Below are positions 1-64,000 of a DNA stretch of 64,000 nt, one piece after another (position 1 is the first letter of the stretch; each line of letters starts with the position of its first letter). The notes under the pieces are model-generated. The model did not search any database. It saw nothing but the letters and a program-made list of their open reading frames with translations, and had not been told where the DNA came from. This DNA comes from Parafrankia sp. EUN1f (GTDB taxonomy: Bacteria > Actinomycetota > Actinomycetes > Frankiales > Frankiaceae), in the NCBI RefSeq assembly GCF_000177675.1, contig NZ_ADGX01000006.1:1-64000 (forward strand), read 5' to 3'. A program made the translations under genes and the position numbers.

Positions 1-335
1 ATCGCCGTACCGCCCTGCTGGTACCCGCCTGTCTGCGGGTAGCCACCGCCCTGCTGGTACCCGCCGGTCTGCGGGTAGGCGGCGGTCGGCGGGTACGGCT
101 GCTGGCCGTAGCCCGCGCCGGCCGGTGGCTGCTGCCCGCCGGCCGCCCCGCCACCCGGCTGCTGGTAGCCGCCGCGACCGGACGGATAGGAGCCGGGAGG
201 TGTCGAACCGCCGCCGGCAATCTGGGTCACGGCGTCGTCGTCGAATCCGGGACCACCACTGAAGCCGGGACCACCGCTGTCGGCGCGCCGGGTTTCGGCG
301 TCCGGATCGTGCTGACCCGGGTTCGGTGGCTGCAT
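1..335 (-). CDS. Pro/Gly/Gln-rich N-terminal region of an unidentified protein (partial)
   Basis: The gene enters from the left edge, so only the first 111 codons are present. The start is ATG at 335 with a GGAGGG ribosome site six bases upstream. The visible protein begins MQPPNPGQHD and is low-complexity throughout: Gly/Pro/Gln/Tyr-rich with repeats of the type YPQTGGYQQGG near the cut end. Such disordered heads are common on actinobacterial membrane proteins, for example those with a DUF4190 or TM2 domain after the head, but no domain is visible here. Function unknown. The coding call is firm because the frame is open to the edge and the start has a good ribosome site. Confidence 0.8.
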   Translation of the reverse strand, partial: MQPPNPGQHDPDAETRRADSGGPGFSGGPGFDDDAVTQIAGGGSTPPGSYPSGRGGYQQPGGGAAGGQQPPAGAGYGQQPYPPTAAYPQTGGYQQGGGYPQTGGYQQGGTA

Positions 336-749
336 GACGTCCCTCCTGATGTGCCTGTACCGCGATGTGCCTGTAGCGCGCCGCCCACGGTCGGTGTGAC
401 CGGTCCGGTGGTGGTGCGATGGAACCTGGACGACCCTCGCGTGCCGGCGCCGCGTGCATGGGTGGCAGGTTCCGGGCGTCGAGCTGCTGGGCGTTCGTGG
501 GCGCCCGGTCGTGCCCGGTCCGGGAGCGGTCCGCCGTGGGTTGACGGGTGGCCGGTGCGGGTTCGACTTTGGTGCCCGCCCAAGAGTAGGAGTCACGCGG
601 AGATTGGGCTGGTCCGGGTCGCTTTTCGGACATGACCATCCGGTCAGGGTTTCAACACGGTCACTGCCCGCAGTCGCCATCCGGATTCCGGGTACCCGGA
701 TCCGCCGTGCGTGAGCCGCCGCAAGGCCTGCTCCGAGCCGCGGCGAGAT
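336..749. other. Intergenic gap between the first gene and the TetR gene
   Basis: About 410 bp without a supportable gene. It must contain the promoter of the reverse-strand gene starting at 335 and the 3' end of the TetR transcript. Apart from the 16-bp tandem repeat at 348-379 I see no clear structure. The overlapping short reading frames here are not convincing. Confidence 0.5.
348..379. repeat. Tandem 16-bp repeat, two copies, in the leader of the first gene
   Basis: Two adjacent copies of GATGTGCCTGTAsCGC (s = C or G) differ at one base. They lie just upstream of the ribosome site of the reverse-strand gene starting at 335, so they would be in its 5' leader or core promoter. On the reverse strand each copy carries TACAGG, which resembles a weak -10 element. 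Confidence 0.5.
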
Positions 750-1352
750 TCAGATGCCGCGTGCGTAGGGCAGGATCACGTCGTCCACGATGTGCTCGAC
801 GAAGGCCCCGTCGACGGGATCCCCGGTGATGAGCAGCCGCTGCAGAATCATCGCCGTGCCGACCTCGACGAGAATGTTCGGATCGGCGGACGCGCCGACC
901 TCGCCGCGGGCGATGCCGCGGTTGACGATGCCCTCCGAGGTGGTCATGCGCTGATTCCACATGCGTTCGCGCACCGCGGCGCGCAGCTCGGGGTTGCGCG
1001 GCATCTCGGAGACGACCTCGGCCATGATCCGGCCCTGTGCGTGGCCGACCAGGTCCGCGAAGGCGGACAGGAAGGCGACCAGCTCCTTGCGCATCGAGTC
1101 GGCTTCGGCGACCTGAAGCGTCTGCTCGGTGAACTGGGTGAGCGCATCCATCACAAGCGCGATCTTGGAAGGCCAGCGCCGGTAGATGGTGGCCTTTCCG
1201 GCCTTGGCGCGGGTGGCCACGCGGTCCATGGTCACGCCGTCGTAGCCGTGCTCCGCCAGCAGCTCGAGGGCCGCCTGGCGGATGGTGTGGTCCCTGCTCT
1301 CGTCGCGGGGGCGTCCGCCGGGCCTGGGTGATGCGAGTGTCGGCCGCGTCAC
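750..1352 (-). CDS. TetR/AcrR family transcriptional regulator
   Basis: A 200-residue one-component repressor of the TetR type. The N-terminal helix-turn-helix is clear: residues 20-35 form the first helix and about 41-63 carry TMDRVATRAKAGKATIYRRW, a typical recognition helix ending in the family K. The C-terminal half is helical ligand-binding sequence whose ligand cannot be read off. I chose GTG at 1352 because GGAGGG precedes it by six bases. The frame is open farther upstream, to 1541, but that stretch is low-quality sequence without a ribosome site. It is a single-gene unit on the reverse strand. Its target is unknown. Confidence 0.9.
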   Translation of the reverse strand: MTRPTLASPRPGGRPRDESRDHTIRQAALELLAEHGYDGVTMDRVATRAKAGKATIYRRWPSKIALVMDALTQFTEQTLQVAEADSMRKELVAFLSAFADLVGHAQGRIMAEVVSEMPRNPELRAAVRERMWNQRMTTSEGIVNRGIARGEVGASADPNILVEVGTAMILQRLLITGDPVDGAFVEHIVDDVILPYARGI

Positions 1353-1546
1353 GGCGCACCCTCCTGGACCTTGAGCGGGCCGTGCGTTGTACCGGGGTGA
1401 CCAGGTCACCTCCGGTGGAGAACTCGGCACGCTGTGCATGGGCTGGTGACGCGAGCCTAGCGCAGCCGGCCGGCAGGAGAACTGATCGGTACCGGAACCA
1501 ACCTGTTCCCTTTCTGTCCCGGCGGGGCGGAGGCAGGACAAGAAGA

Positions 1547-1582
1547 GGCCCGGCCCGGCGGTGATCCGCCTCGGGCCGGGCC
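1547..1582 (-). terminator. GC-rich hairpin after the GtrA-type gene
   Basis: A perfect 11-bp stem (GGCCCGGCCCG at 1547-1557, complement at 1572-1582) encloses an inner GCGG/CCGC stem. It lies just past the stop of the reverse-strand gene at 1598. There is no U tract, as usual for actinobacterial terminators. Confidence 0.6.
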
Positions 1583-1597
1583 ACTTCCGCGGACCAG

Positions 1598-2083
1598 TCA
1601 GGCCTGGCCGGCGGGTTCGGGAATCCGCTGGTCCTTGACCGGCGGGGCCGCCACCTTCGGGTGGTCGGGATGCAGGAAAACGTATTTCTTGTAGGCCCAG
1701 AAGCGGAAGATCGTGCCCAGCCCGGTACCGAGAACGTTGCCGAACAGGTTGAACGCGACCACTCCTTCGAGGCCCAGGACGTACCGGGCGAAGCCCAGGC
1801 AGGCCAGCGCGATCGCCAGACCGATCGCGTTCAGGACCACGAAGAGGCTGTACTCACGCCGGACTCCGGTGCGCGCGCGATGGCTGAACGACCATTGCCG
1901 GTTACCGATGTACGCGCAGGTCGCCGCGATCACCGTCGATACGGTCTTGGCGCTGAGCGGCCCCATCCCCAGAAGGGTGTGACACAGGTTCGAGACGGCG
2001 AAGTCGATCGCATAGCAGATCGCCCCGACGATGCCGAACTTGCCCACCTCGTGGATGAGCACCTGAATCCGTGAGCGTGGCAT
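1598..2083 (-). CDS. GtrA-like family membrane protein
   Basis: A 161-residue polytopic protein with about four membrane segments. It begins MPRSRIQVLIHEVGKFGIVG and carries the family pattern F-x(2)-VG-x(6)-D-x(3)-N near the N terminus and FxxNRxWSF-type sequence (IGNRQWSFSH, about residues 59-68) before the third segment. GtrA/DPMS3-type proteins are thought to move polyprenyl-phosphate-linked sugars across the membrane or to stabilise a partner glycosyltransferase. ATG at 2083 is preceded by GGTGAG seven bases upstream. The frame stays open to 2644, but that upstream part has no family sequence and is probably not translated. No glycosyltransferase is adjacent, so the partner may be a GT2 elsewhere, such as that at 34711. 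Confidence 0.85.
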   Translation of the reverse strand: MPRSRIQVLIHEVGKFGIVGAICYAIDFAVSNLCHTLLGMGPLSAKTVSTVIAATCAYIGNRQWSFSHRARTGVRREYSLFVVLNAIGLAIALACLGFARYVLGLEGVVAFNLFGNVLGTGLGTIFRFWAYKKYVFLHPDHPKVAAPPVKDQRIPEPAGQA

Positions 2084-2702
2084 CCGATGGCTCACCACGG
2101 GCGGCGCCGATCGACTTTGCGAACATCGATTTTGACCACCAGGAGAGAGTACAGACGACTCGTCCGGACTCGGTCGCCGCCCCCGGAGCCGGGGCCTGCG
2201 GGTCCTGGGCGCGTCGCGGTCCCGAAGCGTCCGTTTACGGACCGGCGTCCCTTGCTTGTGGAAGGCCGGTTGCTTGTGAAAGGCCCGCTGTGCTGGGCGG
2301 GCCGCCCGCGATGCCCGCGTCATGATTCCGCCGTTCCCGTGCGCCGACGAGGCCGACACGCCGAGAGGGCCGGACGAACGGCGGCCCGGGCCCGGATGTG
2401 GGCACGAGCCGGCCAGGGCTGCGCTGGGTGACGGTTCACTGTCACAGTGTTCCCGGTCGCCTCCCGATCGATACGTCACTCGCACCGCACGCGTGATCTG
2501 TGTCGGCTTCACGGCTGCCTTCGTGGGGAGAAATGCCCTGAGTGTGTGACGAAGTCCCTTTTCGAGGGCGACACCCACGCCCCCAATCGGGGCAGAGTGA
2601 GTGGCGGCGGGTGTCCGGGCCCTGCATGCTTGGGGCAGTGGCAATCCCTCCGCGGCTCGTCATGCCGCGTGAGCGACGAACCGACGGAGGTGACCTGCGG
2701 TC
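2084..2702. other. Intergenic gap between divergent GtrA and carbonic anhydrase genes
   Basis: About 620 bp. It should hold the two divergent promoters, but I cannot place them with confidence. The only visible structure is a tandem 18-bp repeat at 2252-2287. Open frames across this gap look like shadows caused by high GC. Confidence 0.5.
2252..2287. repeat. Tandem 18-bp repeat, two copies
   Basis: Two adjacent copies of TTGCTTGTGrAAGGCCsG with two differences, inside the long divergent gap. No function is apparent. Confidence 0.6.
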
Positions 2703-3275
2703 ATGAGCGCGCCCGAGGATGTCGGACCCGCTCAGGGTGCGACCCGCACCCTGCTAGCCCGCGCGGCGGACTTCGCCGCACTGCGTGGTGGCACCCCCGA
2801 ACGACCCCCGCTGCCGGGCCAGCCGGCGACCGGCGTCGCCGTCGTGGCCTGCATGGACGCCCGTCTCAACGTCGAGGCGCTCTTCGGCTTGGCCGAGGGC
2901 GACGCGCACATCGTGCGCAACGCCGGTGGAGTGGTGACCGAGGATGTCGAGCGATCGCTGGCGGTCAGCCAGCACGCGCTCGGCACCACCGAGATCATTC
3001 TCGTGCACCACACCAGGTGCGGTATGGAACAGATCAGCGACGAGGGGTTCAGCGAGGCCCTCGCCGAGCGGACCGGTGTCCGCCCGCCCTGGCGGGTTCG
3101 GGCTTTCGCCGACGTCGCCGTCGATGTCCTCGAGGGCATCCGAACGCTGCGTTCGTCACCGTTCCTGCGGGCATCGACATCGGTGCGGGGCTTCGTCTAC
3201 GACGTCGACTCCGGTGAGCTTCAGGAGATCACCGAGAGTTCACTCACTGCCCGGAAGCAGGGCACGAGCGTCTAG
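2703..3275 (+). CDS. Beta-class carbonic anhydrase-like protein
   Basis: A 190-residue protein that would catalyse CO2 + H2O to bicarbonate in the cytoplasm. The beta-class zinc-site residues are visible: Cys50-Met-Asp52-Ala-Arg54 (CMDAR) and His103-Thr-Arg-Cys106 (HTRC), separated by the usual VRNAGG loop (about 71-76). It is close in length and motif pattern to the short actinobacterial enzymes such as Mycobacterium Rv1284. The start ATG is preceded by GGAGGTGA about ten bases upstream. The gene stands alone and runs convergently into the TIGR03089 gene. Confidence 0.9.
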   Translation: MSAPEDVGPAQGATRTLLARAADFAALRGGTPERPPLPGQPATGVAVVACMDARLNVEALFGLAEGDAHIVRNAGGVVTEDVERSLAVSQHALGTTEIILVHHTRCGMEQISDEGFSEALAERTGVRPPWRVRAFADVAVDVLEGIRTLRSSPFLRASTSVRGFVYDVDSGELQEITESSLTARKQGTSV

Positions 3276-3309
3276 CCCAGGCCTTTGCCGCTTCGGGTGC
3301 AGGCCTGGG
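3276..3309. terminator. Bidirectional terminator hairpin
   Basis: CCCAGGCCT begins at the base after the carbonic anhydrase stop codon and is matched perfectly by AGGCCTGGG at 3301-3309, with a 16-base loop. It lies between two convergent genes and could end both transcripts. Confidence 0.65.
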
Positions 3310-3324
3310 GCGGGGCAGCGCAGG

Positions 3325-4275
3325 TCACCAGGGGGCGGGGAGCCTGCGGACCTGGAGCGGCAGGCCGGTGGTGCGGGACTGCGGTACCGACCAGTCGACA
3401 GTGGTGATCCGCTCACTGTCGACCCGGCGCGCCAGCGCCTTCGGGTCAAGGTCGTCCAGGTTGCGGCACAAAACCACCGACGCGCCGCAGACCAGCGGGA
3501 CCAGCGTGGCGACCAGCAGCCCTGCCACGGTGGCGGGCCCCCCGACGGTGAGGATGCGATCCTCCGGGCCCAGCGCGTCGCGGCGTGCCACGGCGGCGGC
3601 GAGGCCGAGCAGCCGTGCCTGCTCCGCGGGCGCCGATGGCGGCCCGAAACGGTCGCCGTGCGGGGGGACCTCCACCGCGTAGTCGAGCACCCCCGGCACC
3701 GCGGCGCGCAGCCGGCCGCCGAGCGGGCGTAGCGAAAGCCCGACGACCTCGTCGACGTCGAGGGCGGTCGCGATGTCGAGCCGGTCCTCGCTGGTGAAGA
3801 TGACGCCGGGGTGCCGCGGCGCCTCGCCGGCTCCGTGCTCGCCAGCCACGTGTCGGTCCGTGCCGTGCCCGCCCGCCTCGCGCTCGTCGACCGGCCCTCC
3901 CGGGCTCACGGCGAGCTGGACCTCCATGCCCGCCGACCAGGCCGCCAGGAGGATCACGCAGCTTGTCCAGTGCGGGGGAAGGTCGATGCCGACGGCGTCC
4001 GCGGGCGCCAGGCCAACCGTGTCCACCAGCAGGTTGGCGGTCTTCGCGACCCAGTTGTCCAAGGTCGCGGTGGAGAACTCCACCCGCTCGCCGGTGGCGT
4101 CGTCATAGAAGGTGACCATTGGTCGGCCCGGGTCGCGGGTCAGTCGCGCGGCGAGCGCGGCGGCCACCCCGGGGAAGGGCACGGCGGGTGCCTGCGTCGT
4201 GGCCTCCGTCGTGGCCTCGGACGGCAGGGCGACGGCGCGGAGCACCGAGGCAGCTGGGACGAACCGGACGTCCAA
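3325..4275 (-). CDS. TIGR03089 family protein (AMP-binding-like)
   Basis: A 316-residue actinobacterial protein with the look of an N-terminal acyl-adenylate-forming domain: the segment VTFYDDATGERVEFS is followed by a helix LDNWVAKTANLLVDTVGLAP and DAVGIDLPPHWTSCVILLAAW. It lacks the large C-terminal part of a true acyl-CoA synthetase and I do not see the P-loop-like STG motif, so catalysis is doubtful. The start is TTG at 4275 with GGAGAC about nine bases upstream. In mycobacteria the equivalent gene (Rv3268, from memory) also lies beside the LCP gene, as here. Function unknown; the neighbourhood suggests envelope biogenesis. Confidence 0.8.
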   Translation of the reverse strand: MDVRFVPAASVLRAVALPSEATTEATTQAPAVPFPGVAAALAARLTRDPGRPMVTFYDDATGERVEFSTATLDNWVAKTANLLVDTVGLAPADAVGIDLPPHWTSCVILLAAWSAGMEVQLAVSPGGPVDEREAGGHGTDRHVAGEHGAGEAPRHPGVIFTSEDRLDIATALDVDEVVGLSLRPLGGRLRAAVPGVLDYAVEVPPHGDRFGPPSAPAEQARLLGLAAAVARRDALGPEDRILTVGGPATVAGLLVATLVPLVCGASVVLCRNLDDLDPKALARRVDSERITTVDWSVPQSRTTGLPLQVRRLPAPW

Positions 4276-4494
4276 CGGTCGCGGTCTCCAATCCGGTCGT
4301 CGGCGGTGCCGGTGGCGGGTGGTGGCGTGGTGGTGATGGCGGGGCGTGCCGGCGGTGCTGATCCGCCGTGGAACATAACGCTACCGATTCCCGGGACCGA
4401 CCCCGAACGTCCGCCGCGCGAACACCGCGCGGGCACCGTTTCGGGGTCGCCACCTCGGGCCCTCCGGCAGGCTGTCGGCAGGCTGTCGGCAGTC

Positions 4495-6057
4495 TCAGTA
4501 GGTGCAACCGGTGGTCAGCTGCGTCGCGGTGAGGGGCGCGCTCGTCCTGGTACCGGTCGCCGCGGTGTCGGCCGTGGTGGGGGAGCCCGTGGCGGACGCG
4601 GATGACCCAGGTGAGGGCATCCCGGAGACCGCGCGGGTGCCGGGCGCCGGAGCCGCCCCGGGCCGCACCTGCTGGAACGACGTGCCGAGCACGAGCGAGA
4701 CCCGGCTGGCGCGACCGTCATCCCGGACGAGACGGGCGTCCGGCACGACGGCGGCGACCGCGCGGGCCGCGGCCTCCTGCCCGGGCCCGTACCTGACCTC
4801 GCTGGTCGAGAGCCGGCCGGCCGGCCAGTCGCGGGGAGAGCCGACCCGGAAGCCCAGTTTCGACAGGTCCGCGCCGACCGCGCCCGCGAGGCCACCGATC
4901 CGGGCCGCGTTGAAGACGTCGACCGAGACGTCCTTCGGTGCCGCCGTGGCGGGCCGCGCCGGTGCGGACGGGGCCGGCGCCCGGCCGCGCAGCGGAGCGA
5001 GGAACGCGTTGAGCTGCGCGGGGTCGTACAGCTGCACCGATCCGTATCGGGGCAGCTCGCCGACGGCGTTTCCGCCCTCCGCGGGGGTCGGCGCGTGTAC
5101 GGGGATCGTGACGAACCTGATCTGGTCGGAGCTCATCGCGCTCATCCGCTTCGCGAGTAGCCGCATGTCGTCGATGTCCGTCCCGTCGTCGATGGTCAGG
5201 GACTTCGTCGTCGCGCTGATCAGGCTCTCCAGCCGGGCCGGGTTCGTCAGCACGCCGTCGCTGGTGGCCTTGCGGAACACCGCCCCGATGAACTGCTGCT
5301 GGCGGTGGATGCGGTCGAAGTCGTTGTCGGGCAGGCCATGGCGCTGCCGGACGAACGCGAGCGCCTGGTCGCCGTCGAGGTGGTTCTCGCCGACCCGGCC
5401 CCGCCACTGCGACCAGTTGTCGTGCAGGTTGCTCCGTGAACCGTCCGGCAGGGCCTTCACGCAGACGGTCACCCCGCCGATCGCGTTGGTCATGTCGCGG
5501 AAGCCCGCGAGGTCGACCGACACGTAGTGGTCCACGCGGATGTCGGTGAGCCGCTCGATGGTGCGGATCAGCAGCGACGGGCCGCCGATCGAGATCGCCT
5601 GGGTCAGCTTGTCCCGGCCGTGCCCCGGGATGTGGACGAGGGTGTCGCGTGGGAAGGAGACCAGCGTGGTCGTCCCGTTCACGTCGAGGTGGGCGAGGAT
5701 CGTGGTGTCCGAACGTTGCCCGGTGACCTCGCCGTCGTGCTGGAACTCGTTTCCGGTGCCGGCCCTGCTGTCGGACCCGACGAGCAGGAAGTTCGTCGTT
5801 CCCTCGATCGGGTCGGCGGGGCGCTCGCCCTCCAGGCTCAGCCGGAGCCGGTTGATCTGGCGGTCGAAGTGCTCGTAGAGCGCGAATCCCCCCACCACGA
5901 ACGCGAAGATCAGGCAGGAGAGGGCGCCGCAGAGGCCGGTGGTGAGCCTGGCGGCGATCGGTCGGCGGCGGGTGCCCACCGGCGGCACGAGGCGGAGGTG
6001 ATGTGCCTCGGGACCGGGAGGTCTCCCGGTCGAGGCGCGAGGTCCAGCACCGGTCAC
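4495..6057 (-). CDS. LCP (LytR-CpsA-Psr) family phosphotransferase
   Basis: A 520-residue membrane-anchored enzyme. LCP proteins transfer polyprenyl-linked glycopolymers onto peptidoglycan outside the membrane. A single membrane segment at about residues 38-62 is followed by the LCP domain: LLVGSDSRAG, RSDTTILAHLD, SFPRDTLVHIPG, the GHGRDKLTQA motif, and AFVRQRH...DNDFDRIHRQQQ near its end. A LytR_C domain follows (about 390-470, starting VSVDVFNAARIGG). The last 60 residues are Ala/Pro/Ser-rich. GTG at 6057 is chosen because GGAGGGGG lies just upstream; an overlapping ATG leads straight to a stop. It lies between TIGR03089 and rmlD, as in mycobacteria, which suggests it attaches a rhamnose-containing polymer. 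Confidence 0.93.
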   Translation of the reverse strand: MTGAGPRASTGRPPGPEAHHLRLVPPVGTRRRPIAARLTTGLCGALSCLIFAFVVGGFALYEHFDRQINRLRLSLEGERPADPIEGTTNFLLVGSDSRAGTGNEFQHDGEVTGQRSDTTILAHLDVNGTTTLVSFPRDTLVHIPGHGRDKLTQAISIGGPSLLIRTIERLTDIRVDHYVSVDLAGFRDMTNAIGGVTVCVKALPDGSRSNLHDNWSQWRGRVGENHLDGDQALAFVRQRHGLPDNDFDRIHRQQQFIGAVFRKATSDGVLTNPARLESLISATTKSLTIDDGTDIDDMRLLAKRMSAMSSDQIRFVTIPVHAPTPAEGGNAVGELPRYGSVQLYDPAQLNAFLAPLRGRAPAPSAPARPATAAPKDVSVDVFNAARIGGLAGAVGADLSKLGFRVGSPRDWPAGRLSTSEVRYGPGQEAAARAVAAVVPDARLVRDDGRASRVSLVLGTSFQQVRPGAAPAPGTRAVSGMPSPGSSASATGSPTTADTAATGTRTSAPLTATQLTTGCTY

Positions 6058-6204
6058 ATGTCCCCCTCCGCCATCTTCCGGTAGCTCACCGTGCCTGCGG
6101 GGATGTCAGCCCGTTCCGCTACGTGCCCGGACGTGGCCACGATCCGTTCGCTCGGCGGTCGGCCTTCGACTTCGGCCCGCGACTCCTCGGTGCATGCAGC
6201 TACT

Positions 6205-6228
6205 CAACGTACTCGTAGCATCACGTTG
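6205..6228. promoter_or_regulatory. Inverted repeat, possible operator upstream of the LCP gene
   Basis: CAACGT and ACGTTG are perfect inverted arms with a 12-base spacer, about 150 bp upstream of the LCP start. The symmetry suits a dimeric regulator. No regulator can be named. Confidence 0.3.
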
Positions 6229-6400
6229 CATGCCCTCGGGGGGTCGGAGTACACGCGATGTCGTCAGGAATGACCGTGGGTGTGGTTCAGGTGTCGCACG
6301 GTGACCCGCCGGGCCCGTGCTGCCGCACACCGTCAGACCAAAATTTCACCAATAGTTGCAAAAGGGGCGGATGGTCACTTGACGATCCGCAAGGAGCGAG

Positions 6401-6428
6401 GATTTCGGCTGCTGCGGCAGCTGAAATC
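6401..6428. repeat. Intergenic palindrome, 12-bp stem with TGCG loop
   Basis: GATTTCGGCTGC pairs with GCAGCTGAAATC around a TGCG loop. The one imperfect pair is G-T, which would be a G-U wobble in RNA, and UGCG belongs to the stable UNCG loop class. Sequence after it (ATCTTGCT...GCAGCGG) resembles the right flank of the palindromes at 37954 and 38037. Sequence from about 6525 resembles that following the hairpin at 16048. Confidence 0.65.
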
Positions 6429-6610
6429 GCCACATCTTGCTGAGAAGCAGCGGGGGCAACGGAAACCCGAAGATCGGGACTCGACGACGGGCTCTCCGAC
6501 GGCCAAGGTCCTGCCTTCGTGCGGCTTGCTGAGGCGCCCTGCGCCCGTTTTGTGCTGCTTGCGGTGAATGGCTGACGCTGTGTGGCGGCGGTGCGGGGGC
6601 CCGGTTGGGG

Positions 6611-8584
6611 TCAGATCAGCGCCACCGGGTCGGGCTGGGAACTGGTCCCCGTGGTCTCCCCCGGTGCCCTGGTCTCCCCAGGCGCTCGGCTGGCCGTGGC
6701 GGTGCCGCGCTGCCGGGCCGTGCGGACGGAGGCAAGGAGAACAACGACCCACAGCAGCCCGGTCAGGACGAAGGCGCCGATCGTGACACCGACGGGCAGC
6801 GGCGCCCAGCGGGCGATCGCGGAGACGACGTCCGGAATCCGGGTAGGGACGAAACGGACACCCCGTGGCAGCCAGTAGTAGCTGCACACCGCGAGCAGCG
6901 CGAGCCCCTGCATCACCAGGGCGCCGAGCAGGACGATCGACGGCGCCCACCGGGCCCGCCGGCCGAGTGACCGCCCGAGCCCCGCGGCCACGACGACCGC
7001 GAGCCCCACCAGACCGAGGTACAGGTAGCGGCCCTGAACCGCGATGCCCCGGGTATACCGCTCGTACTCGGCCCAGCTCCGCTGCCCGACCATGAGATAC
7101 GCGAAGAAAACAGGCGCGAGCAGCACGAGCGGAGCGGCCGCCCGCGTGACCCAGCCCAGCCCAGCACCGGCCGTCGTGGCCTCCGTCGCGGCCTCGGTCA
7201 CGGTCGTGGCCTCCGGGCTGGCCGTGGTCGTGGCCTTCGGGCTGGCTTCCACTGCGGAGTCCGGAGCGGCGTCCGTTGTGGCCGCCGGCGCGTCCTCCGT
7301 CACGGCCTCCGGCACGGGCGCGCGGCGCCGGGCCGCCGTGACCACGGCCGTGACGGACAGACCGACCACGGTCACCGTCGCGGCCACGATCGCGATCGGC
7401 GACAGCTGCGGGGGCTCGAACATGCCGAGGCCACCCCAGAAGCGGCTGATCATCGTCCGGACGAAGTACCACAACCAGGTGAAGAACGAGTCGGGCAGCA
7501 GCAGCGGCTCGCGGCGCGGCGGGTCGGTGGCCCAGCCGTTCGGCTGGAGGGCGTCGTAGAGCAGGTAGTTGCGGACCCACCACCAGCCCCCGATCGCCAC
7601 CCCCAGGCCGACCGCGATCACGGCGGGCAGCACCGGCACCCGGACCCGGCCGCCGGGCGGATGCGGGCTGCCGGCCGGGTGCTGGTCGCGCCGGGCCTGA
7701 CGCCAGCCGACCAGGTAGGCGGCGACGATCGTGAACGGGAGCGCGAAGGCGAACGCCTTGGACAGCATGGCCACGCCGAACCAGAGGCCGGCCCAGGCCG
7801 CGGTACGCCGGCGCAGGTCACCGCGGACGACCCCGGCCAGGACGACGGTGAGCGCGCCGGTCGCGAGGACCAGGATGCCGTCGTTGTTGAAGGTCGCGCC
7901 GACCCTGGTGAAGCCGGGCACCGCCAGAGGCAGCGCCGCCGCCGCGGTCGCCAGCGGGCCGCGCAGCCCGAACCTGCGCGCCGCGGCCCAGGCCAGCAGC
8001 GGCAAAGGTGCGAGGAGCAGGATGTTCAGCAGCCGCAGGACGAGCACCTGCTGGTCGTAGGCCCAGTGCTCGGAGCCCGCCAGGACGTCCAGCAGGCCGG
8101 CGCCGATGGCGTAGACCAGTGGCGGATGCTGGATCATCTGGTTCGACAGCCGGCCGTCGTCGACCGGCGTGGCGCCGCCGAGCTCGTCGAAGGAGAGCCG
8201 GTCGCCGCGCGGGGTGGGGGTGATCTCGGCGAACGACGGTGAGCCGCGGCGCTTGCCGCCGGACTGGAACATGTCGTGGAACCGGCCGCGGTCGAAGTCG
8301 TCGGAGGTCGAGGCGACGCCGGTCGCGATCATCTTCTCGCCCGGGGCGGGCCAGCCGGCCCCGTGCTGTAGGCCGTAGACCATGTCGACGTGCTGTGCCT
8401 CGTCGTAGCCCGTCCAGGTGGTGTAGACGAACGAGTAGGTCACCAGAAGTGCCACGTGCAGCGCGGTGATGAGCAGCACCAGAACCGGGACCTTCGGACG
8501 CCTCGATCCCTGCGGGCCGTCCCGCCGCGGTTCGTTCTCCTGCGGGTCGGCCTTTTCCGGCATAGGCGTCTCGAGCGTCATCAC
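6611..8584 (-). CDS. GT-C type integral membrane glycosyltransferase (DUF2142-like)
   Basis: A protein of about 657 residues with roughly 11-13 membrane segments. After the first segment comes the acidic motif GYDEAQHV (about residues 59-66), then a long outer loop ending in MIQHPPLVY. This arrangement is typical of GT-C enzymes and DUF2142 proteins that use polyprenyl-phosphate sugars outside the membrane. Two other genes in the window (14086 and 31774) share the DE-x-x-H and HPPL motifs. A linker around residues 410-455 is Ala/Thr/Glu-rich. GTG 8584 and ATG 8581 are adjacent; a TACCCT box at 8590-8595 suggests leaderless initiation. It is divergent from rmlD. Substrate unknown. Confidence 0.8.
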   Translation of the reverse strand: MMTLETPMPEKADPQENEPRRDGPQGSRRPKVPVLVLLITALHVALLVTYSFVYTTWTGYDEAQHVDMVYGLQHGAGWPAPGEKMIATGVASTSDDFDRGRFHDMFQSGGKRRGSPSFAEITPTPRGDRLSFDELGGATPVDDGRLSNQMIQHPPLVYAIGAGLLDVLAGSEHWAYDQQVLVLRLLNILLLAPLPLLAWAAARRFGLRGPLATAAAALPLAVPGFTRVGATFNNDGILVLATGALTVVLAGVVRGDLRRRTAAWAGLWFGVAMLSKAFAFALPFTIVAAYLVGWRQARRDQHPAGSPHPPGGRVRVPVLPAVIAVGLGVAIGGWWWVRNYLLYDALQPNGWATDPPRREPLLLPDSFFTWLWYFVRTMISRFWGGLGMFEPPQLSPIAIVAATVTVVGLSVTAVVTAARRRAPVPEAVTEDAPAATTDAAPDSAVEASPKATTTASPEATTVTEAATEATTAGAGLGWVTRAAAPLVLLAPVFFAYLMVGQRSWAEYERYTRGIAVQGRYLYLGLVGLAVVVAAGLGRSLGRRARWAPSIVLLGALVMQGLALLAVCSYYWLPRGVRFVPTRIPDVVSAIARWAPLPVGVTIGAFVLTGLLWVVVLLASVRTARQRGTATASRAPGETRAPGETTGTSSQPDPVALI

Positions 8585-8589
8585 CGCTC

Positions 8590-8595
8590 AGGGTA
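8590..8595 (-). promoter_or_regulatory. Candidate -10 box for the GT-C gene
   Basis: TACCCT on the reverse strand lies five bases before the GTG start at 8584, the spacing expected for a leaderless transcript. Confidence 0.35.
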
Positions 8596-8670
8596 GTCGC
8601 ACGCACCGACGCCCCGGCTGGCGCCGCCGGACCCGTCGCGGGTGCGTGACGACATCGCCGACGGCGTGTC

Positions 8671-8680
8671 AACAGCTGTT
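8671..8680. promoter_or_regulatory. Palindrome AACAGCTGTT in the divergent GT-C/rmlD promoter region
   Basis: A perfect 10-bp palindrome lies in the 121-bp divergent gap, about 20 bp upstream of the candidate rmlD -10 box. It could be an operator acting on both genes. Confidence 0.3.
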
Positions 8681-8693
8681 TGCATACATCTGC

Positions 8694-8699
8694 CAGACT
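8694..8699 (+). promoter_or_regulatory. Candidate -10 box for rmlD
   Basis: CAGACT ends six bases before the GTG at 8706. There is no ribosome site, so leaderless initiation is likely. Confidence 0.35.
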
Positions 8700-8705
8700 C
8701 GCGGG

Positions 8706-9605
8706 GTGCGCATCCTCGTCACTGGTGCCGGTGGACAGCTCGGTAGCGATCTGTGTCGCCTTCTTGACGCCGAGTCCCGTGCTGACAGCCCGCGTGTGCT
8801 CGCCTGGGCCGGCCTCACCCGGTCCGAGCTCGATCTCTCCGACGCGGCCCGGGTCCGCGCGGTCATCGCCGACCAGGCCCGCCCGGCCCGGGTGCAGGGC
8901 GGGCTCGTCGTCATCAACACCGCCGCCTGGACGAACGTCGACGGAGCCGAGTCGGACGAGCAAGGTGCCTACGCGGTGAACGCCGCCGGGCCGGCCCACC
9001 TGGCTGCCGCCTGCGCCCAGGCCGGTGCCGTCCTCGTGCACATCTCCACCGACTACGTGTTCGACGGCGCGGCCTCGAAGCCCTACGAGACGACCGATCC
9101 GCCTGGGCCCCGGTGCGCGTACGGGCGGACGAAGCTCGCCGGCGAGGAGGCGGTGCTGGAGCTCTGCCCGGGGTCGTACGTCGTGCGCACCGCCTGGGTG
9201 TACGGGCGCACGGGCGGCAACTTCGTCAAGACGATCGCCCGGCTGGCCCGGGAGCGTGACCAGCTCACCGTCGTCGCCGACCAGCACGGCAGCCCCACCT
9301 GGTCCGCCGATCTGGCCGCCGGCCTGCTCGACCTGGTCACGGCGCGGCCCACGCCCGGCCTCTACCACTGCACCGGCGGTGGGGAGACGACCTGGTTCGG
9401 CTTCGCCCGCGCGATCGTGGGCGCGCTCGGGCAGGACCCGGCGAAGGTGGTGCCGATCAGCACGGCGGAGTTCCCGCGCCCGGCGGCGCGCCCGGCCTAC
9501 TCGGTGCTGTCCCAGCGTTCCTGGCAGGACGCCGGGCTGCGTCCACTGCGCCCCTGGGACGACGCGTTCGCCGCGGCCTTCGCCGAGTTCGGCGCCGAGC
9601 TCTGA
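8706..9605 (+). CDS. rmlD: dTDP-4-dehydrorhamnose reductase
   Basis: A 299-residue short-chain reductase that makes dTDP-L-rhamnose from dTDP-4-keto-L-rhamnose, the last step of the Rml pathway. The N-terminal Rossmann motif is GAGGQLGSDL (residues 7-16). STDYVFDG and YGRTKLAGEE (the YxxxK catalytic pair) are present, as is the family sequence RTAWVYG. GTG 8706 begins VRILVTGAGG, exactly at the domain start; the frame is open to 8466 but without family sequence. It has no ribosome site. It lies beside the LCP gene as in mycobacteria, but rmlA, rmlB and rmlC are not in the window. Confidence 0.94.
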   Translation: MRILVTGAGGQLGSDLCRLLDAESRADSPRVLAWAGLTRSELDLSDAARVRAVIADQARPARVQGGLVVINTAAWTNVDGAESDEQGAYAVNAAGPAHLAAACAQAGAVLVHISTDYVFDGAASKPYETTDPPGPRCAYGRTKLAGEEAVLELCPGSYVVRTAWVYGRTGGNFVKTIARLARERDQLTVVADQHGSPTWSADLAAGLLDLVTARPTPGLYHCTGGGETTWFGFARAIVGALGQDPAKVVPISTAEFPRPAARPAYSVLSQRSWQDAGLRPLRPWDDAFAAAFAEFGAEL

Positions 9606-9656
9606 GCCGACCTCTGATCGGAGATCGGCAACGCGGCCGGCGAGTAGTTTGATGCT

Positions 9657-11345
9657 GTGAGCACTCAGACCCCCGACACGGAAGCGCGGCGTCCGGGCCG
9701 ACCGGTCCTTGTCGCCGTCGCGTGGCCCTACGCCAACGGGCAGCCGCACCTCGGGCATATCGCCGGTGCCTACCTGCCCGCCGACATCTTCGCCCGCTAC
9801 CAGCGAATGATCGGCAACCGGGTGCTGATGGTCTCGGGGTCCGACGCGCACGGCACGCCGATCACCGTGCGGGCCGACGAGGAGGGGGTCACCCCGCAGG
9901 CGATCGTCGACCGCTACCACCCGGAGTTCCTGCGGATCTGGTCCGATCTGGCGATCAGCTTCGACCTCTTCACCACCACCCGTACGCACAACCACGAGGT
10001 GGTCGCCCAGAGCGTGTTCACCCGGCTGCGCGAGGCCGGGTACATCTACCCGAAGGAGACCTCGCAGTTCTTCGACCCGGACGCGGGCCGTTTCCTGCCC
10101 GACCGGTATGTCGTCGGCACCTGCCCGCACTGCTCGTACACGCAGGCGCGGGGCGACCAGTGCGAGAACTGCGGCCGCACGCTCGACCCTGAGCTGCTGG
10201 TCGACCCGCGCAGCAAGGTCACCGGCGCGGTCCCCGAGATGCGCCAGACGACGCACTTCTTCCTGCGCCTGTCCGGGCTTTCCGACCAGCTGCTCGACTG
10301 GCTGCAGACCCGCCAGGGCTGGCGTCGGCACGTGCTGAACTGGTCGGTGCAGTTCGTCAAGGACGGTCTGCACGACCGCGCGATCACCCGTGACCTGGAC
10401 TGGGGCGTCCCGCTGCCCACTGACGAGCTCGGGCCGGGCAAGCGGCTCTACGTCTGGTTCGAGGCCGTCATCGGCTACCTGTCGGCGAGCAAGGAGTGGG
10501 CGGCGGGCACCGGTGACCCCGAGGCATGGCGGGCCTGGTGGGAGGACCCGGAGGCGGCGGCCTACTACTTCGTCGGCAAGGACAACATCCCCTTCCACAC
10601 CGTCATCTGGCCGGCGATGCTGCTCGGCCACGGCGGGCTGGACCTGCCGACCGACGTCCCGGCGAACCAGTACGTCACCTTCGGCGGTGCCAAGGCGTCG
10701 AAGTCGGCGGGGATCGGTCGGGGTGTGCGCGAGTACCTCGACCTTCTCCAGCCGGACGCGCTGCGTTTCGCGCTCGCCTCGGTGCTCCCCGAGCAGAACG
10801 ACACCGAGATCTCGGACGCGGACATCGTCCGCCGCGTCAACGACGAGCTGATCGCCAACTGGGGCAACCTCGTCAACCGGGTGATGGCGCAGATCAACAA
10901 GTTCTTCGGCGGGGCGCTACCCGAGACCGGTGATCTCGACGGGGTGCACGCCGAGCTGCTCGCCTCCGTCGACGCCGGCCTCGTCCGGGTGGGTGAGCTG
11001 CTGGAGCGGGTCGAGCTGCGGGCCGCACTGCGCGCGGCGATGGAGATCTCCGCCGAGGTGAACGCCTACCTCTACCGCGAGGAGCCGTGGAAGACCGTCA
11101 AGGTCGACAAGGCCACCGCGGCGCACAGCCTCGCGGTCGCCGTCCAGGCGATCTCCGGCATCACGACGGCGCTGGCACCGTTCCTGCCGTTCAGCTCCGC
11201 GCGGGTCGCCGAGGTGCTGGGCATCGACCTCGGGGTGTGGGCACGGCAGCCGGTCGCCGCCGGGCGGGAGCTGGTCTGGTCCGGTGGCCTGTTCACCAAG
11301 CTGGACGCGGACGCCCTGGACGTCGCCGCACCCACCGGCGCCTGA
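9657..11345 (+). CDS. metG: Methionyl-tRNA synthetase
   Basis: A 562-residue class I aminoacyl-tRNA synthetase. AWPYANGQPHLGHIAG carries the HIGH signature as HLGH, a zinc-knuckle region contains CPHC and CENC (about residues 157-180), and VWFEAVIGY and the anticodon-domain WGNLVNR follow. The second signature reads KASKS rather than KMSKS, in FGGAKASKSAGIG; the first and last lysine positions are kept. No C-terminal EMAP-like domain is present. GTG 9657 has no ribosome site. The gene is probably the housekeeping enzyme, but I cannot exclude a second MetRS elsewhere in the genome. Confidence 0.94.
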   Translation: MSTQTPDTEARRPGRPVLVAVAWPYANGQPHLGHIAGAYLPADIFARYQRMIGNRVLMVSGSDAHGTPITVRADEEGVTPQAIVDRYHPEFLRIWSDLAISFDLFTTTRTHNHEVVAQSVFTRLREAGYIYPKETSQFFDPDAGRFLPDRYVVGTCPHCSYTQARGDQCENCGRTLDPELLVDPRSKVTGAVPEMRQTTHFFLRLSGLSDQLLDWLQTRQGWRRHVLNWSVQFVKDGLHDRAITRDLDWGVPLPTDELGPGKRLYVWFEAVIGYLSASKEWAAGTGDPEAWRAWWEDPEAAAYYFVGKDNIPFHTVIWPAMLLGHGGLDLPTDVPANQYVTFGGAKASKSAGIGRGVREYLDLLQPDALRFALASVLPEQNDTEISDADIVRRVNDELIANWGNLVNRVMAQINKFFGGALPETGDLDGVHAELLASVDAGLVRVGELLERVELRAALRAAMEISAEVNAYLYREEPWKTVKVDKATAAHSLAVAVQAISGITTALAPFLPFSSARVAEVLGIDLGVWARQPVAAGRELVWSGGLFTKLDADALDVAAPTGA

Positions 11346-11430
11346 TGGCGTGACGGCCCTGCGCCACCCCGGGCGACCGGCCGGGGGCGGCGCACGGCCG
11401 CCGCGTGCGGGCTGGGACACTGACTCCCAA

Positions 11431-13194
11431 ATGGCGAGCGCATCGGGCCCGCCGTCCCCGGTAGGCACACCGCCGGCCCGGGACGGGGTGGCGGCAGGAG
11501 AGGTACCCGCTCAGTCGAGCCAGCCGCGCTCCGATCTCCTTGATCGCCCGGCCCCTTCGGATCCGCCTGCCGATCAGATCCCGGCCGCGCGGCCGGGCCG
11601 TCCGCAGGACGGGCGTGCGCGTCTTCTGCGTCTTCTGTGGGGCCGCCTCCCGGCGCCGCTGTGGGAGCGCCACGCGGCCTTCCTGGTTGTGCTGGTGCTG
11701 GCCGTCGCGGCCAGGGTGGTGGTCGTCTGGGCCTACCGGCCGGCGCTGCTCTACTACGGGGATTCCCCCGCGTACCTGGACCAGGCCGCGAGAAGGCTCT
11801 GGGCGGGGGACTGGCGGCCGTCGGGCTACCCGATGTTCCTGCGGGTCCTCGGCGCGCCCGACCACCTGACCAGGCTGGTGATCGTCCAGCACGCGCTGAC
11901 GCTGCTGGTCGGCGTGGCCCTGTACGCCACCGCCCGGCGGCTGTTCGAGCGGTTCGGTCCTGCCGCGGCGGCCCGAGGCCGCGGTGGCTGGCCCGCCGCC
12001 CTGGTGGCGGCCCCGGCGCTGCTGGCGCCCTGGGTGCTCGACCTCGGCCAGTTCGTCCTGGCCGACAGCCTGTTCGGCACGCTGGTGCTCGGCGGGGTCC
12101 TGGGCCTGGCCTGGCCTGGCCGCCCGGCTGGCTGGCGGTTCGCCCTCGCCGGCCTGTTGCTGGGAGCAGGCGTCACGGTCCGCACGGTCGGCTATGGCCC
12201 GATCGCCCTGGGCGTTGCCGGCACGATCATCCTGGTCATCGGTCACCACCGCACCGGCGCCACCAGCGCCACCAGCGCCACCAGCATCGCCGATGCTTCC
12301 AGCGCTTCCAGCGCTTCCAGCGCTTCCAGCGCTTCCAGCGCGGGCAGGGCTGTCCGTGTCGTCGCGCCCGTGGTGGCGTTCGTGCTGGCCGCGGCCGCGC
12401 CGGTCGTCGCGTACTCGGCCTGGAGCGCGAGCCAGGGCAGTGGCTTCACGGTCAGCGCCCACTCGGGCTTCTTCCTCTACGGGCGGGTCGCGCCGTTCGC
12501 CGACTGCGACCGGCTGCCCGACGACGCCGATCTACGGTCGCTCTGCGACCCGCGGCCACTCGCGCAGAGGGGCTCACCGGTGACCTATCTGTGGCCTGAC
12601 GACTCGCTGCTGCGGCAGGGAAACGACCTTGTCCCACCAGGACGGGAGGAGCTCGCAGGCGAGTTCGCCCAGCACGTGATCCGGGCCCAGCCCTGGATGA
12701 TGATCACCACCACGGCCCGCTACCTGGGCGGCTACTTCTGGCCCGTCCAGTACGAGACCGAACTCACCAGCCGTGCAGACACCTGGGAGCTGCCCGACAC
12801 CACCAGAAACCGGCTGCCCGACGGGCAGCCGCACGCCACCGACGGCTACTTCGCCGTCAAGGACCTGAGTGACGGCCCCGCCGCGGTGCTCTCGTTCTAC
12901 TCCGGGCTGTCCTACGCCGTGATGCCGCTGGTCGGCCTGGGCCTGCTTGCCGGCGTGCTCGCGGGGGCGGCCGGGCGGATTCGTGGCGTGGCGGGGCCGG
13001 GCCGGCTGTTCTGGCTGTCGGCGGGAGCGGGTATGTCCACCTTGCTGCTGAGTTCTTTGACGTCCGCGTTCGACTACCGCTATCTGGGGTCGGTCATCGG
13101 CCTGCTCGCCGCGGGCGCCGTGCTGGGAGCCGTCGCGCTCGTCAGGGTGCTGCGTGCCCGGCCCGCGGACCGCTTTCATGGGGGGACCTTGTGA
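11431..13194 (+). CDS. GT-C type integral membrane glycosyltransferase
   Basis: A protein of 587 residues: a disordered head of about 80 residues, then roughly ten membrane segments. The first outer loop has YYGDSPAYLDQAARRLWAGD, an acidic loop of the ArnT/PMT type, and SGYPMFLR follows. A cytoplasmic or periplasmic linker holds (TSA)n and five ASS tripeptide repeats. The long C-terminal outer loop has two cysteines (CDRLPDD, SLCDPR). ATG 11431 is used because the earlier open frame overlaps metG; a GACACT box nine bases upstream suggests a leaderless message. It overlaps the next gene by four bases (GTGA). Donor and acceptor unknown. Confidence 0.8.
   Translation: MASASGPPSPVGTPPARDGVAAGEVPAQSSQPRSDLLDRPAPSDPPADQIPAARPGRPQDGRARLLRLLWGRLPAPLWERHAAFLVVLVLAVAARVVVVWAYRPALLYYGDSPAYLDQAARRLWAGDWRPSGYPMFLRVLGAPDHLTRLVIVQHALTLLVGVALYATARRLFERFGPAAAARGRGGWPAALVAAPALLAPWVLDLGQFVLADSLFGTLVLGGVLGLAWPGRPAGWRFALAGLLLGAGVTVRTVGYGPIALGVAGTIILVIGHHRTGATSATSATSIADASSASSASSASSASSAGRAVRVVAPVVAFVLAAAAPVVAYSAWSASQGSGFTVSAHSGFFLYGRVAPFADCDRLPDDADLRSLCDPRPLAQRGSPVTYLWPDDSLLRQGNDLVPPGREELAGEFAQHVIRAQPWMMITTTARYLGGYFWPVQYETELTSRADTWELPDTTRNRLPDGQPHATDGYFAVKDLSDGPAAVLSFYSGLSYAVMPLVGLGLLAGVLAGAAGRIRGVAGPGRLFWLSAGAGMSTLLLSSLTSAFDYRYLGSVIGLLAAGAVLGAVALVRVLRARPADRFHGGTL
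12295..12339 (+). repeat. Five in-frame copies of GCTTCCAGC
   Basis: A 9-bp unit in exact tandem encodes Ala-Ser-Ser repeats in a loop of the GT-C protein. Three GCCACCAGC copies precede it. Copy number is likely to vary between strains without shifting the frame. Confidence 0.85.
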
Positions 13195-14063
13195 GGATCG
13201 CGTTTCTCGGCCTCGGCCGGATGGGGCGCCGGATGGCCCGCCACGTGCTGGTCGCCGGCCACGAGCTGGTCGTCTGGAACCGCACCCCGGGGCGTGCCGA
13301 GGAACTGACCTCGGCCGGTGCCATCGAGGCCGCGGACCCCGCTGACGCCGTCCGCGGTGCCGAGGCCTGCGTGCTGATGCTGTTCGACCCGGAATCCGTC
13401 GCGGAGGTGCTCACCGCGGTCGTGCCGGCCGCCGAGCCGGGCGCCCTTCTGATCAACTGCACGACGGTGGGCCCGGCGGCGGCACGGGAGCTCGGCCGCA
13501 CGGCTGCGGGCGCGGGGCTGCGCTACCTGGACGCCCCGGTGGTCGGCACGGTCGGCCCGGCCGAGGCCGGCACCCTGCGGATTCTGGTCGGCGCCGCCGA
13601 CGCGGATCTCGCCGCGGCCAGGAGCATCCTGGAGGCCTTCGGCGATCCGGAGCGTATCGACCATGTGGGGTCCATCGGAACCGCCAGCGAGCTGAAAACC
13701 GTCGTCAACCTCGCTCTCGCCGAGGGGATGGCCGCCGTCGCCGAGGTGCTTCGCTACGGCACCGACCTCGGCCTCGACCGCGGCCTGGTGCTCGCCGAGC
13801 TCGCCGCCGGGCCGCTCGGCACGCTGGTCAACTACAAGCGGCCGATGCTGGAGTCGGACGACTACTCCCAGGCCGCGTTCACGGTCACCGGCCTGGCGAA
13901 GGACGTCCGGTTGGCCACGGCGTCGGTCGCGGGGCCACTGCCGGTCGCCGAGGCGACCCTGGCACTGACAGCGGCCGCCGAGCGGGCCGGTCACACCGAC
14001 GACGACTTCTCCGCGATCGCCGCGGTGGACGTCTCCGGCTCGAACGTCTCCGGCTCGGCCTGA
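13191..14063 (+). CDS. NAD(P)-dependent beta-hydroxyacid dehydrogenase family oxidoreductase
   Basis: A 290-residue enzyme of the 3-hydroxyisobutyrate/6-phosphogluconate dehydrogenase family. The N-terminal nucleotide motif is FLGLGRMGRRMA, and VVWNRTP places an Arg after the second strand, which usually favours NADPH. The signature lysine lies in GSIGTASELKTVVNLAL, matching the family G-x3-K-x3-N pattern. The C-terminal helical domain is complete. It overlaps the preceding GT-C gene by GTGA and lies 22 bp before another GT-C gene, so it is co-transcribed with glycan genes. Substrate unknown; imine reductases and succinic semialdehyde reductases share this fold. Confidence 0.88.
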   Translation: MRIAFLGLGRMGRRMARHVLVAGHELVVWNRTPGRAEELTSAGAIEAADPADAVRGAEACVLMLFDPESVAEVLTAVVPAAEPGALLINCTTVGPAAARELGRTAAGAGLRYLDAPVVGTVGPAEAGTLRILVGAADADLAAARSILEAFGDPERIDHVGSIGTASELKTVVNLALAEGMAAVAEVLRYGTDLGLDRGLVLAELAAGPLGTLVNYKRPMLESDDYSQAAFTVTGLAKDVRLATASVAGPLPVAEATLALTAAAERAGHTDDDFSAIAAVDVSGSNVSGSA

Positions 14064-14085
14064 GCACGGCCGCGGTACCGATCCA

Positions 14086-15957
14086 GTGGCCACCAGACGT
14101 TGGTTGCTGCTCGGCGTGGTCGCGGCGGGGCTGACGCTGAGCTCGGTCGGGCTGCTCGGCGTGCTCGCGACGGAGCCCTTCGCCAGCGCCGACGAGGCAC
14201 AGCACACCGCGTACGCGGTGGAGGTCGGCGACGGGCGCTTGCCCGAGCTGGACACACCGGTACGGGCGACCATCCCGGGCATGCCCGGCCTGCCGGCCGA
14301 CTGCCGGGTCGACCCGGCGCAGGTGCGCCGTGCGGCCTCTGACTGGGCGGCACAGACGTCGCTGCCGGCCTGCGCGGCCCGGGACCGCGCCTTCATGACC
14401 TTCGACGTCATCTACACCGCGAACCATCCGCCGCTGTTCTATCTGCTCGAATCGGTGCCGCTGCGGATCGGCCGGTCGGCCGGCCATCCGCTGGCCGGTT
14501 TCTACGCGGCGCGGATCCTCAACCTGACGGTGGGCTTTGCGGCGCTGGTCGCCACGGCCTGGCTGGTGCGGGTGCTGGTGCCCGGCCGGCCGGATCTCGC
14601 GGTGGCCGCGGCGGCCGTTACCGGTGCGATGGGCGGGTTCATCGCCGTCACCACCCAGGTCTACAACGACGCGCTCGCGGTGGCCCTGATCACCGCGGCG
14701 ACCGCGGCGACGCTCGTGCTCCTGCGCCGGGGGCCGTCAGCGCGGACGCTGCTGGCGGTGGCCGTTCTGGTTCCCGCGGCGGCGCTCAGCCGGGCCAGCG
14801 GCGCGATCGCCGCGTCGCTGCTGGTACCCACGGTCGGGGTGGCGGTCGGGCTCGCGCTCGCGCGTGGCGCGGGCCTGGGCGTGGGCGGACGTTCGACGCC
14901 GGGCCGCCGTCCGACACCGTGGCGCAGCGCACTGGTGGGGCTGGCCGCCGCCGTGGCCATCGGCCTGCTGACGGTGGCGGCTGCCGGCTGGTTCTACCTG
15001 CGTAACGAGCGGCTGTACGGAGATCTGACCGCCACCGGACGGATCGCGTCGATGTTCCCCACCGGGATCGAGGAACGGTCGGCCTGGCAGGTGGTCACGT
15101 CCGAGGACTTCTGGTGGCTGGTCTACCGCGGCCTGTTCGGGCGCCCGAAGCTGCTCCTCGGCTGGCCCTATCGGATCGCCGTCGGCGTCGGGCTGCTCAC
15201 CCTGGTGGGCCTGATGGCAGCCGCCGTACGCGCGGGCCACGCCCACGCTGTCGCCCGCGGTCGCGGTCGCGGGCATGGGCGAGGGCGTGGGCGTGGTGCC
15301 GGGCGTGACGCCGGGGACGGTGCCGCGCGGGCCCGGAGCACACTGGTGATCGATCTGGTGTGCTGGCTGGTCGCCGGCGCGCAGGCCCTGATCGCGGTCG
15401 CGACGCTGGTGGGTTTCGTGGCCGCGGGCGGCGCGTCGTTCGCGCGCTACCTGCTGCCCGCGCTGCCCATGCTGGCCCTGGCTGTGGCGGCGGGATGTTC
15501 CGCCCTTCCGCTGGCCCGCCGAGGCCTGCCGACGGTGCTGGTGGTCGGGGCACTGTGGTGCACCACGATCGTCATGCTCAGCCGTGAGCTGGCCCGGCAT
15601 GACCCGAGCCTGGCCGACCGGGACCTGCTCGGCCGGCTGCGCGGCGCCATCGCGGCGACCGCGTTCAGCCCGAGCGGCGCGTCGCTGGTGGTCGGTGTCC
15701 TGCTCGCCTTGGCCGCGCTCGGATTCGCCCTGCTGGCCCTGTCGCTGTGGATGCTTGCTACCGCCGCGGTTCCCCGCTGGCAGGTGCGCCCTGCCCGCGG
15801 CGCATCCGGCGCCGCTCCGGTAGATGGGAGCATGGTCCCGGCCGCGAGCGGTTTCGGAGCCGTTCGCGGCGGGTGCGGTGAGGGCGACAGACAGGGCGCC
15901 GGCGAGGTCGTCGGCGAAAGTGTCGGCGAGGTCGTCGGCCCACCCGGTAGTGCCTGA
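14086..15957 (+). CDS. GT-C type membrane protein with an acquired antisense tail
   Basis: A 623-residue multi-spanning protein of the DUF2142-like GT-C group. The first outer loop has ASADEAQHTAY (DE at 36-37, His40), and NHPPLFYLLES follows, as in the genes at 6611 and 31774. A Gly/Arg/His-rich loop (about 385-410) separates the two membrane halves. The last 40 residues, from about MVPAASGFGAVRGG, are encoded by a DNA segment (15830-15950) that is a diverged copy of the 3' end of the reverse-strand glycosyltransferase gene at 16218, read from the opposite strand. The natural end was therefore probably near residue 575-580. GTG 14086 has no ribosome site and lies 22 bp after the dehydrogenase stop. 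Confidence 0.78.
   Translation: MATRRWLLLGVVAAGLTLSSVGLLGVLATEPFASADEAQHTAYAVEVGDGRLPELDTPVRATIPGMPGLPADCRVDPAQVRRAASDWAAQTSLPACAARDRAFMTFDVIYTANHPPLFYLLESVPLRIGRSAGHPLAGFYAARILNLTVGFAALVATAWLVRVLVPGRPDLAVAAAAVTGAMGGFIAVTTQVYNDALAVALITAATAATLVLLRRGPSARTLLAVAVLVPAAALSRASGAIAASLLVPTVGVAVGLALARGAGLGVGGRSTPGRRPTPWRSALVGLAAAVAIGLLTVAAAGWFYLRNERLYGDLTATGRIASMFPTGIEERSAWQVVTSEDFWWLVYRGLFGRPKLLLGWPYRIAVGVGLLTLVGLMAAAVRAGHAHAVARGRGRGHGRGRGRGAGRDAGDGAARARSTLVIDLVCWLVAGAQALIAVATLVGFVAAGGASFARYLLPALPMLALAVAAGCSALPLARRGLPTVLVVGALWCTTIVMLSRELARHDPSLADRDLLGRLRGAIAATAFSPSGASLVVGVLLALAALGFALLALSLWMLATAAVPRWQVRPARGASGAAPVDGSMVPAASGFGAVRGGCGEGDRQGAGEVVGESVGEVVGPPGSA
15830..15950 (-). pseudogene. Duplicated C-terminal fragment of the GT4 gene at 16218
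   Basis: On the reverse strand this segment encodes ADTFADDLAGALSVALTA and NGSETARGRDHA, matching ADAFADDLAGALSAALTA and NGSETARGRDHA of the intact GT4. The two DNA copies (here and 16285-16390) align over about 105 bp with few changes; this copy also has an extra GCG and a duplicated GTCGTCGGCGA-type stretch. It is read as sense for the tail of the gene ending at 15957. Confidence 0.8.
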
Positions 15958-16047
15958 GGTTCGCACTTCACGAACGCGGTCGGACCTCCGAGCGCCCGGT
16001 AGTCCCGTAGTCCGGTAGTCCGGTTTGGCGAGTCGCAAGAGTGAACC

Positions 16048-16073
16048 ATTTTGGTCGTTCCGACGACCGAAAT
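16048..16073. repeat. Intergenic palindrome, 11-bp stem
   Basis: ATTTTGGTCGT pairs with ACGACCGAAAT around TCCG, with one G-T pair. It lies between convergent genes ending at 15957 and 16218. The GGTCGT/ACGACC core is shared with the palindromes at 37954 and 42869. Three copies of an 8-bp GGTAGTCC-like unit lie just before it (15998-16021). Confidence 0.65.
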
Positions 16074-16217
16074 CCTTCTTTCTTGCGGGTCGTCAGGCGA
16101 CTCTGCGCCCCTTTTGCCCCTCTTGAGGGCTACTGCTGGTGCTGTGCGGCGGCGCGGGATCCTCGACGGGTGGCCGTGCGGGTGGGGTTCGCATTCCGTC
16201 AGGGCGGCTCCGCCGGT

Positions 16218-17357
16218 TCAGCGCGCGACTCGCTGGTAGACGGCGGCGGTCAGTTCCGCGGTGCGCCGCCAGGTGAAGGTGCGGGCGTGGTCACGGCCCC
16301 GAGCGGTTTCGGAGCCGTTCGCGGGTGCGGTGAGGGCGGCGGACAGGGCGCCGGCGAGGTCGTCGGCGAACGCGTCGGCCCGCCCGGGAGGCACCAGGCG
16401 GACGCCCGCCGCGCCGCCGACGACCTCACGCACCGCGGGGATGTCGGCGGCGACGACCCTGGTCCCGGCGGCCAGCGCCTCCAGCGGCGGTAACCCGAAA
16501 CCTTCGTAGCGGGAAGGGAAGCACAGCACCGCAGCTCCGGCCATCACCGAACGCAGCTCGGCGTCGTCCAGGTAGCCGAGGGTGACGACCGCCTCCGGTG
16601 GCAGTCCGGCAGTGTCCAGGGCGGGGCCCCAGCCGGGCGGCCCGACCAGCGCCAACGGCGGGGTGTCGCGCTCGGTGGCGCGCAGTCGCCGCAGCGCCTC
16701 CAGCAGCGCCGGGAGGTTCTTGCGCGGTTCCGCGGAACCGACGAACAGCAGGTAACGCTCGGGCAGGCCGTGGGCGGCGAGCCAGCCGCGGGCCGGGGCG
16801 GCGGCGGTGAACCAGGCCGGGTCGACGCCGAGCGGCGTGGGGGTGACCAGCTCCGGGGCGAGCTGGTAGGCGGCGATCACCTCGTCGGCGACGGCCTGGC
16901 TGGGGGTCAGCACCGCGGCGGCACGGCGCAGCCCGCGCGGAACGAGTGTCGTGTACCGGGCGGACGCCTCCGACACCGTGTCGGGCGTGCGCAGGTAGGA
17001 CAGGTCGTGCACGGTCAGCACGCCGCTGGCGGCGGCCAGCGGGCCGAGCACGAAGTTCGTCCCGTGGATGATGTCCGCGGCGCCGGTGAGCCATTCGGTC
17101 GGCGGGTGCTCGGAGCGCATCCAGGCGTCCTGCAGCAGCCGGGCGGGGACGCGGCGCGCCGCGGGGCGGACACCGGGCGGCAGCGCGGCGGCGAGCCCCG
17201 CCGAGCCCCGCCAGGTGAACGCGGTCGCCGCCACGTCGAGATCGAGCTGGTCAACGCGGGCCAGCTCGCCCAGCCCGGCGAGCAGCGCCGCTGTGTAACG
17301 GCCGACCCCCGTGCGCGGCCCGAGCAGCGGGGTGCCGTCGAGAACGACCCGCATCAC
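16218..17357 (-). CDS. GT4 family glycosyltransferase
   Basis: A 379-residue cytoplasmic GT-B enzyme of the mannosyl/glucosyltransferase type. The N-terminal half starts VVLDGTPLLGPRTGVGRYT; VHDLSYLRTP and the hinge YLLFVGSAEPRKNL follow. The donor-binding motif is PSRYEGFGLPPLEALAAGT, with the EX7E pattern. GTG 17357 and ATG 17354 are adjacent; the choice changes one residue. It is the last gene of the reverse operon beginning with wzm, 28 bp after the preceding stop. Its 3' end has been duplicated at 15830-15950. Sugar specificity cannot be read from sequence. Confidence 0.9.
   Translation of the reverse strand: MMRVVLDGTPLLGPRTGVGRYTAALLAGLGELARVDQLDLDVAATAFTWRGSAGLAAALPPGVRPAARRVPARLLQDAWMRSEHPPTEWLTGAADIIHGTNFVLGPLAAASGVLTVHDLSYLRTPDTVSEASARYTTLVPRGLRRAAAVLTPSQAVADEVIAAYQLAPELVTPTPLGVDPAWFTAAAPARGWLAAHGLPERYLLFVGSAEPRKNLPALLEALRRLRATERDTPPLALVGPPGWGPALDTAGLPPEAVVTLGYLDDAELRSVMAGAAVLCFPSRYEGFGLPPLEALAAGTRVVAADIPAVREVVGGAAGVRLVPPGRADAFADDLAGALSAALTAPANGSETARGRDHARTFTWRRTAELTAAVYQRVAR
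16285..16390 (-). repeat. Parent copy of the duplicated glycosyltransferase fragment
   Basis: This part of the GT4 coding sequence is the source of the imperfect direct repeat at 15830-15950. The copies are in the same orientation, about 455 bp apart. Confidence 0.8.
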
Positions 17358-17385
17358 ACGGCCCGCATCAGGAGACCCACCCGCA

Positions 17386-18969
17386 TCAGGCGTACAGCCG
17401 GCGGCGCTCGACGATGTCGTGCCACCGGTCGGCGAACGCGGCGTCGGAGAACTGCTGGGCCCGGTCGACCGCGGCCGCGGCCAGCCGGGAGCGCAGCCCG
17501 TCCTCGGCGGCCAGCCGGCGGGTGAACGAGGCGACCTGCTCCGGATCGCTCCAGCGGTAGCCGTCCCGCCCGTGCCGGACGATCTCGCGCTGCCCGGCGC
17601 GGTCGATGACGACCGGCACGCAGCCGCCGGCCATCGCCTCGACGGTGGTCATCCCGAAGTGCTCGGCGGTCCAGGGGCGGCGCCGGTCGTCCTCGCCGTA
17701 GCCGGTCGCCGACCAGAAGACCGAGCTGGTGGACAGCAGCCGCTCGACCTCGGCCCGCGGCGCGTTCGGCAGCACCTCGACGGGCAGCCCCGCACCGGCG
17801 GCACGGACCTGCTCGACGTAGGGCTTCTGCGAGTCCTCACAGCCGCCGACGACGTACATCTTCCAGTCGGGCAGCCCGCCGGAGCGGTACAGCTCACCGA
17901 ACCACTGGACCATCTCCAGCTGCCGCTTGGCATGGCCGAGGCCCGGGGCGAAGAACCGCCCGACGGTGATCACGGCCTTCTCCCGCTCCGGGGCCGGGTG
18001 GAGCCGGTCGACCTGGATCGGCGGGAACAGCACGTCGGAGTCCCGCTTCCACAGCTGGCGGATCCAGCCGCGGGTGTACTGCGAGTTGGCCATGACGGTG
18101 TCGTAGCCGTCGAGGTAGCCGAGGTCGGCCGGGTCGCGCAGCAGCCACGGGAAGCGCAGCGCCATCCGCTCCAGCGGGCCCTCGTCGGCGTCGGTGACCC
18201 GCGGCCGGCTCACCGCCACACCGAGCTCCCGCACATCCGCCTCGCCGGGGGAGAACGCGTCGCTGACCAGGGTCAGCTCGGTGCCCTTCGACGACGACGG
18301 CAGCGCCACCTCGAACGGGGCGAACTCCTGGCCGACCGTCAGCTTGGCAAGCACCGTCCCGTCGGCGTCGAGGACCTGCAGCCGCACACCCTCGGGGGCG
18401 CCGGGCCGGCCGATGTCGGCCCGCAGGGTCCGCCCGCCGCCGGGGTTGACGGCGAGGATGCCGGAGCCGTTCGTCCAGGTCCACTGCCGGCGCCGGCCGC
18501 CTTCCGGCGGATACCAGCCCTGCCCGAAGCTGACGGCGGGGGTCACCCCGCGCAGCAGCGGGCCGGCGGTGCGCACCGCGGCCTTGCGCCAGGCGGCCAT
18601 GTCGTGGTCGAACGGCGTCGGGAAGAAGCACAGGTACGCGGACCGCGGCGACCGCGGGGCGAGCCGGCTCATGTACGAGCCGTTGACGAACAGGTGGTAC
18701 TCCTCGGACAGGACGGCGATCGCGTCCTCGCCGCGGTCGGGCAGCCGCCGGTAGCGGCAGCCCGACAGATCCAGACCCAGGTGGCTGCCGATCGCGGCGA
18801 GGTCGACGTCGGAATGCCCGATGATGTCGACGTCGAGGCCGTCCGCGGCCAGCACCTGGGCGATCATGCCGTTGTGGCGCTCGCCGCCGCCCATCGAGTG
18901 CCAGAAGCGGTTGTAGACGGCCGCGCGCAGACCCTCCGCACGCGGACCGGCGGTGCCGGGCGCGGTCAT
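17386..18969 (-). CDS. GT4-like glycosyltransferase with an inserted beta-rich segment
   Basis: A 527-residue protein. The N-terminal part (AVYNRFWHSMGGGERHN, then VDIIGHSDVD) and the C-terminal part (VGRFFAPGLGHAKRQLEMV, EHFGMTTVEAMAGGCVPVV) are the two halves of a GT-B glycosyltransferase. Between them, about residues 170-270, is an extra segment (WTWTNGSGILAVNPGGG...VLAKLTVGQEFAPFEVAL) that looks like a small beta-sandwich. The ATG at 18969 overlaps the stop of the GT2 gene (ATGA); the longer open frame upstream is a shadow of that gene. It belongs to the wzm-wzt export operon, so it probably extends the exported glycan. Confidence 0.88.
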   Translation of the reverse strand: MTAPGTAGPRAEGLRAAVYNRFWHSMGGGERHNGMIAQVLAADGLDVDIIGHSDVDLAAIGSHLGLDLSGCRYRRLPDRGEDAIAVLSEEYHLFVNGSYMSRLAPRSPRSAYLCFFPTPFDHDMAAWRKAAVRTAGPLLRGVTPAVSFGQGWYPPEGGRRRQWTWTNGSGILAVNPGGGRTLRADIGRPGAPEGVRLQVLDADGTVLAKLTVGQEFAPFEVALPSSSKGTELTLVSDAFSPGEADVRELGVAVSRPRVTDADEGPLERMALRFPWLLRDPADLGYLDGYDTVMANSQYTRGWIRQLWKRDSDVLFPPIQVDRLHPAPEREKAVITVGRFFAPGLGHAKRQLEMVQWFGELYRSGGLPDWKMYVVGGCEDSQKPYVEQVRAAGAGLPVEVLPNAPRAEVERLLSTSSVFWSATGYGEDDRRRPWTAEHFGMTTVEAMAGGCVPVVIDRAGQREIVRHGRDGYRWSDPEQVASFTRRLAAEDGLRSRLAAAAVDRAQQFSDAAFADRWHDIVERRRLYA

Positions 18970-20501
18970 CGCTCGACCAGCCAGCTCTGCAGGCTGACTC
19001 GCCGCTCGGTGGCGGCGGCGCCGATCTCCCGGCGGTGGCGCAGCATCGTGGGCAGCAGCCGCAGATAGGACGAGAACACCCGCACCCGCAGCAGGGTGGG
19101 GCGCACTGCCGGCCGGCTGCGCGAGCGCCACGCCTGGCGCAGTGTGCGCACGGCGATCGACGCAGTCGTCAGCGGGTAGCGGGCGACCGCCGAGATCGCG
19201 GTGCGCGCGGTCGCGTCCTTGGTCAGCATCAGCAGCCGGTTGCGGTCGGTGTGGAAGACGAACAGCGGGGACCACTCGACGCTGGACGCGGAGTGGACGT
19301 GGCGCAGCACCGCGCCCGGCACGTAGCGGATCTGGTAGCCGCGGGAGCGGATCCGCCAGGACAGGTCGGTGTCCTCGTAGTAGAGGAAGAAGTCGTCGTC
19401 GAACCAGCCGAGCTGCTGGCCCAGCTCGGTCCGCATCGCCATGCCGTTGCCGCAGGCGGTGAAGACCTCCTCCGGGTTGTCGAACTGGCCGGTGTCGATC
19501 TGCTGGTAGCCGCGGTCGGCGCCGTAGCCCTCGGTCAGCACGATGCCACCGACGTTGTTGATGACGTCCACCCGCGGCGCGTCGGCGCCCACCGTGAACG
19601 AGACGGTGGACGGCTCGGCCGTAACCGGCAGCGTGCACGACGACTGCAGAGCGTCCGACGGCAGAGCGTCCGACTGCAGAGCACCTGACGGCAGAGCACC
19701 CGACGTCGGGGCGTCCGGCGAGCCGTCCCAGCCCAGGGTGACGTCCTTGGCGGTGTCCGCGGCCCAGGTGATCCCGATGGTGACGGGGCCGTGCTCGGGC
19801 ACCGGAACGCACAGCTCGCCGTCGCCGCGGGTCCAGAAGAACGGGGCCTTCGGTGGGCCCTCGGCGCCGAAGGTGAGCTTCTCCCACAGCACCTCGCGCA
19901 GCACCTCGCGGCCGTCCACCGTCACCGAGCTGACTCGCACACCCAGCTGGCGCGGGTCGTGGGGGCCGGGGGAGAAGGTGGGCGTGGCCAGGGTGAGCCG
20001 CAGGAACCGGGGCAGGAAGACGACCTTGCCGGTGACCGCGCCGAGCCTGCTGCCGCCGGGCTCGTCGAACGGTGCCAGCAGCCGGGCCAGCCAGTCCGGC
20101 TCGGGGATGGCGTCGTTGTTCAGCAGCACCGCGAGCGGTGTGGTCACGTTCCGCAGCGCGAGGTTGTTCCCGCCGGCGAAACCGAGGTTGCGGTCCGACC
20201 GCACGACCTTCACCCAGGGGTAGCGGCTGGCGAGCAGCTCCAGCGAGTCGTCGCCGGAGGCGTTGTCGACCACCTGGGTCTCGAACGCGAACGGCGCGTC
20301 CTGCTTGGCGAGTGCGTCCAGGCAGGGCGGCAGCAGGTGTGCCCCGTTCCAGTTGACGATGACGACCGTCGCGAGCGGCCCGGTGCCGTTGCCGTCGCTG
20401 TTGCCGCTTTCGGCGCCGCTGCCGCTGCCGTCGCCGTTGCTCTTGGAAGCGCTGCTCATCGCACCATCCGCTCCTTGCCAGCCGTCACTGCCGCCAGTCA
20501 C
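18966..20501 (-). CDS. GT2 family glycosyltransferase (rhamnosyltransferase-like)
   Basis: A 511-residue GT-A enzyme. After a Ser/Gly-rich head of about 40 residues comes ATVVIVNWNGAHLLPPCLDAL, then VVDNASGDDS, NLGFAGGNN and the metal-binding region LLNNDAIPEPDW. The acceptor motif FLYYEDTDLSWR is in the second half. A large insert, about residues 150-310, separates them and contains a 15-bp tandem repeat that encodes alternating SGALP/SDALQ units. The C-terminal 90 residues are basic and may bind the membrane surface. GTG 20501 overlaps the wzt stop (GTGA). The EDxD motif is typical of rhamnosyl and related transferases in O-antigen loci. Confidence 0.88.
   Translation of the reverse strand: MTGGSDGWQGADGAMSSASKSNGDGSGSGAESGNSDGNGTGPLATVVIVNWNGAHLLPPCLDALAKQDAPFAFETQVVDNASGDDSLELLASRYPWVKVVRSDRNLGFAGGNNLALRNVTTPLAVLLNNDAIPEPDWLARLLAPFDEPGGSRLGAVTGKVVFLPRFLRLTLATPTFSPGPHDPRQLGVRVSSVTVDGREVLREVLWEKLTFGAEGPPKAPFFWTRGDGELCVPVPEHGPVTIGITWAADTAKDVTLGWDGSPDAPTSGALPSGALQSDALPSDALQSSCTLPVTAEPSTVSFTVGADAPRVDVINNVGGIVLTEGYGADRGYQQIDTGQFDNPEEVFTACGNGMAMRTELGQQLGWFDDDFFLYYEDTDLSWRIRSRGYQIRYVPGAVLRHVHSASSVEWSPLFVFHTDRNRLLMLTKDATARTAISAVARYPLTTASIAVRTLRQAWRSRSRPAVRPTLLRVRVFSSYLRLLPTMLRHRREIGAAATERRVSLQSWLVER
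19641..19700 (-). repeat. Four copies of a 15-bp in-frame repeat
   Basis: Units related to CGACTGCAGAGCGTC lie in tandem in the insert of the GT2 gene and encode five-residue repeats of the SDALQ type. Confidence 0.75.
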
Positions 20502-21757
20502 CGGCGCAGCCCTGCCTGGTAGTCGACGCGGAGCAGCCCGGCGACCTGCGGGCCGCTCACGCCGAACAGGTCCTCGAACCGCCGCACCGTGACCGGATGG
20601 CCGGTGGCGGCGTCCGACACCCGGACGTTGACCGCGAAGGCCCCGAGCAGCTCCGGCAGCCGGGGAACGACGAAGTCCACCATCACGATGCCCGGCCCCG
20701 GGCTGATGCCGCCAGGCGGGGTCTCCATCATCCAGATCGGGACCTCGCCCTGACCCAGGATGTCCACGTGCAGGTAGACGTGCTGCGGCGCGTAGTCGGT
20801 GAGGTCCAGCTCGACGCTGACGGTGAGCTGCTCACCCGGGTCGTACTGCACCTGCGGGGCGCCGCCGGGATCGCGGCTGAACGTGACCGCCGTCGGCTTG
20901 ACCGGTGACAGGTCGTACGGCACCGCCCCGCCCTCGACGGGCAGGCTGCCCAGCCGCTGGCGAAGCAGCTTCGTCCCGACCGCCGGCTGCCCGTCGTAGA
21001 TGAGGTTGCCCGTCTCCAGGACGAGCACCCGGTCGCACATGTTCTCGATCAGATCCAGGGAGTGGGTGACGAACAGGATCGTCCGCCCCTCGGCCCGGAA
21101 CTGCGCGATCTTGTCGAGGCACTTGCGCTGGAACGCCTCGTCACCGACGGCGAGCACCTCGTCGACGAGCAGGATGTCCGGGTCGACGTGCACGGCGACG
21201 GCGAAGCCGAGCCGCACGTACTGGCCGGACGAGTAGTGCTTCACCTCGTCGTCGATCTTGTGGCGCAGCTCGGAGAAGTCGACGATCGAGTCGAACAGCC
21301 GGTCGATCTCCCGCTTGGACAGACCCAGCAGCGAGGCGTTGAGATACACGTTGTCGCGGCCGGACAGCTCGCCGTTGAACCCGGCGCCCAGCTCCAGCAG
21401 CGAGGCGATCCGCCCGTTGACCGCCACCTCGCCGGAGGTCGGGCGCAGGATGCCGGCGAGGACCTTGAGCAGCGTCGACTTGCCCGACCCGTTCGCGCCC
21501 GCCAGGCCGACCGTCTGCCCGCGCCCGATCTGGACGTCGACGTCGCGCAGCGCCCAGAAATCCTCCCCGCTCGCGCCCTCGCGGCGGACGAACCGCTCCT
21601 TCAGGCTGGTCGCGCGCTTGTGGTAGGCGACGAACTTCTTGCTGACCCCGGCCGCGCGGATCACGGTCGGCGAGCCCGGCGACTGCGCCGCGGAGGCCGA
21701 GGCCGAGGCCGCGGGGCGGTCGGGCTGTGCGGGCGGGGCGAGCGGCGGTGACGACAC
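20498..21757 (-). CDS. wzt: Polysaccharide ABC exporter ATP-binding subunit (Wzt type)
   Basis: A 419-residue ATPase that, with the permease, exports finished polysaccharide across the membrane. Walker A is GANGSGKSTLL, the signature region reads HYSSGQYVRLGFA and Walker B is DILLVDEVLAVGDEAF, all with the Wzt-type spacing. A C-terminal domain (about 300-410, VQYDPGEQLTVSVELDL to DLFGVSG) matches the Wzt carbohydrate-binding beta-sandwich that recognises chain ends. The start is GTG 21757, overlapping the permease TAG by one base. The open frame farther upstream is a shadow of the permease. Confidence 0.93.
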   Translation of the reverse strand: MSSPPLAPPAQPDRPAASASASAAQSPGSPTVIRAAGVSKKFVAYHKRATSLKERFVRREGASGEDFWALRDVDVQIGRGQTVGLAGANGSGKSTLLKVLAGILRPTSGEVAVNGRIASLLELGAGFNGELSGRDNVYLNASLLGLSKREIDRLFDSIVDFSELRHKIDDEVKHYSSGQYVRLGFAVAVHVDPDILLVDEVLAVGDEAFQRKCLDKIAQFRAEGRTILFVTHSLDLIENMCDRVLVLETGNLIYDGQPAVGTKLLRQRLGSLPVEGGAVPYDLSPVKPTAVTFSRDPGGAPQVQYDPGEQLTVSVELDLTDYAPQHVYLHVDILGQGEVPIWMMETPPGGISPGPGIVMVDFVVPRLPELLGAFAVNVRVSDAATGHPVTVRRFEDLFGVSGPQVAGLLRVDYQAGLRR

Positions 21758-22755
21758 TAGAGGTCCTCGGCGAAGTCGGCCTGGAAGCGCCGGAACACCC
21801 GCAGCCCCAGAAAGAGCACGGCGAGCGAGATGAGCGCGGCGATCCCCAGGTGTTCGAGGTAGAACGTGTATCCGGTGTCGGCGATGATCGACGACGAGCC
21901 GGTGGAGTTGCCCGGCGGCGGGTCGTAGATCGCCCGCTGGAACGTCATCACCACCACGGCCATCGGGTTGAGCAGGTACACCCAGGTCCAGTCGCCGAGC
22001 CGGTCGGAGATCAGGCCGTACGCGTAGACCATCGGGTTGACCCAGAACCAGGCCACCAGGGCGACGTCCAGCAGGTGCTGGGTGTCGCGATAACGCACGT
22101 TCAGCGCCGACAGCAGCAGCGACAGCGCGACGGTGAACAGCAGCGCGACCGCCCCGGCGGGGACGATCAGCAGCAGCTCGGGCCCGAACAGGCTGTACTG
22201 CAGCCCCAGGATGACCACGAACAGCACCAGCAGCTGGAGCGCGAAGTGCACCGCGGCGAAGCCGACCGCGGACAGCGGCAGCACCAGCAGCGGGAAGCGC
22301 ACCTTCTTCACCAGGTTCGCGTTGGCCACCACCGCGCCGCAGGCGGACGACACGCTGCCGGAGAAGGCGTTCCACACCAGCATCCCGGACATCAGGTAAA
22401 TGCCGAAACGCGGGATCCCCGTCTTCAGCACGACCTGGAAGACGAAGGTGTAGACCACAAGCAGCAGCAGCGGGTTCGCCAGCGACCAGGCGAAGCCGAG
22501 CGTGGACCCCTTGTACTTGACCTTCAGGTCCTTGCGGACGAGGTTGCGCAGCAGCTCCCACCGCACCCGGGTCTGTGCCCGGCTGCGATGATCGACATGG
22601 CGCGCGCCGGAGCGTGAGCCGCGAGGGCGCTGGGCCGGTGCCGGTGTCGGCGCCTGCCCGGACCCCTGGCCCGGCGACGGCGGTGGTGATGAGGGGAACG
22701 TGGAGAGGTCAGCGACCCGCGACATGACCTTCTTCTTTCCCCGTCGGGCGTGCAT
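21757..22755 (-). CDS. wzm: Polysaccharide ABC exporter permease (Wzm type)
   Basis: A 332-residue ABC-2 type permease with six predicted membrane segments. After a disordered head of about 65 residues comes RWELLRNLVRKDLKVKYKGS, the amphipathic entry helix of the Wzm/TagG family, followed by LGFAWSLANPLLLLVVYTFVF. A short extracytoplasmic Gly/Ser/Pro loop precedes the last segment. ATG 22755 is the longest start; ATG 22725 (MSRVADLS) has AAGAAGG just upstream and is an equal candidate. It is the first gene of the five-gene glycan export operon. Confidence 0.92.
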   Translation of the reverse strand: MHARRGKKKVMSRVADLSTFPSSPPPSPGQGSGQAPTPAPAQRPRGSRSGARHVDHRSRAQTRVRWELLRNLVRKDLKVKYKGSTLGFAWSLANPLLLLVVYTFVFQVVLKTGIPRFGIYLMSGMLVWNAFSGSVSSACGAVVANANLVKKVRFPLLVLPLSAVGFAAVHFALQLLVLFVVILGLQYSLFGPELLLIVPAGAVALLFTVALSLLLSALNVRYRDTQHLLDVALVAWFWVNPMVYAYGLISDRLGDWTWVYLLNPMAVVVMTFQRAIYDPPPGNSTGSSSIIADTGYTFYLEHLGIAALISLAVLFLGLRVFRRFQADFAEDL

Positions 22756-22971
22756 CTCGGACCCGCACCGTGCTCGGCCCCTCCTCCGCCCAGCGCAACC
22801 GTGGCCGGTTGGCGTCGACTCCTCGACCGTTGCTCGAACGTCGTCGTGTGCTCGGACGCCGTCGTGCTTGAACGTCGTCGCCCGGGTTGGAGACGATGGC
22901 CGTAGACCGTACCGCGTGCCACCCCGGAGGCGATGCCCCGAGTCCGGTGACTGGCACCCCCAGGGGGGTTC

Positions 22972-22977
22972 ATAGTA
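22972..22977 (-). promoter_or_regulatory. Candidate -10 box for the wzm operon
   Basis: TACTAT on the reverse strand would give a leader of about 210 bases before wzm. I do not see a good -35 partner. Confidence 0.3.
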
Positions 22978-23028
22978 TCGATCCGTCTATCTGGCTCCGG
23001 CCGGCGAGCGCTCCACCCGAACCACCCG

Positions 23029-23034
23029 TTGACA
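23029..23034 (+). promoter_or_regulatory. Candidate -35 box for the HAD gene
   Basis: A consensus TTGACA lies about 100 bp upstream of the GTG at 23132. The best -10 partner, TGTCGT at 23051-23056, is weak. Confidence 0.35.
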
Positions 23035-23131
23035 ACCCGGAAACCTCCGGTGTCGTCCGGCGGTGGTCCGGGGGTGCCTGGCCGGCCCAGATTGGGCGGT
23101 CGGGGGACCGGCTGTCCGGGAGGGGCGGGCA

Positions 23132-25723
23132 GTGTTCACCGACGTCCGACTTCGCGAGGTCTGGTCGCATCTGGAGTCGGGCGGTGCCCAGGCCCTGACT
23201 CTCGATGTGTTCGACACCCTGCTGTGGCGCATGGTGCCCGAACCGGCACACGCCTTCATCACCCTGGGGCATCGCCTCGCCGAGATCGGCCAGCTGCCGA
23301 CCGGCGTCACCCCGGGCGAGTTCGCCCGCCTGCGCGTCTACGCGGAGCACAAGGCCCGGGAGCACTCCCACGAGGTGCGGGGCACCTACGAGGTACGCCT
23401 CGACGAGATCTGGGGCGTGCTGGTGCCGGCGCTGCCCGGCGCGGGCAGCCTCGGCGACCTGATGGACGTCGAGCTCGCCGTCGAGCGTGACCTGTGCCGG
23501 GCCGACCTGGCCGTCGTCGAGCTGGCCGAGCTCGCGATGACCAAACTCGGGCTGCCGGTGTACCTGCTCTCCGACACCTACTTCTCCGCCGCCCAGCTGG
23601 AGCGACTGCTCAGCCGCCCGGAGCTGGCCGGGGTGCCGTTCACCGAGATCTTCACCTCGTCCGACGCCGGGCTCAGCAAGAGCGACGGACTGTTCCGGCA
23701 CATGCTGGCCGCCTCGAACCTGCAGCCGTCGCGGGTCGTGCACCTCGGCGACCACCCGGTCGCCGACGTCGAGAGCGCCCGCGAGCACGGCCTGGTCGCC
23801 ATCCACTACCCGAAGTACTCCGGCTCGCTGAAGTCGACGCTCGAGCTGGAGGGCCTGCTCACCGGTCCGGGCGACGACACCCCGATCGACTCGGCGCACG
23901 GCGACTACGGCATGACCGCGCTGCGGGCCCGCTCGCTGCACCGCGCGGACGCCGCCGCCGTCCCGCCGGGCCTGCGCCGCTACTGGGAGACCGGCGCGAC
24001 CGTGTTCGGCCCGGTCTTCACCGGTTTTGCCGACTGGGCGGTGGAACGCACCAGAGACCACGGCGCCGACCACATCTACTGCCTGATGCGAGAGGGCGAG
24101 TTCCTCTCCCGCCTGGTCGCCGAGCCGGGCGCGGACGCCGGTGTGACCACCTCCACCCTGTGGGCGTCACGCCAGGTCTGCGCGCTGTCCAACGTGTTCG
24201 AGGGCAGCCCCGAGGAGCTGCGCAGCTTCCTCGTCCGCCGGCACGCGCCGAGCGTCGGCCAGCTGCTGCGCCAGCTCGGGGTCGCCGTCGACGACGTCGC
24301 CGGCATCTCCTCGCTCGCCGACCGGCGCCTGGACGTCCCCGGCCTGCTCGACGACACCCTCGAGGCGCTGTGCTCGGACGAGCGCATCCGCAGCGAGATC
24401 GTCCTGACCGCGGCCCGGCTGCGCGACCGGTACGTCCAGTACCTCGACACCCAGCTGCCCGAATCCGGGCGGATCGTCGTCGCCGACCTCGGCTGGGGCG
24501 GCACCATCCAGGCGCTGCTCGCCCGCCTGCTCGCCTCCACCGGGCGGGACTTCGACGTCCGCGGCCTCTACCTGGCGACGAACGCCGCCGCCGGCACGCA
24601 CCGCCTCGCGGGCCTGCAGATCGAGGGCTACGCCGCCTCCGGCGGGCAGCCGGAGCTGATGGCCAACCAGCTCATGCGCAGCCCCGAGGTGCTCGAACAG
24701 CTCTGCATGCCAGACATCGGCTCGCTGGTCTCCTTCGACGACGAGCACCGCCCGGTCCTGAGCATCGACCGCACCTCGCGGACCCAGGTCGCCCAGCGGG
24801 TCGCCGTCCAGGACGGCATCCTCGCCTTCCAGCGCGAATGGCTGCGCTACCGGCGCTCGGAGACGGCGATGCCGTCGCTGTCCGAGGCGGGCGCCCGGCA
24901 CGCCTCGCTGCGAATGCTGACCCGGTTCGTCGCCCGCCCCACCGCGGCCGAGGCCTCCGCGTTCGGCGCGTGGGCACACGACGACAACTTCGGCTCGGAC
25001 TCGACCGAGGGCCTGTTGCCGCCCGAGCTGGTCCGGCGGATGCCCTACCTGACCCCGGCGGACGTCGAGAAGATCACCATGCGGGAGCTGTACTGGCCCG
25101 CCGGTGTCGCCGGCGTCGCGAACCGGTCGCTCGCCGTGATCAGTGGTCTGGCCGCCGCGGCCGGGGTGCGGGCCGAGGAGGTCTCCCCGGAGGCCGCCGC
25201 CGGCCCGGTCGAGGTCTACGTCGACACCGGCAGCGACTTCGTCAACGGCCACAAGGAGACCGTCGTCACCCGCTCCGGGCGCGACGGGATGTCGATCGTG
25301 CGGCTGCGGGTCGAGGGTGTCGGCGCCCGCCGGGTGCGGATCGACCCGGCCGGCCGGCGCGGCCTGCTCCGCCTCGACTGGCTGACGATCTCCTTCCACC
25401 TGCACAACGCTCCCGAGCCGTACAAGGTCACCGTCACCTCCCTGGACGACCTCGCCGGCCAGCAGCTCGCGCTCATCGGCCTGCGGACCCTGCAGGCCAA
25501 CCTGCTGGAGATCGTCGGCGACGACCCGCAGATCATCTACACGATCGATCACGGCACGCAGCCGCAGCTCGGCGGGACGTACGCGATCGACGTCGAGATG
25601 GCCTTCGGCTGGCTCGGGATCCGGGCCGACCCGCTGCAGGTGCGCACGGCGGACGCGGCCCGCACCGGCCTGCCCGTCCGAGCCGCCCGGAAGATCCGTC
25701 GTGAGCTGGGAGGGATGCGGTGA
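23132..25723 (+). CDS. HAD-domain multidomain protein of a polysaccharide locus
   Basis: An 863-residue cytoplasmic protein with an N-terminal HAD hydrolase domain like those of COG5610. Motif I is LTLDVFDTLLWR, motif II YLLSDTYFS, the motif III lysine is in GLSKSDGLF, and motif IV is VVHLGDHPVADVESA. The +2 position of motif I is Phe, not Asp, so the reaction may not be ordinary phosphate-ester hydrolysis. The middle (about 280-640, DHIYCLMREGEFLSRLV, IVVADLGWGGTIQALL) is conserved-looking but unassigned, and the C-terminal 150 residues are beta-rich. GTG 23132 is chosen for GGAGGGG upstream. It overlaps the next gene by GTGA. It probably modifies the exported glycan. Confidence 0.82.
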   Translation: MFTDVRLREVWSHLESGGAQALTLDVFDTLLWRMVPEPAHAFITLGHRLAEIGQLPTGVTPGEFARLRVYAEHKAREHSHEVRGTYEVRLDEIWGVLVPALPGAGSLGDLMDVELAVERDLCRADLAVVELAELAMTKLGLPVYLLSDTYFSAAQLERLLSRPELAGVPFTEIFTSSDAGLSKSDGLFRHMLAASNLQPSRVVHLGDHPVADVESAREHGLVAIHYPKYSGSLKSTLELEGLLTGPGDDTPIDSAHGDYGMTALRARSLHRADAAAVPPGLRRYWETGATVFGPVFTGFADWAVERTRDHGADHIYCLMREGEFLSRLVAEPGADAGVTTSTLWASRQVCALSNVFEGSPEELRSFLVRRHAPSVGQLLRQLGVAVDDVAGISSLADRRLDVPGLLDDTLEALCSDERIRSEIVLTAARLRDRYVQYLDTQLPESGRIVVADLGWGGTIQALLARLLASTGRDFDVRGLYLATNAAAGTHRLAGLQIEGYAASGGQPELMANQLMRSPEVLEQLCMPDIGSLVSFDDEHRPVLSIDRTSRTQVAQRVAVQDGILAFQREWLRYRRSETAMPSLSEAGARHASLRMLTRFVARPTAAEASAFGAWAHDDNFGSDSTEGLLPPELVRRMPYLTPADVEKITMRELYWPAGVAGVANRSLAVISGLAAAAGVRAEEVSPEAAAGPVEVYVDTGSDFVNGHKETVVTRSGRDGMSIVRLRVEGVGARRVRIDPAGRRGLLRLDWLTISFHLHNAPEPYKVTVTSLDDLAGQQLALIGLRTLQANLLEIVGDDPQIIYTIDHGTQPQLGGTYAIDVEMAFGWLGIRADPLQVRTADAARTGLPVRAARKIRRELGGMR

Positions 25724-27939
25724 CGTCAGAGGCAGACGACACGGCTGACACGGAGGGCATGTCCCCCGATCCACGCCCCTCCCCGCCTCCGGGTGGCGCC
25801 GCCGGCACCTCGGGCACCCCCGGCGACCCGGTGGCCCCGGGCAGCGGGGGCACCGCGGGAAGCTGGTTCCGCCCGCCACCGAGCCAGTCCGACCCGCTGC
25901 GGACCAGCCTGCTCCCGTCGGTGTCACCGCCATCGCCTCCTACGGGGCCGCCGCCTCCCACAGGGCCACGGCCTCCCACGGGGCCGCCCTCTGCTTCGCT
26001 CCCACCGGCGGGGCCACCGTCCGGCCCGCTCCCCGTGCGCTCGTCGGCCCCCCGGCCGCCCGCGGCCACGCCGCCGGCCTCGTCACCCCCCGAGATGTCG
26101 GTCTTCACGCCGCGCTCGGCCCGGCGCGCCGCCGAGAACGCCCCGGCGCAGCCCTCCTCACCAGGTGGGCCCGTAACGGCTCCGCTTCCGCTTCCCGGCT
26201 ACCCGGTCACCCCCGGCACCTCGGCGACCTTCGAACCACCCCGCGACCCCCGTGAGTTCCGCGACGCGCGGGACCGCACGCACGACCGCCCGGACCGCAG
26301 GCATCCGGACCTCAGCCACCCGGACCCCAGCCCTCCGGGCCTCGACCGCCCGGGCCTCGACCGCCCGGGCCTCGACCGCCCGGGCTTCGATCGTCCCGAC
26401 CTCGATCAGGCGGATCCTGGCCGTGCACCCTTCGACAGCGCACCCTTCGACCGTGCACCCCTGGACCGGGCACCCCTGGACCGGGCGGAAGCCGCACCCG
26501 ACGCCCTGCGGCCGCCGGCGGAGACGTCCAGCTCGCCCGGGACGTCCAGCCCGCCCGGGACGTCCAGCTCGACGGAGACGTCGAGCGTGGTGCACGGCAG
26601 CCTCGCGGAGCTGGCCGCGGACGCCTACGGCGGTGGCGACCACGCCGCCGAGCCGGGTGAGATCGCGGAGAAGACCCTCGCGCCGCTGCTCCTGCACTCG
26701 CTGACCGACCTGCGCGAGATCTGGATCCCGCTGCTGGAGGCGGCCGGCGCGCGCAGCGTCGCCGAGATCGGCTCGGAGAGCGGCGCGACGACGTCGCTGC
26801 TCGTCGGCCTGCTGCGCCGGGGTGGCGGCGGGCGCCTGGTGGTCATCGACCCCGAGCCGGGGGTCACCCCGACGTCCGGCGGAGGGCTGGACGTAGAGGT
26901 GATCCGCGGCTTCAGCCCCGAGGCGCTCGACGGCCACGCACCGACCGACGCCTACCTCATCGACGGAGACCACAACTACGCCACGGTCCGCGGCGAGCTC
27001 GCGGCGATCGCGGCCGCCGTGCGCGACTTCGACCGGGCCTACTTCCCGCTGGTGATCCTGCACGACGTCGGCTGGCCCGCCGGTCGCCGCGACCAGTACT
27101 ACGCCCCGGACCGGATCCCCGAGGACCAGCGCCAGCCGAACTCCTGGGACGTCGGCGTGGAGATCGACAAGTCCGACGCGATCCCCGGCCGCGGCTTCCG
27201 CGGGGCGGGCGCCTTCGCCTGGGCGCTGACCGAAGGCGGCCCCCGCAACGGTGTGCGTACCGCCGTCGAGGACTTCGCGATGGACCATCCCGACCTGCGG
27301 TTCATCACGGTGGCGCCGATCTTCGGCCTCGGGGTGCTCCTCGACCGGCGCGCGCCCTGGGCCCGCCGTATCGCCGACCTGCTCGCACCGTGGGTGGCCA
27401 ACAGCCTGCTGGCCCGGATGGAACGCAACCGCATCGACCTGTACCTGCGGGTCCTCGCGATGCAGGACGACGCGGCCGCCGCCGCCCGGATCCGGCAGCG
27501 GGAATGGTCCCGCATCGACGCCGAGCGCAGCGAGCTCGCCGCCCGGGACCTGCATCGCCTGAGCCGCATCAGCGAGCTGGAGCAGGAGCTCGCCGTGGCC
27601 CGCAGGGAGCAGCAGCAGCGGCCGCCGTGGGGCCCCGGAGCACCGGACGAGCCGAGGCTTCTCACCGCCGCCCGCATCGCCGGCGCAGCCCTGCGGGCCC
27701 GTCTCGGCGGTGAGGCGGGTGTCCGCGACTCCGGCGACTCCGGCGACTCCGGCGACTCCGGCGACTCCGGTGACGGGGCCGGCTCGACGGCTATCCCGTC
27801 GCGGGGCGCTCAGGCCCTGGCCGCGGGCACCCGCACCGGCAGCGCCGCGGTCGTCCGCCTGGGCTCAGGCCTCGCCCGGCTGGTGGAGAACAGATCCACC
27901 GGTGGCACCCCGAACTCCTCCCGTCACAGCAGGCACTGA
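25720..27939 (+). CDS. Class I SAM-dependent methyltransferase with long disordered head
   Basis: A 739-residue protein. Residues 1 to about 290 are Pro/Ser/Asp-rich and repetitive (four PGLDR-type units, then APLDR and TSSSPG units). The methyltransferase core begins near LREIWIPLLEAAGARSVAEI, with motif I EIGSESGATTSLLVGLL and VVIDPEP after strand two. DAYLIDGDHNYATVRGEL and LVILHDVGW resemble the cephalosporin hydroxylase/Methyltransf_24 group often seen with glycan clusters. A coiled coil (about 590-635) and an Asp-Ser-Gly repeat tail follow. The coiled coil suggests an oligomer or a length-measuring role as in WbdD-type chain terminators, but that is inference. Confidence 0.78.
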   Translation: MTSEADDTADTEGMSPDPRPSPPPGGAAGTSGTPGDPVAPGSGGTAGSWFRPPPSQSDPLRTSLLPSVSPPSPPTGPPPPTGPRPPTGPPSASLPPAGPPSGPLPVRSSAPRPPAATPPASSPPEMSVFTPRSARRAAENAPAQPSSPGGPVTAPLPLPGYPVTPGTSATFEPPRDPREFRDARDRTHDRPDRRHPDLSHPDPSPPGLDRPGLDRPGLDRPGFDRPDLDQADPGRAPFDSAPFDRAPLDRAPLDRAEAAPDALRPPAETSSSPGTSSPPGTSSSTETSSVVHGSLAELAADAYGGGDHAAEPGEIAEKTLAPLLLHSLTDLREIWIPLLEAAGARSVAEIGSESGATTSLLVGLLRRGGGGRLVVIDPEPGVTPTSGGGLDVEVIRGFSPEALDGHAPTDAYLIDGDHNYATVRGELAAIAAAVRDFDRAYFPLVILHDVGWPAGRRDQYYAPDRIPEDQRQPNSWDVGVEIDKSDAIPGRGFRGAGAFAWALTEGGPRNGVRTAVEDFAMDHPDLRFITVAPIFGLGVLLDRRAPWARRIADLLAPWVANSLLARMERNRIDLYLRVLAMQDDAAAAARIRQREWSRIDAERSELAARDLHRLSRISELEQELAVARREQQQRPPWGPGAPDEPRLLTAARIAGAALRARLGGEAGVRDSGDSGDSGDSGDSGDGAGSTAIPSRGAQALAAGTRTGSAAVVRLGSGLARLVENRSTGGTPNSSRHSRH
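26337..26396 (+). repeat. Four in-frame copies of a 15-bp repeat
   Basis: Units of GGGCCTCGACCGCCC encode PGLDR pentapeptides in the disordered head of the methyltransferase. The last unit is diverged. Confidence 0.8.
27727..27771 (+). repeat. Five in-frame copies of GACTCCGGC
   Basis: A 9-bp tandem repeat encodes Asp-Ser-Gly units near the C terminus of the methyltransferase. Confidence 0.85.
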
Positions 27940-27982
27940 CCGCGCGGGCCTGCCGGGCGTCGGGCTGCCGCTGCTGCCGCGC

Positions 27983-28030
27983 AAGATTTGAGGGTTTTGG
28001 TTGCTACAACGACCAAAGCCCTCAGATCTT
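27983..28030. repeat. Intergenic palindrome, 21-bp stem with three wobble pairs
   Basis: The left arm (27983-28003) pairs with the right arm (28010-28030) at every position. Three of the 21 pairs are G-T, so the RNA would still be fully paired. The loop is CTACAA. It lies after the methyltransferase stop and before the Mth938-like gene. GCTGCTGCCGCGC directly precedes it, mirroring the GCTCGGCAGCAG that follows the palindromes at 37954 and 38037. Confidence 0.8.
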
Positions 28031-28098
28031 CCGATCGTCGCCACGTGATCCAATGATCTTCGCTGGAAAGAGATGCCGATCCGGTTCTGAGGAGTCCG

Positions 28099-28464
28099 AT
28101 GGCCCGCTCGCCACACGTTGTCCACATCTCATGGGGCCGCACCGACGTGGAAGGGCTCGGGTCAGGCAAGGACTTCATCCTGTACCCAGGCGGAGGCCGG
28201 GAGTGGGACTGGTCCGAGAACGGTACCCGCCATGAGCCGGGAATCCAGCCGGCCGATGTACAGGAGATCCTCGACGTGGGCGTGACCGCGGTCGTGCTCA
28301 GCCGCGGGATGGAGCTTCGCCTGCGGACGATGCCGGAGACGCTCGAGTTGCTGCGCGATCACAACGTCGAGGTTCACGTCGAGGAGACGAAAGCCGCGGT
28401 GCTCCTCTACAACCGGCTGGCAGAGACCGCTGCCGTTGGTGCGCTTCTCCATTCGACCTGTTGA
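28099..28464 (+). CDS. Mth938-like domain protein
   Basis: A 121-residue single-domain protein of the Mth938/NDUFAF3 fold. The actinobacterial form is easily recognised from HVVHISWGR, GKDFILYPGGGREWDW, GTRHEPGIQPADV and VVLSRGMELRL. It ends in HSTC. No active site is known for the family; the archaeal member is structurally characterised and the eukaryotic relative assists complex I assembly. ATG 28099 has GAGGAG seven bases upstream. It stands alone after a palindromic element. Confidence 0.88.
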   Translation: MARSPHVVHISWGRTDVEGLGSGKDFILYPGGGREWDWSENGTRHEPGIQPADVQEILDVGVTAVVLSRGMELRLRTMPETLELLRDHNVEVHVEETKAAVLLYNRLAETAAVGALLHSTC

Positions 28465-28663
28465 GCCCGGGCTCGCGCGCGTCAAATGACGAGCGGGTCG
28501 ACGTCGTAGCGCTGGATGTCGGCGCCGCGGGTGGCGAGGGTCGGATCTGCTCTGAACGGGCACGCCCAACGGGCTGGACGTCCCGGGCGGCGCGGTGAAG
28601 GTCTGTGGGTTGAGGTGACAGGGTGCCCGCGATCACACCGCTCGTCTGAGGAACCCTTCCAGC

Positions 28664-28873
28664 ATGCGATGGAGCAGCGAGAACGACTACGCGATCGACG
28701 AGACGATCATCACCGTTGATGACGGCCGTAACGCCCGCGTGCTCAGGGTCAGCCGCCACGGGCTCGTCGTCGGTGACTTCGCGTCCTGGGGTGATCTGCT
28801 GGCAGACGTCGACCTCGGCCTCGCCATTCAGGAGGATCCGCACGCACCCTGTGTCCCCGGCGCGCCTCGGTAG
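28664..28873 (+). CDS. Small unknown protein
   Basis: A 69-residue acidic protein, unrecognised. The ATG at 28664 has GAGGAA ten bases upstream, and codon third positions are strongly G/C as in neighbouring genes. Its sequence (TIITVDDGRNARVLRVSRHG, then LLADVDLGLAIQED) looks like a compact beta-rich domain. It is too short to assign and could be a remnant of a larger gene. Confidence 0.5.
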   Translation: MRWSSENDYAIDETIITVDDGRNARVLRVSRHGLVVGDFASWGDLLADVDLGLAIQEDPHAPCVPGAPR

Positions 28874-28918
28874 GCGGCGCCTGGCGTCGGCCCGGGCAGC
28901 CGGTTCGTGCCTTGTCTC

Positions 28919-28943
28919 GCCGGGCCGGTAACGCTGGCCCGGC
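28919..28943. terminator. Hairpin between convergent genes
   Basis: GCCGGGCC and GGCCCGGC form a perfect 8-bp stem with a 9-base loop. It lies between the small gene ending at 28873 and the kinase gene ending at 29036. Confidence 0.5.
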
Positions 28944-29035
28944 GAACGGCCCGGGAGCCGCGTAGGGCGCTCGGCAGCGAAAACTGATGTCGGCCTGGCG
29001 GTGGTCGGCTCCTGGCCGTTCAGGCGCTGGGTGCT

Positions 29036-31711
29036 TCAGCAGACGGGCTGGTAGGGGACGTCGGCGATGTCGCGTTGCCAGTCGGCCTGGGTGATCTGGT
29101 TCGCCGGGTCGGCGCAGGCGCGGGCGACGAGGCCGGCGTCGTCGATGCGGGAGATACGGGTCGTGTAGTCGTCGCTGATGGTGACCAGTGATTCACCATT
29201 CGGCATGAACTCGACGCCCTGCACCCAGTCGCCGTGGCCGGAGATCACCCCGGCTGCGGTCACCTTGCCCGGGGCGCTCAGGTCCCACAGGTGGGCGGTG
29301 GTGTCCCAGCCGGCGGTGGCCAGGGTGTGGCCGTCGGGGCTGTAGGCGAGGTCGAAGACCCACTTCTCGTCGGCCTCGATCGACGCGGTCGCCCTGGGCC
29401 GGGCGGGATCCGTGACGTCCCACAGCTTCACCAGGCCGTCGTAGGCGCCGGTGGCCAGTTGCTTCCCGTCCGGGCTGAACGCCACCGCCCAGACGTAGTC
29501 CGTGTGGGCGGTGATGGCGGCCAGCGGGCGAGGCGAGCTCGGGTCGCTGATGTCCCAGAGTCGGGCGGTGTGGTCGGCGCTGGCGGTGGCCAGCACCTTT
29601 CCGTTCGGGCTGAAGGAGACCTCGTTGACCCAGCTGGTGTGCCGGTTCAGCACGGCGAGCTGGTGCGGGGACTCCGGATTCCTGATGTCCCACAACCGGG
29701 CGGTGTTGTCGTAGCCCGAGGTGGCGAGGATCTGCCCGTTCGGGGAGAAGGCGGCGTCGAGGACGTAGCCGTCGTGGCCCAGCAGCACGGCGAGCTGCCT
29801 GGGCTGGCTCAGGTCGCGGATGTCCCACAGCCGCACGGTGCGGTCGTAGCTGACGGTCGCGAGCAGCTTTCCGTCCGGGCTGAACGCGGCGTCGAGCACC
29901 CAGGCCGAGTGGGCGGTGAGGGTGGCCAGCTCATGGGGGTGCGAACGGTCGGTGACATCCCACAGCCGGACCAGGTTGTCAGCGCCGCCGGTGGCGACGG
30001 TGCGCCCGCTCGGGCTGACGCCCAGGCCGAGCACCGACTCGGTGTGCCCTGTCAGCACCGTCGCCGTGGCAGGGGAGAAGGACGTCCGCAGGCTGGCCCT
30101 GGCCTCGGGTACCGGGCTGATCCGGAACGCGGCCAGGCTGAGGCGTGCCGCGCGCCCGGAGTCGGAGTCGCGGATCGACTCGGCCATCGCGGCGACCCGG
30201 CGGGCCACGTTGTCGCGCGTCGCCCTCTCGTCGCGGCCGCCGCCGGTGAAGGCCAGCGGGATGAGCGCGGCGATCAGGAGCAGCGCGAGCAGGGGCACGC
30301 CGAAGAGCACGATCCGGCGGCGGGTGGTGGCGGCGAGCAGACGGGTGACCCGGGAGCCTTCGGTCCCGGCCGCTGAACCACCCCCAGTGCCCCCAGTGCC
30401 CCCAGCGGCCTCGGCGCCGGCGGCGTCACCGGTGCCGGCCGGTCCGGCAGGTGGCCGGCCGCCGGTGCCGCCGCCACTGAGGCTGTCGGTGCCGGTGCGG
30501 CTGCCTCCGGTGCCCCCAGCCCCCCCGGTGCCCCCAGCCCCCCCGGTGCCCCCAGCGCCGCCGGTGCCGGTGTGGCCTCCGGCGTCGGGGGCACCGGTGA
30601 TCGCTGGCGGGCGGGGACCGGTGGCGACGTCGTGCTCGGGTGCGGGCTGTGCCGGCACGCCCGTGACCACGCACGACGCCGAGGCCCCCACGATGCCGCT
30701 GGTCAGGTCCGGGAGTGGCAGGTTGCCCGGCTGGCCGACCGGTGCCACCGGTGGAGGAGGGTCGGCGATGGGCGCGTTGGTGGTCTGGATCGCCGCCGAG
30801 ACGTCGGGGTCGGGGTGGGTCGCCGGGCCCATCCCGACCAGCCGCAGGAACAGCTCCTGGGCGGTCGGGCGCTCGGCCGGGTTCTTGCGCATCGCCTGCT
30901 CGACGATGGGCCGCAGCGCGGGATCGAGGCCGTCCAGCAGCGGTTCGCGGTGGACCACCCGGTAGAGCTGCACCGGGGTGGGCCCGTCGCCGAACGGGTA
31001 CGAGCCGGTGCCGGCGTAGGTGACCAGACCGCCCCAGGCGAAGATGTCGGCCGCCGATGTCACCGGCTCGCCGTTGGCCTGCTCGGGGGCCATGAACGCC
31101 GGGGTGCCGATGCGCTGGACCTCCTGGCTGACCATGGTCTGGGCGTCCAGGGCGCGGGCGATGCCGAAGTCGATCACTCGCGGGCCGAGGGTGGACAGCA
31201 GCACGTTGGACGGCTTGAGGTCCCGGTGGACCATGCCGGCGCCGTGGATCGCGGTCAGTGCGGCGGCCACGCTGACCGCCACCCGTTCCAGGTCGGCCGA
31301 GCGCAGCGGGCCTTCGACGGCGACGGCCTGGGCCAGCGTCAGCCCGTCGACGTATTCGGTCACCAGGTACGGCTGCCCGTCGGGCGGGTCGACGACGTCG
31401 AGGACCTCGGCGGTGCAGAAGCGCGCGACCCGGCGGGCCAGGTCGGCCTCGCGCTGGAACCGGGCCCGGAACTCGGGCAGCCGGGCCAGATCGGCCCGGA
31501 CCACCTTGACGGCGACCATCCGCCCGCCGGGGTCACGGCCGAGGTAGACCGTGCCCATTCCGCCCTCGCCGAGCCGGCCCACCAGCACGTAGCGGCCGAG
31601 CCGGGCCGGATCGTCCGGGCCCAGCGGGGACGCCAGCCGCGAGGCGGCGGCCACCGAGGGGCCGGTCGAATCCGCGGGCGGTGTGGTTTCCCAGCCCCGC
31701 TTTCGGCGCAC
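29036..31711 (-). CDS. Ser/Thr protein kinase with a seven-blade WD40 propeller
   Basis: An 891-residue membrane protein. The cytoplasmic PknB-like kinase domain (about 39-290) has GRLGEGGMGTVYLGRD, Lys69, HRDLKPSN, DFGIA and MAPE. A Gly/Thr/Ala-rich linker (about 375-450) holds tandem GGAGGT repeats. One membrane segment (IVLFGVPLLALLLIAALIPL, near 478-500) precedes seven WD40 units of about 45 residues, each with GH or AH, FSPDG or SPNG and LWD. Seven blades make a closed propeller, which would lie outside the cell. The last unit lacks the LWD end. GTG 31711 follows GGGGGGAG. The propeller likely senses or scaffolds an extracellular ligand or protein. Confidence 0.93.
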   Translation of the reverse strand: MRRKRGWETTPPADSTGPSVAAASRLASPLGPDDPARLGRYVLVGRLGEGGMGTVYLGRDPGGRMVAVKVVRADLARLPEFRARFQREADLARRVARFCTAEVLDVVDPPDGQPYLVTEYVDGLTLAQAVAVEGPLRSADLERVAVSVAAALTAIHGAGMVHRDLKPSNVLLSTLGPRVIDFGIARALDAQTMVSQEVQRIGTPAFMAPEQANGEPVTSAADIFAWGGLVTYAGTGSYPFGDGPTPVQLYRVVHREPLLDGLDPALRPIVEQAMRKNPAERPTAQELFLRLVGMGPATHPDPDVSAAIQTTNAPIADPPPPVAPVGQPGNLPLPDLTSGIVGASASCVVTGVPAQPAPEHDVATGPRPPAITGAPDAGGHTGTGGAGGTGGAGGTGGAGGTGGSRTGTDSLSGGGTGGRPPAGPAGTGDAAGAEAAGGTGGTGGGSAAGTEGSRVTRLLAATTRRRIVLFGVPLLALLLIAALIPLAFTGGGRDERATRDNVARRVAAMAESIRDSDSGRAARLSLAAFRISPVPEARASLRTSFSPATATVLTGHTESVLGLGVSPSGRTVATGGADNLVRLWDVTDRSHPHELATLTAHSAWVLDAAFSPDGKLLATVSYDRTVRLWDIRDLSQPRQLAVLLGHDGYVLDAAFSPNGQILATSGYDNTARLWDIRNPESPHQLAVLNRHTSWVNEVSFSPNGKVLATASADHTARLWDISDPSSPRPLAAITAHTDYVWAVAFSPDGKQLATGAYDGLVKLWDVTDPARPRATASIEADEKWVFDLAYSPDGHTLATAGWDTTAHLWDLSAPGKVTAAGVISGHGDWVQGVEFMPNGESLVTISDDYTTRISRIDDAGLVARACADPANQITQADWQRDIADVPYQPVC
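30508..30561 (-). repeat. Three copies of an 18-bp in-frame repeat
   Basis: Units of CCGGTGCCCCCAGCCCCC (as written on the + strand; the last one slightly diverged) encode Gly/Ala/Thr repeats in the kinase linker. Confidence 0.75.
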
Positions 31712-31773
31712 GGCTCCCCCCGAACCGAGATGACGGACACCGGAACCTTACGTGAGTGGTCCGCGGCCTGCTT

Positions 31774-33891
31774 TCAGTGTGACGGCACGGGGCTGGCCAT
31801 GCTTGACGGCCTACCTTTTGCCGCGGAGGGTCCCGACTCGGCCGGCGCGGATTCGCCCGGGGGCGGCTCGGAAAGCCCCTGCTCATCGGGCTTGGACCCG
31901 GCGGAACCGGCTGGCGGGGATTTCCGCGCCGCCGGGCGGATGGGGATGGTGTCCCTGGATTCCGGTTCCGTCGGGAGTGGTTCGAACCCTCCGGCCTGGC
32001 CGGGCGGCCCGGCCGGCCAGGCCGCTGTCGTCGCTGTGGTCGGCTGGGGCGTCCCGGCGGGGTTCCGGCCGCCACCGAGGCCCGGTGCGGCTGGATGATC
32101 CGGCCCGGCGCCACCCGGCGGCGTGTCACCGCGCACGGCCGTCCACACACAGCTGACGAGAACGAGAACGGCCAGCGCGACACCGACCCACACAATGGTG
32201 ATCACCGTCGAGGGCGACCAGGGTGACCAGGCCGCCAGTGCGTCCCAGGAATCGGCGAGATCGCCGCCGGCCGGCTCCCAGAAGTGCACCAGAACGGTCT
32301 TGATGGACCACCACTGGGCTGCCGCGGCGGCCCCGAAGAACAGGACGGGAAAGACGCGGGCGACCTGCCGGCCGAACGCGGGGGCTCCCATGCCGACGCC
32401 GACCGCGAGAGCGGTCAGCCCGCCGTACATATACCGCCCCGAAATCCCGCTCAGGTGGCCGTGCTCGCTGAAGCCCGTCGCGGACTGAAAAGTCATCAGC
32501 CCGAAAAGGCCGAGCGTGGGCCAGAGCAGGAACAGCAGGTCCACCCGGGTCCGGCCGTCGCGGGCCCGGATGATGCCCAGCGCGAACAGGGCGATCACGA
32601 TGGCGCTCGCCGTCCGGACGAACACCGTCGGCAGGGTCACCTCGAACCAGCCGAACGCTCCCCACCAGCGCGTGACCGCGCCGTTGAACAGGACGTCCAG
32701 GTAGGCGTCCCAGTCATCGCCCAGGTAGTCGCCGAGCGGGAAGTTCGGCGTCTCCGGCTGGAACGTGTGATAGCGGACGAGGTTGACGACCCACCACCAG
32801 CCGCCGAAGGCCACCATGAGCCCACCGCCGAGCAGAATCTGCCGCCACGGAGCCCTGGTGGCGCCGGTCGGCACGGTACGCAGCCCGGTGTCGGCGAGCA
32901 GGAACGGCGCGTCCCGGTCCGGATCCAGCGTGCCCCGGCCCCGGACCCGGCCCCGCTCGGCCTGGCCGGTGCGGCTGAGGTTGCTGGCGCGACTGGCACG
33001 ACTGGTGCGGTTGTGGCGGTCGTCCCGCCGGGCTCGCAGCCAGGCGACGAGGTAGGCGAGCGCCGCCATCGGGACGAGCACAATGGCGAGCGACTTCGTC
33101 AGCAGGGCGAGCCCGATGAACCCGCCGGCCCAGGCCGCGGTGCGCAGCGAGGTGTCTCCGCGCAGGATGTAGATGATCGTCAGGGTGGCCAGCCCGGTGG
33201 TCAGCGCCAGCAGGTTGTCGTTGTTCACGCTCGACCCGATGTGGCTGAGCTCGGGCACCGCCAGCGGGACGAGGGCCGCGCAGGTCGCCGCGATGCGGTT
33301 GCCACCGGAGAGCCGGTGCGCGCCCGCCCAGGCCAGGACCGGCAGCCACATCACCATCAGCGCGCTCATCAGGCGCAGCGCACCGATGGTCACGTCCCAG
33401 CGCAGGCCGTCGCCGTCCCCGCCGCCGGGCAGCGCCCACAGCACCGCGGCGCCGACCCAGTAGTAGAGCGGCGGGTGCTGGACGAGTTGCTGAATGTCCC
33501 CGGGAGGCTGCGGATCACCGTCCGCCTGCCGCGTCTGGCCCAGCTCGTCCCAGTCGGGACGGTCGGCGCGCGGTGTGGCGTCGTCCGTGACGATCGGCGC
33601 GTGGTCGAGCTCGTAGGGCACCGCTTCGGAGCCGTAGGGGGACGCCGCGATCGCTCCGACGCCGTCCGGCTTCACGAACGCGTGCCCGGGATGAGGCCAG
33701 CCGTCGCCCTGGACCAGCCGCAGCACGGCGTCCACGTGGTTCGGCTCGTCGGGCGCGTGGTACTGCGGGACGAGCACCGACCAGCAGGCGAGCAGCGCCC
33801 CGAACAGGGCGGTGATCAGCCAGATCGGCAGCGGAACCGAACGCAGCAGGACCAGTGGCCGGAACCGGATGCCACCCGGGTATTCGGACAT
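31774..33891 (-). CDS. GT-C type integral membrane glycosyltransferase (DUF2142-like)
   Basis: A 705-residue protein with about 12 membrane segments. The first outer loop carries YHAPDEPNHVDAVL (DE at 48-49, His52) and a long loop ends QHPPLYYWVGAAV. Both are shared with the genes at 6611 and 14086. NNDNLLALTTG after the fourth segment matches FNNDGILVLATG in the 6611 protein, so these two are the closest pair. The last 120 residues are disordered. ATG 33891 lies three bases after the acyltransferase stop, so the two genes form a unit. It probably adds sugars or modifies glycan outside the membrane. Confidence 0.8.
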   Translation of the reverse strand: MSEYPGGIRFRPLVLLRSVPLPIWLITALFGALLACWSVLVPQYHAPDEPNHVDAVLRLVQGDGWPHPGHAFVKPDGVGAIAASPYGSEAVPYELDHAPIVTDDATPRADRPDWDELGQTRQADGDPQPPGDIQQLVQHPPLYYWVGAAVLWALPGGGDGDGLRWDVTIGALRLMSALMVMWLPVLAWAGAHRLSGGNRIAATCAALVPLAVPELSHIGSSVNNDNLLALTTGLATLTIIYILRGDTSLRTAAWAGGFIGLALLTKSLAIVLVPMAALAYLVAWLRARRDDRHNRTSRASRASNLSRTGQAERGRVRGRGTLDPDRDAPFLLADTGLRTVPTGATRAPWRQILLGGGLMVAFGGWWWVVNLVRYHTFQPETPNFPLGDYLGDDWDAYLDVLFNGAVTRWWGAFGWFEVTLPTVFVRTASAIVIALFALGIIRARDGRTRVDLLFLLWPTLGLFGLMTFQSATGFSEHGHLSGISGRYMYGGLTALAVGVGMGAPAFGRQVARVFPVLFFGAAAAAQWWSIKTVLVHFWEPAGGDLADSWDALAAWSPWSPSTVITIVWVGVALAVLVLVSCVWTAVRGDTPPGGAGPDHPAAPGLGGGRNPAGTPQPTTATTAAWPAGPPGQAGGFEPLPTEPESRDTIPIRPAARKSPPAGSAGSKPDEQGLSEPPPGESAPAESGPSAAKGRPSSMASPVPSH

Positions 33892-33894
33892 CGC

Positions 33895-34569
33895 TCAGCG
33901 CCAGTAGTCGATATGCCCGACGACCTTCGCCGGTGAGCCCGCGACGACGGCCTTCGCGGGGACGTCCTTGGTCACCACGGAGCCTGCGGCCACGACGGCG
34001 CTCTCGCCGACCGTCACGCCTTTGAGGACGATCGCGCCGGCACCGATCCAGGCCCGGTCCTCCAGCACGATCGGCCCACTCATCGGCTGTTCGACACCGT
34101 CGACGACCATCGGATGGAAATCGTTGTCGAGAAGCTGGGTGTCCCATGACACGTTGCAGTACGCGCCGATCGACACCCGTTCCCGTACCAGGATCTTCGC
34201 GAAACCGTTGATATTCGCGAAGGGGCCGAGTTCAAGCACGCCCGAGTCGACCACGACGCGAATCCCGCGCTGCAGCGAGACGACGCCCTCGCAGCGGATC
34301 CGGCCCTCGGGATGGACGCGGACCACCGACACGTCGTGCCGCGTCGTCAGGCCGAACGGAGCGAGCCCGATCCGCAGCGCAGCGCCGTCGGCGAACTCGA
34401 TCCGCTCGTGCCCTTCGATCACCGTCGGTGAACCGATCCAGATCGGCTGCTTGTGGGCGAGCGGATACCGCAGTCCGGCCACGAACGAGCGTGCCGAGGT
34501 CTCCCGGGCGGCCCGCAGAGCCCGCACATGGCGCACATACTCGCGTAGATCACCTCTGAACGTCCCCAC
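33895..34569 (-). CDS. Hexapeptide-repeat acyltransferase
   Basis: A protein of about 224 residues with left-handed beta-helix repeats in its second half: [22 protein letters not shown], then [15 protein letters not shown]-like and [32 protein letters not shown] turns. The DNDFHP motif is the usual acceptor-site region of the CatB/WbbJ O-acetyltransferases. I use GTG 34569, because TACTGT lies seven bases upstream and suggests a leaderless message; TTG 34623 would add 18 residues. Together with the downstream GT-C gene it could acetylate a surface glycan. Confidence 0.82.
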
Positions 34570-34576
34570 GCTGGTA

Positions 34577-34582
34577 ACAGTA
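34577..34582 (-). promoter_or_regulatory. Candidate -10 box for the acyltransferase gene
   Basis: TACTGT on the reverse strand lies seven bases before GTG 34569. It decides the start I chose. Confidence 0.35.
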
Positions 34583-34710
34583 GGCGCAGCATCGGGCCGA
34601 CCGGAGTTCGGCCCCCACAGCAAGCCGTGTCACCCTGGTGGGCGGACTGCCCGCGAGCTGCCTGGGGAAGGAACGCGGGCGCGCGACCACGACCCGGGAG
34701 TCACAGCGAC

Positions 34711-35655
34711 GTGAGTGTCAGTGCCATCCATCCATCCGAGCACCAGACGGGCCTCGCGGTCGAGACGCCGCCCTACGTGACCGTCGTGCTTCCCTGTTAC
34801 AACGAGCAGGATCACGTCGTCCTGGAGCTCGAGCGCATCACGGCGGCGATGGACGCCAGCGGCTACAGCTACGAACTGCTGGTGATCGACGACAAGTCGA
34901 CCGACAGCACACTGAGCGTCCTGCGCGACGTCGCGCCGAAGTACCCGAACATGCGGCTGATGCCGTTCCGGCGCAACGGCGGGTCGGGCACCGCCCGGCG
35001 CATCGGGACGCAGGAGGCGCGCGGTAGGATCGTCGTCTGGACCGACGCGGACATGACGTATCCCAACGAGCGCATTCCCGAGTTCGTCCAGTACCTCGAC
35101 GAGAATCCGGATGTCGACCAGGTTGTCGGCGCGCGGACCACCGAGGAGGGCACGCACAAATGGGCGCGCGTGCCGGCGAAGTGGCTCATCCGAATGATCG
35201 CGCAGCGGCTGTCCGGAATGAAGATCCCTGATCTCAACTCCGGGCTGCGTGCCTTCCGCCGCGACGTCTCACTGCCCTACCTGCGCCTGCTGCCGCCCGG
35301 ATTCTCCTGCGTCACGACCATCACGATGGCGTTCCTGTCCAACCAGCATCCGGTGGACTACCTGCCGATCGACTACGCCAAGCGCTCGGGGACGTCCAAG
35401 TTCCACCCGTTCCGGGACGCGCGCCGGTACATCCTGCAGGTGCTGCGGATGGTCATGTACTTCGACCCGATCAAGGTCCTGATGCCGGTCGCCCTGTGGA
35501 TCATGGGGATCGGCTTCGCCAAGCTGATCGCCGACGTCATCCGCTACGACTTCCGGGTCACCACCTCGACGCTGCTCGCGATCCTGGTCGGGTTCCAGAT
35601 CGTCGTCCTCGCCCTGATCGGTGACCTGGTGGCCCGGTCGCGCAGTGACACCTGA
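34711..35655 (+). CDS. Polyprenyl-phosphate glycosyltransferase, GT2 (DPM/GtrB-like)
   Basis: A 314-residue enzyme that would transfer a nucleotide-linked sugar to polyprenyl phosphate at the inner membrane face. The GT-A motifs are VTVVLPCYNEQDHV, VIDDKSTDST, RRNGGSGTARRIG and WTDADMTYP with the DxD pair. GLRAFRR and KRSGTSKFHPF are typical of the DPM/ArnC group. Two C-terminal membrane segments (LMPVALWIMGIGFAKLIADV and the following VGFQIVVLALIGDL) are present. GTG 34711 is preceded by GGGAG. It would supply donors for the GT-C enzymes here. It overlaps the next gene. Confidence 0.9.
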   Translation: MSVSAIHPSEHQTGLAVETPPYVTVVLPCYNEQDHVVLELERITAAMDASGYSYELLVIDDKSTDSTLSVLRDVAPKYPNMRLMPFRRNGGSGTARRIGTQEARGRIVVWTDADMTYPNERIPEFVQYLDENPDVDQVVGARTTEEGTHKWARVPAKWLIRMIAQRLSGMKIPDLNSGLRAFRRDVSLPYLRLLPPGFSCVTTITMAFLSNQHPVDYLPIDYAKRSGTSKFHPFRDARRYILQVLRMVMYFDPIKVLMPVALWIMGIGFAKLIADVIRYDFRVTTSTLLAILVGFQIVVLALIGDLVARSRSDT

Positions 35656-36952
35656 CCGATCGCGGTCCGCGGCGCGGATCGCGATCATCGGGCCGACCCA
35701 CCCGTACAAGGGCGGTATCGCCCAGCACACGACCGAGCTGGCACACCGACTGGCCGACCGTGGCCATCAGGTGCGGATCGAGTCGTGGTCCCGCCAGTAC
35801 CCCGCCCGGCTCTACCCGGGCCAGCAGCGGGTCGCGGTCCCGGAGGGGACGCCGTTCCCCGCGACCTCCTACCCGCTTTCCTGGCGCCGGCCCGACACCT
35901 GGCTGCGCCTGGGCCGTCAGCTGCGGCCGACCGGAACCGCCGCGGCCGACGGCCCAGGCGCTGAACGCCCGGACGTCGACGGGCGGGATGTCGACGGGCG
36001 GGATGTCGACGGGCGGGATGTCGACGGGCGGGGTGTCGACCTCGTCGTGCTCGTCGTCGTGACGCCGATCCAGGCGCCGGCCTATCTCGCGATCCTCGCC
36101 GGGCTTCGCGGCCGGCGTCGGCGGCCCCCGACCGTCCTCGCCCTGTGTCACAACGTGCTGCCGCACGAGCGTCGCTCGGCCGACCAGCCGCTGATCTCCG
36201 CCGTGCTGCGCCGGTGCTCGGCGGTGCTCGTGCACACCCAGGCGCAGGCGGAGCTCGCGGGCACGCTCACCGACGTCCCGGTGCGGGTCGCCGAGATGGC
36301 CACCCACCTGTGGACCCCGTCCGCCCCCGACTCCGACCCCGGCCTCGACCCCGCGGTGGGGATCGCCGTGCCGGCGGCGGCCGCCGTGCCCGAGCCCTCG
36401 CGCGAGCTGCTGTTCTTCGGGCTGGTCCGGCCGTACAAGGGTCTGGACGTGCTGCTGCGCGCGCTGGCGGCCGGGCCGGCCGACGTCCGCCTGACGGTGG
36501 CGGGGGAGTTCTGGGGCGGGGTGGAGGCGACCCGGGACCTGGTGGCCGAGCTGGGCCTCGGCGACCGCGTCGACCTGCGTCCCGGTTATGTCCCGGCCAG
36601 GGAGGTCCCAGGCCTGTTCGCGGCCGCGGACGCGCTGGTGCTGCCGTACCGGGCCGGCACCGCCTCGCAGAACGTCGACCTCGCGCACCTGCACGGTCTG
36701 CCCGTCGTCGCGACCAGCGTCGGGACGCTCGCGACGTCGGTGCGTGACGGCGTCGACGGCCTGCTCGTCCCACCGGACGACCCGACCGCGCTCGCCGCGG
36801 CGCTGTGGCGGCTGTACGAGCCGGGGACGCTCGCCGCGCTGCGGGCCGCGGTGGCCCCACCTGACACCGACGCCGCCTGGGACCGCTACCTCGACGCGGT
36901 GCTGGCCCCGTCCGGTGCCGACCGTGCGGGAAAGGCAGACTGTGCGCCATGA
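35645..36952 (+). CDS. GT4 family glycosyltransferase
   Basis: A 435-residue GT-B enzyme. The N-terminal glycine loop is IIGPTHPYKGGIAQHTTEL, the hinge is LLFFGLVRPYKGLDVLLRAL and the C-terminal domain has VLPYRAGTASQNVDLAHLHGLPVV in place of a classical EGFGLP motif. A 15-bp repeat encodes DVDGR units at about residues 110-132, in the linker before strand five. GTG 35645 overlaps the GT2 stop by 11 bases, and the gene overlaps the methyltransferase by ATGA. Sugar specificity unknown. Confidence 0.88.
   Translation: MTPDRSRSAARIAIIGPTHPYKGGIAQHTTELAHRLADRGHQVRIESWSRQYPARLYPGQQRVAVPEGTPFPATSYPLSWRRPDTWLRLGRQLRPTGTAAADGPGAERPDVDGRDVDGRDVDGRDVDGRGVDLVVLVVVTPIQAPAYLAILAGLRGRRRRPPTVLALCHNVLPHERRSADQPLISAVLRRCSAVLVHTQAQAELAGTLTDVPVRVAEMATHLWTPSAPDSDPGLDPAVGIAVPAAAAVPEPSRELLFFGLVRPYKGLDVLLRALAAGPADVRLTVAGEFWGGVEATRDLVAELGLGDRVDLRPGYVPAREVPGLFAAADALVLPYRAGTASQNVDLAHLHGLPVVATSVGTLATSVRDGVDGLLVPPDDPTALAAALWRLYEPGTLAALRAAVAPPDTDAAWDRYLDAVLAPSGADRAGKADCAP
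35972..36040 (+). repeat. 15-bp in-frame repeat, about 4.6 copies
   Basis: Units of GATGTCGACGGGCGG lie in exact tandem and encode DVDGR pentapeptides. The middle units are identical, a sign of recent expansion. Confidence 0.9.
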
Positions 36953-37662
36953 GTCCCCTACGCGACGACGCCCTCGCCTACGCCGGTCACCAGGTGCACG
37001 TCATGCGCCGCCGCGAGGTCGGGACGCTGCTCTCCTGGGCGGGTGACCTGCACGGGCGGACGATGCTCGACGTCGCGGGCGGCGACGGCTACTGGGCCGG
37101 CCAGGCGATTCGCCGCGGTGCCCGGGCGGTGAGCCTGGACCTCGCGCGCCACAAGCTGACCTTCGGCAGCCGGCTGAGGCACCGCCCGGGGCTGGTCGAG
37201 GGTGACGCGCTGCGGCTGCCCTTCGCGCCCGCGACGTTCGACGTCGTCATGTCGGTCTGCGCCATCGAGCACTTCGACGACGGACCGGCCGCCCTGGCCG
37301 AGATGGCCCGGGTGCTGCGCCCGGGCGGTGACCTGGTGATGTCCGCGGACGCGCTGACCCGGGCCGAGCGCTGGCCGGACCTGTTCGCCCGGCATCGGGA
37401 GCGGTACCACGTCCAGCACACGTATCCCGGCGAGCGGCTGACGAAGCTGCTCGACGCGGCCGGGCTGGAGGTCGTCCGACAGACCTACATGTTTCGCTCC
37501 GAACGGGCTGAGCGGCTCTACCTGAACCTTTCGGCCAAGGGTGGGCGGGTCGGGTGGAACGCGGCCGCGGCGATCTCACCGTTGGTGGCGCTGTCCGACC
37601 GCCGGGCGCCGGACACCACCGGTAGCGTCGTGCTGACCCACGCCCGCAGGAGGCAGCAGTGA
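36949..37662 (+). CDS. Class I SAM-dependent methyltransferase
   Basis: A 237-residue enzyme of the Methyltransf_11 type. Motif I is MLDVAGGDGYWAGQAI, the acidic residue after strand two is in SLDLARHK, and VEGDALRLPFAPATFDVVMSV and MARVLRPGGDLVMS complete the core. The start ATG overlaps the GT4 stop (ATGA). It is part of the 34711-37909 glycan unit and may methylate a sugar or a lipid-linked intermediate. Confidence 0.88.
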   Translation: MSPLRDDALAYAGHQVHVMRRREVGTLLSWAGDLHGRTMLDVAGGDGYWAGQAIRRGARAVSLDLARHKLTFGSRLRHRPGLVEGDALRLPFAPATFDVVMSVCAIEHFDDGPAALAEMARVLRPGGDLVMSADALTRAERWPDLFARHRERYHVQHTYPGERLTKLLDAAGLEVVRQTYMFRSERAERLYLNLSAKGGRVGWNAAAAISPLVALSDRRAPDTTGSVVLTHARRRQQ

Positions 37663-37724
37663 CCAGCCGACCAGTCAGGCCTGCCCGGCCCGTCAGCTCC
37701 GCCCGGCCCGGAACATGGGCATGA
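37659..37724 (+). CDS. Possible 21-residue coupling peptide
   Basis: GTG 37659 overlaps the methyltransferase stop (GTGA) and has a perfect AGGAGG five bases upstream. The frame runs 21 codons, starting VTSRPVRPARPV, and stops at a TGA that overlaps an ATG at 37721. It looks like a translational bridge between the methyltransferase and the small membrane protein. The peptide itself has no recognisable features and may have no separate function. Confidence 0.35.
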   Translation: MTSRPVRPARPVSSARPGTWA

Positions 37725-37909
37725 GTGCGCCGCTCGGGCAGAAGGTGCTGGCGGGCATCCTCACCTTCCTGTTCTTCGCGCTGGTCATCTTCGGGCTCGG
37801 CGCGGCCTTCGACCAGTTCGGGCACCGTGCCTGGGGGCACGCTATCGGGATCGGCGCCTGCGTGATCATGGTCGTCGCGGGCGTGGCGACCAGCCGGCGC
37901 GACCAGTAG
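37715..37909 (+). CDS. Small membrane protein, two segments
   Basis: A 62-64-residue protein with two hydrophobic stretches (LAGILTFLFFALVIFGLGAA and a second of about 18 residues ending VAGVATS). It is unrecognised. There is no ribosome site before ATG 37715; ATG 37721 overlaps the stop of the 21-residue frame (ATGA), so the shorter start is likely if coupling operates. It is the last gene of the glycan unit starting at 34711. Confidence 0.6.
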   Translation: MGMSAPLGQKVLAGILTFLFFALVIFGLGAAFDQFGHRAWGHAIGIGACVIMVVAGVATSRRDQ

Positions 37910-37953
37910 CCCGGCCCAGGGCCACTGGCCCCGGAGGCGTTCGGATGAGCCAG

Positions 37954-38001
37954 AAGATCTGAGGATTCTGGTCGTTCTGACGACCACGATCCTCGGATCT
38001 T
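37954..38001. repeat. Intergenic palindrome, 22-bp stem
   Basis: Arms 37954-37975 and 37980-38001 pair around TCTG with one C-C mismatch and two G-T pairs. The left arm begins AAGATCTGAGGATTCTGG. It is followed by GCTCGGCAGCAGCAGCGG. It is the best-preserved copy of the palindrome family and lies after the small membrane protein gene. Confidence 0.85.
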
Positions 38002-38036
38002 GCTCGGCAGCAGCAGCGGTCCGAAGACGCAGCTCG

Positions 38037-38084
38037 AAGATCTGAGGTTTCTGGTGGTTCCAGCAACCACGATCCTCAGGTCTT
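38037..38084. repeat. Intergenic palindrome, second copy in tandem
   Basis: Arms beginning AAGATCTGAGG and ending CCTCAGGTCTT repeat the element 35 bp upstream, with a less regular centre. The flank GCTCGGCAGCAGCGG is repeated as well, so the two are a tandem duplication of about 83 bp. Confidence 0.8.
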
Positions 38085-38157
38085 GCTCGGCAGCAGCGGA
38101 AGTTCGTCGCGGGGGGCGGGGCCGGCGGGTCCGGCGTGGCGCGGGAGACTGACCGTC

Positions 38158-39486
38158 GTGCGGATCGGTTTCCTGGTCGAACAGATGCTGGCGCCGGTGC
38201 CCGGCGGCACCGGTCGCTACTCCGCCGAGCTGGCCGCCGCCCTGGCCCGCACCGCGGATCCCGGCGACGGCGTCGTCGGGTGGTGCGCGTTCCGCCGCGA
38301 CGTCTCGGGCGCCGCCGTGCCCGGTGTCCTCGGGCCGTTGCGCCTGGGGCTGCCACGGCGGGTCCTTGCCACGGCCTGGGCGCGCGGCGTGGGTCCGATA
38401 CCCGGGGGAGTGGACGTCGTCCATGCGCCGACGCTTCTCGTGCCGCCACGGGGCCTTGAGGCGCTCCCGCCCGGGGTGCGGCACGCGGCCACCGCCTGGC
38501 GGCGGACGGCGGCCGGCCGCCACGGCGGGGCGGGCCCGCAGAGCCGCCCGGCACCGCAGAGCCGCCCGGCACCGCAGAGCCGCCCGGGCCCGCAGAGCCG
38601 CCCGGGCCCGCGGAACAACCTGGTATCCCGGAGCCGTCTGGTGGTCACGGTGCACGACGCGGTGCCGTGGACCCACCCCGAGACCCTCACCCCGCACGGG
38701 GTGCGCTGGCATCGCGAGATGGGGGAGCGGGTCGCCCGCGAGGCCGACGCGGTGATCGTGCCGACCCAGGCCGTCGCCGCGGACGTCCGCGAGCACCTGC
38801 CGATCGACCCCGAGCGGCTGCACGTGATCGGCGAGGGGGTCGCCGACGCGGTGCTGCGGGTGCCGGCGGACGCCGATCGCCGGGCCGCCCGGCTGGGCCT
38901 GCCCGAACGGGGGTACCTGCTGACGCTGGCGACCATGGAGCCCCGCAAGGGCCTGGACACGGCGCTGGCCGCGATGCGTCACCCGGCGGCGCCCGATCTG
39001 CCGTTGGTGCACGTCGGAGCGGCGGGGTGGGGCGATCTCGGTGCCGGTACCGCGGGCGCGGGCGGGTTCGCCGAGCTCGCGGCGGCCGGGCGTTTCCGCG
39101 CGCTCGGCCGGATCAGTGACGAGGATCTCGCGGTCGTGCTCTCCCGGGCGACGGCCCTGCTCGCGCCGAGCCGCTCGGAGGGTTTCGGGCTGCCGGTCAT
39201 CGAGGCCATGGCCCACGGAGTGCCGGTGGTCGTGTCCGACACGCCGGCTTTGGTGGAGGTCGCCGGGGACGCCGCGCTGGTGGCCCGGATCGGTGATGCG
39301 GCCGGCTTTGCCGAGGCTCTCGGGCGTATCGTCCAGAATCCCCGGCTACACAGCCGTCTGTCGCGTTCGGGACTCCTCCGCGCGGCGGGATTTACCTGGA
39401 ATGAGGCGGCGCGATCGTGCTGGGAGCTCTACCGTCGAATCAGCAGCTCCCCTGCCGTGTCCGTCGCTGACGACGGGCGGGCGTAG
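38158..39486 (+). CDS. GT4 family glycosyltransferase
   Basis: A 442-residue GT-B enzyme. It starts VRIGFLVEQMLAPVPGGTGRYS. VTVHDAVPWTHPETLT, LLTLATMEPRKGLDTALAAM and APSRSEGFGLPVIEAMAHGVPVVVSDTP are the family signatures, including the EX7E motif. A linker (about 125-155) contains four 18-bp repeats encoding PQSRPA units. GTG 38158 is preceded by GGGAGA; the frame upstream is part of the palindrome region. It runs in the same direction as the next GT4, 64 bp away. Confidence 0.9.
   Translation: MRIGFLVEQMLAPVPGGTGRYSAELAAALARTADPGDGVVGWCAFRRDVSGAAVPGVLGPLRLGLPRRVLATAWARGVGPIPGGVDVVHAPTLLVPPRGLEALPPGVRHAATAWRRTAAGRHGGAGPQSRPAPQSRPAPQSRPGPQSRPGPRNNLVSRSRLVVTVHDAVPWTHPETLTPHGVRWHREMGERVAREADAVIVPTQAVAADVREHLPIDPERLHVIGEGVADAVLRVPADADRRAARLGLPERGYLLTLATMEPRKGLDTALAAMRHPAAPDLPLVHVGAAGWGDLGAGTAGAGGFAELAAAGRFRALGRISDEDLAVVLSRATALLAPSRSEGFGLPVIEAMAHGVPVVVSDTPALVEVAGDAALVARIGDAAGFAEALGRIVQNPRLHSRLSRSGLLRAAGFTWNEAARSCWELYRRISSSPAVSVADDGRA
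38536..38607 (+). repeat. Four copies of an 18-bp in-frame repeat
   Basis: Units of CCGCAGAGCCGCCCGGCA, with minor changes in the later units, encode PQSRPA/PQSRPG hexapeptides in a GT4 linker. Confidence 0.88.
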
Positions 39487-39550
39487 TGTTGCCACCGTTG
39501 AGAAGCAAGCGGCCACACTGAATCAGGCGGCACGTCTCGGAAGGAGCGCC

Positions 39551-40681
39551 GTGGGACCCCGGGTGCTCGTTGATGCGACCTCGGTCCCGGCCGACCGCGG
39601 TGGCGTCGGGCGATATGTCGACGGGCTCGTCGCCGCCTTGGGCGCGGCTGGCGCCGACATGGCGCTGGTGTGCCAGCGATCGGACGAGGAACGTTACAGC
39701 CGGATGGCGCCCCAGGCGACCGTCCTGTCGGGCCCGGCGGCCATTGCGCACCGGCCCGCGCGGTTGGCGTGGGAGCAGACCGGCCTTCCGCTGGTGGCGG
39801 AGCAGGTCAATGCCGAAGTAATCCACTCCCCGCACTACACAATGCCATTGCGAGCACAACGACCGGTGTGCGTGACGATCCACGATGTCACGTTCTTCAC
39901 CGAGCCGGAGATGCATACCGCGGTGAAGGGAACCTTCTTCCGCTCGGCTATGCGTACGGCGGTGCGCCGGGCGAACCGCATCATCGTGCCGTCGAAGGCG
40001 ACGCGGGACGAGCTCGTCCGCGTGCTCGAGGGCGATCCGACCACTACCGACGTCGCGTATCACGGGGTGGATACCAGCACGTTCCATCCGCCTACGGAGG
40101 ATGACCGGCGGCGGGTGCGGTTGCGGCTCGGTCTCGGAAACACCCGGTATGTCGCTTTTCTCGGCATGCTGGAGCCGCGGAAGAACGTTCCGAACCTCAT
40201 TCGCGGCTGGGCCGAGGCGGTGCACTGGCGGGACGAGCCGCCGGCGCTGGTGCTGGCCGGCGGCTCCGGCTGGGACGACGACGTCGACGCGGCCGTCGCC
40301 TCGGTGCCGAGCCATCTGCGCGTGATCCGTCCGGGCTACCTGCGCTTCTCCGACCTGCCGGGCTACCTCGGCGGTTCGGAGCTGGTCGCCTACCCGTCGC
40401 ACGGCGAGGGCTTCGGGCTGCCCGTGCTGGAGGCCATGGCCTGCGGCGCGCCGGTGCTCACCACACCGCGGCTGTCGCTGCCCGAGGTGGGTGGGGACGC
40501 GGTCGCCTACACCCAGCCGGACGCGGACTCCATCGCCCGCGAGATGAGCACCCTGCTCGACGACGCGGAGCGCCGCAGCCAGCTCGCGGCCGCCGGCCTC
40601 GCCCGCTCCCGCGAGTTCACCTGGGCCGCCTCGGCGGAGGCGCACCTGGCGAGCTATGCCCGTGCGGTGGCCGACGCCTGA
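39551..40681 (+). CDS. GT4 family glycosyltransferase
   Basis: A 376-residue GT-B enzyme beginning VGPRVLVDATSVPADRGGVG. VTIHDVTFFTEPEMH, VAFLGMLEPRKNVPNLIRGW and YPSHGEGFGLPVLEAMACGAPVLTTP are the signatures. It resembles the GT4 proteins at 16218 and 38158 and is likely paralogous. GTG 39551 has AAGGAG four bases upstream. The open frame before it overlaps the previous gene and is spurious. The gene lies just before the broken wbbL, so it may act on the same lipid-linked glycan. Confidence 0.9.
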   Translation: MGPRVLVDATSVPADRGGVGRYVDGLVAALGAAGADMALVCQRSDEERYSRMAPQATVLSGPAAIAHRPARLAWEQTGLPLVAEQVNAEVIHSPHYTMPLRAQRPVCVTIHDVTFFTEPEMHTAVKGTFFRSAMRTAVRRANRIIVPSKATRDELVRVLEGDPTTTDVAYHGVDTSTFHPPTEDDRRRVRLRLGLGNTRYVAFLGMLEPRKNVPNLIRGWAEAVHWRDEPPALVLAGGSGWDDDVDAAVASVPSHLRVIRPGYLRFSDLPGYLGGSELVAYPSHGEGFGLPVLEAMACGAPVLTTPRLSLPEVGGDAVAYTQPDADSIAREMSTLLDDAERRSQLAAAGLARSREFTWAASAEAHLASYARAVADA

Positions 40682-40686
40682 CGCGC

Positions 40687-40692
40687 TACGGT
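40687..40692 (+). promoter_or_regulatory. Candidate -10 box for wbbL
   Basis: TACGGT lies six bases before GTG 40699, which has no ribosome site. Confidence 0.35.
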
Positions 40693-40698
40693 TTTCCG

Positions 40699-41609
40699 GT
40701 GGACAAGCCGGAGATCCGGGTCGTCGTCGTCACCTTCAATTCCGGGGAGGTCATCGGAACCTTCCTGGACTCGTTGGCCAAGTCGACCACCCGTCAGTAC
40801 GAGGTCGTGGTGGTCGACAACTCGCCCCAGGTCGACGTCGGGACCCGTGCCGCGGGTGAGCGGCCCGAGGTGGCGCTGCTGCGCCCGGGCCGCAACCTCG
40901 GCTACGGCTCCGGCGCCAACCGGGGGCGGCCGGTGCGTCCACGCCGTGGCTGCTGGTGGCGAACGCCGACATCGCCTTCTCCCCGGGCAGCCTGGACGAG
41001 CTGATCGCCGCGGCCGGTCGCTGGCCCGGCGGCGGTGCGTTCGGCCCCGGCATCATCAACCCTGACGGAGCGCTGTACCCGTCCGCTCGTGACCTGCCCT
41101 CGCTCGGGCGAGGCATCGGCCACGCGCTGCTCGGGTGGTGCTGGCCCACGAACCCCTGGACGGCCTCCTACCGTCGCGAGCGGGGCGTGCCGAGGGAGAT
41201 GACCGCCGGCTGGCTGTCCGGCTCCTGCCAGCTGCTGCGGCGCGAGGTGTTCGAGGCCGTCGGCGGCTTCGACGAGTCCTACTTCATGTTCATGGAGGAC
41301 GTCGATCTGGGCCGGCGCGTCGGGCTGGCCGGCCACCAGCTGGTCTACGTCCCCGGCGCCGTCGTCGAGCACCTCGGCGGGCACTCGACGAAGCGGTCGT
41401 CGCGCCGGATGGTGATCGCGCATCACCGCAGCATGATCCGCTATCTGTGTCGGCAGTACGACAGCCCGGCCTACCTGCCACTGCGGGCCGCGCTCACGGT
41501 CGGCCTGGGTGCCCGGCTGCTGCTGGCGCTGGCGTTCGCCCGGGACAGCGCGGGCGCGCGGGCCACCCGGTCCGCTGACCTGCTCGCTTCGGCGCGCCGG
41601 CCGCACTGA
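40699..41609 (+). pseudogene. wbbL: WbbL-like rhamnosyltransferase interrupted by a frameshift
   Basis: Two adjacent frames together make one GT2 of about 303 residues. The first, from GTG 40699, has VVVVTFNSGEVIGTFLDSLA, VVVDNSPQ and NLGYGSGANRG. The second supplies PWLLVANADIAFSPGSLDEL, YPSARDLPSLGRG, GWLSGSCQLLRREVFEAVGG and FMEDVDLGRRV. The break is at a run of five G at 40922-40926, where a sixth G would restore Arg-Gly-Ala-Ala. The reconstructed protein matches mycobacterial WbbL (Rv3265c), which adds rhamnose to decaprenyl-PP-GlcNAc. It may be a real mutation or a sequencing error in the homopolymer. Confidence 0.85.
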
Positions 41610-41625
41610 TTTTCTCACCCAGATA

Positions 41626-41637
41626 ACGGATATCCGT
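41626..41637. promoter_or_regulatory. 12-bp palindrome upstream of the nucleotidylyltransferase gene
   Basis: ACGGATATCCGT is a perfect palindrome, 17 bp after the wbbL stop and about 120 bp before the next start. It is AT-richer than its surroundings and could be an operator. No regulator is indicated. Confidence 0.3.
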
Positions 41638-41744
41638 CACGACTCGTGAACTCGGTATAGAGCGTGTGTGTCCGGGTTGTGGCCTCTCGTTGAGAGGATG
41701 CGATTTCCCGGACAGGTGTGCGCAACTGAGACGAGGTGCTCTGC

Positions 41745-41750
41745 GACACT
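41745..41750 (+). promoter_or_regulatory. Candidate -10 box for the nucleotidylyltransferase gene
   Basis: GACACT lies eight bases before ATG 41759, with no ribosome site between. Confidence 0.3.
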
Positions 41751-41758
41751 GACGAATC

Positions 41759-42832
41759 ATGGACGCAGTGATGCTGGTCGGCGGGCAGGGAACCCGTCTC
41801 CGCCCGTTGACAATGTCGGCGCCGAAGCCGATGTTGCCGGTTGCCGGCGTGCCGGTGACGGCCCACATGCTCGCCCGTGCCCGCGACGCGGGGATCACCC
41901 GGGTGGTGCTCGCCACCTCCTATCGGGCCGAGGTTTTCGAGGAGTACTTCGGCGACGGCTCCGAGCACGGGCTGGTTCTCGAGTACGTCACGGAGGTCGA
42001 GCCGCTGGGCACCGGCGGGGCGATCCGCAATGTCGCGGAGCGCCTCGAATCAGCCCCCGACGATCCGGTGGTCATCTTCAACGGTGACATCCTCTCCGGT
42101 CTCGACATCGGGGCCCTCGTCACCCGGCACACCACGGCCGGTGCCGCGGTGACGCTCCATCTGACGAGGGTGGAGGATCCCCGTGCGTTCGGCGTCGTGC
42201 CGACCGACGACGCCGGCCGGGTGACCGCCTTCCTGGAGAAGACCCCCGACCCGCCCACCAACCTCATCAACGCCGGCTGCTACGTCTTCCGGCGTTCCGT
42301 GATCGACGACATCCCGGCCGGGCGCCCTGTCTCGGTCGAGCGGGAGACCTTTCCCGCCCTGCTCGCATCCGGGGTTCCGGTGGTCGGCTACCCGGACGAC
42401 ACCTACTGGCTCGACCTCGGCACCCCGGCCGCGTTCGTCCGCGGTTCGCGTGACCTCGTCACCGGGCGGATGCCGTCCTCGGCGCTGCCCGGCCCGGTCG
42501 GCGACCGGCTGGTACTGCCCGGGTCGACGGTGGCGACCGACGCCAAGATCGGCGGTGGCTCGACGATCGGTGCGGGTGCGTCGGTGGGCACCGGGGCGCG
42601 GATCGACGGCTCCGTCCTGTTCGACCGGGCCTCCGTCGGCGCGGGCGCCTACATCCGCGACAGTGTCGTCGGGCGGGCGGCGGTCATCGGTAACGGCGTG
42701 GTACTGGAGAACGTCGTCGTCGGCGACGGCGCCGTGATCGAGCCGGGCAACGAGCTGCGTGCCGGCGCACGGGTGTTCCCCGGCACGGTGCTGAGCGCGG
42801 GCGCCGTCCGCTTCAGCTCCGACCGCGCCTAG
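41759..42832 (+). CDS. Sugar-1-phosphate nucleotidylyltransferase (GDP-mannose pyrophosphorylase-like)
   Basis: A 357-residue enzyme that makes an NDP-sugar donor. The N-terminal domain has VMLVGGQGTRLRPLT, KPMLPVAG and the metal-binding FNGDILSG. FLEKTPDPPTNLINAGCYVF is the sugar-binding region. The C-terminal 110 residues form a left-handed beta-helix (repeated IGxGxxVGxGAxI-type turns). By position next to wbbL it corresponds to mycobacterial ManB (Rv3264c), a GDP-mannose pyrophosphorylase. The sequence alone does not separate mannose from glucose specificity. It likely feeds the GT4 enzymes of this locus. Confidence 0.9.
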   Translation: MDAVMLVGGQGTRLRPLTMSAPKPMLPVAGVPVTAHMLARARDAGITRVVLATSYRAEVFEEYFGDGSEHGLVLEYVTEVEPLGTGGAIRNVAERLESAPDDPVVIFNGDILSGLDIGALVTRHTTAGAAVTLHLTRVEDPRAFGVVPTDDAGRVTAFLEKTPDPPTNLINAGCYVFRRSVIDDIPAGRPVSVERETFPALLASGVPVVGYPDDTYWLDLGTPAAFVRGSRDLVTGRMPSSALPGPVGDRLVLPGSTVATDAKIGGGSTIGAGASVGTGARIDGSVLFDRASVGAGAYIRDSVVGRAAVIGNGVVLENVVVGDGAVIEPGNELRAGARVFPGTVLSAGAVRFSSDRA

Positions 42833-42868
42833 CGCGGCGCCTCCATGGCGCGGGTGGCGAAGGGCGAA

Positions 42869-42912
42869 GAGTGGAGGATTTCGGTCGTCCTGACGACGAT
42901 CATCCTCCACTC
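42869..42912. repeat. Intergenic palindrome
   Basis: Outer arms GAGTGGAGGAT and ATCCTCCACTC pair perfectly and the core GTCGT/ACGAC pairs around CCTG, with a four-by-four internal loop. It lies between convergent genes ending at 42832 and 43079. Confidence 0.75.
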
Positions 42913-42961
42913 ATCGGGCCGCGGCTTCGGGCTGCCGCCGCGGCGGTGGTTGCTGCCGGGC

Positions 42962-43009
42962 AGGATCTGAGGGTCTTGGTCGCCAGGACGACGAACCGCC
43001 TCAACTCTT
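42962..43009. repeat. Intergenic palindrome, degenerate copy
   Basis: AGGATCTGAGG and CCTCAACTCTT are imperfect arms, with GGTCG/CGACG-type sequence at the centre. The left flank GGTTGCTGCCGGGC resembles that of the copy at 27983. It is the second element in this gap. Confidence 0.6.
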
Positions 43010-43078
43010 CGGACAGCCCGAGCCCCGGGGCCCGGGTCGGACAGACCGGCCCCCCGGGATCACCGTGGGCCCGCGGGC

Positions 43079-45634
43079 TCACCGCGGGTCGGTCTGCCGG
43101 CTCAGCGCGGGCCAGGTGATCTCCAGGCAGACCTGGCTGTCGTCGACGTCCCGGTGCCACGAGAGGAGATCCTCCTCCTCCGGCGGAAGCGGGGACGCCG
43201 TAAGCGGCGGCGGCGGAAGCGGGGACGGCTGGGACGCGGCCGTTCCGGCCGGGCCTGTGGCCGGGTAGGTGAGGAAGAGCCGCCCGCCGGTGTCGTCGCA
43301 GATCAGGGTGAGGACAACCTGCTGCGCGCCGGTGGCCGGCGCGGCACCGAGCAGGCCGGGCAGGATCTCCGCGAGCCGCGCACGCACCGGCGCGGGAATC
43401 CGCCCCGGCTCGCCGGCCAGCCGCACCTCGACCCCGAGCCCCCGCGCGCGGGCCTCGACGACTGCCGGCCCCAGCTCACCCAGCGTCTGTCCGGCGCCGG
43501 TGACCAGGGCCCGGCGGATGGCGGCCGCCCGCTGGCCGCAGCGGTCGCGCACGGCTGGGTCACGCGGGTCGAGCAGACCGTCCGCGACCGCCTCCAGCAG
43601 CGGCAGCACCTCCTGCTCGATCGTGGCGAGACCACGCTCCCGGTCAGCCCGGACAGCCCGCGCCGACTGCTCCAGCGCCGCGCGGGCGGTCTCCTCCTCG
43701 AGCGCTCGGGCGACCTGGTCGGCGGTGCGCCGCAGCACCGGGCCGCCCATCGCCACCATGATCTGCAGCGCGATCTGGCTGTTCGTCGCGGCCAGCAGCT
43801 GGGCGAGCGCCAGTGGGCCGGTGTCCGAGCCGGCCAGGACGAGCACGCCGAGCACCGCGACGGTCGCGATGATCGCGAGAGCCCAGACGACCAACAGGCG
43901 GGACACCGCGAGCAGGGCGAGAAGCACCGGGAGCACCAGCACCGGCCAGGTGTTGATCCGGCTCGGTGGCCCGCCCGCCCCCGTCGCACCGTGGGCCTGG
44001 ACGACGTTCAGTCCCACCACCACGGTCACCGCCAGCGCGAGCACGATCGCGGCGACGGCCTCGCCGCGGCGCAGTGGCCGCCGGTAGGACGTCCGGGCCG
44101 CGGCGGCCACGATCAGCGCCATGGCGGGCCAGCAGAGCACGGCGAGTGGCACCGACCGGGCGGACGGGAGGGTGAACGGCACGATGACGGCGGTACAGCC
44201 GAACCAGGCCAGTGCGGCGAGGGCGACCGTGCGGCGCAGCACGGCCGCGTAGGAGTCCCGCAACTCGGTGGCCGACGTCCCGGCAGCCGCCGGCCCGCCT
44301 CCCGGCAGCCTTCCCGCCGCTTCCGGCATCTTGCCGGCCGTCTGTCCCCGTGGCAGGGGCCCTGGTGCCGTGGAGGCTGCCACGCGGTCAGGCCCGGCCG
44401 GTGCCGGTGCCGGCACTGGTACTGGTGCCGGGGCCGGGGCCGGGGCTGGCGCCGGCCAGCGCAGGCGGACGGATGTTCCGTGCCCGGGAGCCGAGCTGAT
44501 CGTCGCCTGCCCGCCGACCTCGGCGAGCCGGGCGTGCACCGACCGGGCCAGCCCGAGCCGGTCGTCGGGAACGTCGTCGGTGGCGAAGCCCCGTCCCGCG
44601 TCGGCGACGACGACGTCCACGCCGCCGCCGGGTCGGTTCGTGACGGTGAGGGTGGCGTGATCCGTCCCGGCATGGCGCCGGACGTTCGCCAGCAGCTCCT
44701 GCGCGGCCGCGGCCACCGCGCGGACCACCTCCTCCGGCAGGTCCGTGGTGGGCAGCGAGGCGACGTCCACCCGTAGCCCGCGGGCCGCCGCCACGGACAC
44801 CACCCGCAGCATCGGCTCGGTGAGGTCGCGCGTGGCGGACGCGGTCCCGTCCAGCATGGTGCGGACGGCGTCGATCGCGTAGCGGCACTGCTCGGCGGTC
44901 AGGGCGATACCGGAGCGGTCCCGGGTGCCGCCTCCCCAGGCGATGCCGGTCAGCGTGTTGAGAACGGTGTCGTGCAGCATCCGTTCGCGTTCTCGCTCGT
45001 CGCGAAGCCTCGCGGCTGCCACTGCCGCCGCCTGCCGCTGCGCCGCGGCGGTGCCCAGCCTGGTGTCGGCCAGCCGGGCGATCGCGCTGAGCCGGGTGAG
45101 CGCGAGACGGAACAGAGCCGCGATCGCGATCACCAGCAGGCACGCGGCGAACGCGCGCGCCAGCGGGGTGTGGTTCCCGCCGGCCGCCGGGTCGTCCATC
45201 GTGACCTGGGCGATGGCCGCGCCGCCGACGAGGGCCGTGACCATCAGCACGACCGCGGCGGCCAGAACCCGTCGGCGGCAGGCCCAGGAGGCGACGATCG
45301 CCGCATGGGCGGCCGCGGAGAAAACCCAGGTGGCGGAACCACCGACGGATTGCGCCGGCAGGAACAGCACCGCACCGGCGCCGACACCGACGGCGACGGC
45401 GACGTTGCCGGGGACCAGCAGGCGGACGAGCCGCGGCCGGGCCAGAGCGACGGTTACGAAGACGGTGCCCCAGAGCGCCGTCACGGCGGCGGCGGCGAGC
45501 CCGGCGGGGTGCGCGGTGTACCAGGAACGCCAGACGACGACGTAGGCGACGAGGAAGGCGATGTTCAGGGCCCGCATCGTCGCGAAGGTCCGTACTGCCA
45601 CCGCGTCGAACGCCTGGTGGGCATTTGCCGGCAC
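43079..45634 (-). CDS. Membrane histidine kinase with a second, degenerate kinase half
   Basis: A protein of about 851 residues. The first half has five or so membrane segments, then a NarL/LuxR-type kinase: RERERMLHDTVLNTLTGIAW is the phospho-acceptor helix, AAAAQELLANVRRHAG the N box, and VVVADAGRGFATDD with SSAPGHGTSVRLRW the G boxes. A Pro/Ala linker is followed by a second membrane block of about five segments. It ends in a helix-rich region (RERGLATIEQEVLPLLEAVA) that looks like a kinase core without His, N box or G boxes. GTG 45634 is my start choice; GTG 45601 and ATG 45577 are alternatives. No response regulator gene is adjacent. Confidence 0.82.
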   Translation of the reverse strand: MPANAHQAFDAVAVRTFATMRALNIAFLVAYVVVWRSWYTAHPAGLAAAAVTALWGTVFVTVALARPRLVRLLVPGNVAVAVGVGAGAVLFLPAQSVGGSATWVFSAAAHAAIVASWACRRRVLAAAVVLMVTALVGGAAIAQVTMDDPAAGGNHTPLARAFAACLLVIAIAALFRLALTRLSAIARLADTRLGTAAAQRQAAAVAAARLRDERERERMLHDTVLNTLTGIAWGGGTRDRSGIALTAEQCRYAIDAVRTMLDGTASATRDLTEPMLRVVSVAAARGLRVDVASLPTTDLPEEVVRAVAAAAQELLANVRRHAGTDHATLTVTNRPGGGVDVVVADAGRGFATDDVPDDRLGLARSVHARLAEVGGQATISSAPGHGTSVRLRWPAPAPAPAPAPVPVPAPAPAGPDRVAASTAPGPLPRGQTAGKMPEAAGRLPGGGPAAAGTSATELRDSYAAVLRRTVALAALAWFGCTAVIVPFTLPSARSVPLAVLCWPAMALIVAAAARTSYRRPLRRGEAVAAIVLALAVTVVVGLNVVQAHGATGAGGPPSRINTWPVLVLPVLLALLAVSRLLVVWALAIIATVAVLGVLVLAGSDTGPLALAQLLAATNSQIALQIMVAMGGPVLRRTADQVARALEEETARAALEQSARAVRADRERGLATIEQEVLPLLEAVADGLLDPRDPAVRDRCGQRAAAIRRALVTGAGQTLGELGPAVVEARARGLGVEVRLAGEPGRIPAPVRARLAEILPGLLGAAPATGAQQVVLTLICDDTGGRLFLTYPATGPAGTAASQPSPLPPPPLTASPLPPEEEDLLSWHRDVDDSQVCLEITWPALSRQTDPR

Positions 45635-45735
45635 AGGACGAGTGTGCCCGGGTCGTGCCCGATGGGCGCCGATTTGTGGGTTTCCGGGCCGATCGTCCGG
45701 ATGGGTGCGGCCCACCCGGAGCTGGTTGGGGCCGG

Positions 45736-47787
45736 TCAGCCGCTGGTGCCCGTCGTGGGTGACGCGGTTGAGGACGCCGCCGGCGACGCGGTGCTGGGCG
45801 CTGTCGTGGTCGTCGTCGTGGCCTTGGTCGTGTTGGCCGTGGCGCTGGCGGTGGCCGTGGCGCTCGCGGGAGGCGTGGTGGCCGCCGGAGTGGTCGCCGC
45901 CGGTTTCGTCGTTGCGGGAGTGGTCGGCGCCGGTGTCGCGGTGGCCGTCGGCGCGGCCGTGGCGGCGGGCGCCGCTGTGGTGGGGGTGGTGGTCGGTGCC
46001 GCGGTGGCGCTCGGCGATGTGGGCGCGGTGGTGGCCGGGGTCGCCGTGGGCGACGGCGTCACGGTCGGAGTGTCCTCCGTCGGGGTCGCCGTGGGCGCCG
46101 GGACGGTGGGGTCTGCCGCGAATGCGCTCGACGGGACATTGCGGATGCGCAGCCGCATCTGGGCCGGGCAGACCTGGTCGGCGGGGGTGACGGTCAGCGT
46201 GACGATGACGGTGTCGTCCGTCAGGGCCGCCGCGGCCAGGCTGCTTCCGGGCAGCCGGGCGAGGAGCGCCGGCACCATCGTTCCGTCGCCGGTCTGCAGG
46301 GTCGTCCAGCTGGTTGTGATCTCTTTGTCGCCGGTGGTGGTCGCGGTGGCCTCGACCGTGACGGTGGTGTTCAGCCAGGGCAGGCGCGCGGTGGTGAGGT
46401 CGAGCGCCTCGGCGCCGGCGGTGTCCGGGTCGAGATCCGTGAGAGCGACGGCGAGATCGGCGGCCCGCAGCGGGTCGCAGCTGCCCGGGTCGAGAGTGAT
46501 CGCCGGGGCTGGCGTCGGTGGCAGCGTCGCGCCGGGCGTGGTCGGGCTCAGGCTCGGGTCCGTCGTGCCGTCCGTCCCGCCGGTGGGGGTGAGGTCGGTG
46601 ATGGGGACGTCGGCCAGGCTGGGGCTGCTGGAGTCGGTCGTGGTGGATCCGGTGCCGGGGGTGGCGCCGCCCTGGCGGTAGCCGTTGTACCAGGTGAGGA
46701 CGGTACGGACGTAGGCGTCGGAGGGGTTGTACGACAGGATCGCGGCGCGCAGGTCGGCGGCGTCGTCGAGGTCGCGGTCGCGGGCGCAGAGGTAGTGGCC
46801 GGCGGCGAGGTCGGCGTCGTGGATGTTGTGCGGGTTCTTGACGCCGTCGCCGTTGCCGTCGCGGCCGGAGCCGGCCCAGGTGGTGGGGATGAACTGCATG
46901 GGGCCGACGGCGCGGTCGTAGACGGTGTCGTGGTCGAGGGCGCCGTTGTCGCTGTCGCGGATGAGGGCGTTGCCGCCGGTGCCGTCCAGGCGGGGGCCGA
47001 GGATGAGCGGGCTGGTGACGGTGCCGTCGGCGGTGATGCTGCGGCCCTGGGCGTGGTGGGACTCGACCCTGCCGATGGCGGCGAGCAGTTCCCAGGGCAG
47101 GTGGCAGCTGGGTTTGTCCTCGGCGAGCTGGTCGGCGGCCTTCTGGTAGGCGGCGAGGAGCTGGGCGGGGATCTTCTTGGCGCTGTCGGTGAGGGTGATG
47201 CTGGTGGTGGGGCTGTCGCTGTCGGAGGTGGCGTCCTGGGCGAGCTCGTCGGTGGTGAGGTCCGCGGGGTCGGTTTCCGGCGGGGTGTTCGGGACGAGGT
47301 CGGGCAGTTTCCAGTCGCCGGCGCGGGCGGGTGGGTTCTTGGTGGTGTCGAGCTGGTCGCCGGTGTCGCCGCTCGTTTCGGGGGTGGCGGCGGTGCAGAA
47401 GAACAGCAGGCTGGCGGCGACCGCGGTGGGCAGCACCGTCGTGCGCACCAGGCCCGAGGCACGGACACGCTGGCCCGGTCCCCTGGCCGCGGGCCCAGCC
47501 TTGCCCGCCCGCGTCGCACCGCCCGCCTTGGCGGCTTTGCTCGCCTTCGCGGCCTTGCCTGCCTTCGCGGCCTTCGTGGTGCTGCCTGCCTTCGTGGCGC
47601 TGCCGGCCTTCGCGATGCCGCCCACGGTGGGTAGCTCGATGGTCGGCGCCGTCGGAACGCGCTTGGTCAGATCGACCCGAGTGGGAACACCGCCAGCCGC
47701 CGGTGGGCCCGGCTGTGGCGTGTTCGCGGCCGCGGCACTGGGCCGCGGGTCCGTCGGGGACTGGTGACGTCGGCGGCGACGGCTCAC
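45736..47787 (-). CDS. Membrane-anchored lytic transglycosylase
   Basis: A 683-residue protein that would cleave peptidoglycan glycan strands. A basic Lys/Ala-rich head is followed by one membrane segment (VRTTVLPTAVAASLLFFC, about 115-132). The SLT/MltB-like domain is at about 220-400, with catalytic Glu in AAIGRVESHHAQGR, the RAVGPMQFIPTTWAGSG motif and NPHNIHDADLAAGHYLCARD. A second folded region (about 440-560) precedes a Thr/Ala/Pro-rich tail of about 110 residues that may span the wall. GTG 47787 has AGGAGGA nine bases upstream. A structured leader of about 200 bases lies before it. Confidence 0.9.
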   Translation of the reverse strand: MSRRRRRHQSPTDPRPSAAAANTPQPGPPAAGGVPTRVDLTKRVPTAPTIELPTVGGIAKAGSATKAGSTTKAAKAGKAAKASKAAKAGGATRAGKAGPAARGPGQRVRASGLVRTTVLPTAVAASLLFFCTAATPETSGDTGDQLDTTKNPPARAGDWKLPDLVPNTPPETDPADLTTDELAQDATSDSDSPTTSITLTDSAKKIPAQLLAAYQKAADQLAEDKPSCHLPWELLAAIGRVESHHAQGRSITADGTVTSPLILGPRLDGTGGNALIRDSDNGALDHDTVYDRAVGPMQFIPTTWAGSGRDGNGDGVKNPHNIHDADLAAGHYLCARDRDLDDAADLRAAILSYNPSDAYVRTVLTWYNGYRQGGATPGTGSTTTDSSSPSLADVPITDLTPTGGTDGTTDPSLSPTTPGATLPPTPAPAITLDPGSCDPLRAADLAVALTDLDPDTAGAEALDLTTARLPWLNTTVTVEATATTTGDKEITTSWTTLQTGDGTMVPALLARLPGSSLAAAALTDDTVIVTLTVTPADQVCPAQMRLRIRNVPSSAFAADPTVPAPTATPTEDTPTVTPSPTATPATTAPTSPSATAAPTTTPTTAAPAATAAPTATATPAPTTPATTKPAATTPAATTPPASATATASATANTTKATTTTTTAPSTASPAASSTASPTTGTSG

Positions 47788-47923
47788 CGGCAGATTCCTC
47801 CTGGCTTGGGAGGCGTCCGATGGGGCGGGCGATCACCACAGGACGCGAGGGCGCGTGGGGCAGACGTGCTCTTCGTGACCTGCCTGGGGCAGCAGGCCTG
47901 ACCTGCGTCGATGCATGCCGACA

Positions 47924-47958
47924 GCGTCCCGGCCCGGGGTGGCGCCGGGCTGGGACGC
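47924..47958 (-). promoter_or_regulatory. Strong hairpin in the transglycosylase leader
   Basis: On the coding strand GCGTCCC and GCCCGG pair with CCGGGC and GGGACGC, with one A-C mismatch and a six- to eight-base loop. It lies about 140 bases before the GTG. It could be an attenuator or part of a regulatory RNA; I could not match it to a known riboswitch. Confidence 0.4.
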
Positions 47959-48122
47959 GTGGGTTCTGCACTCGGTTCAGTCACGTTGTGTGAAAATTCC
48001 GAAACGGTCGTCGGCGAACGGTCGGGCAGACCGCGAGCTATCCGCGTGCTGGTTGGCCAGCGCGAGAGAACTGTGACAGATGGAGGCGCTTTCTGTTACC
48101 AAAAGATCAGATGTCCCGCTTG

Positions 48123-48140
48123 CTGTTATTTAGTTAACAG
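48123..48140. promoter_or_regulatory. Inverted repeat CTGTTA-TTTAGT-TAACAG
   Basis: A 6-bp perfect inverted repeat in an AT-rich spot about 75 bp beyond the acyltransferase stop and about 335 bp upstream of the transglycosylase start. It could be a terminator-like hairpin or an operator. Confidence 0.35.
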
Positions 48141-48214
48141 GTTCGGGGAAACGATCGCCATCCGCCGACTGACCAGTCCGTGAACTCGTCCGCGGGAGCC
48201 CCCGCATGCGCAGG

Positions 48215-49531
48215 TCAGCTGCCTGCGGGCGGGACGGATTCGCCGCCCGCGGTCATGGGTGCGGACGTCGGCCGCGGCGACATGGCCCGCGGCTGCGTCG
48301 TCGCCAGCCGCGGTGCCGCGGCAGGCGGGGTGAAGGTGCCCCGGCCCTTGCGCGGGGCTGTCCCACGGGCATTGACCCAGGCTGGGCGCCGGCGCTGGAC
48401 GGGCCTCTCCACCAGGTAGTACGAGGCGGAGGCGAGCCCCAGGCTGACGACGAGCGCGGCTCCGGCGGAGGGCACCCGCCCGTATCGGGGGACCAGCGAA
48501 TCGTTGGCGACCCCGGTCACCGGGAAATGCCACAGGTAGAGGCTGTAGGAAATGCGGCCGACCCAGGATGCCGGGCGGCAGCTGAGCATGCGGTAGTACC
48601 ACCCCGGACGCCGCTGGTCCGCGCCCAGGATCGCGACGGCGGCGAGGACCGCGACGAGCAGGTAGCCGCCGCGGGCCATCCAGGTCGGTCGGCCGACCAG
48701 ATCGGGCCCGGTGGCGAAGAGGACCACGATGGCGACCAGTGCGACGGGGCTGAAGAAGGCCACCCGCCGGAGGATCGCGTCCGCGGTGGCGCGGGCCGCG
48801 TGGCGAGGGGAGGCCCAGCCGCGCAGGGAGTCGTAGCGCCAGACGGCGAGCAGACAGCCGACGAGCAGGGAGTCGAACCGGGTGTCGGGGGCGTAGTAGA
48901 TGCGCAGGTTCGACGCGCCGGTGGAGATCAGCACCTCACGCCAGATCAGCACGATGATCACCAGGCTGATCAGGATCTCCGGCAGGCAGCGGCGCAGCCG
49001 GCCGTTGCGGCAGATCGCAACCAGCGCGATCGGCCAGACCAGGTAGAACTGCTCCTCCAGCGAGAGCGTCCACACATGCCCGAACCACGCGCCGCTGTCC
49101 GGGGGATTCAGCGTGCGCTGAATATTTGCCACGTAGAAGACCGCGGCGAGACCGTTGCGCAGGAACTGCCATTGATCGTCCGCGTCCTTGAAGAGCAGGA
49201 CGAGTGGGATCCCTGCTGCTACAAAGATGTAGAAGGCGGGGAGGAGACGGAAAGCACGGCGTGCCCAGAAGGCGCGCAGGGAGATCCAGCCTTCACGGTC
49301 CCGCTCGGCCAGCAGCAGGCCGGTGATGAGGAACCCGCTGAGCACCAGGAAGAGATCGACCCCCAGATAACCCCCTGGTACCAGGCCCATATGGTGGAAG
49401 AACACGGTCAGCACCGCCAGCGCGCGCAGCCCGTCGAGCGCGGGATTGTGCCCACCGGAAGGTGTCCTCGGCGTGTTCCCGGCGGGTTGCGCGGATTCGC
49501 CGCGCGTAGCTGCGGTCAGGTTTTCCAGCAT
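48215..49531 (-). CDS. Acyltransferase family 3 (OafA/YrhL-like) membrane O-acyltransferase
   Basis: A 438-residue protein with ten or so membrane segments that would acylate surface or secreted glycans. The N-terminal signature is LDGLRALAVLTVFFHHMG with the paired His; GVDLFLVLSGFLITGLLL, FWARRAFRLLPAFY and HVWTLSLEEQFYLVWP follow, all diagnostic. SYSLYLWHFPV is near the end. The C-terminal 45 residues are a disordered tail, with no SGNH domain. ATG 49531 has GGGGGGA upstream. It is divergent from dnaN2. Confidence 0.92.
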   Translation of the reverse strand: MLENLTAATRGESAQPAGNTPRTPSGGHNPALDGLRALAVLTVFFHHMGLVPGGYLGVDLFLVLSGFLITGLLLAERDREGWISLRAFWARRAFRLLPAFYIFVAAGIPLVLLFKDADDQWQFLRNGLAAVFYVANIQRTLNPPDSGAWFGHVWTLSLEEQFYLVWPIALVAICRNGRLRRCLPEILISLVIIVLIWREVLISTGASNLRIYYAPDTRFDSLLVGCLLAVWRYDSLRGWASPRHAARATADAILRRVAFFSPVALVAIVVLFATGPDLVGRPTWMARGGYLLVAVLAAVAILGADQRRPGWYYRMLSCRPASWVGRISYSLYLWHFPVTGVANDSLVPRYGRVPSAGAALVVSLGLASASYYLVERPVQRRRPAWVNARGTAPRKGRGTFTPPAAAPRLATTQPRAMSPRPTSAPMTAGGESVPPAGS

Positions 49532-49971
49532 GGCGTCCCCCCACGGGAACCAACGGTTCGAACGATACTGGCGACGACAATAGACCTGCCTTTTACCGCT
49601 GGTCGAACCCGGTACCGGCCAGGCACCCGAAGGTGCTCCGTAATGGTCTCACTCAATATCTGAACCGGATCCCAGGAGCTGCTCGGGTGTCCGCGAATCG
49701 TGGTGACCGGTCCTGCGGCGGCGGACGGGATCCCGTTGCCCGGGCGGCTCCCCACCGGGGGCCGGGCGGGAGCGGTGGGGCGTACCCGAGGCCAGCGGCC
49801 GGCTGGCCGATGGGCGCCCCGTCGGAACGCCGAGGTGGCGTCGAGATGGCGGCGAAGCGGCGTCGGGGGAGGCGTGATGACCCGTGCGGCTGTGGCCCCG
49901 GGCGCCGCGCCGTCGCGGCGAGGCTTTGCGGAATGCGGAGATTCGGCCTCGTCCGGCGAGACAATCCGAGC
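49532..49971. other. Divergent gap between the acyltransferase and the sliding clamp
   Basis: About 440 bp. Apart from the -10 box of the clamp gene at 49960 I see no gene or strong structure. The frame open upstream of the clamp has no clamp sequence and is probably not translated. Confidence 0.45.
49960..49965 (+). promoter_or_regulatory. Candidate -10 box for the sliding clamp gene
   Basis: GACAAT lies six bases before ATG 49972, and no ribosome site is present, so the message is probably leaderless. Confidence 0.45.
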
Positions 49972-51177
49972 ATGAGGTTCAGCGTGGAACGCGACGTACT
50001 CGCCGACGCTACGGGCTGGGTCGCCCGCCATCTGCCGAAGCCGACGGGTGGCGCACAGCAGGTCCTGACAGGCCTGCTCCTGGAGGCCCTGCTGCCGGAC
50101 CACGCCTCAGACCACAACTCGGACCACACCGCCGAGCGCTCCCGGGGCCGCGGCGCGCCGGCTCTGGAGATCTCGGCCTTCGACGGTGAGGTGGCGGCCC
50201 GGGCCCCGGTCGAGGCCGTCGTCACCGAACCGGGCCGGGTGGTTGTTCCCGGGCGTCTACTGGCCGATGTCGTGCGCAACCTGCCGGATGCTCCGGTGCT
50301 CGTGTGGGCCACCGCGACCCGCGTGACCATCGAATGCGGCACCGCGAGCTTCCGTATCCCCACGCTCGACTCCGAGGACTACCCGGTTCTCCCGGTGTTC
50401 CCGCCGCCGGTGGGCGAGGTCGACACGCTGGGCTTCGCCGCGGCGGTGGCGCAGGTGGCACCCGCCGCGGGCCGGGACGACTCGCTGCCGGTCCTCACCG
50501 CCGTCCGACTGGAGATCGCCCGGGGCGGGTTGAGCCTGGTCGCAACCGACCGTTACCGGCTCGCGCTGCGCACGATTCCCTGGCAGCCCACGGTCGACGA
50601 TCCCGAGGCCGTCGCGCATGTGCCGGCCCGGCTGCTCGCGGACATCGCTCGACTGCCGACCAGTGCCTCGCGGATCGCGCTCGGGATGGGCGTCGACGAC
50701 TCCGGGGTCGCGCGGTTCGGTCTCTCGGTCAACGGCCGGCAGACGATCGTTCGCCTGTTGGAAGGGACCTTCCCGAACTACCGTCGGCTGCTGCCGGAGG
50801 CGTCCGCGTTCACCGTCACCGCGCAGACGTCGGTCCTCGCGGCGGCCGTGCGCAGGGTCGCGCTGGTCGCCACCCGGACGGCGCCGCTGCGCTTCACCTT
50901 CTCGGCGGGCCAGGTCCTCGCCGAGGCCGGTGACGGCGGTGGGGCGCAGGCCTGCGAGCTGGTGCCGCTCGAGTACACCGGCCCCGAGCTGTCGGTCCTG
51001 TTCAATCCCGCGTTCCTGCTCGACGGCCTAGCCGCGGTCGAGGGTGATGAGGTGGTGTTCGGTTTCGCCGCGGTGGACCCGAACACCACCTCGTCGAGCC
51101 CTGCCGTGCTGACCGGCAAGGACGACGGGGAGGACTATCGCTACCTGCTCATGCCGATCCGTACCGGTGCGGCCTGA
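49972..51177 (+). CDS. DNA polymerase III beta subunit (sliding clamp) paralogue
   Basis: A 401-residue protein with three clamp domains. It begins MRFSVERDVLADATGWVARH. RVVVPGRLLADVVRNLPD and the strands TIECGTASFRIPTLDSEDYPVLP lie in the first domain, GLSLVATDRYRLALRT in the second, and LLEGTFPNYRRLLP and YRYLLMPIR in the third. The end YRYLLMPIR keeps the family pattern for the C-terminal strand. An insert HASDHNSDHTAERSRG in domain one is unusual. No dnaA, recF or gyrase gene is nearby, so this is probably a second clamp and not the replication-origin dnaN. Confidence 0.9.
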   Translation: MRFSVERDVLADATGWVARHLPKPTGGAQQVLTGLLLEALLPDHASDHNSDHTAERSRGRGAPALEISAFDGEVAARAPVEAVVTEPGRVVVPGRLLADVVRNLPDAPVLVWATATRVTIECGTASFRIPTLDSEDYPVLPVFPPPVGEVDTLGFAAAVAQVAPAAGRDDSLPVLTAVRLEIARGGLSLVATDRYRLALRTIPWQPTVDDPEAVAHVPARLLADIARLPTSASRIALGMGVDDSGVARFGLSVNGRQTIVRLLEGTFPNYRRLLPEASAFTVTAQTSVLAAAVRRVALVATRTAPLRFTFSAGQVLAEAGDGGGAQACELVPLEYTGPELSVLFNPAFLLDGLAAVEGDEVVFGFAAVDPNTTSSSPAVLTGKDDGEDYRYLLMPIRTGAA

Positions 51178-51202
51178 CCGCCGGTCACGGGCCGGCGGTC
51201 AG
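51174..51202. terminator. Bidirectional terminator hairpin
   Basis: CTGACCGCCGG and CCGGCGGTCAG form a perfect 11-bp stem with a seven-base loop. The left arm overlaps the clamp gene stop codon. It lies between convergent genes. Confidence 0.7.
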
Positions 51203-51214
51203 GAGAGGCATCGG

Positions 51215-52006
51215 TCAGGGGGCCGGCGTGCTCATCGTGCCGGCGCCCGGCGTCGCGTCGGCGGCGGCCGCGGTGTCGAGCGGACCGTCGGCGGTCACGT
51301 TGAGCGTTCCGCCCTGCAGGCCCGACTCGGGGGCGGTCGGGGAGTCCCAGTTCGCGCCCTCGGCCGGCGGGTTCGCCCACTTGGTGACGAACTCCTTCAC
51401 CACGTCGGCGGAGACGGTGGTGCAGCGCTGGGTCCGGTCCCAGCCGGTCAGGACGAAGTGCTGGTTGCCTGCGAACGCGTCGCGTGTCCAGGGCACCGCG
51501 ATGAAGCGGTTGCCGGAGTCGGCGGCGACCTTCTCCAGCGTCTTGACCTGGTCGTCCGGCAGCTTGGTGTCGTACCAGGCGACGACGAAGCCGTGCTCCA
51601 GGTTGTGGACCGCCCGCTCGATGCGGATGCCCGAGTCCGGGTTGTAGAAGCGGATGGCGTCCGGGAGCGGGTCCGCGTCGTGGTTCCCGGAGGACGGCGG
51701 GACGTCCTGGTACTTGACGGTGTCCGTGGTCCCGACGTGGGTGTTGCCACGGAACTCGTCGTTGCGGATTCCGGTGCAGCCAGCGGTGAGCGCGGCGGCG
51801 GAGGCCGCCTCCACGTAGCCGACCTTGCGCTTCTCGCTCTTCGACTGGTTGTCGATGACGCTGTAGATGATGATCCCCGCGAGGAGGGCGACAGCGACGA
51901 ACCCGGACGTGCCATAGATCAGAAGCGCGCGCCGGCGTTCCTTCCGCCGCTGTTCCTGGCGGAGCTGATCCAGACGGCTGTTGCGCGCGGCGCTGCTTTT
52001 CCCCAC
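51215..52006 (-). CDS. DUF3105 domain membrane-anchored protein
   Basis: A 263-residue protein. A basic cytoplasmic head (RRKERRRALLI) is followed by one membrane segment (YGTSGFVAVALLAGIIIYSV) and an exported DUF3105 domain. Recognisable parts are PPSSGNHD, RAVHNLEHGFVVAWYD and AVPWTRDAF. The conserved His and Asp residues suggest metal binding, but function is unknown. Two cysteines (GCTGIRND, RCTTVS) may pair. It is a single gene convergent with the clamp. Confidence 0.88.
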   Translation of the reverse strand: MGKSSAARNSRLDQLRQEQRRKERRRALLIYGTSGFVAVALLAGIIIYSVIDNQSKSEKRKVGYVEAASAAALTAGCTGIRNDEFRGNTHVGTTDTVKYQDVPPSSGNHDADPLPDAIRFYNPDSGIRIERAVHNLEHGFVVAWYDTKLPDDQVKTLEKVAADSGNRFIAVPWTRDAFAGNQHFVLTGWDRTQRCTTVSADVVKEFVTKWANPPAEGANWDSPTAPESGLQGGTLNVTADGPLDTAAAADATPGAGTMSTPAP

Positions 52007-52214
52007 GGTGTCAGATCCTACGAAGTGTCGAACAGGGCTGGGCAGGTGCGGTCCGTCCGACTCGCCGGCAGTCGCGCTCGGTCGCCGTCCCGGGCGCTCC
52101 GGCGACCCGGCGGGAACCTACAAATACCAGCAAATCGGACGGAACTCGGGCCCTCGATTTTCTCGTCACAGCCGGATCACAGCCGGCGTACAGCTGCCTG
52201 AAGGCAGTTATCGA

Positions 52215-53798
52215 TCAACGTTCGACGATGAACGCGGTGGCGTCCCGGGGTGGGCGGGGAGCCGCCGGCGCGGCTGGATGCCCGACGCCCACCACACCCA
52301 TCGGAGTCCACGTCCGCGGCAGATCCAGCACGTCTGTGACGATCTCACCGCAGAACAGCGCGGACGACACCCAGCACGAGCCCAGGCCCTCGGCAGCCAG
52401 CGCGACCAGCAGGTTCTGCACGGCGGCGCCGACCGCCACGGTGAACATGCGCTCCTCGGCCCGCGACCGGCGCTCGTCCGGATACGAATGCGACCCGTCG
52501 CTGACCATCATCGGCACGATCAGGACGGGTGCCCGGCGCAGCACGTCGCCGCGACGCAGCCGCCGGCTCACCGAGTCCTCGTCGAAGCCGTCGCGGCGCA
52601 GATCGTCCGTCCAGGCCATGGCCATGGCGTCGAGCAGGGCGTGCCGGCGGGCGTCGACCAGCACGAACCGCCAGGGTGTGGTGTGGTGCGGGGCCGGGGC
52701 GGTGATCGCGGCCGCGACCGCCTGGCGCACGGCCGCCGGGTCCACCGGGAGGTCGGCGAACTCCCGCACCGTGCGGCGGGCGAACGGTGCGGACCGGCGT
52801 GCCTCGACCGTGCCGAGCTGGAACATGTCCTCGGCGAAGGGCCGCAGCATCGCCCCCGCGCCGGCGCCGTCGTCCGGCAGCCGCCCGAAGCCGCGGACGA
52901 TGGCCACCGGGGTCGCCCCCAGCTTGCCCTTCACCAGGTCGGCCGCCGCGGCGAGCTCGTCGGCCTCGGCGATCTCGGTCATGCCCAGTTCGTTGCCGTA
53001 CGTGTCGACATCGCCGATGTGGCTGCGCAGCGCGGCCATCCCGGCCACACCGATGGCCATGTCGGTGAGCCCGCGGCGCCAGGGCCGCCCGGCCGTGTCG
53101 CTGATGATCACGCAGACGTCGACGCCGAGCCGCTCCCGCAGGCCGTCACGCAGGGTGCGTGCGCTGGCGTCCGGGTCGACCGGCAGCAGCGCGATGGAAT
53201 CCTTGTTGACGTTCGACGCGTCCACGCCGGCGCTTGCCAGCACCAGCCCGTGCCGGGTCTCGACGATGCGGGTCTGGCCGCGACGGGCCACCTCGCGGAC
53301 GGACTCGGCGTCGATCGCCGCCTGCCGGGTCGCCTCCCGGTCCTGGTCGCCGTCGATCTGGATCAACCGGCCCTCGGCCTTGGAGACGATCTTCGAGGTG
53401 ACCACGAGGACGTCACCGTCGAGCAGGCCCGCGGCCCCTCCCGTACCCGCCTCTCCCGCACCCGCGGCCGTGGCGATCACCTGGGCGAGGTCGTCGCCGG
53501 GGCGGATCTCCCCGATACCGGGCAGGGGCAGGATCTGCAGCCGGGCGCTCGCCGGCACCTCCGGGCCGGCCGGGGTGGGCGGTGCGACCGGCGCCGGCTG
53601 CTGCGCGGCCGACGGTTCGTGCGCAGGGGAGAGCGCCGCAGCCTCCGACGGGACGGCCAGCGGTGCCGAGGTGCCCGCCGGCGACGGCTCGTCCGCGGGC
53701 GACGGCTCGTCCGCGGGCGACGGTTCGTCCGCGGACGTCGGCGTCCCCAGCGCGGGCGTGCCCAGGGTGAAAGGATCCATGGCGGACAGCTCAGACAC
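52215..53798 (-). CDS. fbiB: Coenzyme F420-0:L-glutamate ligase / dehydro-F420 reductase
   Basis: A 527-residue bifunctional enzyme of F420 synthesis. The N-terminal CofE domain (about 95-310) adds glutamates: [42 protein letters not shown] and [16 protein letters not shown] are its hallmarks. The C-terminal nitroreductase-like FMN domain (about 325-520, [35 protein letters not shown]) reduces dehydro-F420-0. A disordered head of about 90 residues with ADEPSP repeats is extra. GTG 53798 overlaps fbiA by eight bases; ATG 53780 is an alternative. It is the third gene of a tetR-fbiA-fbiB unit. Confidence 0.95.
53683..53736 (-). repeat. Three copies of an 18-bp in-frame repeat
   Basis: Units of GACGGCTCGTCCGCGGGC on the + strand encode ADEPSP hexapeptides in the disordered head of FbiB. 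Confidence 0.85.
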
Positions 53799-54819
53799 CG
53801 GCGAGCTCCAGTGCCGCCTCCACGATCGCCACAGTGGCCTCCAGATCGGTCATGAGAAGCGGTACGGCTTTCACGGTAGCTCCGGGTATGGCATCCGGGT
53901 CCGCTGCGACATCGGCATCCACGACGTCAACCAGCCAACCGTCGAGGAGACCGTGACCAAGCTCCCGCTCGGCGCCCCCGGAGGTGCCCTTCCGCTCGGG
54001 CGCTGAGGCCGTTTCGCCGTCGCGGTGCCGGCCGCCGTAGTGCGCACCGACCGCACGCGCCGTGGTCTCGACACCGATCGCCTTCAGGCAGGCGTCCGCC
54101 ATGCCACGCACCGCCGCGCCACCGATGATCGGGGAGATGCCGATCACCGGGGCGAGCGTCACCCGCAGCGCGTCGGCGATCCCCGGCACCGACAGGATCG
54201 TGCCGATGGAGACCACCGGGTTGGACGGGCCGATGAGCACGACATCGGCCGCCGCGATGGCGTCCAGCACTCCGGGCGCGGGGGTCGACTCCGCGGCGCC
54301 GACGGAGAGGATGGCCTCGGCCGGGACGGACGCCCGCAGCTTCAGCCACCACTCCTGGAAATGCACGGCCCGCCGGCCCTGGTCATCATTGATGATCACG
54401 TGGGTCTCGACGCGGTCGTCCGACATGGGCAGCAGGCGCACCCCGGGCCGCCAGCGGTCGCACAGCGCCGTGACGACGTCCGACAGCTTGTAACCGGCGT
54501 CAATCATCTGGGTACGGACGAGATGGGTGGCCAGATCGCGGTCGCCGAGACCGAACCAGCTCGGCCCCACGCCGTAGGCGGCGAGCTCACCGGAGACCAC
54601 GAAGGACTCGTCCTCGCGGCCCCAGCCGCGCTCCTCGGAGATGCCTCCGCCGAGTGTGTACATGACGGTGTCGAGGTCTGGGCAGATGCGCAGACCATGC
54701 AGGGTGATGTCGTCACCCGTGTTGCCGATGACGGTGATCTCTGCGTCCGGCCGTGCCACCCGGACACCGGTCAGAAAACGCGCGCCGCCGATTCCGCCAG
54801 CCAATGCCGTAATCCTCAC
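53791..54819 (-). CDS. fbiA: 2-phospho-L-lactate/enolpyruvyl transferase (CofD family)
   Basis: A 342-residue enzyme that joins the guanylylated phospho-lactate or -enolpyruvate to the deazaflavin Fo, giving F420-0 or its dehydro form. It begins [58 protein letters not shown] and [15 protein letters not shown] are the CofD signatures. GTG 54819 is chosen for GGAAGG nine bases upstream. A Ser/Gly-rich insert (about 265-285) is not usual. It lies 60 bp downstream of a tetR gene on the same strand and overlaps fbiB. Confidence 0.95.
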
Positions 54820-54879
54820 CGCGCCATCCTTCCACCGCGGTTGCCGCAAGGGCGGGTCACGGTGTCGGCGCGATGCGCG

Positions 54880-55464
54880 TCAGTGCAGCACGCTCTCCGC
54901 GGGCAGCGGTGGTGCGGGGGAGTTCGTGGTGCTGGCCAGTGAGGCGAGCAGGTAACGGACCAGATGGCTGGTGGGCCGGCTCGGCGCGGGGTTCGCCAGC
55001 CCGCCTTCGATCGTCGCCACCACGGCGTCCGCGGCGATCTCGCGGTCCGGCCCGGGCACGAGGTCCGCGACCGCGCTGAGCGCGAGTCCATGCAGCCATT
55101 CGTGTAGCCGCTCGTGGTATTCCATGATCGGTGGGGCGTGGGGTGCCCGTTCCGCCACGCACGGATGCAGCGTTCGCCGTTGCTCGACCGAGTCCAGCGC
55201 GGCGAAGAGCTTGTTCGCCGGCTCGTCGGGCAGCCGTGCGATGCGCTCCGTCTCACCGTCGAGCAGGCGGTTGAGCACGGCTGCGAACGCGTGGTCCTTC
55301 GAGCGGAAGTACCAGTAGACCGAGCCGGGCTCGATACCGGCGGCGCGGGCGATCTCGGCGATGGAGGTTCCGGCGAACCCGCGGGCAAGGAACTGCTGCT
55401 CGGCGACCGCGAGCAACGCGTCGATCCGTTCCTCGCGCGGGACTTCCTGACGGTTGCGTGGCAC
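54880..55464 (-). CDS. TetR family transcriptional regulator
   Basis: A 194-residue regulator directly upstream of fbiA. The HTH region reads FLARGFAGTSIAEIARAAGI followed by EPGSVYWYFRSKDHAFAAV. The C-terminal domain holds CVAERAPHAPPIMEYHERLH and is otherwise unassigned. GTG 55464 is chosen because TACCCT lies six bases upstream; the longer frame to 55608 has no family sequence. It may be co-transcribed with fbiA-fbiB and could control them or fbiC, but no operator is proven. The TGATCA next to the -10 box is a possible autoregulatory site. Confidence 0.88.
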   Translation of the reverse strand: MPRNRQEVPREERIDALLAVAEQQFLARGFAGTSIAEIARAAGIEPGSVYWYFRSKDHAFAAVLNRLLDGETERIARLPDEPANKLFAALDSVEQRRTLHPCVAERAPHAPPIMEYHERLHEWLHGLALSAVADLVPGPDREIAADAVVATIEGGLANPAPSRPTSHLVRYLLASLASTTNSPAPPLPAESVLH

Positions 55465-55763
55465 CTGATCAGGGTAACGACCTCGGCGGGACGCAGGAGG
55501 GAATTGTCTTGTACGAGCGCCATCCGCTCGTCGACGTTTCGGCTTGGGGGAGTACCCGGCCATCTCCGCCCAGGCTGTCACCGGCGGCGGCACTGTCATC
55601 ACCGGCACGGCGCGGCGCGTTGACGCGTCGTGGCGGTCATCGGTGTGGGGATGTGGACGGTTGCCGTGGGTGATGTTGCCTGACTCGAAGCTGCCATCTC
55701 TTGATTCTCATTAAAGAGGGCTGTGAGATGGACACAGCTCTTCACGTCGCCGGAAGGACTGCC
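55465..55763. other. Gap upstream of the TetR gene and a small gene
   Basis: About 300 bp holding the leaderless TetR promoter at 55471 and an AT-richer tract (about 55690-55730, TTGATTCTCATTAAAG) that may drive the small gene at 55764. Confidence 0.4.
55471..55476 (-). promoter_or_regulatory. Candidate -10 box for the TetR gene
   Basis: TACCCT on the reverse strand is six bases before GTG 55464, separated by GATCAG. Leaderless initiation is likely. Confidence 0.45.
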
Positions 55764-56045
55764 ATGTCCGCGATCAGAGACCCACGGAGCCCTACCAGTA
55801 CCGGTACCCCAAAGAGCCTCGAAGCCCTCTCCGCGTCCTTGAACCGTGCCCTGGCCGGGGCGCGGGCACCACAGGTGGCGGCCGCCCGGCACGCCGACCT
55901 GCGGGGCGCCGGCCTGGCCAGGGCCAGCGCACGGACCGACAGGCTGGCCGCCCGCAGGCGCACGAACCTGCTGATCGGGACCCTTGACCGGCTCCGCGGC
56001 TCCGCGGCCGGCCGGCTCGGCGCCCGCCAGGGCGGCGCGGCCTGA
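55764..56045 (+). CDS. Small basic unknown protein
   Basis: A 93-residue Ala/Arg/Leu-rich protein, unrecognised. ATG 55764 has GGAAGGA about six bases upstream; the earlier ATG at 55728 lacks one. After a short Pro/Ser head the sequence is mostly helical (LEALSASLNRALAGARAPQV, then RLAARRRTNLLIGTLDRLRG). It could be a nucleic-acid-binding or coiled-coil protein. It lies 110 bp before fbiC in the same direction. Confidence 0.5.
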   Translation: MSAIRDPRSPTSTGTPKSLEALSASLNRALAGARAPQVAAARHADLRGAGLARASARTDRLAARRRTNLLIGTLDRLRGSAAGRLGARQGGAA

Positions 56046-56155
56046 CCCCCGCTCAAGACCGTTCGGAACTTTTCGGCCCTTTCGGACGGTTCATGACATT
56101 TCGCGACCTGTAAGTACATCCCCAAGATCCTCGACCGACTATCCAGGGTGAGCGC

Positions 56156-58900
56156 ATGACGAGTACGGCGGCTGTTCCGGGCGGAGAAGGAACCGGGGAG
56201 ACGAGGACCCTCGACCCCGGTCGCGAGCACCGTCCGGAACCGCCGCCGTCGGCCGCCGCGATGCGCCGCGCGCTGCGGCGCGCGCGCGACGGTGCCACCC
56301 TGGACGTCACCGAGGCGGCGATTCTGCTCGCCGCCCGCGGCACCGACCTCGTTGATCTGTGCGCCTCGGCGGCCAGGGTGCGTGACGCGGGGCTCGCGTC
56401 CGCGGGCCGCCCCGGGGTGGTCACCTATTCGCCCAAGGTCTTCATCCCGCTGACCCGGCTGTGCCGGGACCGCTGCCATTACTGCACCTTCGCGACCGTT
56501 CCGCACCGGCTGCCGGCGCCATACCTCACGGTTGACGAGGTGCTCGACATCGCCCGCGCCGGGGCTCGGGCCGGGTGCGCCGAGGCGCTGTTCACCCTCG
56601 GTGACCGACCCGAGGACAGATGGCCCGCCGCCCGCGAGTGGCTCGACGCCCACGGCTACGACTCCACCCTGGGCTACCTGCGTGCGGTGGCGATCGCGGT
56701 CCTGGAGGAGACCGGTCTGCTCCCGCATCTCAACCCCGGGGTGCTGAGCTGGGCGGAGCTGGCACGCCTCAAGCCGGTCGCGCCGTCCATGGGAATGATG
56801 CTGGAAACCACCGCCACGCGGCTGTGGTCGACCCCTGGCGAGGCGCACCACGGCTCGCCCGACAAGGACCCGGCGGTGCGCCTGCGGGTGCTGGCGGACG
56901 CCGGCCGGCTGTCGATCCCCTTCACCACCGGGCTGTTGCTGGGCATCGGCGAGACCCTCACCGAACGCGCCGAGACGATCTTCGCGCTGCGTGGCCTGGA
57001 CCGCGAGTACGGCTCCATCCAGGAGGTGATCGTCCAGAACTTCCGCGCGAAGGACGACACCGCGATGCGTGGCGAGCCGGACGTCGGGGCGGCGGAGCTC
57101 GCGGCGGCCGTTGCGGTGACCCGAATGGTGCTCGGCCCGCGGATGCGGGTGCAGGCGCCGCCCAACCTCATCGACACCGACGAGTGCGCCCTGCTGCTCT
57201 CGGCCGGGCTCGACGACTGGGGTGGGGTGTCACCCGTCACTCCGGATCACGTCAACCCGGAGCGGCCCTGGCCCGATCTGGACGTGCTGCGGACCGTGAC
57301 CGAGGCGGCCGGGTTCACGCTGCGCGCGCGGCTGACCGTCCATCCCACCCATCTGGACGAGCCGTGGATTGACCCGCGCCTGACCGGGCACGTGGCGGCG
57401 CTGGCTGGCCCGGACGGACTGCTCGCCCCGCAGGCGTGTGCCACCGGGCGTCCCTGGCAGGAGCCGGACGGTGGCCTGGCCGACAGCGGCCGCACCGACC
57501 TGCACACCGCGGTGGACACGGAGGGCCGGCGTACCGCCGCGCGCTCCGACTTCGACTCGGTGTACGGCGACTGGGCTGGTCTGCGTGACCAGGTGCGCGC
57601 CGCGGGCACCGGCGTGGACGGCGTGTACGGCTCGGGTTCCCGGGCCGGGGCCGCGATGCCGGCGGGCCCCGACGGATCGGCGATGCCGGCGGGCTTCGAC
57701 GGATCACCGCCGGCCACCGCGGTGCCCGGCCAGCTCTCCCGAGCGGAGCCGGAGGTGCTCGCCGCACTGCGCCGGGCGCGTACCGACCCGGCCGGCATCA
57801 CCGACGCCGAGGCCCTCGTGCTGTTCGGCGCGACCGGCCCGGCTCTGGAGGAGCTGTGCCAGCTCGCGGACGACCTGCGCCGCGACGTGGTCGGCGACGA
57901 CGTGACCTACGTGGTGAACCGCAACATCAACTTCACCAATGTCTGCTACACGGGCTGCCGGTTCTGCGCCTTCGCCCAGCGGCGCGGTGACGCCGACGCC
58001 TACACGCTGTCGCTGGAGGAGGTGGCCTCCCGGGTCCAGGAGGCCTGGTCGGTGGGAGCCACCGAGGTCTGCGTCCAGGGCGGCATCCATCCCGACCTGC
58101 CGGGAACCGCGTACTTCGAGCTGGCCCGGGAGATCAAGAAGGCCGTCCCGGAGCTGCACCTGCACGCGTTCTCGCCGATGGAGGTCATGAACGGCGTCAG
58201 CCGTAGCGGCCTGTCGGTGCAGGAGTGGCTCACGGCCGCCCGGGAGGCCGGCCTCGACAGCATCCCCGGCACCGCCGCGGAGATCCTCGACGACGAGGTC
58301 CGCTGGGTTCTGACCAAGGGCAAGCTGCCGACGGCCGCCTGGATCGAGGTGATCACCACCGCACACCGGGTGGGCCTGCGGTCGTCGGCGACGATGATGT
58401 ACGGCCACGTCGACACGCCCGCGCACTGGGTGGCCCACCTGCGGTTGCTGCGCCGCATCCAGGAGGAGACGGGCGGGTTCACGGAGTTCGTCGGGCTGCC
58501 GTTCGTGCACCACAGCTCGCCGATCTACCTGGCCGGGGTAGCCCGGCCCGGCCCCACCGTTCAGGAGAACCGGGCGGTGCACGCGATGGCCCGGATCCTG
58601 TTGCACGGAGCGATCGCCAACATCCAGTGCTCGTGGGTGAAGCTCGGGACCGACGGCTGCGCGCAGGTGCTCGCGGGTGGGGTCAACGACCTCGGGGGCA
58701 CACTGATGGAGGAGACCATTAGTCGAATGGCGGGCTCCCAGCATGGCTCTCGACGCTCCATCGCGGAGCTGGAGGAGATCGCCGCGGCCGCCGGCCGGCC
58801 CGCTCGGCAGCGGACCACTACCTACGGTGTGGTCTCCTCGGAACGCCTTGCGGCCGCACGTGGTGACGCTGCGCGCACCATGCTCGCGATCGTGACCTGA
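56156..58900 (+). CDS. fbiC: 7,8-didemethyl-8-hydroxy-5-deazariboflavin (Fo) synthase
   Basis: A 914-residue fusion of CofG and CofH, two radical SAM enzymes that together make the deazaflavin Fo of F420. The N-terminal CofG half has the cluster motif [11 protein letters not shown] (C-x3-C-x2-C), [10 protein letters not shown] and VIVQNFRAK. The C-terminal CofH half has [29 protein letters not shown] and [15 protein letters not shown]. The two halves are joined by a linker with two MPAGxDGS repeats, longer than in Mycobacterium. ATG 56156 has GGTGAG upstream. Its position beside fbiA-fbiB puts the Fo, CofD and CofE steps together here; fbiD is not in the window. Confidence 0.96.
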
Positions 58901-59346
58901 GGAGCGTCACAGCTCGTTCGTGTCACTACTCTATGTGACCGACGTCTCGATGGCTCGTCGTCGGTGCTGGTGATCGGTGTAAGTTCGGGTTGGATGTCCG
59001 GATATTTCGGCGTCCGATATGGGGGAGTTCGCCCTCAGGGCTGAGATCGAACATCGCGCCCCCGCCTCTCGAATTGTCACTCTCCGTAGTAGAGCGCTGG
59101 TCAACGGGGACCCTCTGTGACGGGCCCTAGTGACTGTGAGCTATGGTCTCATCGCTGGTTGTAGAAGATGTTGCGTCGGTGGGGTTGACGCGGCCAAGTC
59201 TGGCGCGTGTAATTACCGGCGTGTCATTCCCCCCGTCGGCGGGGCTCGTGAGGTAAAGCGAGGTCCAGTCGGTGTGGATCCAAGGCACCGCGCGCCGGCG
59301 TCCGGGGGGTGGCCGACCGCACCGCGACGGGTCTGGAGGAGTCCAT
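58901..59346. other. Intergenic gap upstream of whiB
   Basis: About 445 bp without a gene, AT-richer than average. A GTCAC/GTGAC stem at 58922-58939 may end fbiC transcription. Direct repeats at 58997 and 59013 lie in the whiB upstream region. Confidence 0.5.
58997..59021. promoter_or_regulatory. Direct repeats upstream of whiB
   Basis: GTCCGGATAT and GTCCGATAT are spaced by six bases, about 330 bp upstream of whiB. Direct repeats of this size are typical of response-regulator sites, but none can be named. Confidence 0.3.
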
Positions 59347-60015
59347 ATGGAGCACGCCGACGCGGGCGTCCACACTGTTCTGGCGGACGTCGAGCGTCCC
59401 GCTCAGTACCACCACGGGCCGGGGGAGGAGGCCGCGCACGCGGCCGCGCCACTGCCTGTCCCCGCGCCACTGCCTGTCCCTGTTGTTCCCGCGTCCGCCG
59501 CGTTGGCCGGCACCGGGCCGCACCCGATCCCGGTGACACCGAATGCCACCGTCGTCGCGCCGCCGGCCATGCCCGGTCTCGGCCGGCAGGAGCTGGTCGG
59601 GTCCGGCCACGGCACCGCTGTCGACGACCTCGACGACAGCGATCTGGACGAGGACGACGACGAGGATGACGAGGACGACGACGAGGGCGGCATCCTCGTC
59701 GGTCCGGGCGACGTGCGCCTGACCCAGGTGGACGGGCCGTTGGCCGAATCCCTCGCCCAGGTCATCGACATCGGCTTCGGTGATCTGCTCGGCGAGGTGA
59801 TGGAGTGGCAGGAGCGGGCACTGTGCGCGCAGACCGATCCGGAGGCGTTCTTCCCTGAGAAGGGCGGTTCGACCCGGGAGGCGAAACGCATCTGCTCCGG
59901 CTGCGAGGTCCGCATCGAGTGCCTCGAGTACGCCTTGGAGAACGACGAGCGTTTCGGTATCTGGGGGGGCATGTCCGAACGGGAACGGCGCAAGCAGCGC
60001 CGGCGAGCCGTCTGA
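59347..60015 (+). CDS. WhiB-family iron-sulfur regulator with acidic extension
   Basis: A 222-residue protein whose last 75 residues are a WhiB domain. The four cluster cysteines are in RALCAQTDPEAFF, ICSGC and IECLEYAL (C-xn-C-x2-C-x5-C). The turn FGIWGGMSERER and basic tail RRKQRRR follow. By synteny with fbiA-fbiB it corresponds to WhiB2/WhmD (Rv3260c), an essential septation and division regulator in mycobacteria. The 145-residue head is unusual: Pro/Ala/Val-rich, then a run of Asp and Glu (VDDLDDSDLDEDDDEDDEDD). ATG 59347 has GGAGGA six bases upstream. Confidence 0.9.
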   Translation: MEHADAGVHTVLADVERPAQYHHGPGEEAAHAAAPLPVPAPLPVPVVPASAALAGTGPHPIPVTPNATVVAPPAMPGLGRQELVGSGHGTAVDDLDDSDLDEDDDEDDEDDDEGGILVGPGDVRLTQVDGPLAESLAQVIDIGFGDLLGEVMEWQERALCAQTDPEAFFPEKGGSTREAKRICSGCEVRIECLEYALENDERFGIWGGMSERERRKQRRRAV

Positions 60016-60042
60016 CGGCGGATCACACCGACGGCGCCCGCG

Positions 60043-63000
60043 ATGACGACACCAACGCGGGGCGCCGATCGGGATCCGTGGGCGGTTCGTCCGCGAGATG
60101 CGGTTCGTTCTGGCCAGCAGGTCATCGGGATCGTCGTCACGCGCCACGGCGATCCAGGCCATTCGAGCGACCCGGCGGGTGACCCGGGTGATCCGGGCGG
60201 GGCGGTGGCAGCGCTTGCCACCGCGCTCCGTCCCCCGGAGCGGATCATCGTGGTGCGTCTCGGTGGCCTCGCCATCCCGTCGCAACGCACCTCACAGCCC
60301 GTCGGGCCCGAGCCGCGTCACGAGGTACTGAACCTTCCGAGCACAACGTCGTTCGGCGCCGCCGTCGCCTCCGCCATCTCGCGGGTGGACCGGGCGGGCG
60401 ACCCCGACGTCTTCTACTGGCTTCTCCACGATGGCGCCGTGCCTGCGCACGACGCGCTGGACCGCCTGCTCACCTACGCCCGGGTCGACCGGAGCGCCGC
60501 GGTGCTGGGCCCCAGCCTGCACGCGGCCTCCGATAACGGCGCCCCACAGGTGGCGGGTTCCCAGCCGGCGGCCGGCTCCCCGGGGGCGACCGGCGTCCCG
60601 CTCGAGGCCGGCGTGACCGTCGACCGGGCGGGGCGGCGCGTCACGCGAGGTGCGACCGGCCGGCACGACGCCGTGCGGGATGTGCTGGCGGTCTCCTGCA
60701 CGGGAATGCTGATCCGGGCCGCGGCCTGGGAGCGGCTCGGTGGGCTCGCCGTCGATCTCACCGCAGGCCTCGACCTCGACCTGGGCGTGCGCGCGGCGAG
60801 GGCAGGCCTGCGGGTGGTGGCGGTCCCCCGGGCCGTGGTGGCGATCAGACCGACGGCCCGGGTCGACATCCCGCTGCTTCCCCGGCTCGACGAGCGGGCC
60901 GAGCGGGCCGAGCGGGCCGGGCACGCCGGGAGCGTGCGGGCCGGCGGGGCGGCCAGATCCGACCAGGCGGCCCTCGACCGGGCCGCGAGAGCCGCTGGTA
61001 TGCGGGTGCGGCTGGCGCTCACCGCCGCCCCGCTGCTGCCGTGCGCGTTGATCGCGCTTGGCGTCGCCGGGGCTGCCCGCGCCTGCGCGCGGCTGTCGCA
61101 CCGGGGCGGCCGCTGGCACGCAGCGGTGGCCGAGATGTGGGTGGTGACCGCTGTCCTCGCCCGGCCGTGGAGGCTGGCACGGCTGCGGCGCCGGGCGGGC
61201 CGTCGCGCGGTGGTCCCGCGCCGGGTGGTGCGGGAGCTGCTCCCGCACCGCCCCACGGACGCCGGCCTCGACCTCGATTCCGATACCGGTGCCGATCCCG
61301 ATCCGGACGGCGGCCTGGCCGCCGGCGTCGACGTCGGCGTGCGGGCCGGTCTGGCCGTGCGGGGCCGGGTCGGCGCCCGGAACGCGACCCCGCCCCGGGC
61401 CTTCGCGGCGCTGACGGCGGTGCTCCTCGCGGCCGGAGCAGCCGCGGTGCGCCGGCTGCCCGCGGACCTGGTCGGTGGCGGAGTGCCGATGCCCCGCACC
61501 GCGGGCGATCTGTGGTCCATCGTGTGGTCTGGTTGGCACGACGTGGCAGGCGGGGCACTCGGCTGGGCGGGTCCGGCTCCGCCCTGGACGCCCGGGCTCG
61601 CCCTGCTGGCCTCCATCGTGGCTCCGGCCGGCCTGGACGTCCCCGCCCTCTGTTCGGTCCTGCTCGCGCTGGCCCCCGCGGTGGCCGCGTCGAGCACCTA
61701 CCTTGCGTCGGCCCGCGTCACCGGCTCGGCGCGAGTGCGGGTCGGCCTTGCGGCGTTGTACGCAGTCTCCCCGCCGATGGTGGAGTCGGTGGTGGCCGGC
61801 CGGCTCGAGACCGCCGTGGCGCTGGCCGTGCTCCCCACCGTGCTGGCGGCCGGCGACCAGGTGCTGCGCGGTCAGCACCGGCCGGTCTGGTTCGGCGACT
61901 GGCCGGCGTGGCGTCTCGCGGTGGGGCTCGCCGTTGTCGTGGCCTGTGCGCCGCTGCTGGCGATTATCGCGCTGGTGGGCCTTCCGGTGGCCTTCTGGGC
62001 GTCCCGCCGGGCCGGGCGCCGGGCGCCCCGAGGTGCGCGCAGCCCTGGTGCGGCCGGCTGGTCGACGGCCCCGCTCGCCATGGGCCTGCCCAGCCTGCTC
62101 TGCGTGCTGTCTGTCGGGATGCTCCCCCTGGTGCCCGCCGCGGTCGCGGGTCGTCCCGGCCTGTGGGCGGCGGTGGGGCTCGCACAGCTGTCCGGCTCCG
62201 AACGGACCGGCCTCATCGCCGGCGCACCCGGTGATGAGGCCCGCGCGACCACCCTGTGGCTTTTTGTGGTCCTCTGCGTCCTGCTCATCGGGTTGTCGCG
62301 GCTGCGCGCCACACGCCTCCGCACAGGCACGGGCTCGGGCAGGGGCTCACGCACGGGCCCGAGCACGGGAGCGGGCCCGAGCCCGGGCACGGCCCGGGGC
62401 AGCGGGAGGAACGGGGCGGTCGGCTGGGCACTCGCCGGCGCCGGCCTGCTCGAGGTGGCCCTTGCCGTGCCCCTCGCTCACGCCTCGCCGGACGCGGCGT
62501 CCCCGCCCATGGCCACGGCCGCGAGTGCGCTGGCTGGTGTCTGGGTGGGCCCGCAGTACGGCCTCGCCTGTGCCGGCCTGCTGATCGTCATCGGTGTGGC
62601 CCGGATGTCCGGGCCCACGGCCGGTCGTCCGGTGACCGAGGGCCGCGCCGAGGAGGCCGCCGGCCGGCCGGCGGCGGGCCGGCGTTCGTGGGGCGCGCGC
62701 GGTGCCTCGCTGGTAGCCGGTCTCCTCACTGTCGTCGCGGTGCCCGCGTTCGCCGTAGGCTTCCTCGTCGCGCCGGCGACGGAACGGCCGGACGACGCCC
62801 TGGCCCGCTCCATCGCCGGCCTGACCAGGACGGGCGGAACCGGCGCCCGAGTGCTGGTACTACGCGGCACACCCCCGGATCGGGCCAGCTACACGCTCGC
62901 GACGCAGGATGGCCCGAGCTTTCCGCAGGCCTCCCCGTACCGCGCTTCGAACGCCTCGGGCGCGCTGGCCCGCCTCGTCGCGGATCTGTCAGCCGGCGTC

Positions 63001-63648
63001 CCGGACGCCGCTGACGGTCTGGCTGCGTTCGGCGTCGTCGCGGTCGTCACCCCCGAGGACGCAGACCCGTCGCTGCTCGCGGCGCTCGACGCCGTGAGCG
63101 GCCTGTGGCGTGACCGGCTCGGTGCCGGCGTCCTGGTCTGGCGGCCAGTGGACCCCGCGACCGGTGAGAACCAGCCCGCCGCGCTCGTGCGGCTTGTCCG
63201 GGGCGGCGCCGGGCCGTCCGCAGGGCACCCGGCGACCGAGCAGCGGCGCGTGGGCGCGGCCCTGGACGGATTCGGGCCGACCGTGGCCGGACTCGCCGGC
63301 ACGGCGCGGCTCCCGGCCGGCACGGCGGGCCGCCGCGTGGTCCTCGCCGAGCCCGCCGACCCGGGATGGCGGGCGACCCTGGACGGTCGGCAGCTACCCG
63401 CCGCCGTGGCGTCGGGCTGGGCACAGGCCTTCGACCTCCCGGAAGGCGGCGGCCTGCTGCGGATCTCCTACGACCACGGCCGGCACCGGGACGCAGTGCT
63501 CGCCACCGCCGTGGCCGCGGGAACCGTGCTGACCGTGGGCGCCCTGGCCGCCCTCACGGGGCGCGTGCCGACCAGGCGCGGCCGGCGCCGGCCCCCGACT
63601 CGACAGCAGTCTCCGGTGCGGTGGGGAGGGCCTCGCGATGCGGCCTGA
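60043..63648 (+). CDS. Large GT2-type glycosyltransferase with membrane domain
   Basis: A 1201-residue protein. The N-terminal GT-A-like domain (about 25-290) has IGIVVTRHGDP, DVFYWLLHDGAVPAHDALDR, SAAVLGPSLH and a region GLDLDLGVRAARAGLRVVAV that corresponds to the acceptor motif of GT2 enzymes. It ends at a hydrophobic helix. A membrane block of about twelve segments follows (about 440-900), then an outer domain (about 905-1170, ARVLVLRGTPPDRASY, VAVVTPEDADPSLLAALDAV, DPGWRATLDGRQLP). Similar two-part proteins are encoded beside whiB in other actinobacteria, to my knowledge. The start ATG has no strong ribosome site. It overlaps the next gene by 11 bases. Confidence 0.8.
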   Translation: MTTPTRGADRDPWAVRPRDAVRSGQQVIGIVVTRHGDPGHSSDPAGDPGDPGGAVAALATALRPPERIIVVRLGGLAIPSQRTSQPVGPEPRHEVLNLPSTTSFGAAVASAISRVDRAGDPDVFYWLLHDGAVPAHDALDRLLTYARVDRSAAVLGPSLHAASDNGAPQVAGSQPAAGSPGATGVPLEAGVTVDRAGRRVTRGATGRHDAVRDVLAVSCTGMLIRAAAWERLGGLAVDLTAGLDLDLGVRAARAGLRVVAVPRAVVAIRPTARVDIPLLPRLDERAERAERAGHAGSVRAGGAARSDQAALDRAARAAGMRVRLALTAAPLLPCALIALGVAGAARACARLSHRGGRWHAAVAEMWVVTAVLARPWRLARLRRRAGRRAVVPRRVVRELLPHRPTDAGLDLDSDTGADPDPDGGLAAGVDVGVRAGLAVRGRVGARNATPPRAFAALTAVLLAAGAAAVRRLPADLVGGGVPMPRTAGDLWSIVWSGWHDVAGGALGWAGPAPPWTPGLALLASIVAPAGLDVPALCSVLLALAPAVAASSTYLASARVTGSARVRVGLAALYAVSPPMVESVVAGRLETAVALAVLPTVLAAGDQVLRGQHRPVWFGDWPAWRLAVGLAVVVACAPLLAIIALVGLPVAFWASRRAGRRAPRGARSPGAAGWSTAPLAMGLPSLLCVLSVGMLPLVPAAVAGRPGLWAAVGLAQLSGSERTGLIAGAPGDEARATTLWLFVVLCVLLIGLSRLRATRLRTGTGSGRGSRTGPSTGAGPSPGTARGSGRNGAVGWALAGAGLLEVALAVPLAHASPDAASPPMATAASALAGVWVGPQYGLACAGLLIVIGVARMSGPTAGRPVTEGRAEEAAGRPAAGRRSWGARGASLVAGLLTVVAVPAFAVGFLVAPATERPDDALARSIAGLTRTGGTGARVLVLRGTPPDRASYTLATQDGPSFPQASPYRASNASGALARLVADLSAGVPDAADGLAAFGVVAVVTPEDADPSLLAALDAVSGLWRDRLGAGVLVWRPVDPATGENQPAALVRLVRGGAGPSAGHPATEQRRVGAALDGFGPTVAGLAGTARLPAGTAGRRVVLAEPADPGWRATLDGRQLPAAVASGWAQAFDLPEGGGLLRISYDHGRHRDAVLATAVAAGTVLTVGALAALTGRVPTRRGRRRPPTRQQSPVRWGGPRDAA

Positions 63649-64000
63649 CAACGGTCGATCGAGACGGCGGGTGCCCCGGGCGCTCGCCCCACTCGGTCTG
63701 GTCTGCCTGGCGGCGCTGGGCGCGTCCGTGTTGACGACGGCGGGCACCCGTCCGCCGTCGTCCCAGCCGAAGCCGGTCACCGCCGTCACGCTGCTGTGCC
63801 CTGATCTGGGCCTGGGTAACCGGGTCGCGCAGATTGTCGATCTGGTGCGCGGGTCGGGGCCGGGAGGGTCGGTCCAGCCGTCCCGTGGCCAGGAGCTGCT
63901 CGATGGCGATCGTCAGCATGACGAGCTGTTGTTCCTTCCACCCACCGACCCGTCCTTCGCCGGTGAGGGCGCTGACAGCGGCGAGAGCGCTGACACCGGC
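63638..64000 (+). CDS. Secreted protein, N-terminal part (DUF5719-like by context)
   Basis: The first 121 codons of a gene cut by the window end. ATG 63638 has GGAGGG eight bases upstream and overlaps the previous stop. A signal peptide is clear: MRPDNGRSRRRVPRALAPLG, then LVCLAALGASVLTTAG. The mature part begins TAVTLLCPDLGLGNR and is otherwise unrecognised. Proteins of the DUF5719 type often follow the whiB-GT2 pair, so that is my tentative label. Confidence 0.7.
   Translation, partial: MRPDNGRSRRRVPRALAPLGLVCLAALGASVLTTAGTRPPSSQPKPVTAVTLLCPDLGLGNRVAQIVDLVRGSGPGGSVQPSRGQELLDGDRQHDELLFLPPTDPSFAGEGADSGESADTG

Follow-up and report, generated by a model that had tools for sequence, protein, structure and literature searches.

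A conserved convergent overlap probably gave a Parafrankia membrane protein its antisense C-terminal tail and was later resolved by duplication

When genes of G+C-rich bacteria overlap antisense over a long stretch, the overlap is often put down to an error of gene calling. In a survey of gene overlaps, the convergent orientation was the only one with plausible real overlaps longer than 60 bp (54/178), and such long overlaps were mostly conserved in very close species only (Palleja et al. 2008, PMC2478687). The known long convergent overlaps arise by 3′ extension after stop codon loss, and the same appears to hold for the gene pair described here. It differs from them in extending over 276–357 nt in two genera, in being bounded by one rare-codon stop, and in having later been dismantled, leaving relics. 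Protein sequence read off the antisense strand of an older gene is also known from overprinting, as in laoB (PMC5810103) and in pop, opposite ompA (PMC7103648), although these are separate antisense genes, whereas here it is just the tail of a membrane protein that already existed. No known system comes closer than the long convergent overlap, and what is new here is how deeply the overlap is conserved, that a rare codon forms its stop, and that relics remain after separation. Among open-licence papers, a literature search turned up no account of a prokaryotic overlap being resolved through duplication.

The window, a 64,000-nt stretch of the 9.35-Mb genome of Parafrankia sp. EUN1f (G000), contains two convergent, non-overlapping genes that lie ~260 nt apart. 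The forward-strand gene (14086–15957, from the ORF list) encodes a putative GT-C-type membrane protein of 623 aa, classed as GT-C by the first-pass annotation, whose orthologues match DUF2142, DUF6541 and PMT weakly. No Pfam family passes the cut-off for the window protein itself, and the best Foldseek matches of its model are the GT-C enzymes AglB, OST, AftB and PMT, all of them weak (best E 0.018). The reverse-strand gene (16218–17357, from the ORF list and Pfam) encodes a GT4-family glycosyltransferase of 379 aa with an intact 3′ end and a glycosyl transferases group 1 domain (PF13692, E 3.7e-24; PF00534, E 1.9e-23). The locus was compared in 21 genomes, 16 of them from the Parafrankia group (g1) and Frankia (g5), with three genomes of g6, which we take to be Pseudofrankia, and two of g2 serving as outgroups. 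The Parafrankia group is represented by G000 to G005, which include Parafrankia colletiae Cc1.17 (G001), Parafrankia soli NRRL B-16219 (G003), the sister genome of the window species (G004) and Frankia sp. EI5c (G005); g5 takes in F. torreyi CpI1, F. gtarii, Frankia sp. QA3 and Ca. F. nodulisporulans. GT-C of the window species and GT-C of its sister, which was assembled separately, are 88% identical.

The first-pass annotation of this DNA had noticed that a piece of the GT4 gene recurs at the 3′ end of the GT-C gene, and the recurrence proved to be strong. A repeat search pairs 15822–15869 with 16277–16324 at 88% and 15869–15927 with 16321–16379 at 93%. As a single blastn alignment the direct repeat spans 121 columns at 86% (E 3.6e-35), and it scores 134 bits, compared with at most 34.6 bits among ~1,500 left/right flank pairs from other loci of the same kind. 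The two members are a diverged antisense copy of the GT4 3′ end that constitutes the GT-C C-terminal tail (15822–15948, forward strand) and its GT4-side counterpart (16277–16394, reverse strand). The copied stretch is ~125 bp long, where ~105 bp had been claimed, and is preceded by ~30 nt (15802–15831, forward strand) that are probably a remnant of the antisense GT4 stop region within GT-C. In the window itself this remnant is short and weak by blastn (E 0.05–0.16); in the sister genome the piece just before the main relic, CTCAGCCGGCG..., is 81% identical over 31 nt to the P. soli GT4 stop region (E 0.001).

As the annotation had also proposed, the copy supplies the end of the GT-C protein: it forms the last ~42 codons of the ORF and reaches its present stop codon (15955–15957, forward strand), where the relic meets a dispersed repeat. 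The copies are offset by 455 in the first block, which places GT-C codons exactly opposite GT4 codons, in the same register, and past a small in-frame tandem repeat (GAGGTCGTCGGC) the relic copy goes on to about 15948. On the reverse strand the relic can still be read as FADDLAGALS and GSETARGRDHA, within an ORF at 14737–16038, just as first described. The tandem repeat of the tail, GEVVGESV (15904–15939), varies in copy number: the window species and its sister differ there by 24 nt. The sister carries the same arrangement of relic and repeat, with the genes again ~260 nt apart, and an assembly error as the source of the duplication was ruled out by this independently assembled genome. Among the genomes compared, the ~125-bp copy was found in these two only.

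The window GT-C tail is homologous, in the same frame, to a tail that relatives encode in overlapping genes. GT-C overlaps the GT4 3′ end by 276–357 nt in 11 genomes (ten g5 Frankia and Frankia sp. EI5c), in each case with codon exactly opposite codon and with no GT-C stop before GT4. The GT-C genes of all 11 stop at one homologous place, with the ending “...GGERLQGR*” and variants of it, and their tail (VDGGGQFGGAPPGE...) is what the GT4 C terminus TFTWRRTAELTAAVY gives when read antisense. In the window, the segment equivalent to the ancestral 276-nt overlap is 16218–16493. In the GT4 tree, EI5c is the closest relative outside the pair formed by the window species and its sister (support 0.903). 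Since relatives carry a homologous tail without the duplication, the overlap predates the duplication, and the duplication took the overlap apart. We therefore consider it highly probable that the GT-C tail stems from an ancestral convergent overlap with GT4 that was later resolved by duplication in the lineage leading to the window species and its sister. Judged from sequence, the overlap is conserved across two genera and is not a gene-calling artefact, as indicated by the shared stop site and by a rare codon there in 16/16 genomes. Two genomes of the window's genus, G002 and P. soli, have neither overlap nor relic. The g6 genomes lack the overlap yet are sister to the window's genus (support 0.924), so the overlap was either lost in g6 or gained twice. 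An ancestral overlap in g6 was considered because the G014 tail AAVDRKDGAG is suggestive, and was set aside when its DNA, compared with GT4, showed no more than short matches expected by chance. The window also contains an antisense ORF of 150 codons (16041–16493, forward strand) that lies opposite the 3′ end of GT4, is likely a spurious gene call, and ends exactly at the ancestral GT-C stop position.

Traces of the same tail were found elsewhere. GT-C of P. colletiae ends in 45 nt of GT4 3′ end, the GT4 stop included, although ~2 kb separate it from its own GT4. The 45 nt match GT4 of P. soli and of EI5c at 93% identity (E 4e-15) and the P. colletiae GT4 at 82%. Four stand-alone GT-C paralogues (loci L114–L116 and L123), from F. 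torreyi, F. gtarii, Frankia sp. AiPs1 and F. tisae, match the antisense GT4 3′ end, with the best match in F. tisae (E 3.7e-17 over 148 nt) and the weakest in AiPs1 (E 1.1e-4 over 21 nt). No GT4 was found near these four paralogues in a search of the fetched flanks. P. colletiae and the Frankia paralogues carry separate relics of one antisense tail.

The ancestral GT-C stop is the antisense of a single GT4 leucine codon in the motif GFGLPPLEA, which in the window is TTA (16491–16493). Of the 16 Parafrankia-group and Frankia genomes, 15 have CTA here and one, that of the window, has TTA; in the outgroups without the overlap (three g6, two g2) it is CTG in 5/5. In most of the 16 GT4 genes it is the sole CTA or TTA among ~50 leucine codons and the only in-register antisense stop. 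Four-fold degenerate GT4 columns, counted over 15 genomes with the window genome left out, number 162; 25 are invariant, and just one of these ends in A, that of the GFGLPPLEA leucine. Beyond this codon the antisense frame is open for 180–396 codons in 14/16 genomes, the remaining two having 36 and 90 open codons; counted from the GT4 stop, the open frame of the CTG genomes runs to 225–475 codons. We infer that the CTA is held as a firewall stop against several hundred codons of GT-C read-through, the codon being kept because its loss would add hundreds of residues to GT-C.

Between the genes lies a truncated copy of a ~400-bp intergenic dispersed repeat (15956–16214), lacking ~40 nt on its left and ~100 nt on its right, with a conserved hairpin core at 16026–16095 (fold z-score −4.87; consensus fold of 16 copies). 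The hairpin is present across the 16 copies with little covariation. The window genome has dozens of copies (the others at L072–L110), and its sister has about three times as many core matches. These copy numbers are pattern-search counts: the core pattern, with both hairpin arms counted, matched 60 times in the window genome and 190 times in the sister, and gave zero matches in P. colletiae, G002, P. soli, EI5c and G009. The copies are mainly intergenic, and 14 of 40 lie between convergent genes according to a rough gene call. Rfam returned no match for the hairpin, and a literature search for this repeat in Frankia found nothing. Small dispersed intergenic repeats of the REP/MITE-like kind are short, non-coding and multi-copy and contain hairpins; the window repeat resembles them in being short, non-coding, mostly intergenic and multi-copy and in having a conserved stem-loop.

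The position of this repeat between both copies of the duplicated stretch raises the possibility that it is a mobile element making long target-site duplications, with the relic as its footprint. Long flanking direct repeats were found at 0/39 of its other copies (best 27 bits, vs. 134 at this locus), which indicates that such duplications are not a regular product of the repeat and leaves nothing independent to tie the insertion to the duplication. The window copy is also truncated at both ends, and the sister's copy at this locus differs in extent, and we regard a mobile-element origin of the relic as extremely improbable. Alternatively, GT-C would have possessed a stop of its own until, in the window lineage, a local duplication of GT4 DNA provided a new C terminus, as the first-pass annotation had concluded. 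The antisense GT4 origin of the tail and the local duplication both stand, the ~125-bp copy is confined to the window species and its sister, and the lack of both overlap and relic in G002 and P. soli would fit a late origin. The order of events, however, comes out reversed. The orthologue check found a homologous, in-register tail without the duplication in EI5c and ten Frankia, which contradicts the duplication as the tail's creator; the annotation had named such a tail in distant relatives as evidence against itself, and what was found comes close to that, in a same-genus strain and in ten Frankia whose genes overlap. The separate relics in P. colletiae and the paralogues, and the persistence of the ancestral stop in the window GT4 as TTA, point the same way and make a newly created tail very unlikely.

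Other alternatives concern what is being conserved. The rare leucine codon might serve GT4 itself, through translation speed or regulation, with the overlap merely making use of it. In favor of this, CTA or TTA is still present in the five genomes (G000 to G004) that do not use it as a stop, where it could reflect recent overlap loss or may have another reason; but the same leucine is CTG in the five outgroup GT4 genes, and third positions near it vary freely, so we consider a role in GT4 alone unlikely. It is quite unlikely, too, that selection maintains the antisense-derived tail as a functional extension of the C terminus. Synonymous variation in GT4 is lower in the Frankia overlap than upstream (ratio 0.763, 95% CI 0.587–0.955), whereas the same ratio in g6 and g2 is 1.10, with no reduction, and the tail may thus have been weakly constrained while overlapping. 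The window species and its sister have also kept the frame despite the in-frame 24-nt indel, and their tails differ with a dN/dS of ~0.43 (0.055/0.127), a value that rests on only nine changes. Against a function, the released paralogue tails have dN/dS values of 0.92–1.01 (0.164/0.162, 0.287/0.302 and 0.255/0.278), as for unconstrained sequence, compared with ~0.37 (0.061/0.165) for the body. AlphaFold gives GT-C residues 564–623 a pLDDT of 32–38, predicting disorder, and the length and end of the tail differ freely between species. Once released, the tail most likely serves no function and is carried along as baggage. The tail of the Frankia stand-alone GT-C paralogue seems to have evolved neutrally since leaving the GT4 overlap.

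An origin of the tail in the convergent overlap suggests the following history. An ancestral GT-C would have lost its stop codon, so that its reading frame continued into the antisense strand of GT4, in register 123:321 (named as in PMC2174442). In this register a GT4 codon yields a stop only if it is TTA, CTA or TCA, codons that this G+C-rich family seldom uses; one CTA leucine codon ~91–118 codons in would have become the GT-C stop and would then have been kept as a firewall. Before the window species and its sister split, a rearrangement would have duplicated at least ~125–170 nt of the shared segment, so that one copy became the GT-C end, a repeat fragment came to lie between the copies and GT4 remained whole. 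GT-C would later have lost ~40 nt within its copy. Duplication and repeat insertion may have been one event, for example the fill-in of a staggered break that captured a repeat fragment. Presumably both proteins would come through unharmed only if the rearrangement duplicated the stretch they share, and plausibly no other kind is seen for the reason that it would harm the C terminus of GT4.

At 16289–16330 there is a short block in which the window GT4 is closer to its own relic than to the sister's GT4. Differences between the GT4 genes of the two species cluster, with 10/43 in one 57-nt bin, and nine sites set the sister's GT4 apart while none sets the window's apart. This pattern suggests relic-to-gene conversion in the window GT4, but several of the sites look derived in the sister. 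We see as evenly balanced the proposition that the firewall leucine codon has been held over the divergence of two genera as its neighbor's only stop, that breakage of the overlap was survivable only with duplication and left neutral antisense fossil tails, and that the window GT4 was possibly overwritten in part by its own relic.

The locus offers a readable history of a protein that gained, and then kept, an antisense tail. A stop codon appears to have been maintained even though this burdens the neighboring gene with a rare codon, and the overlap appears to have been broken in at least two separate ways, with the tail surviving. Selection on antisense tails, and on the stop codons that bound them, thereby becomes testable.
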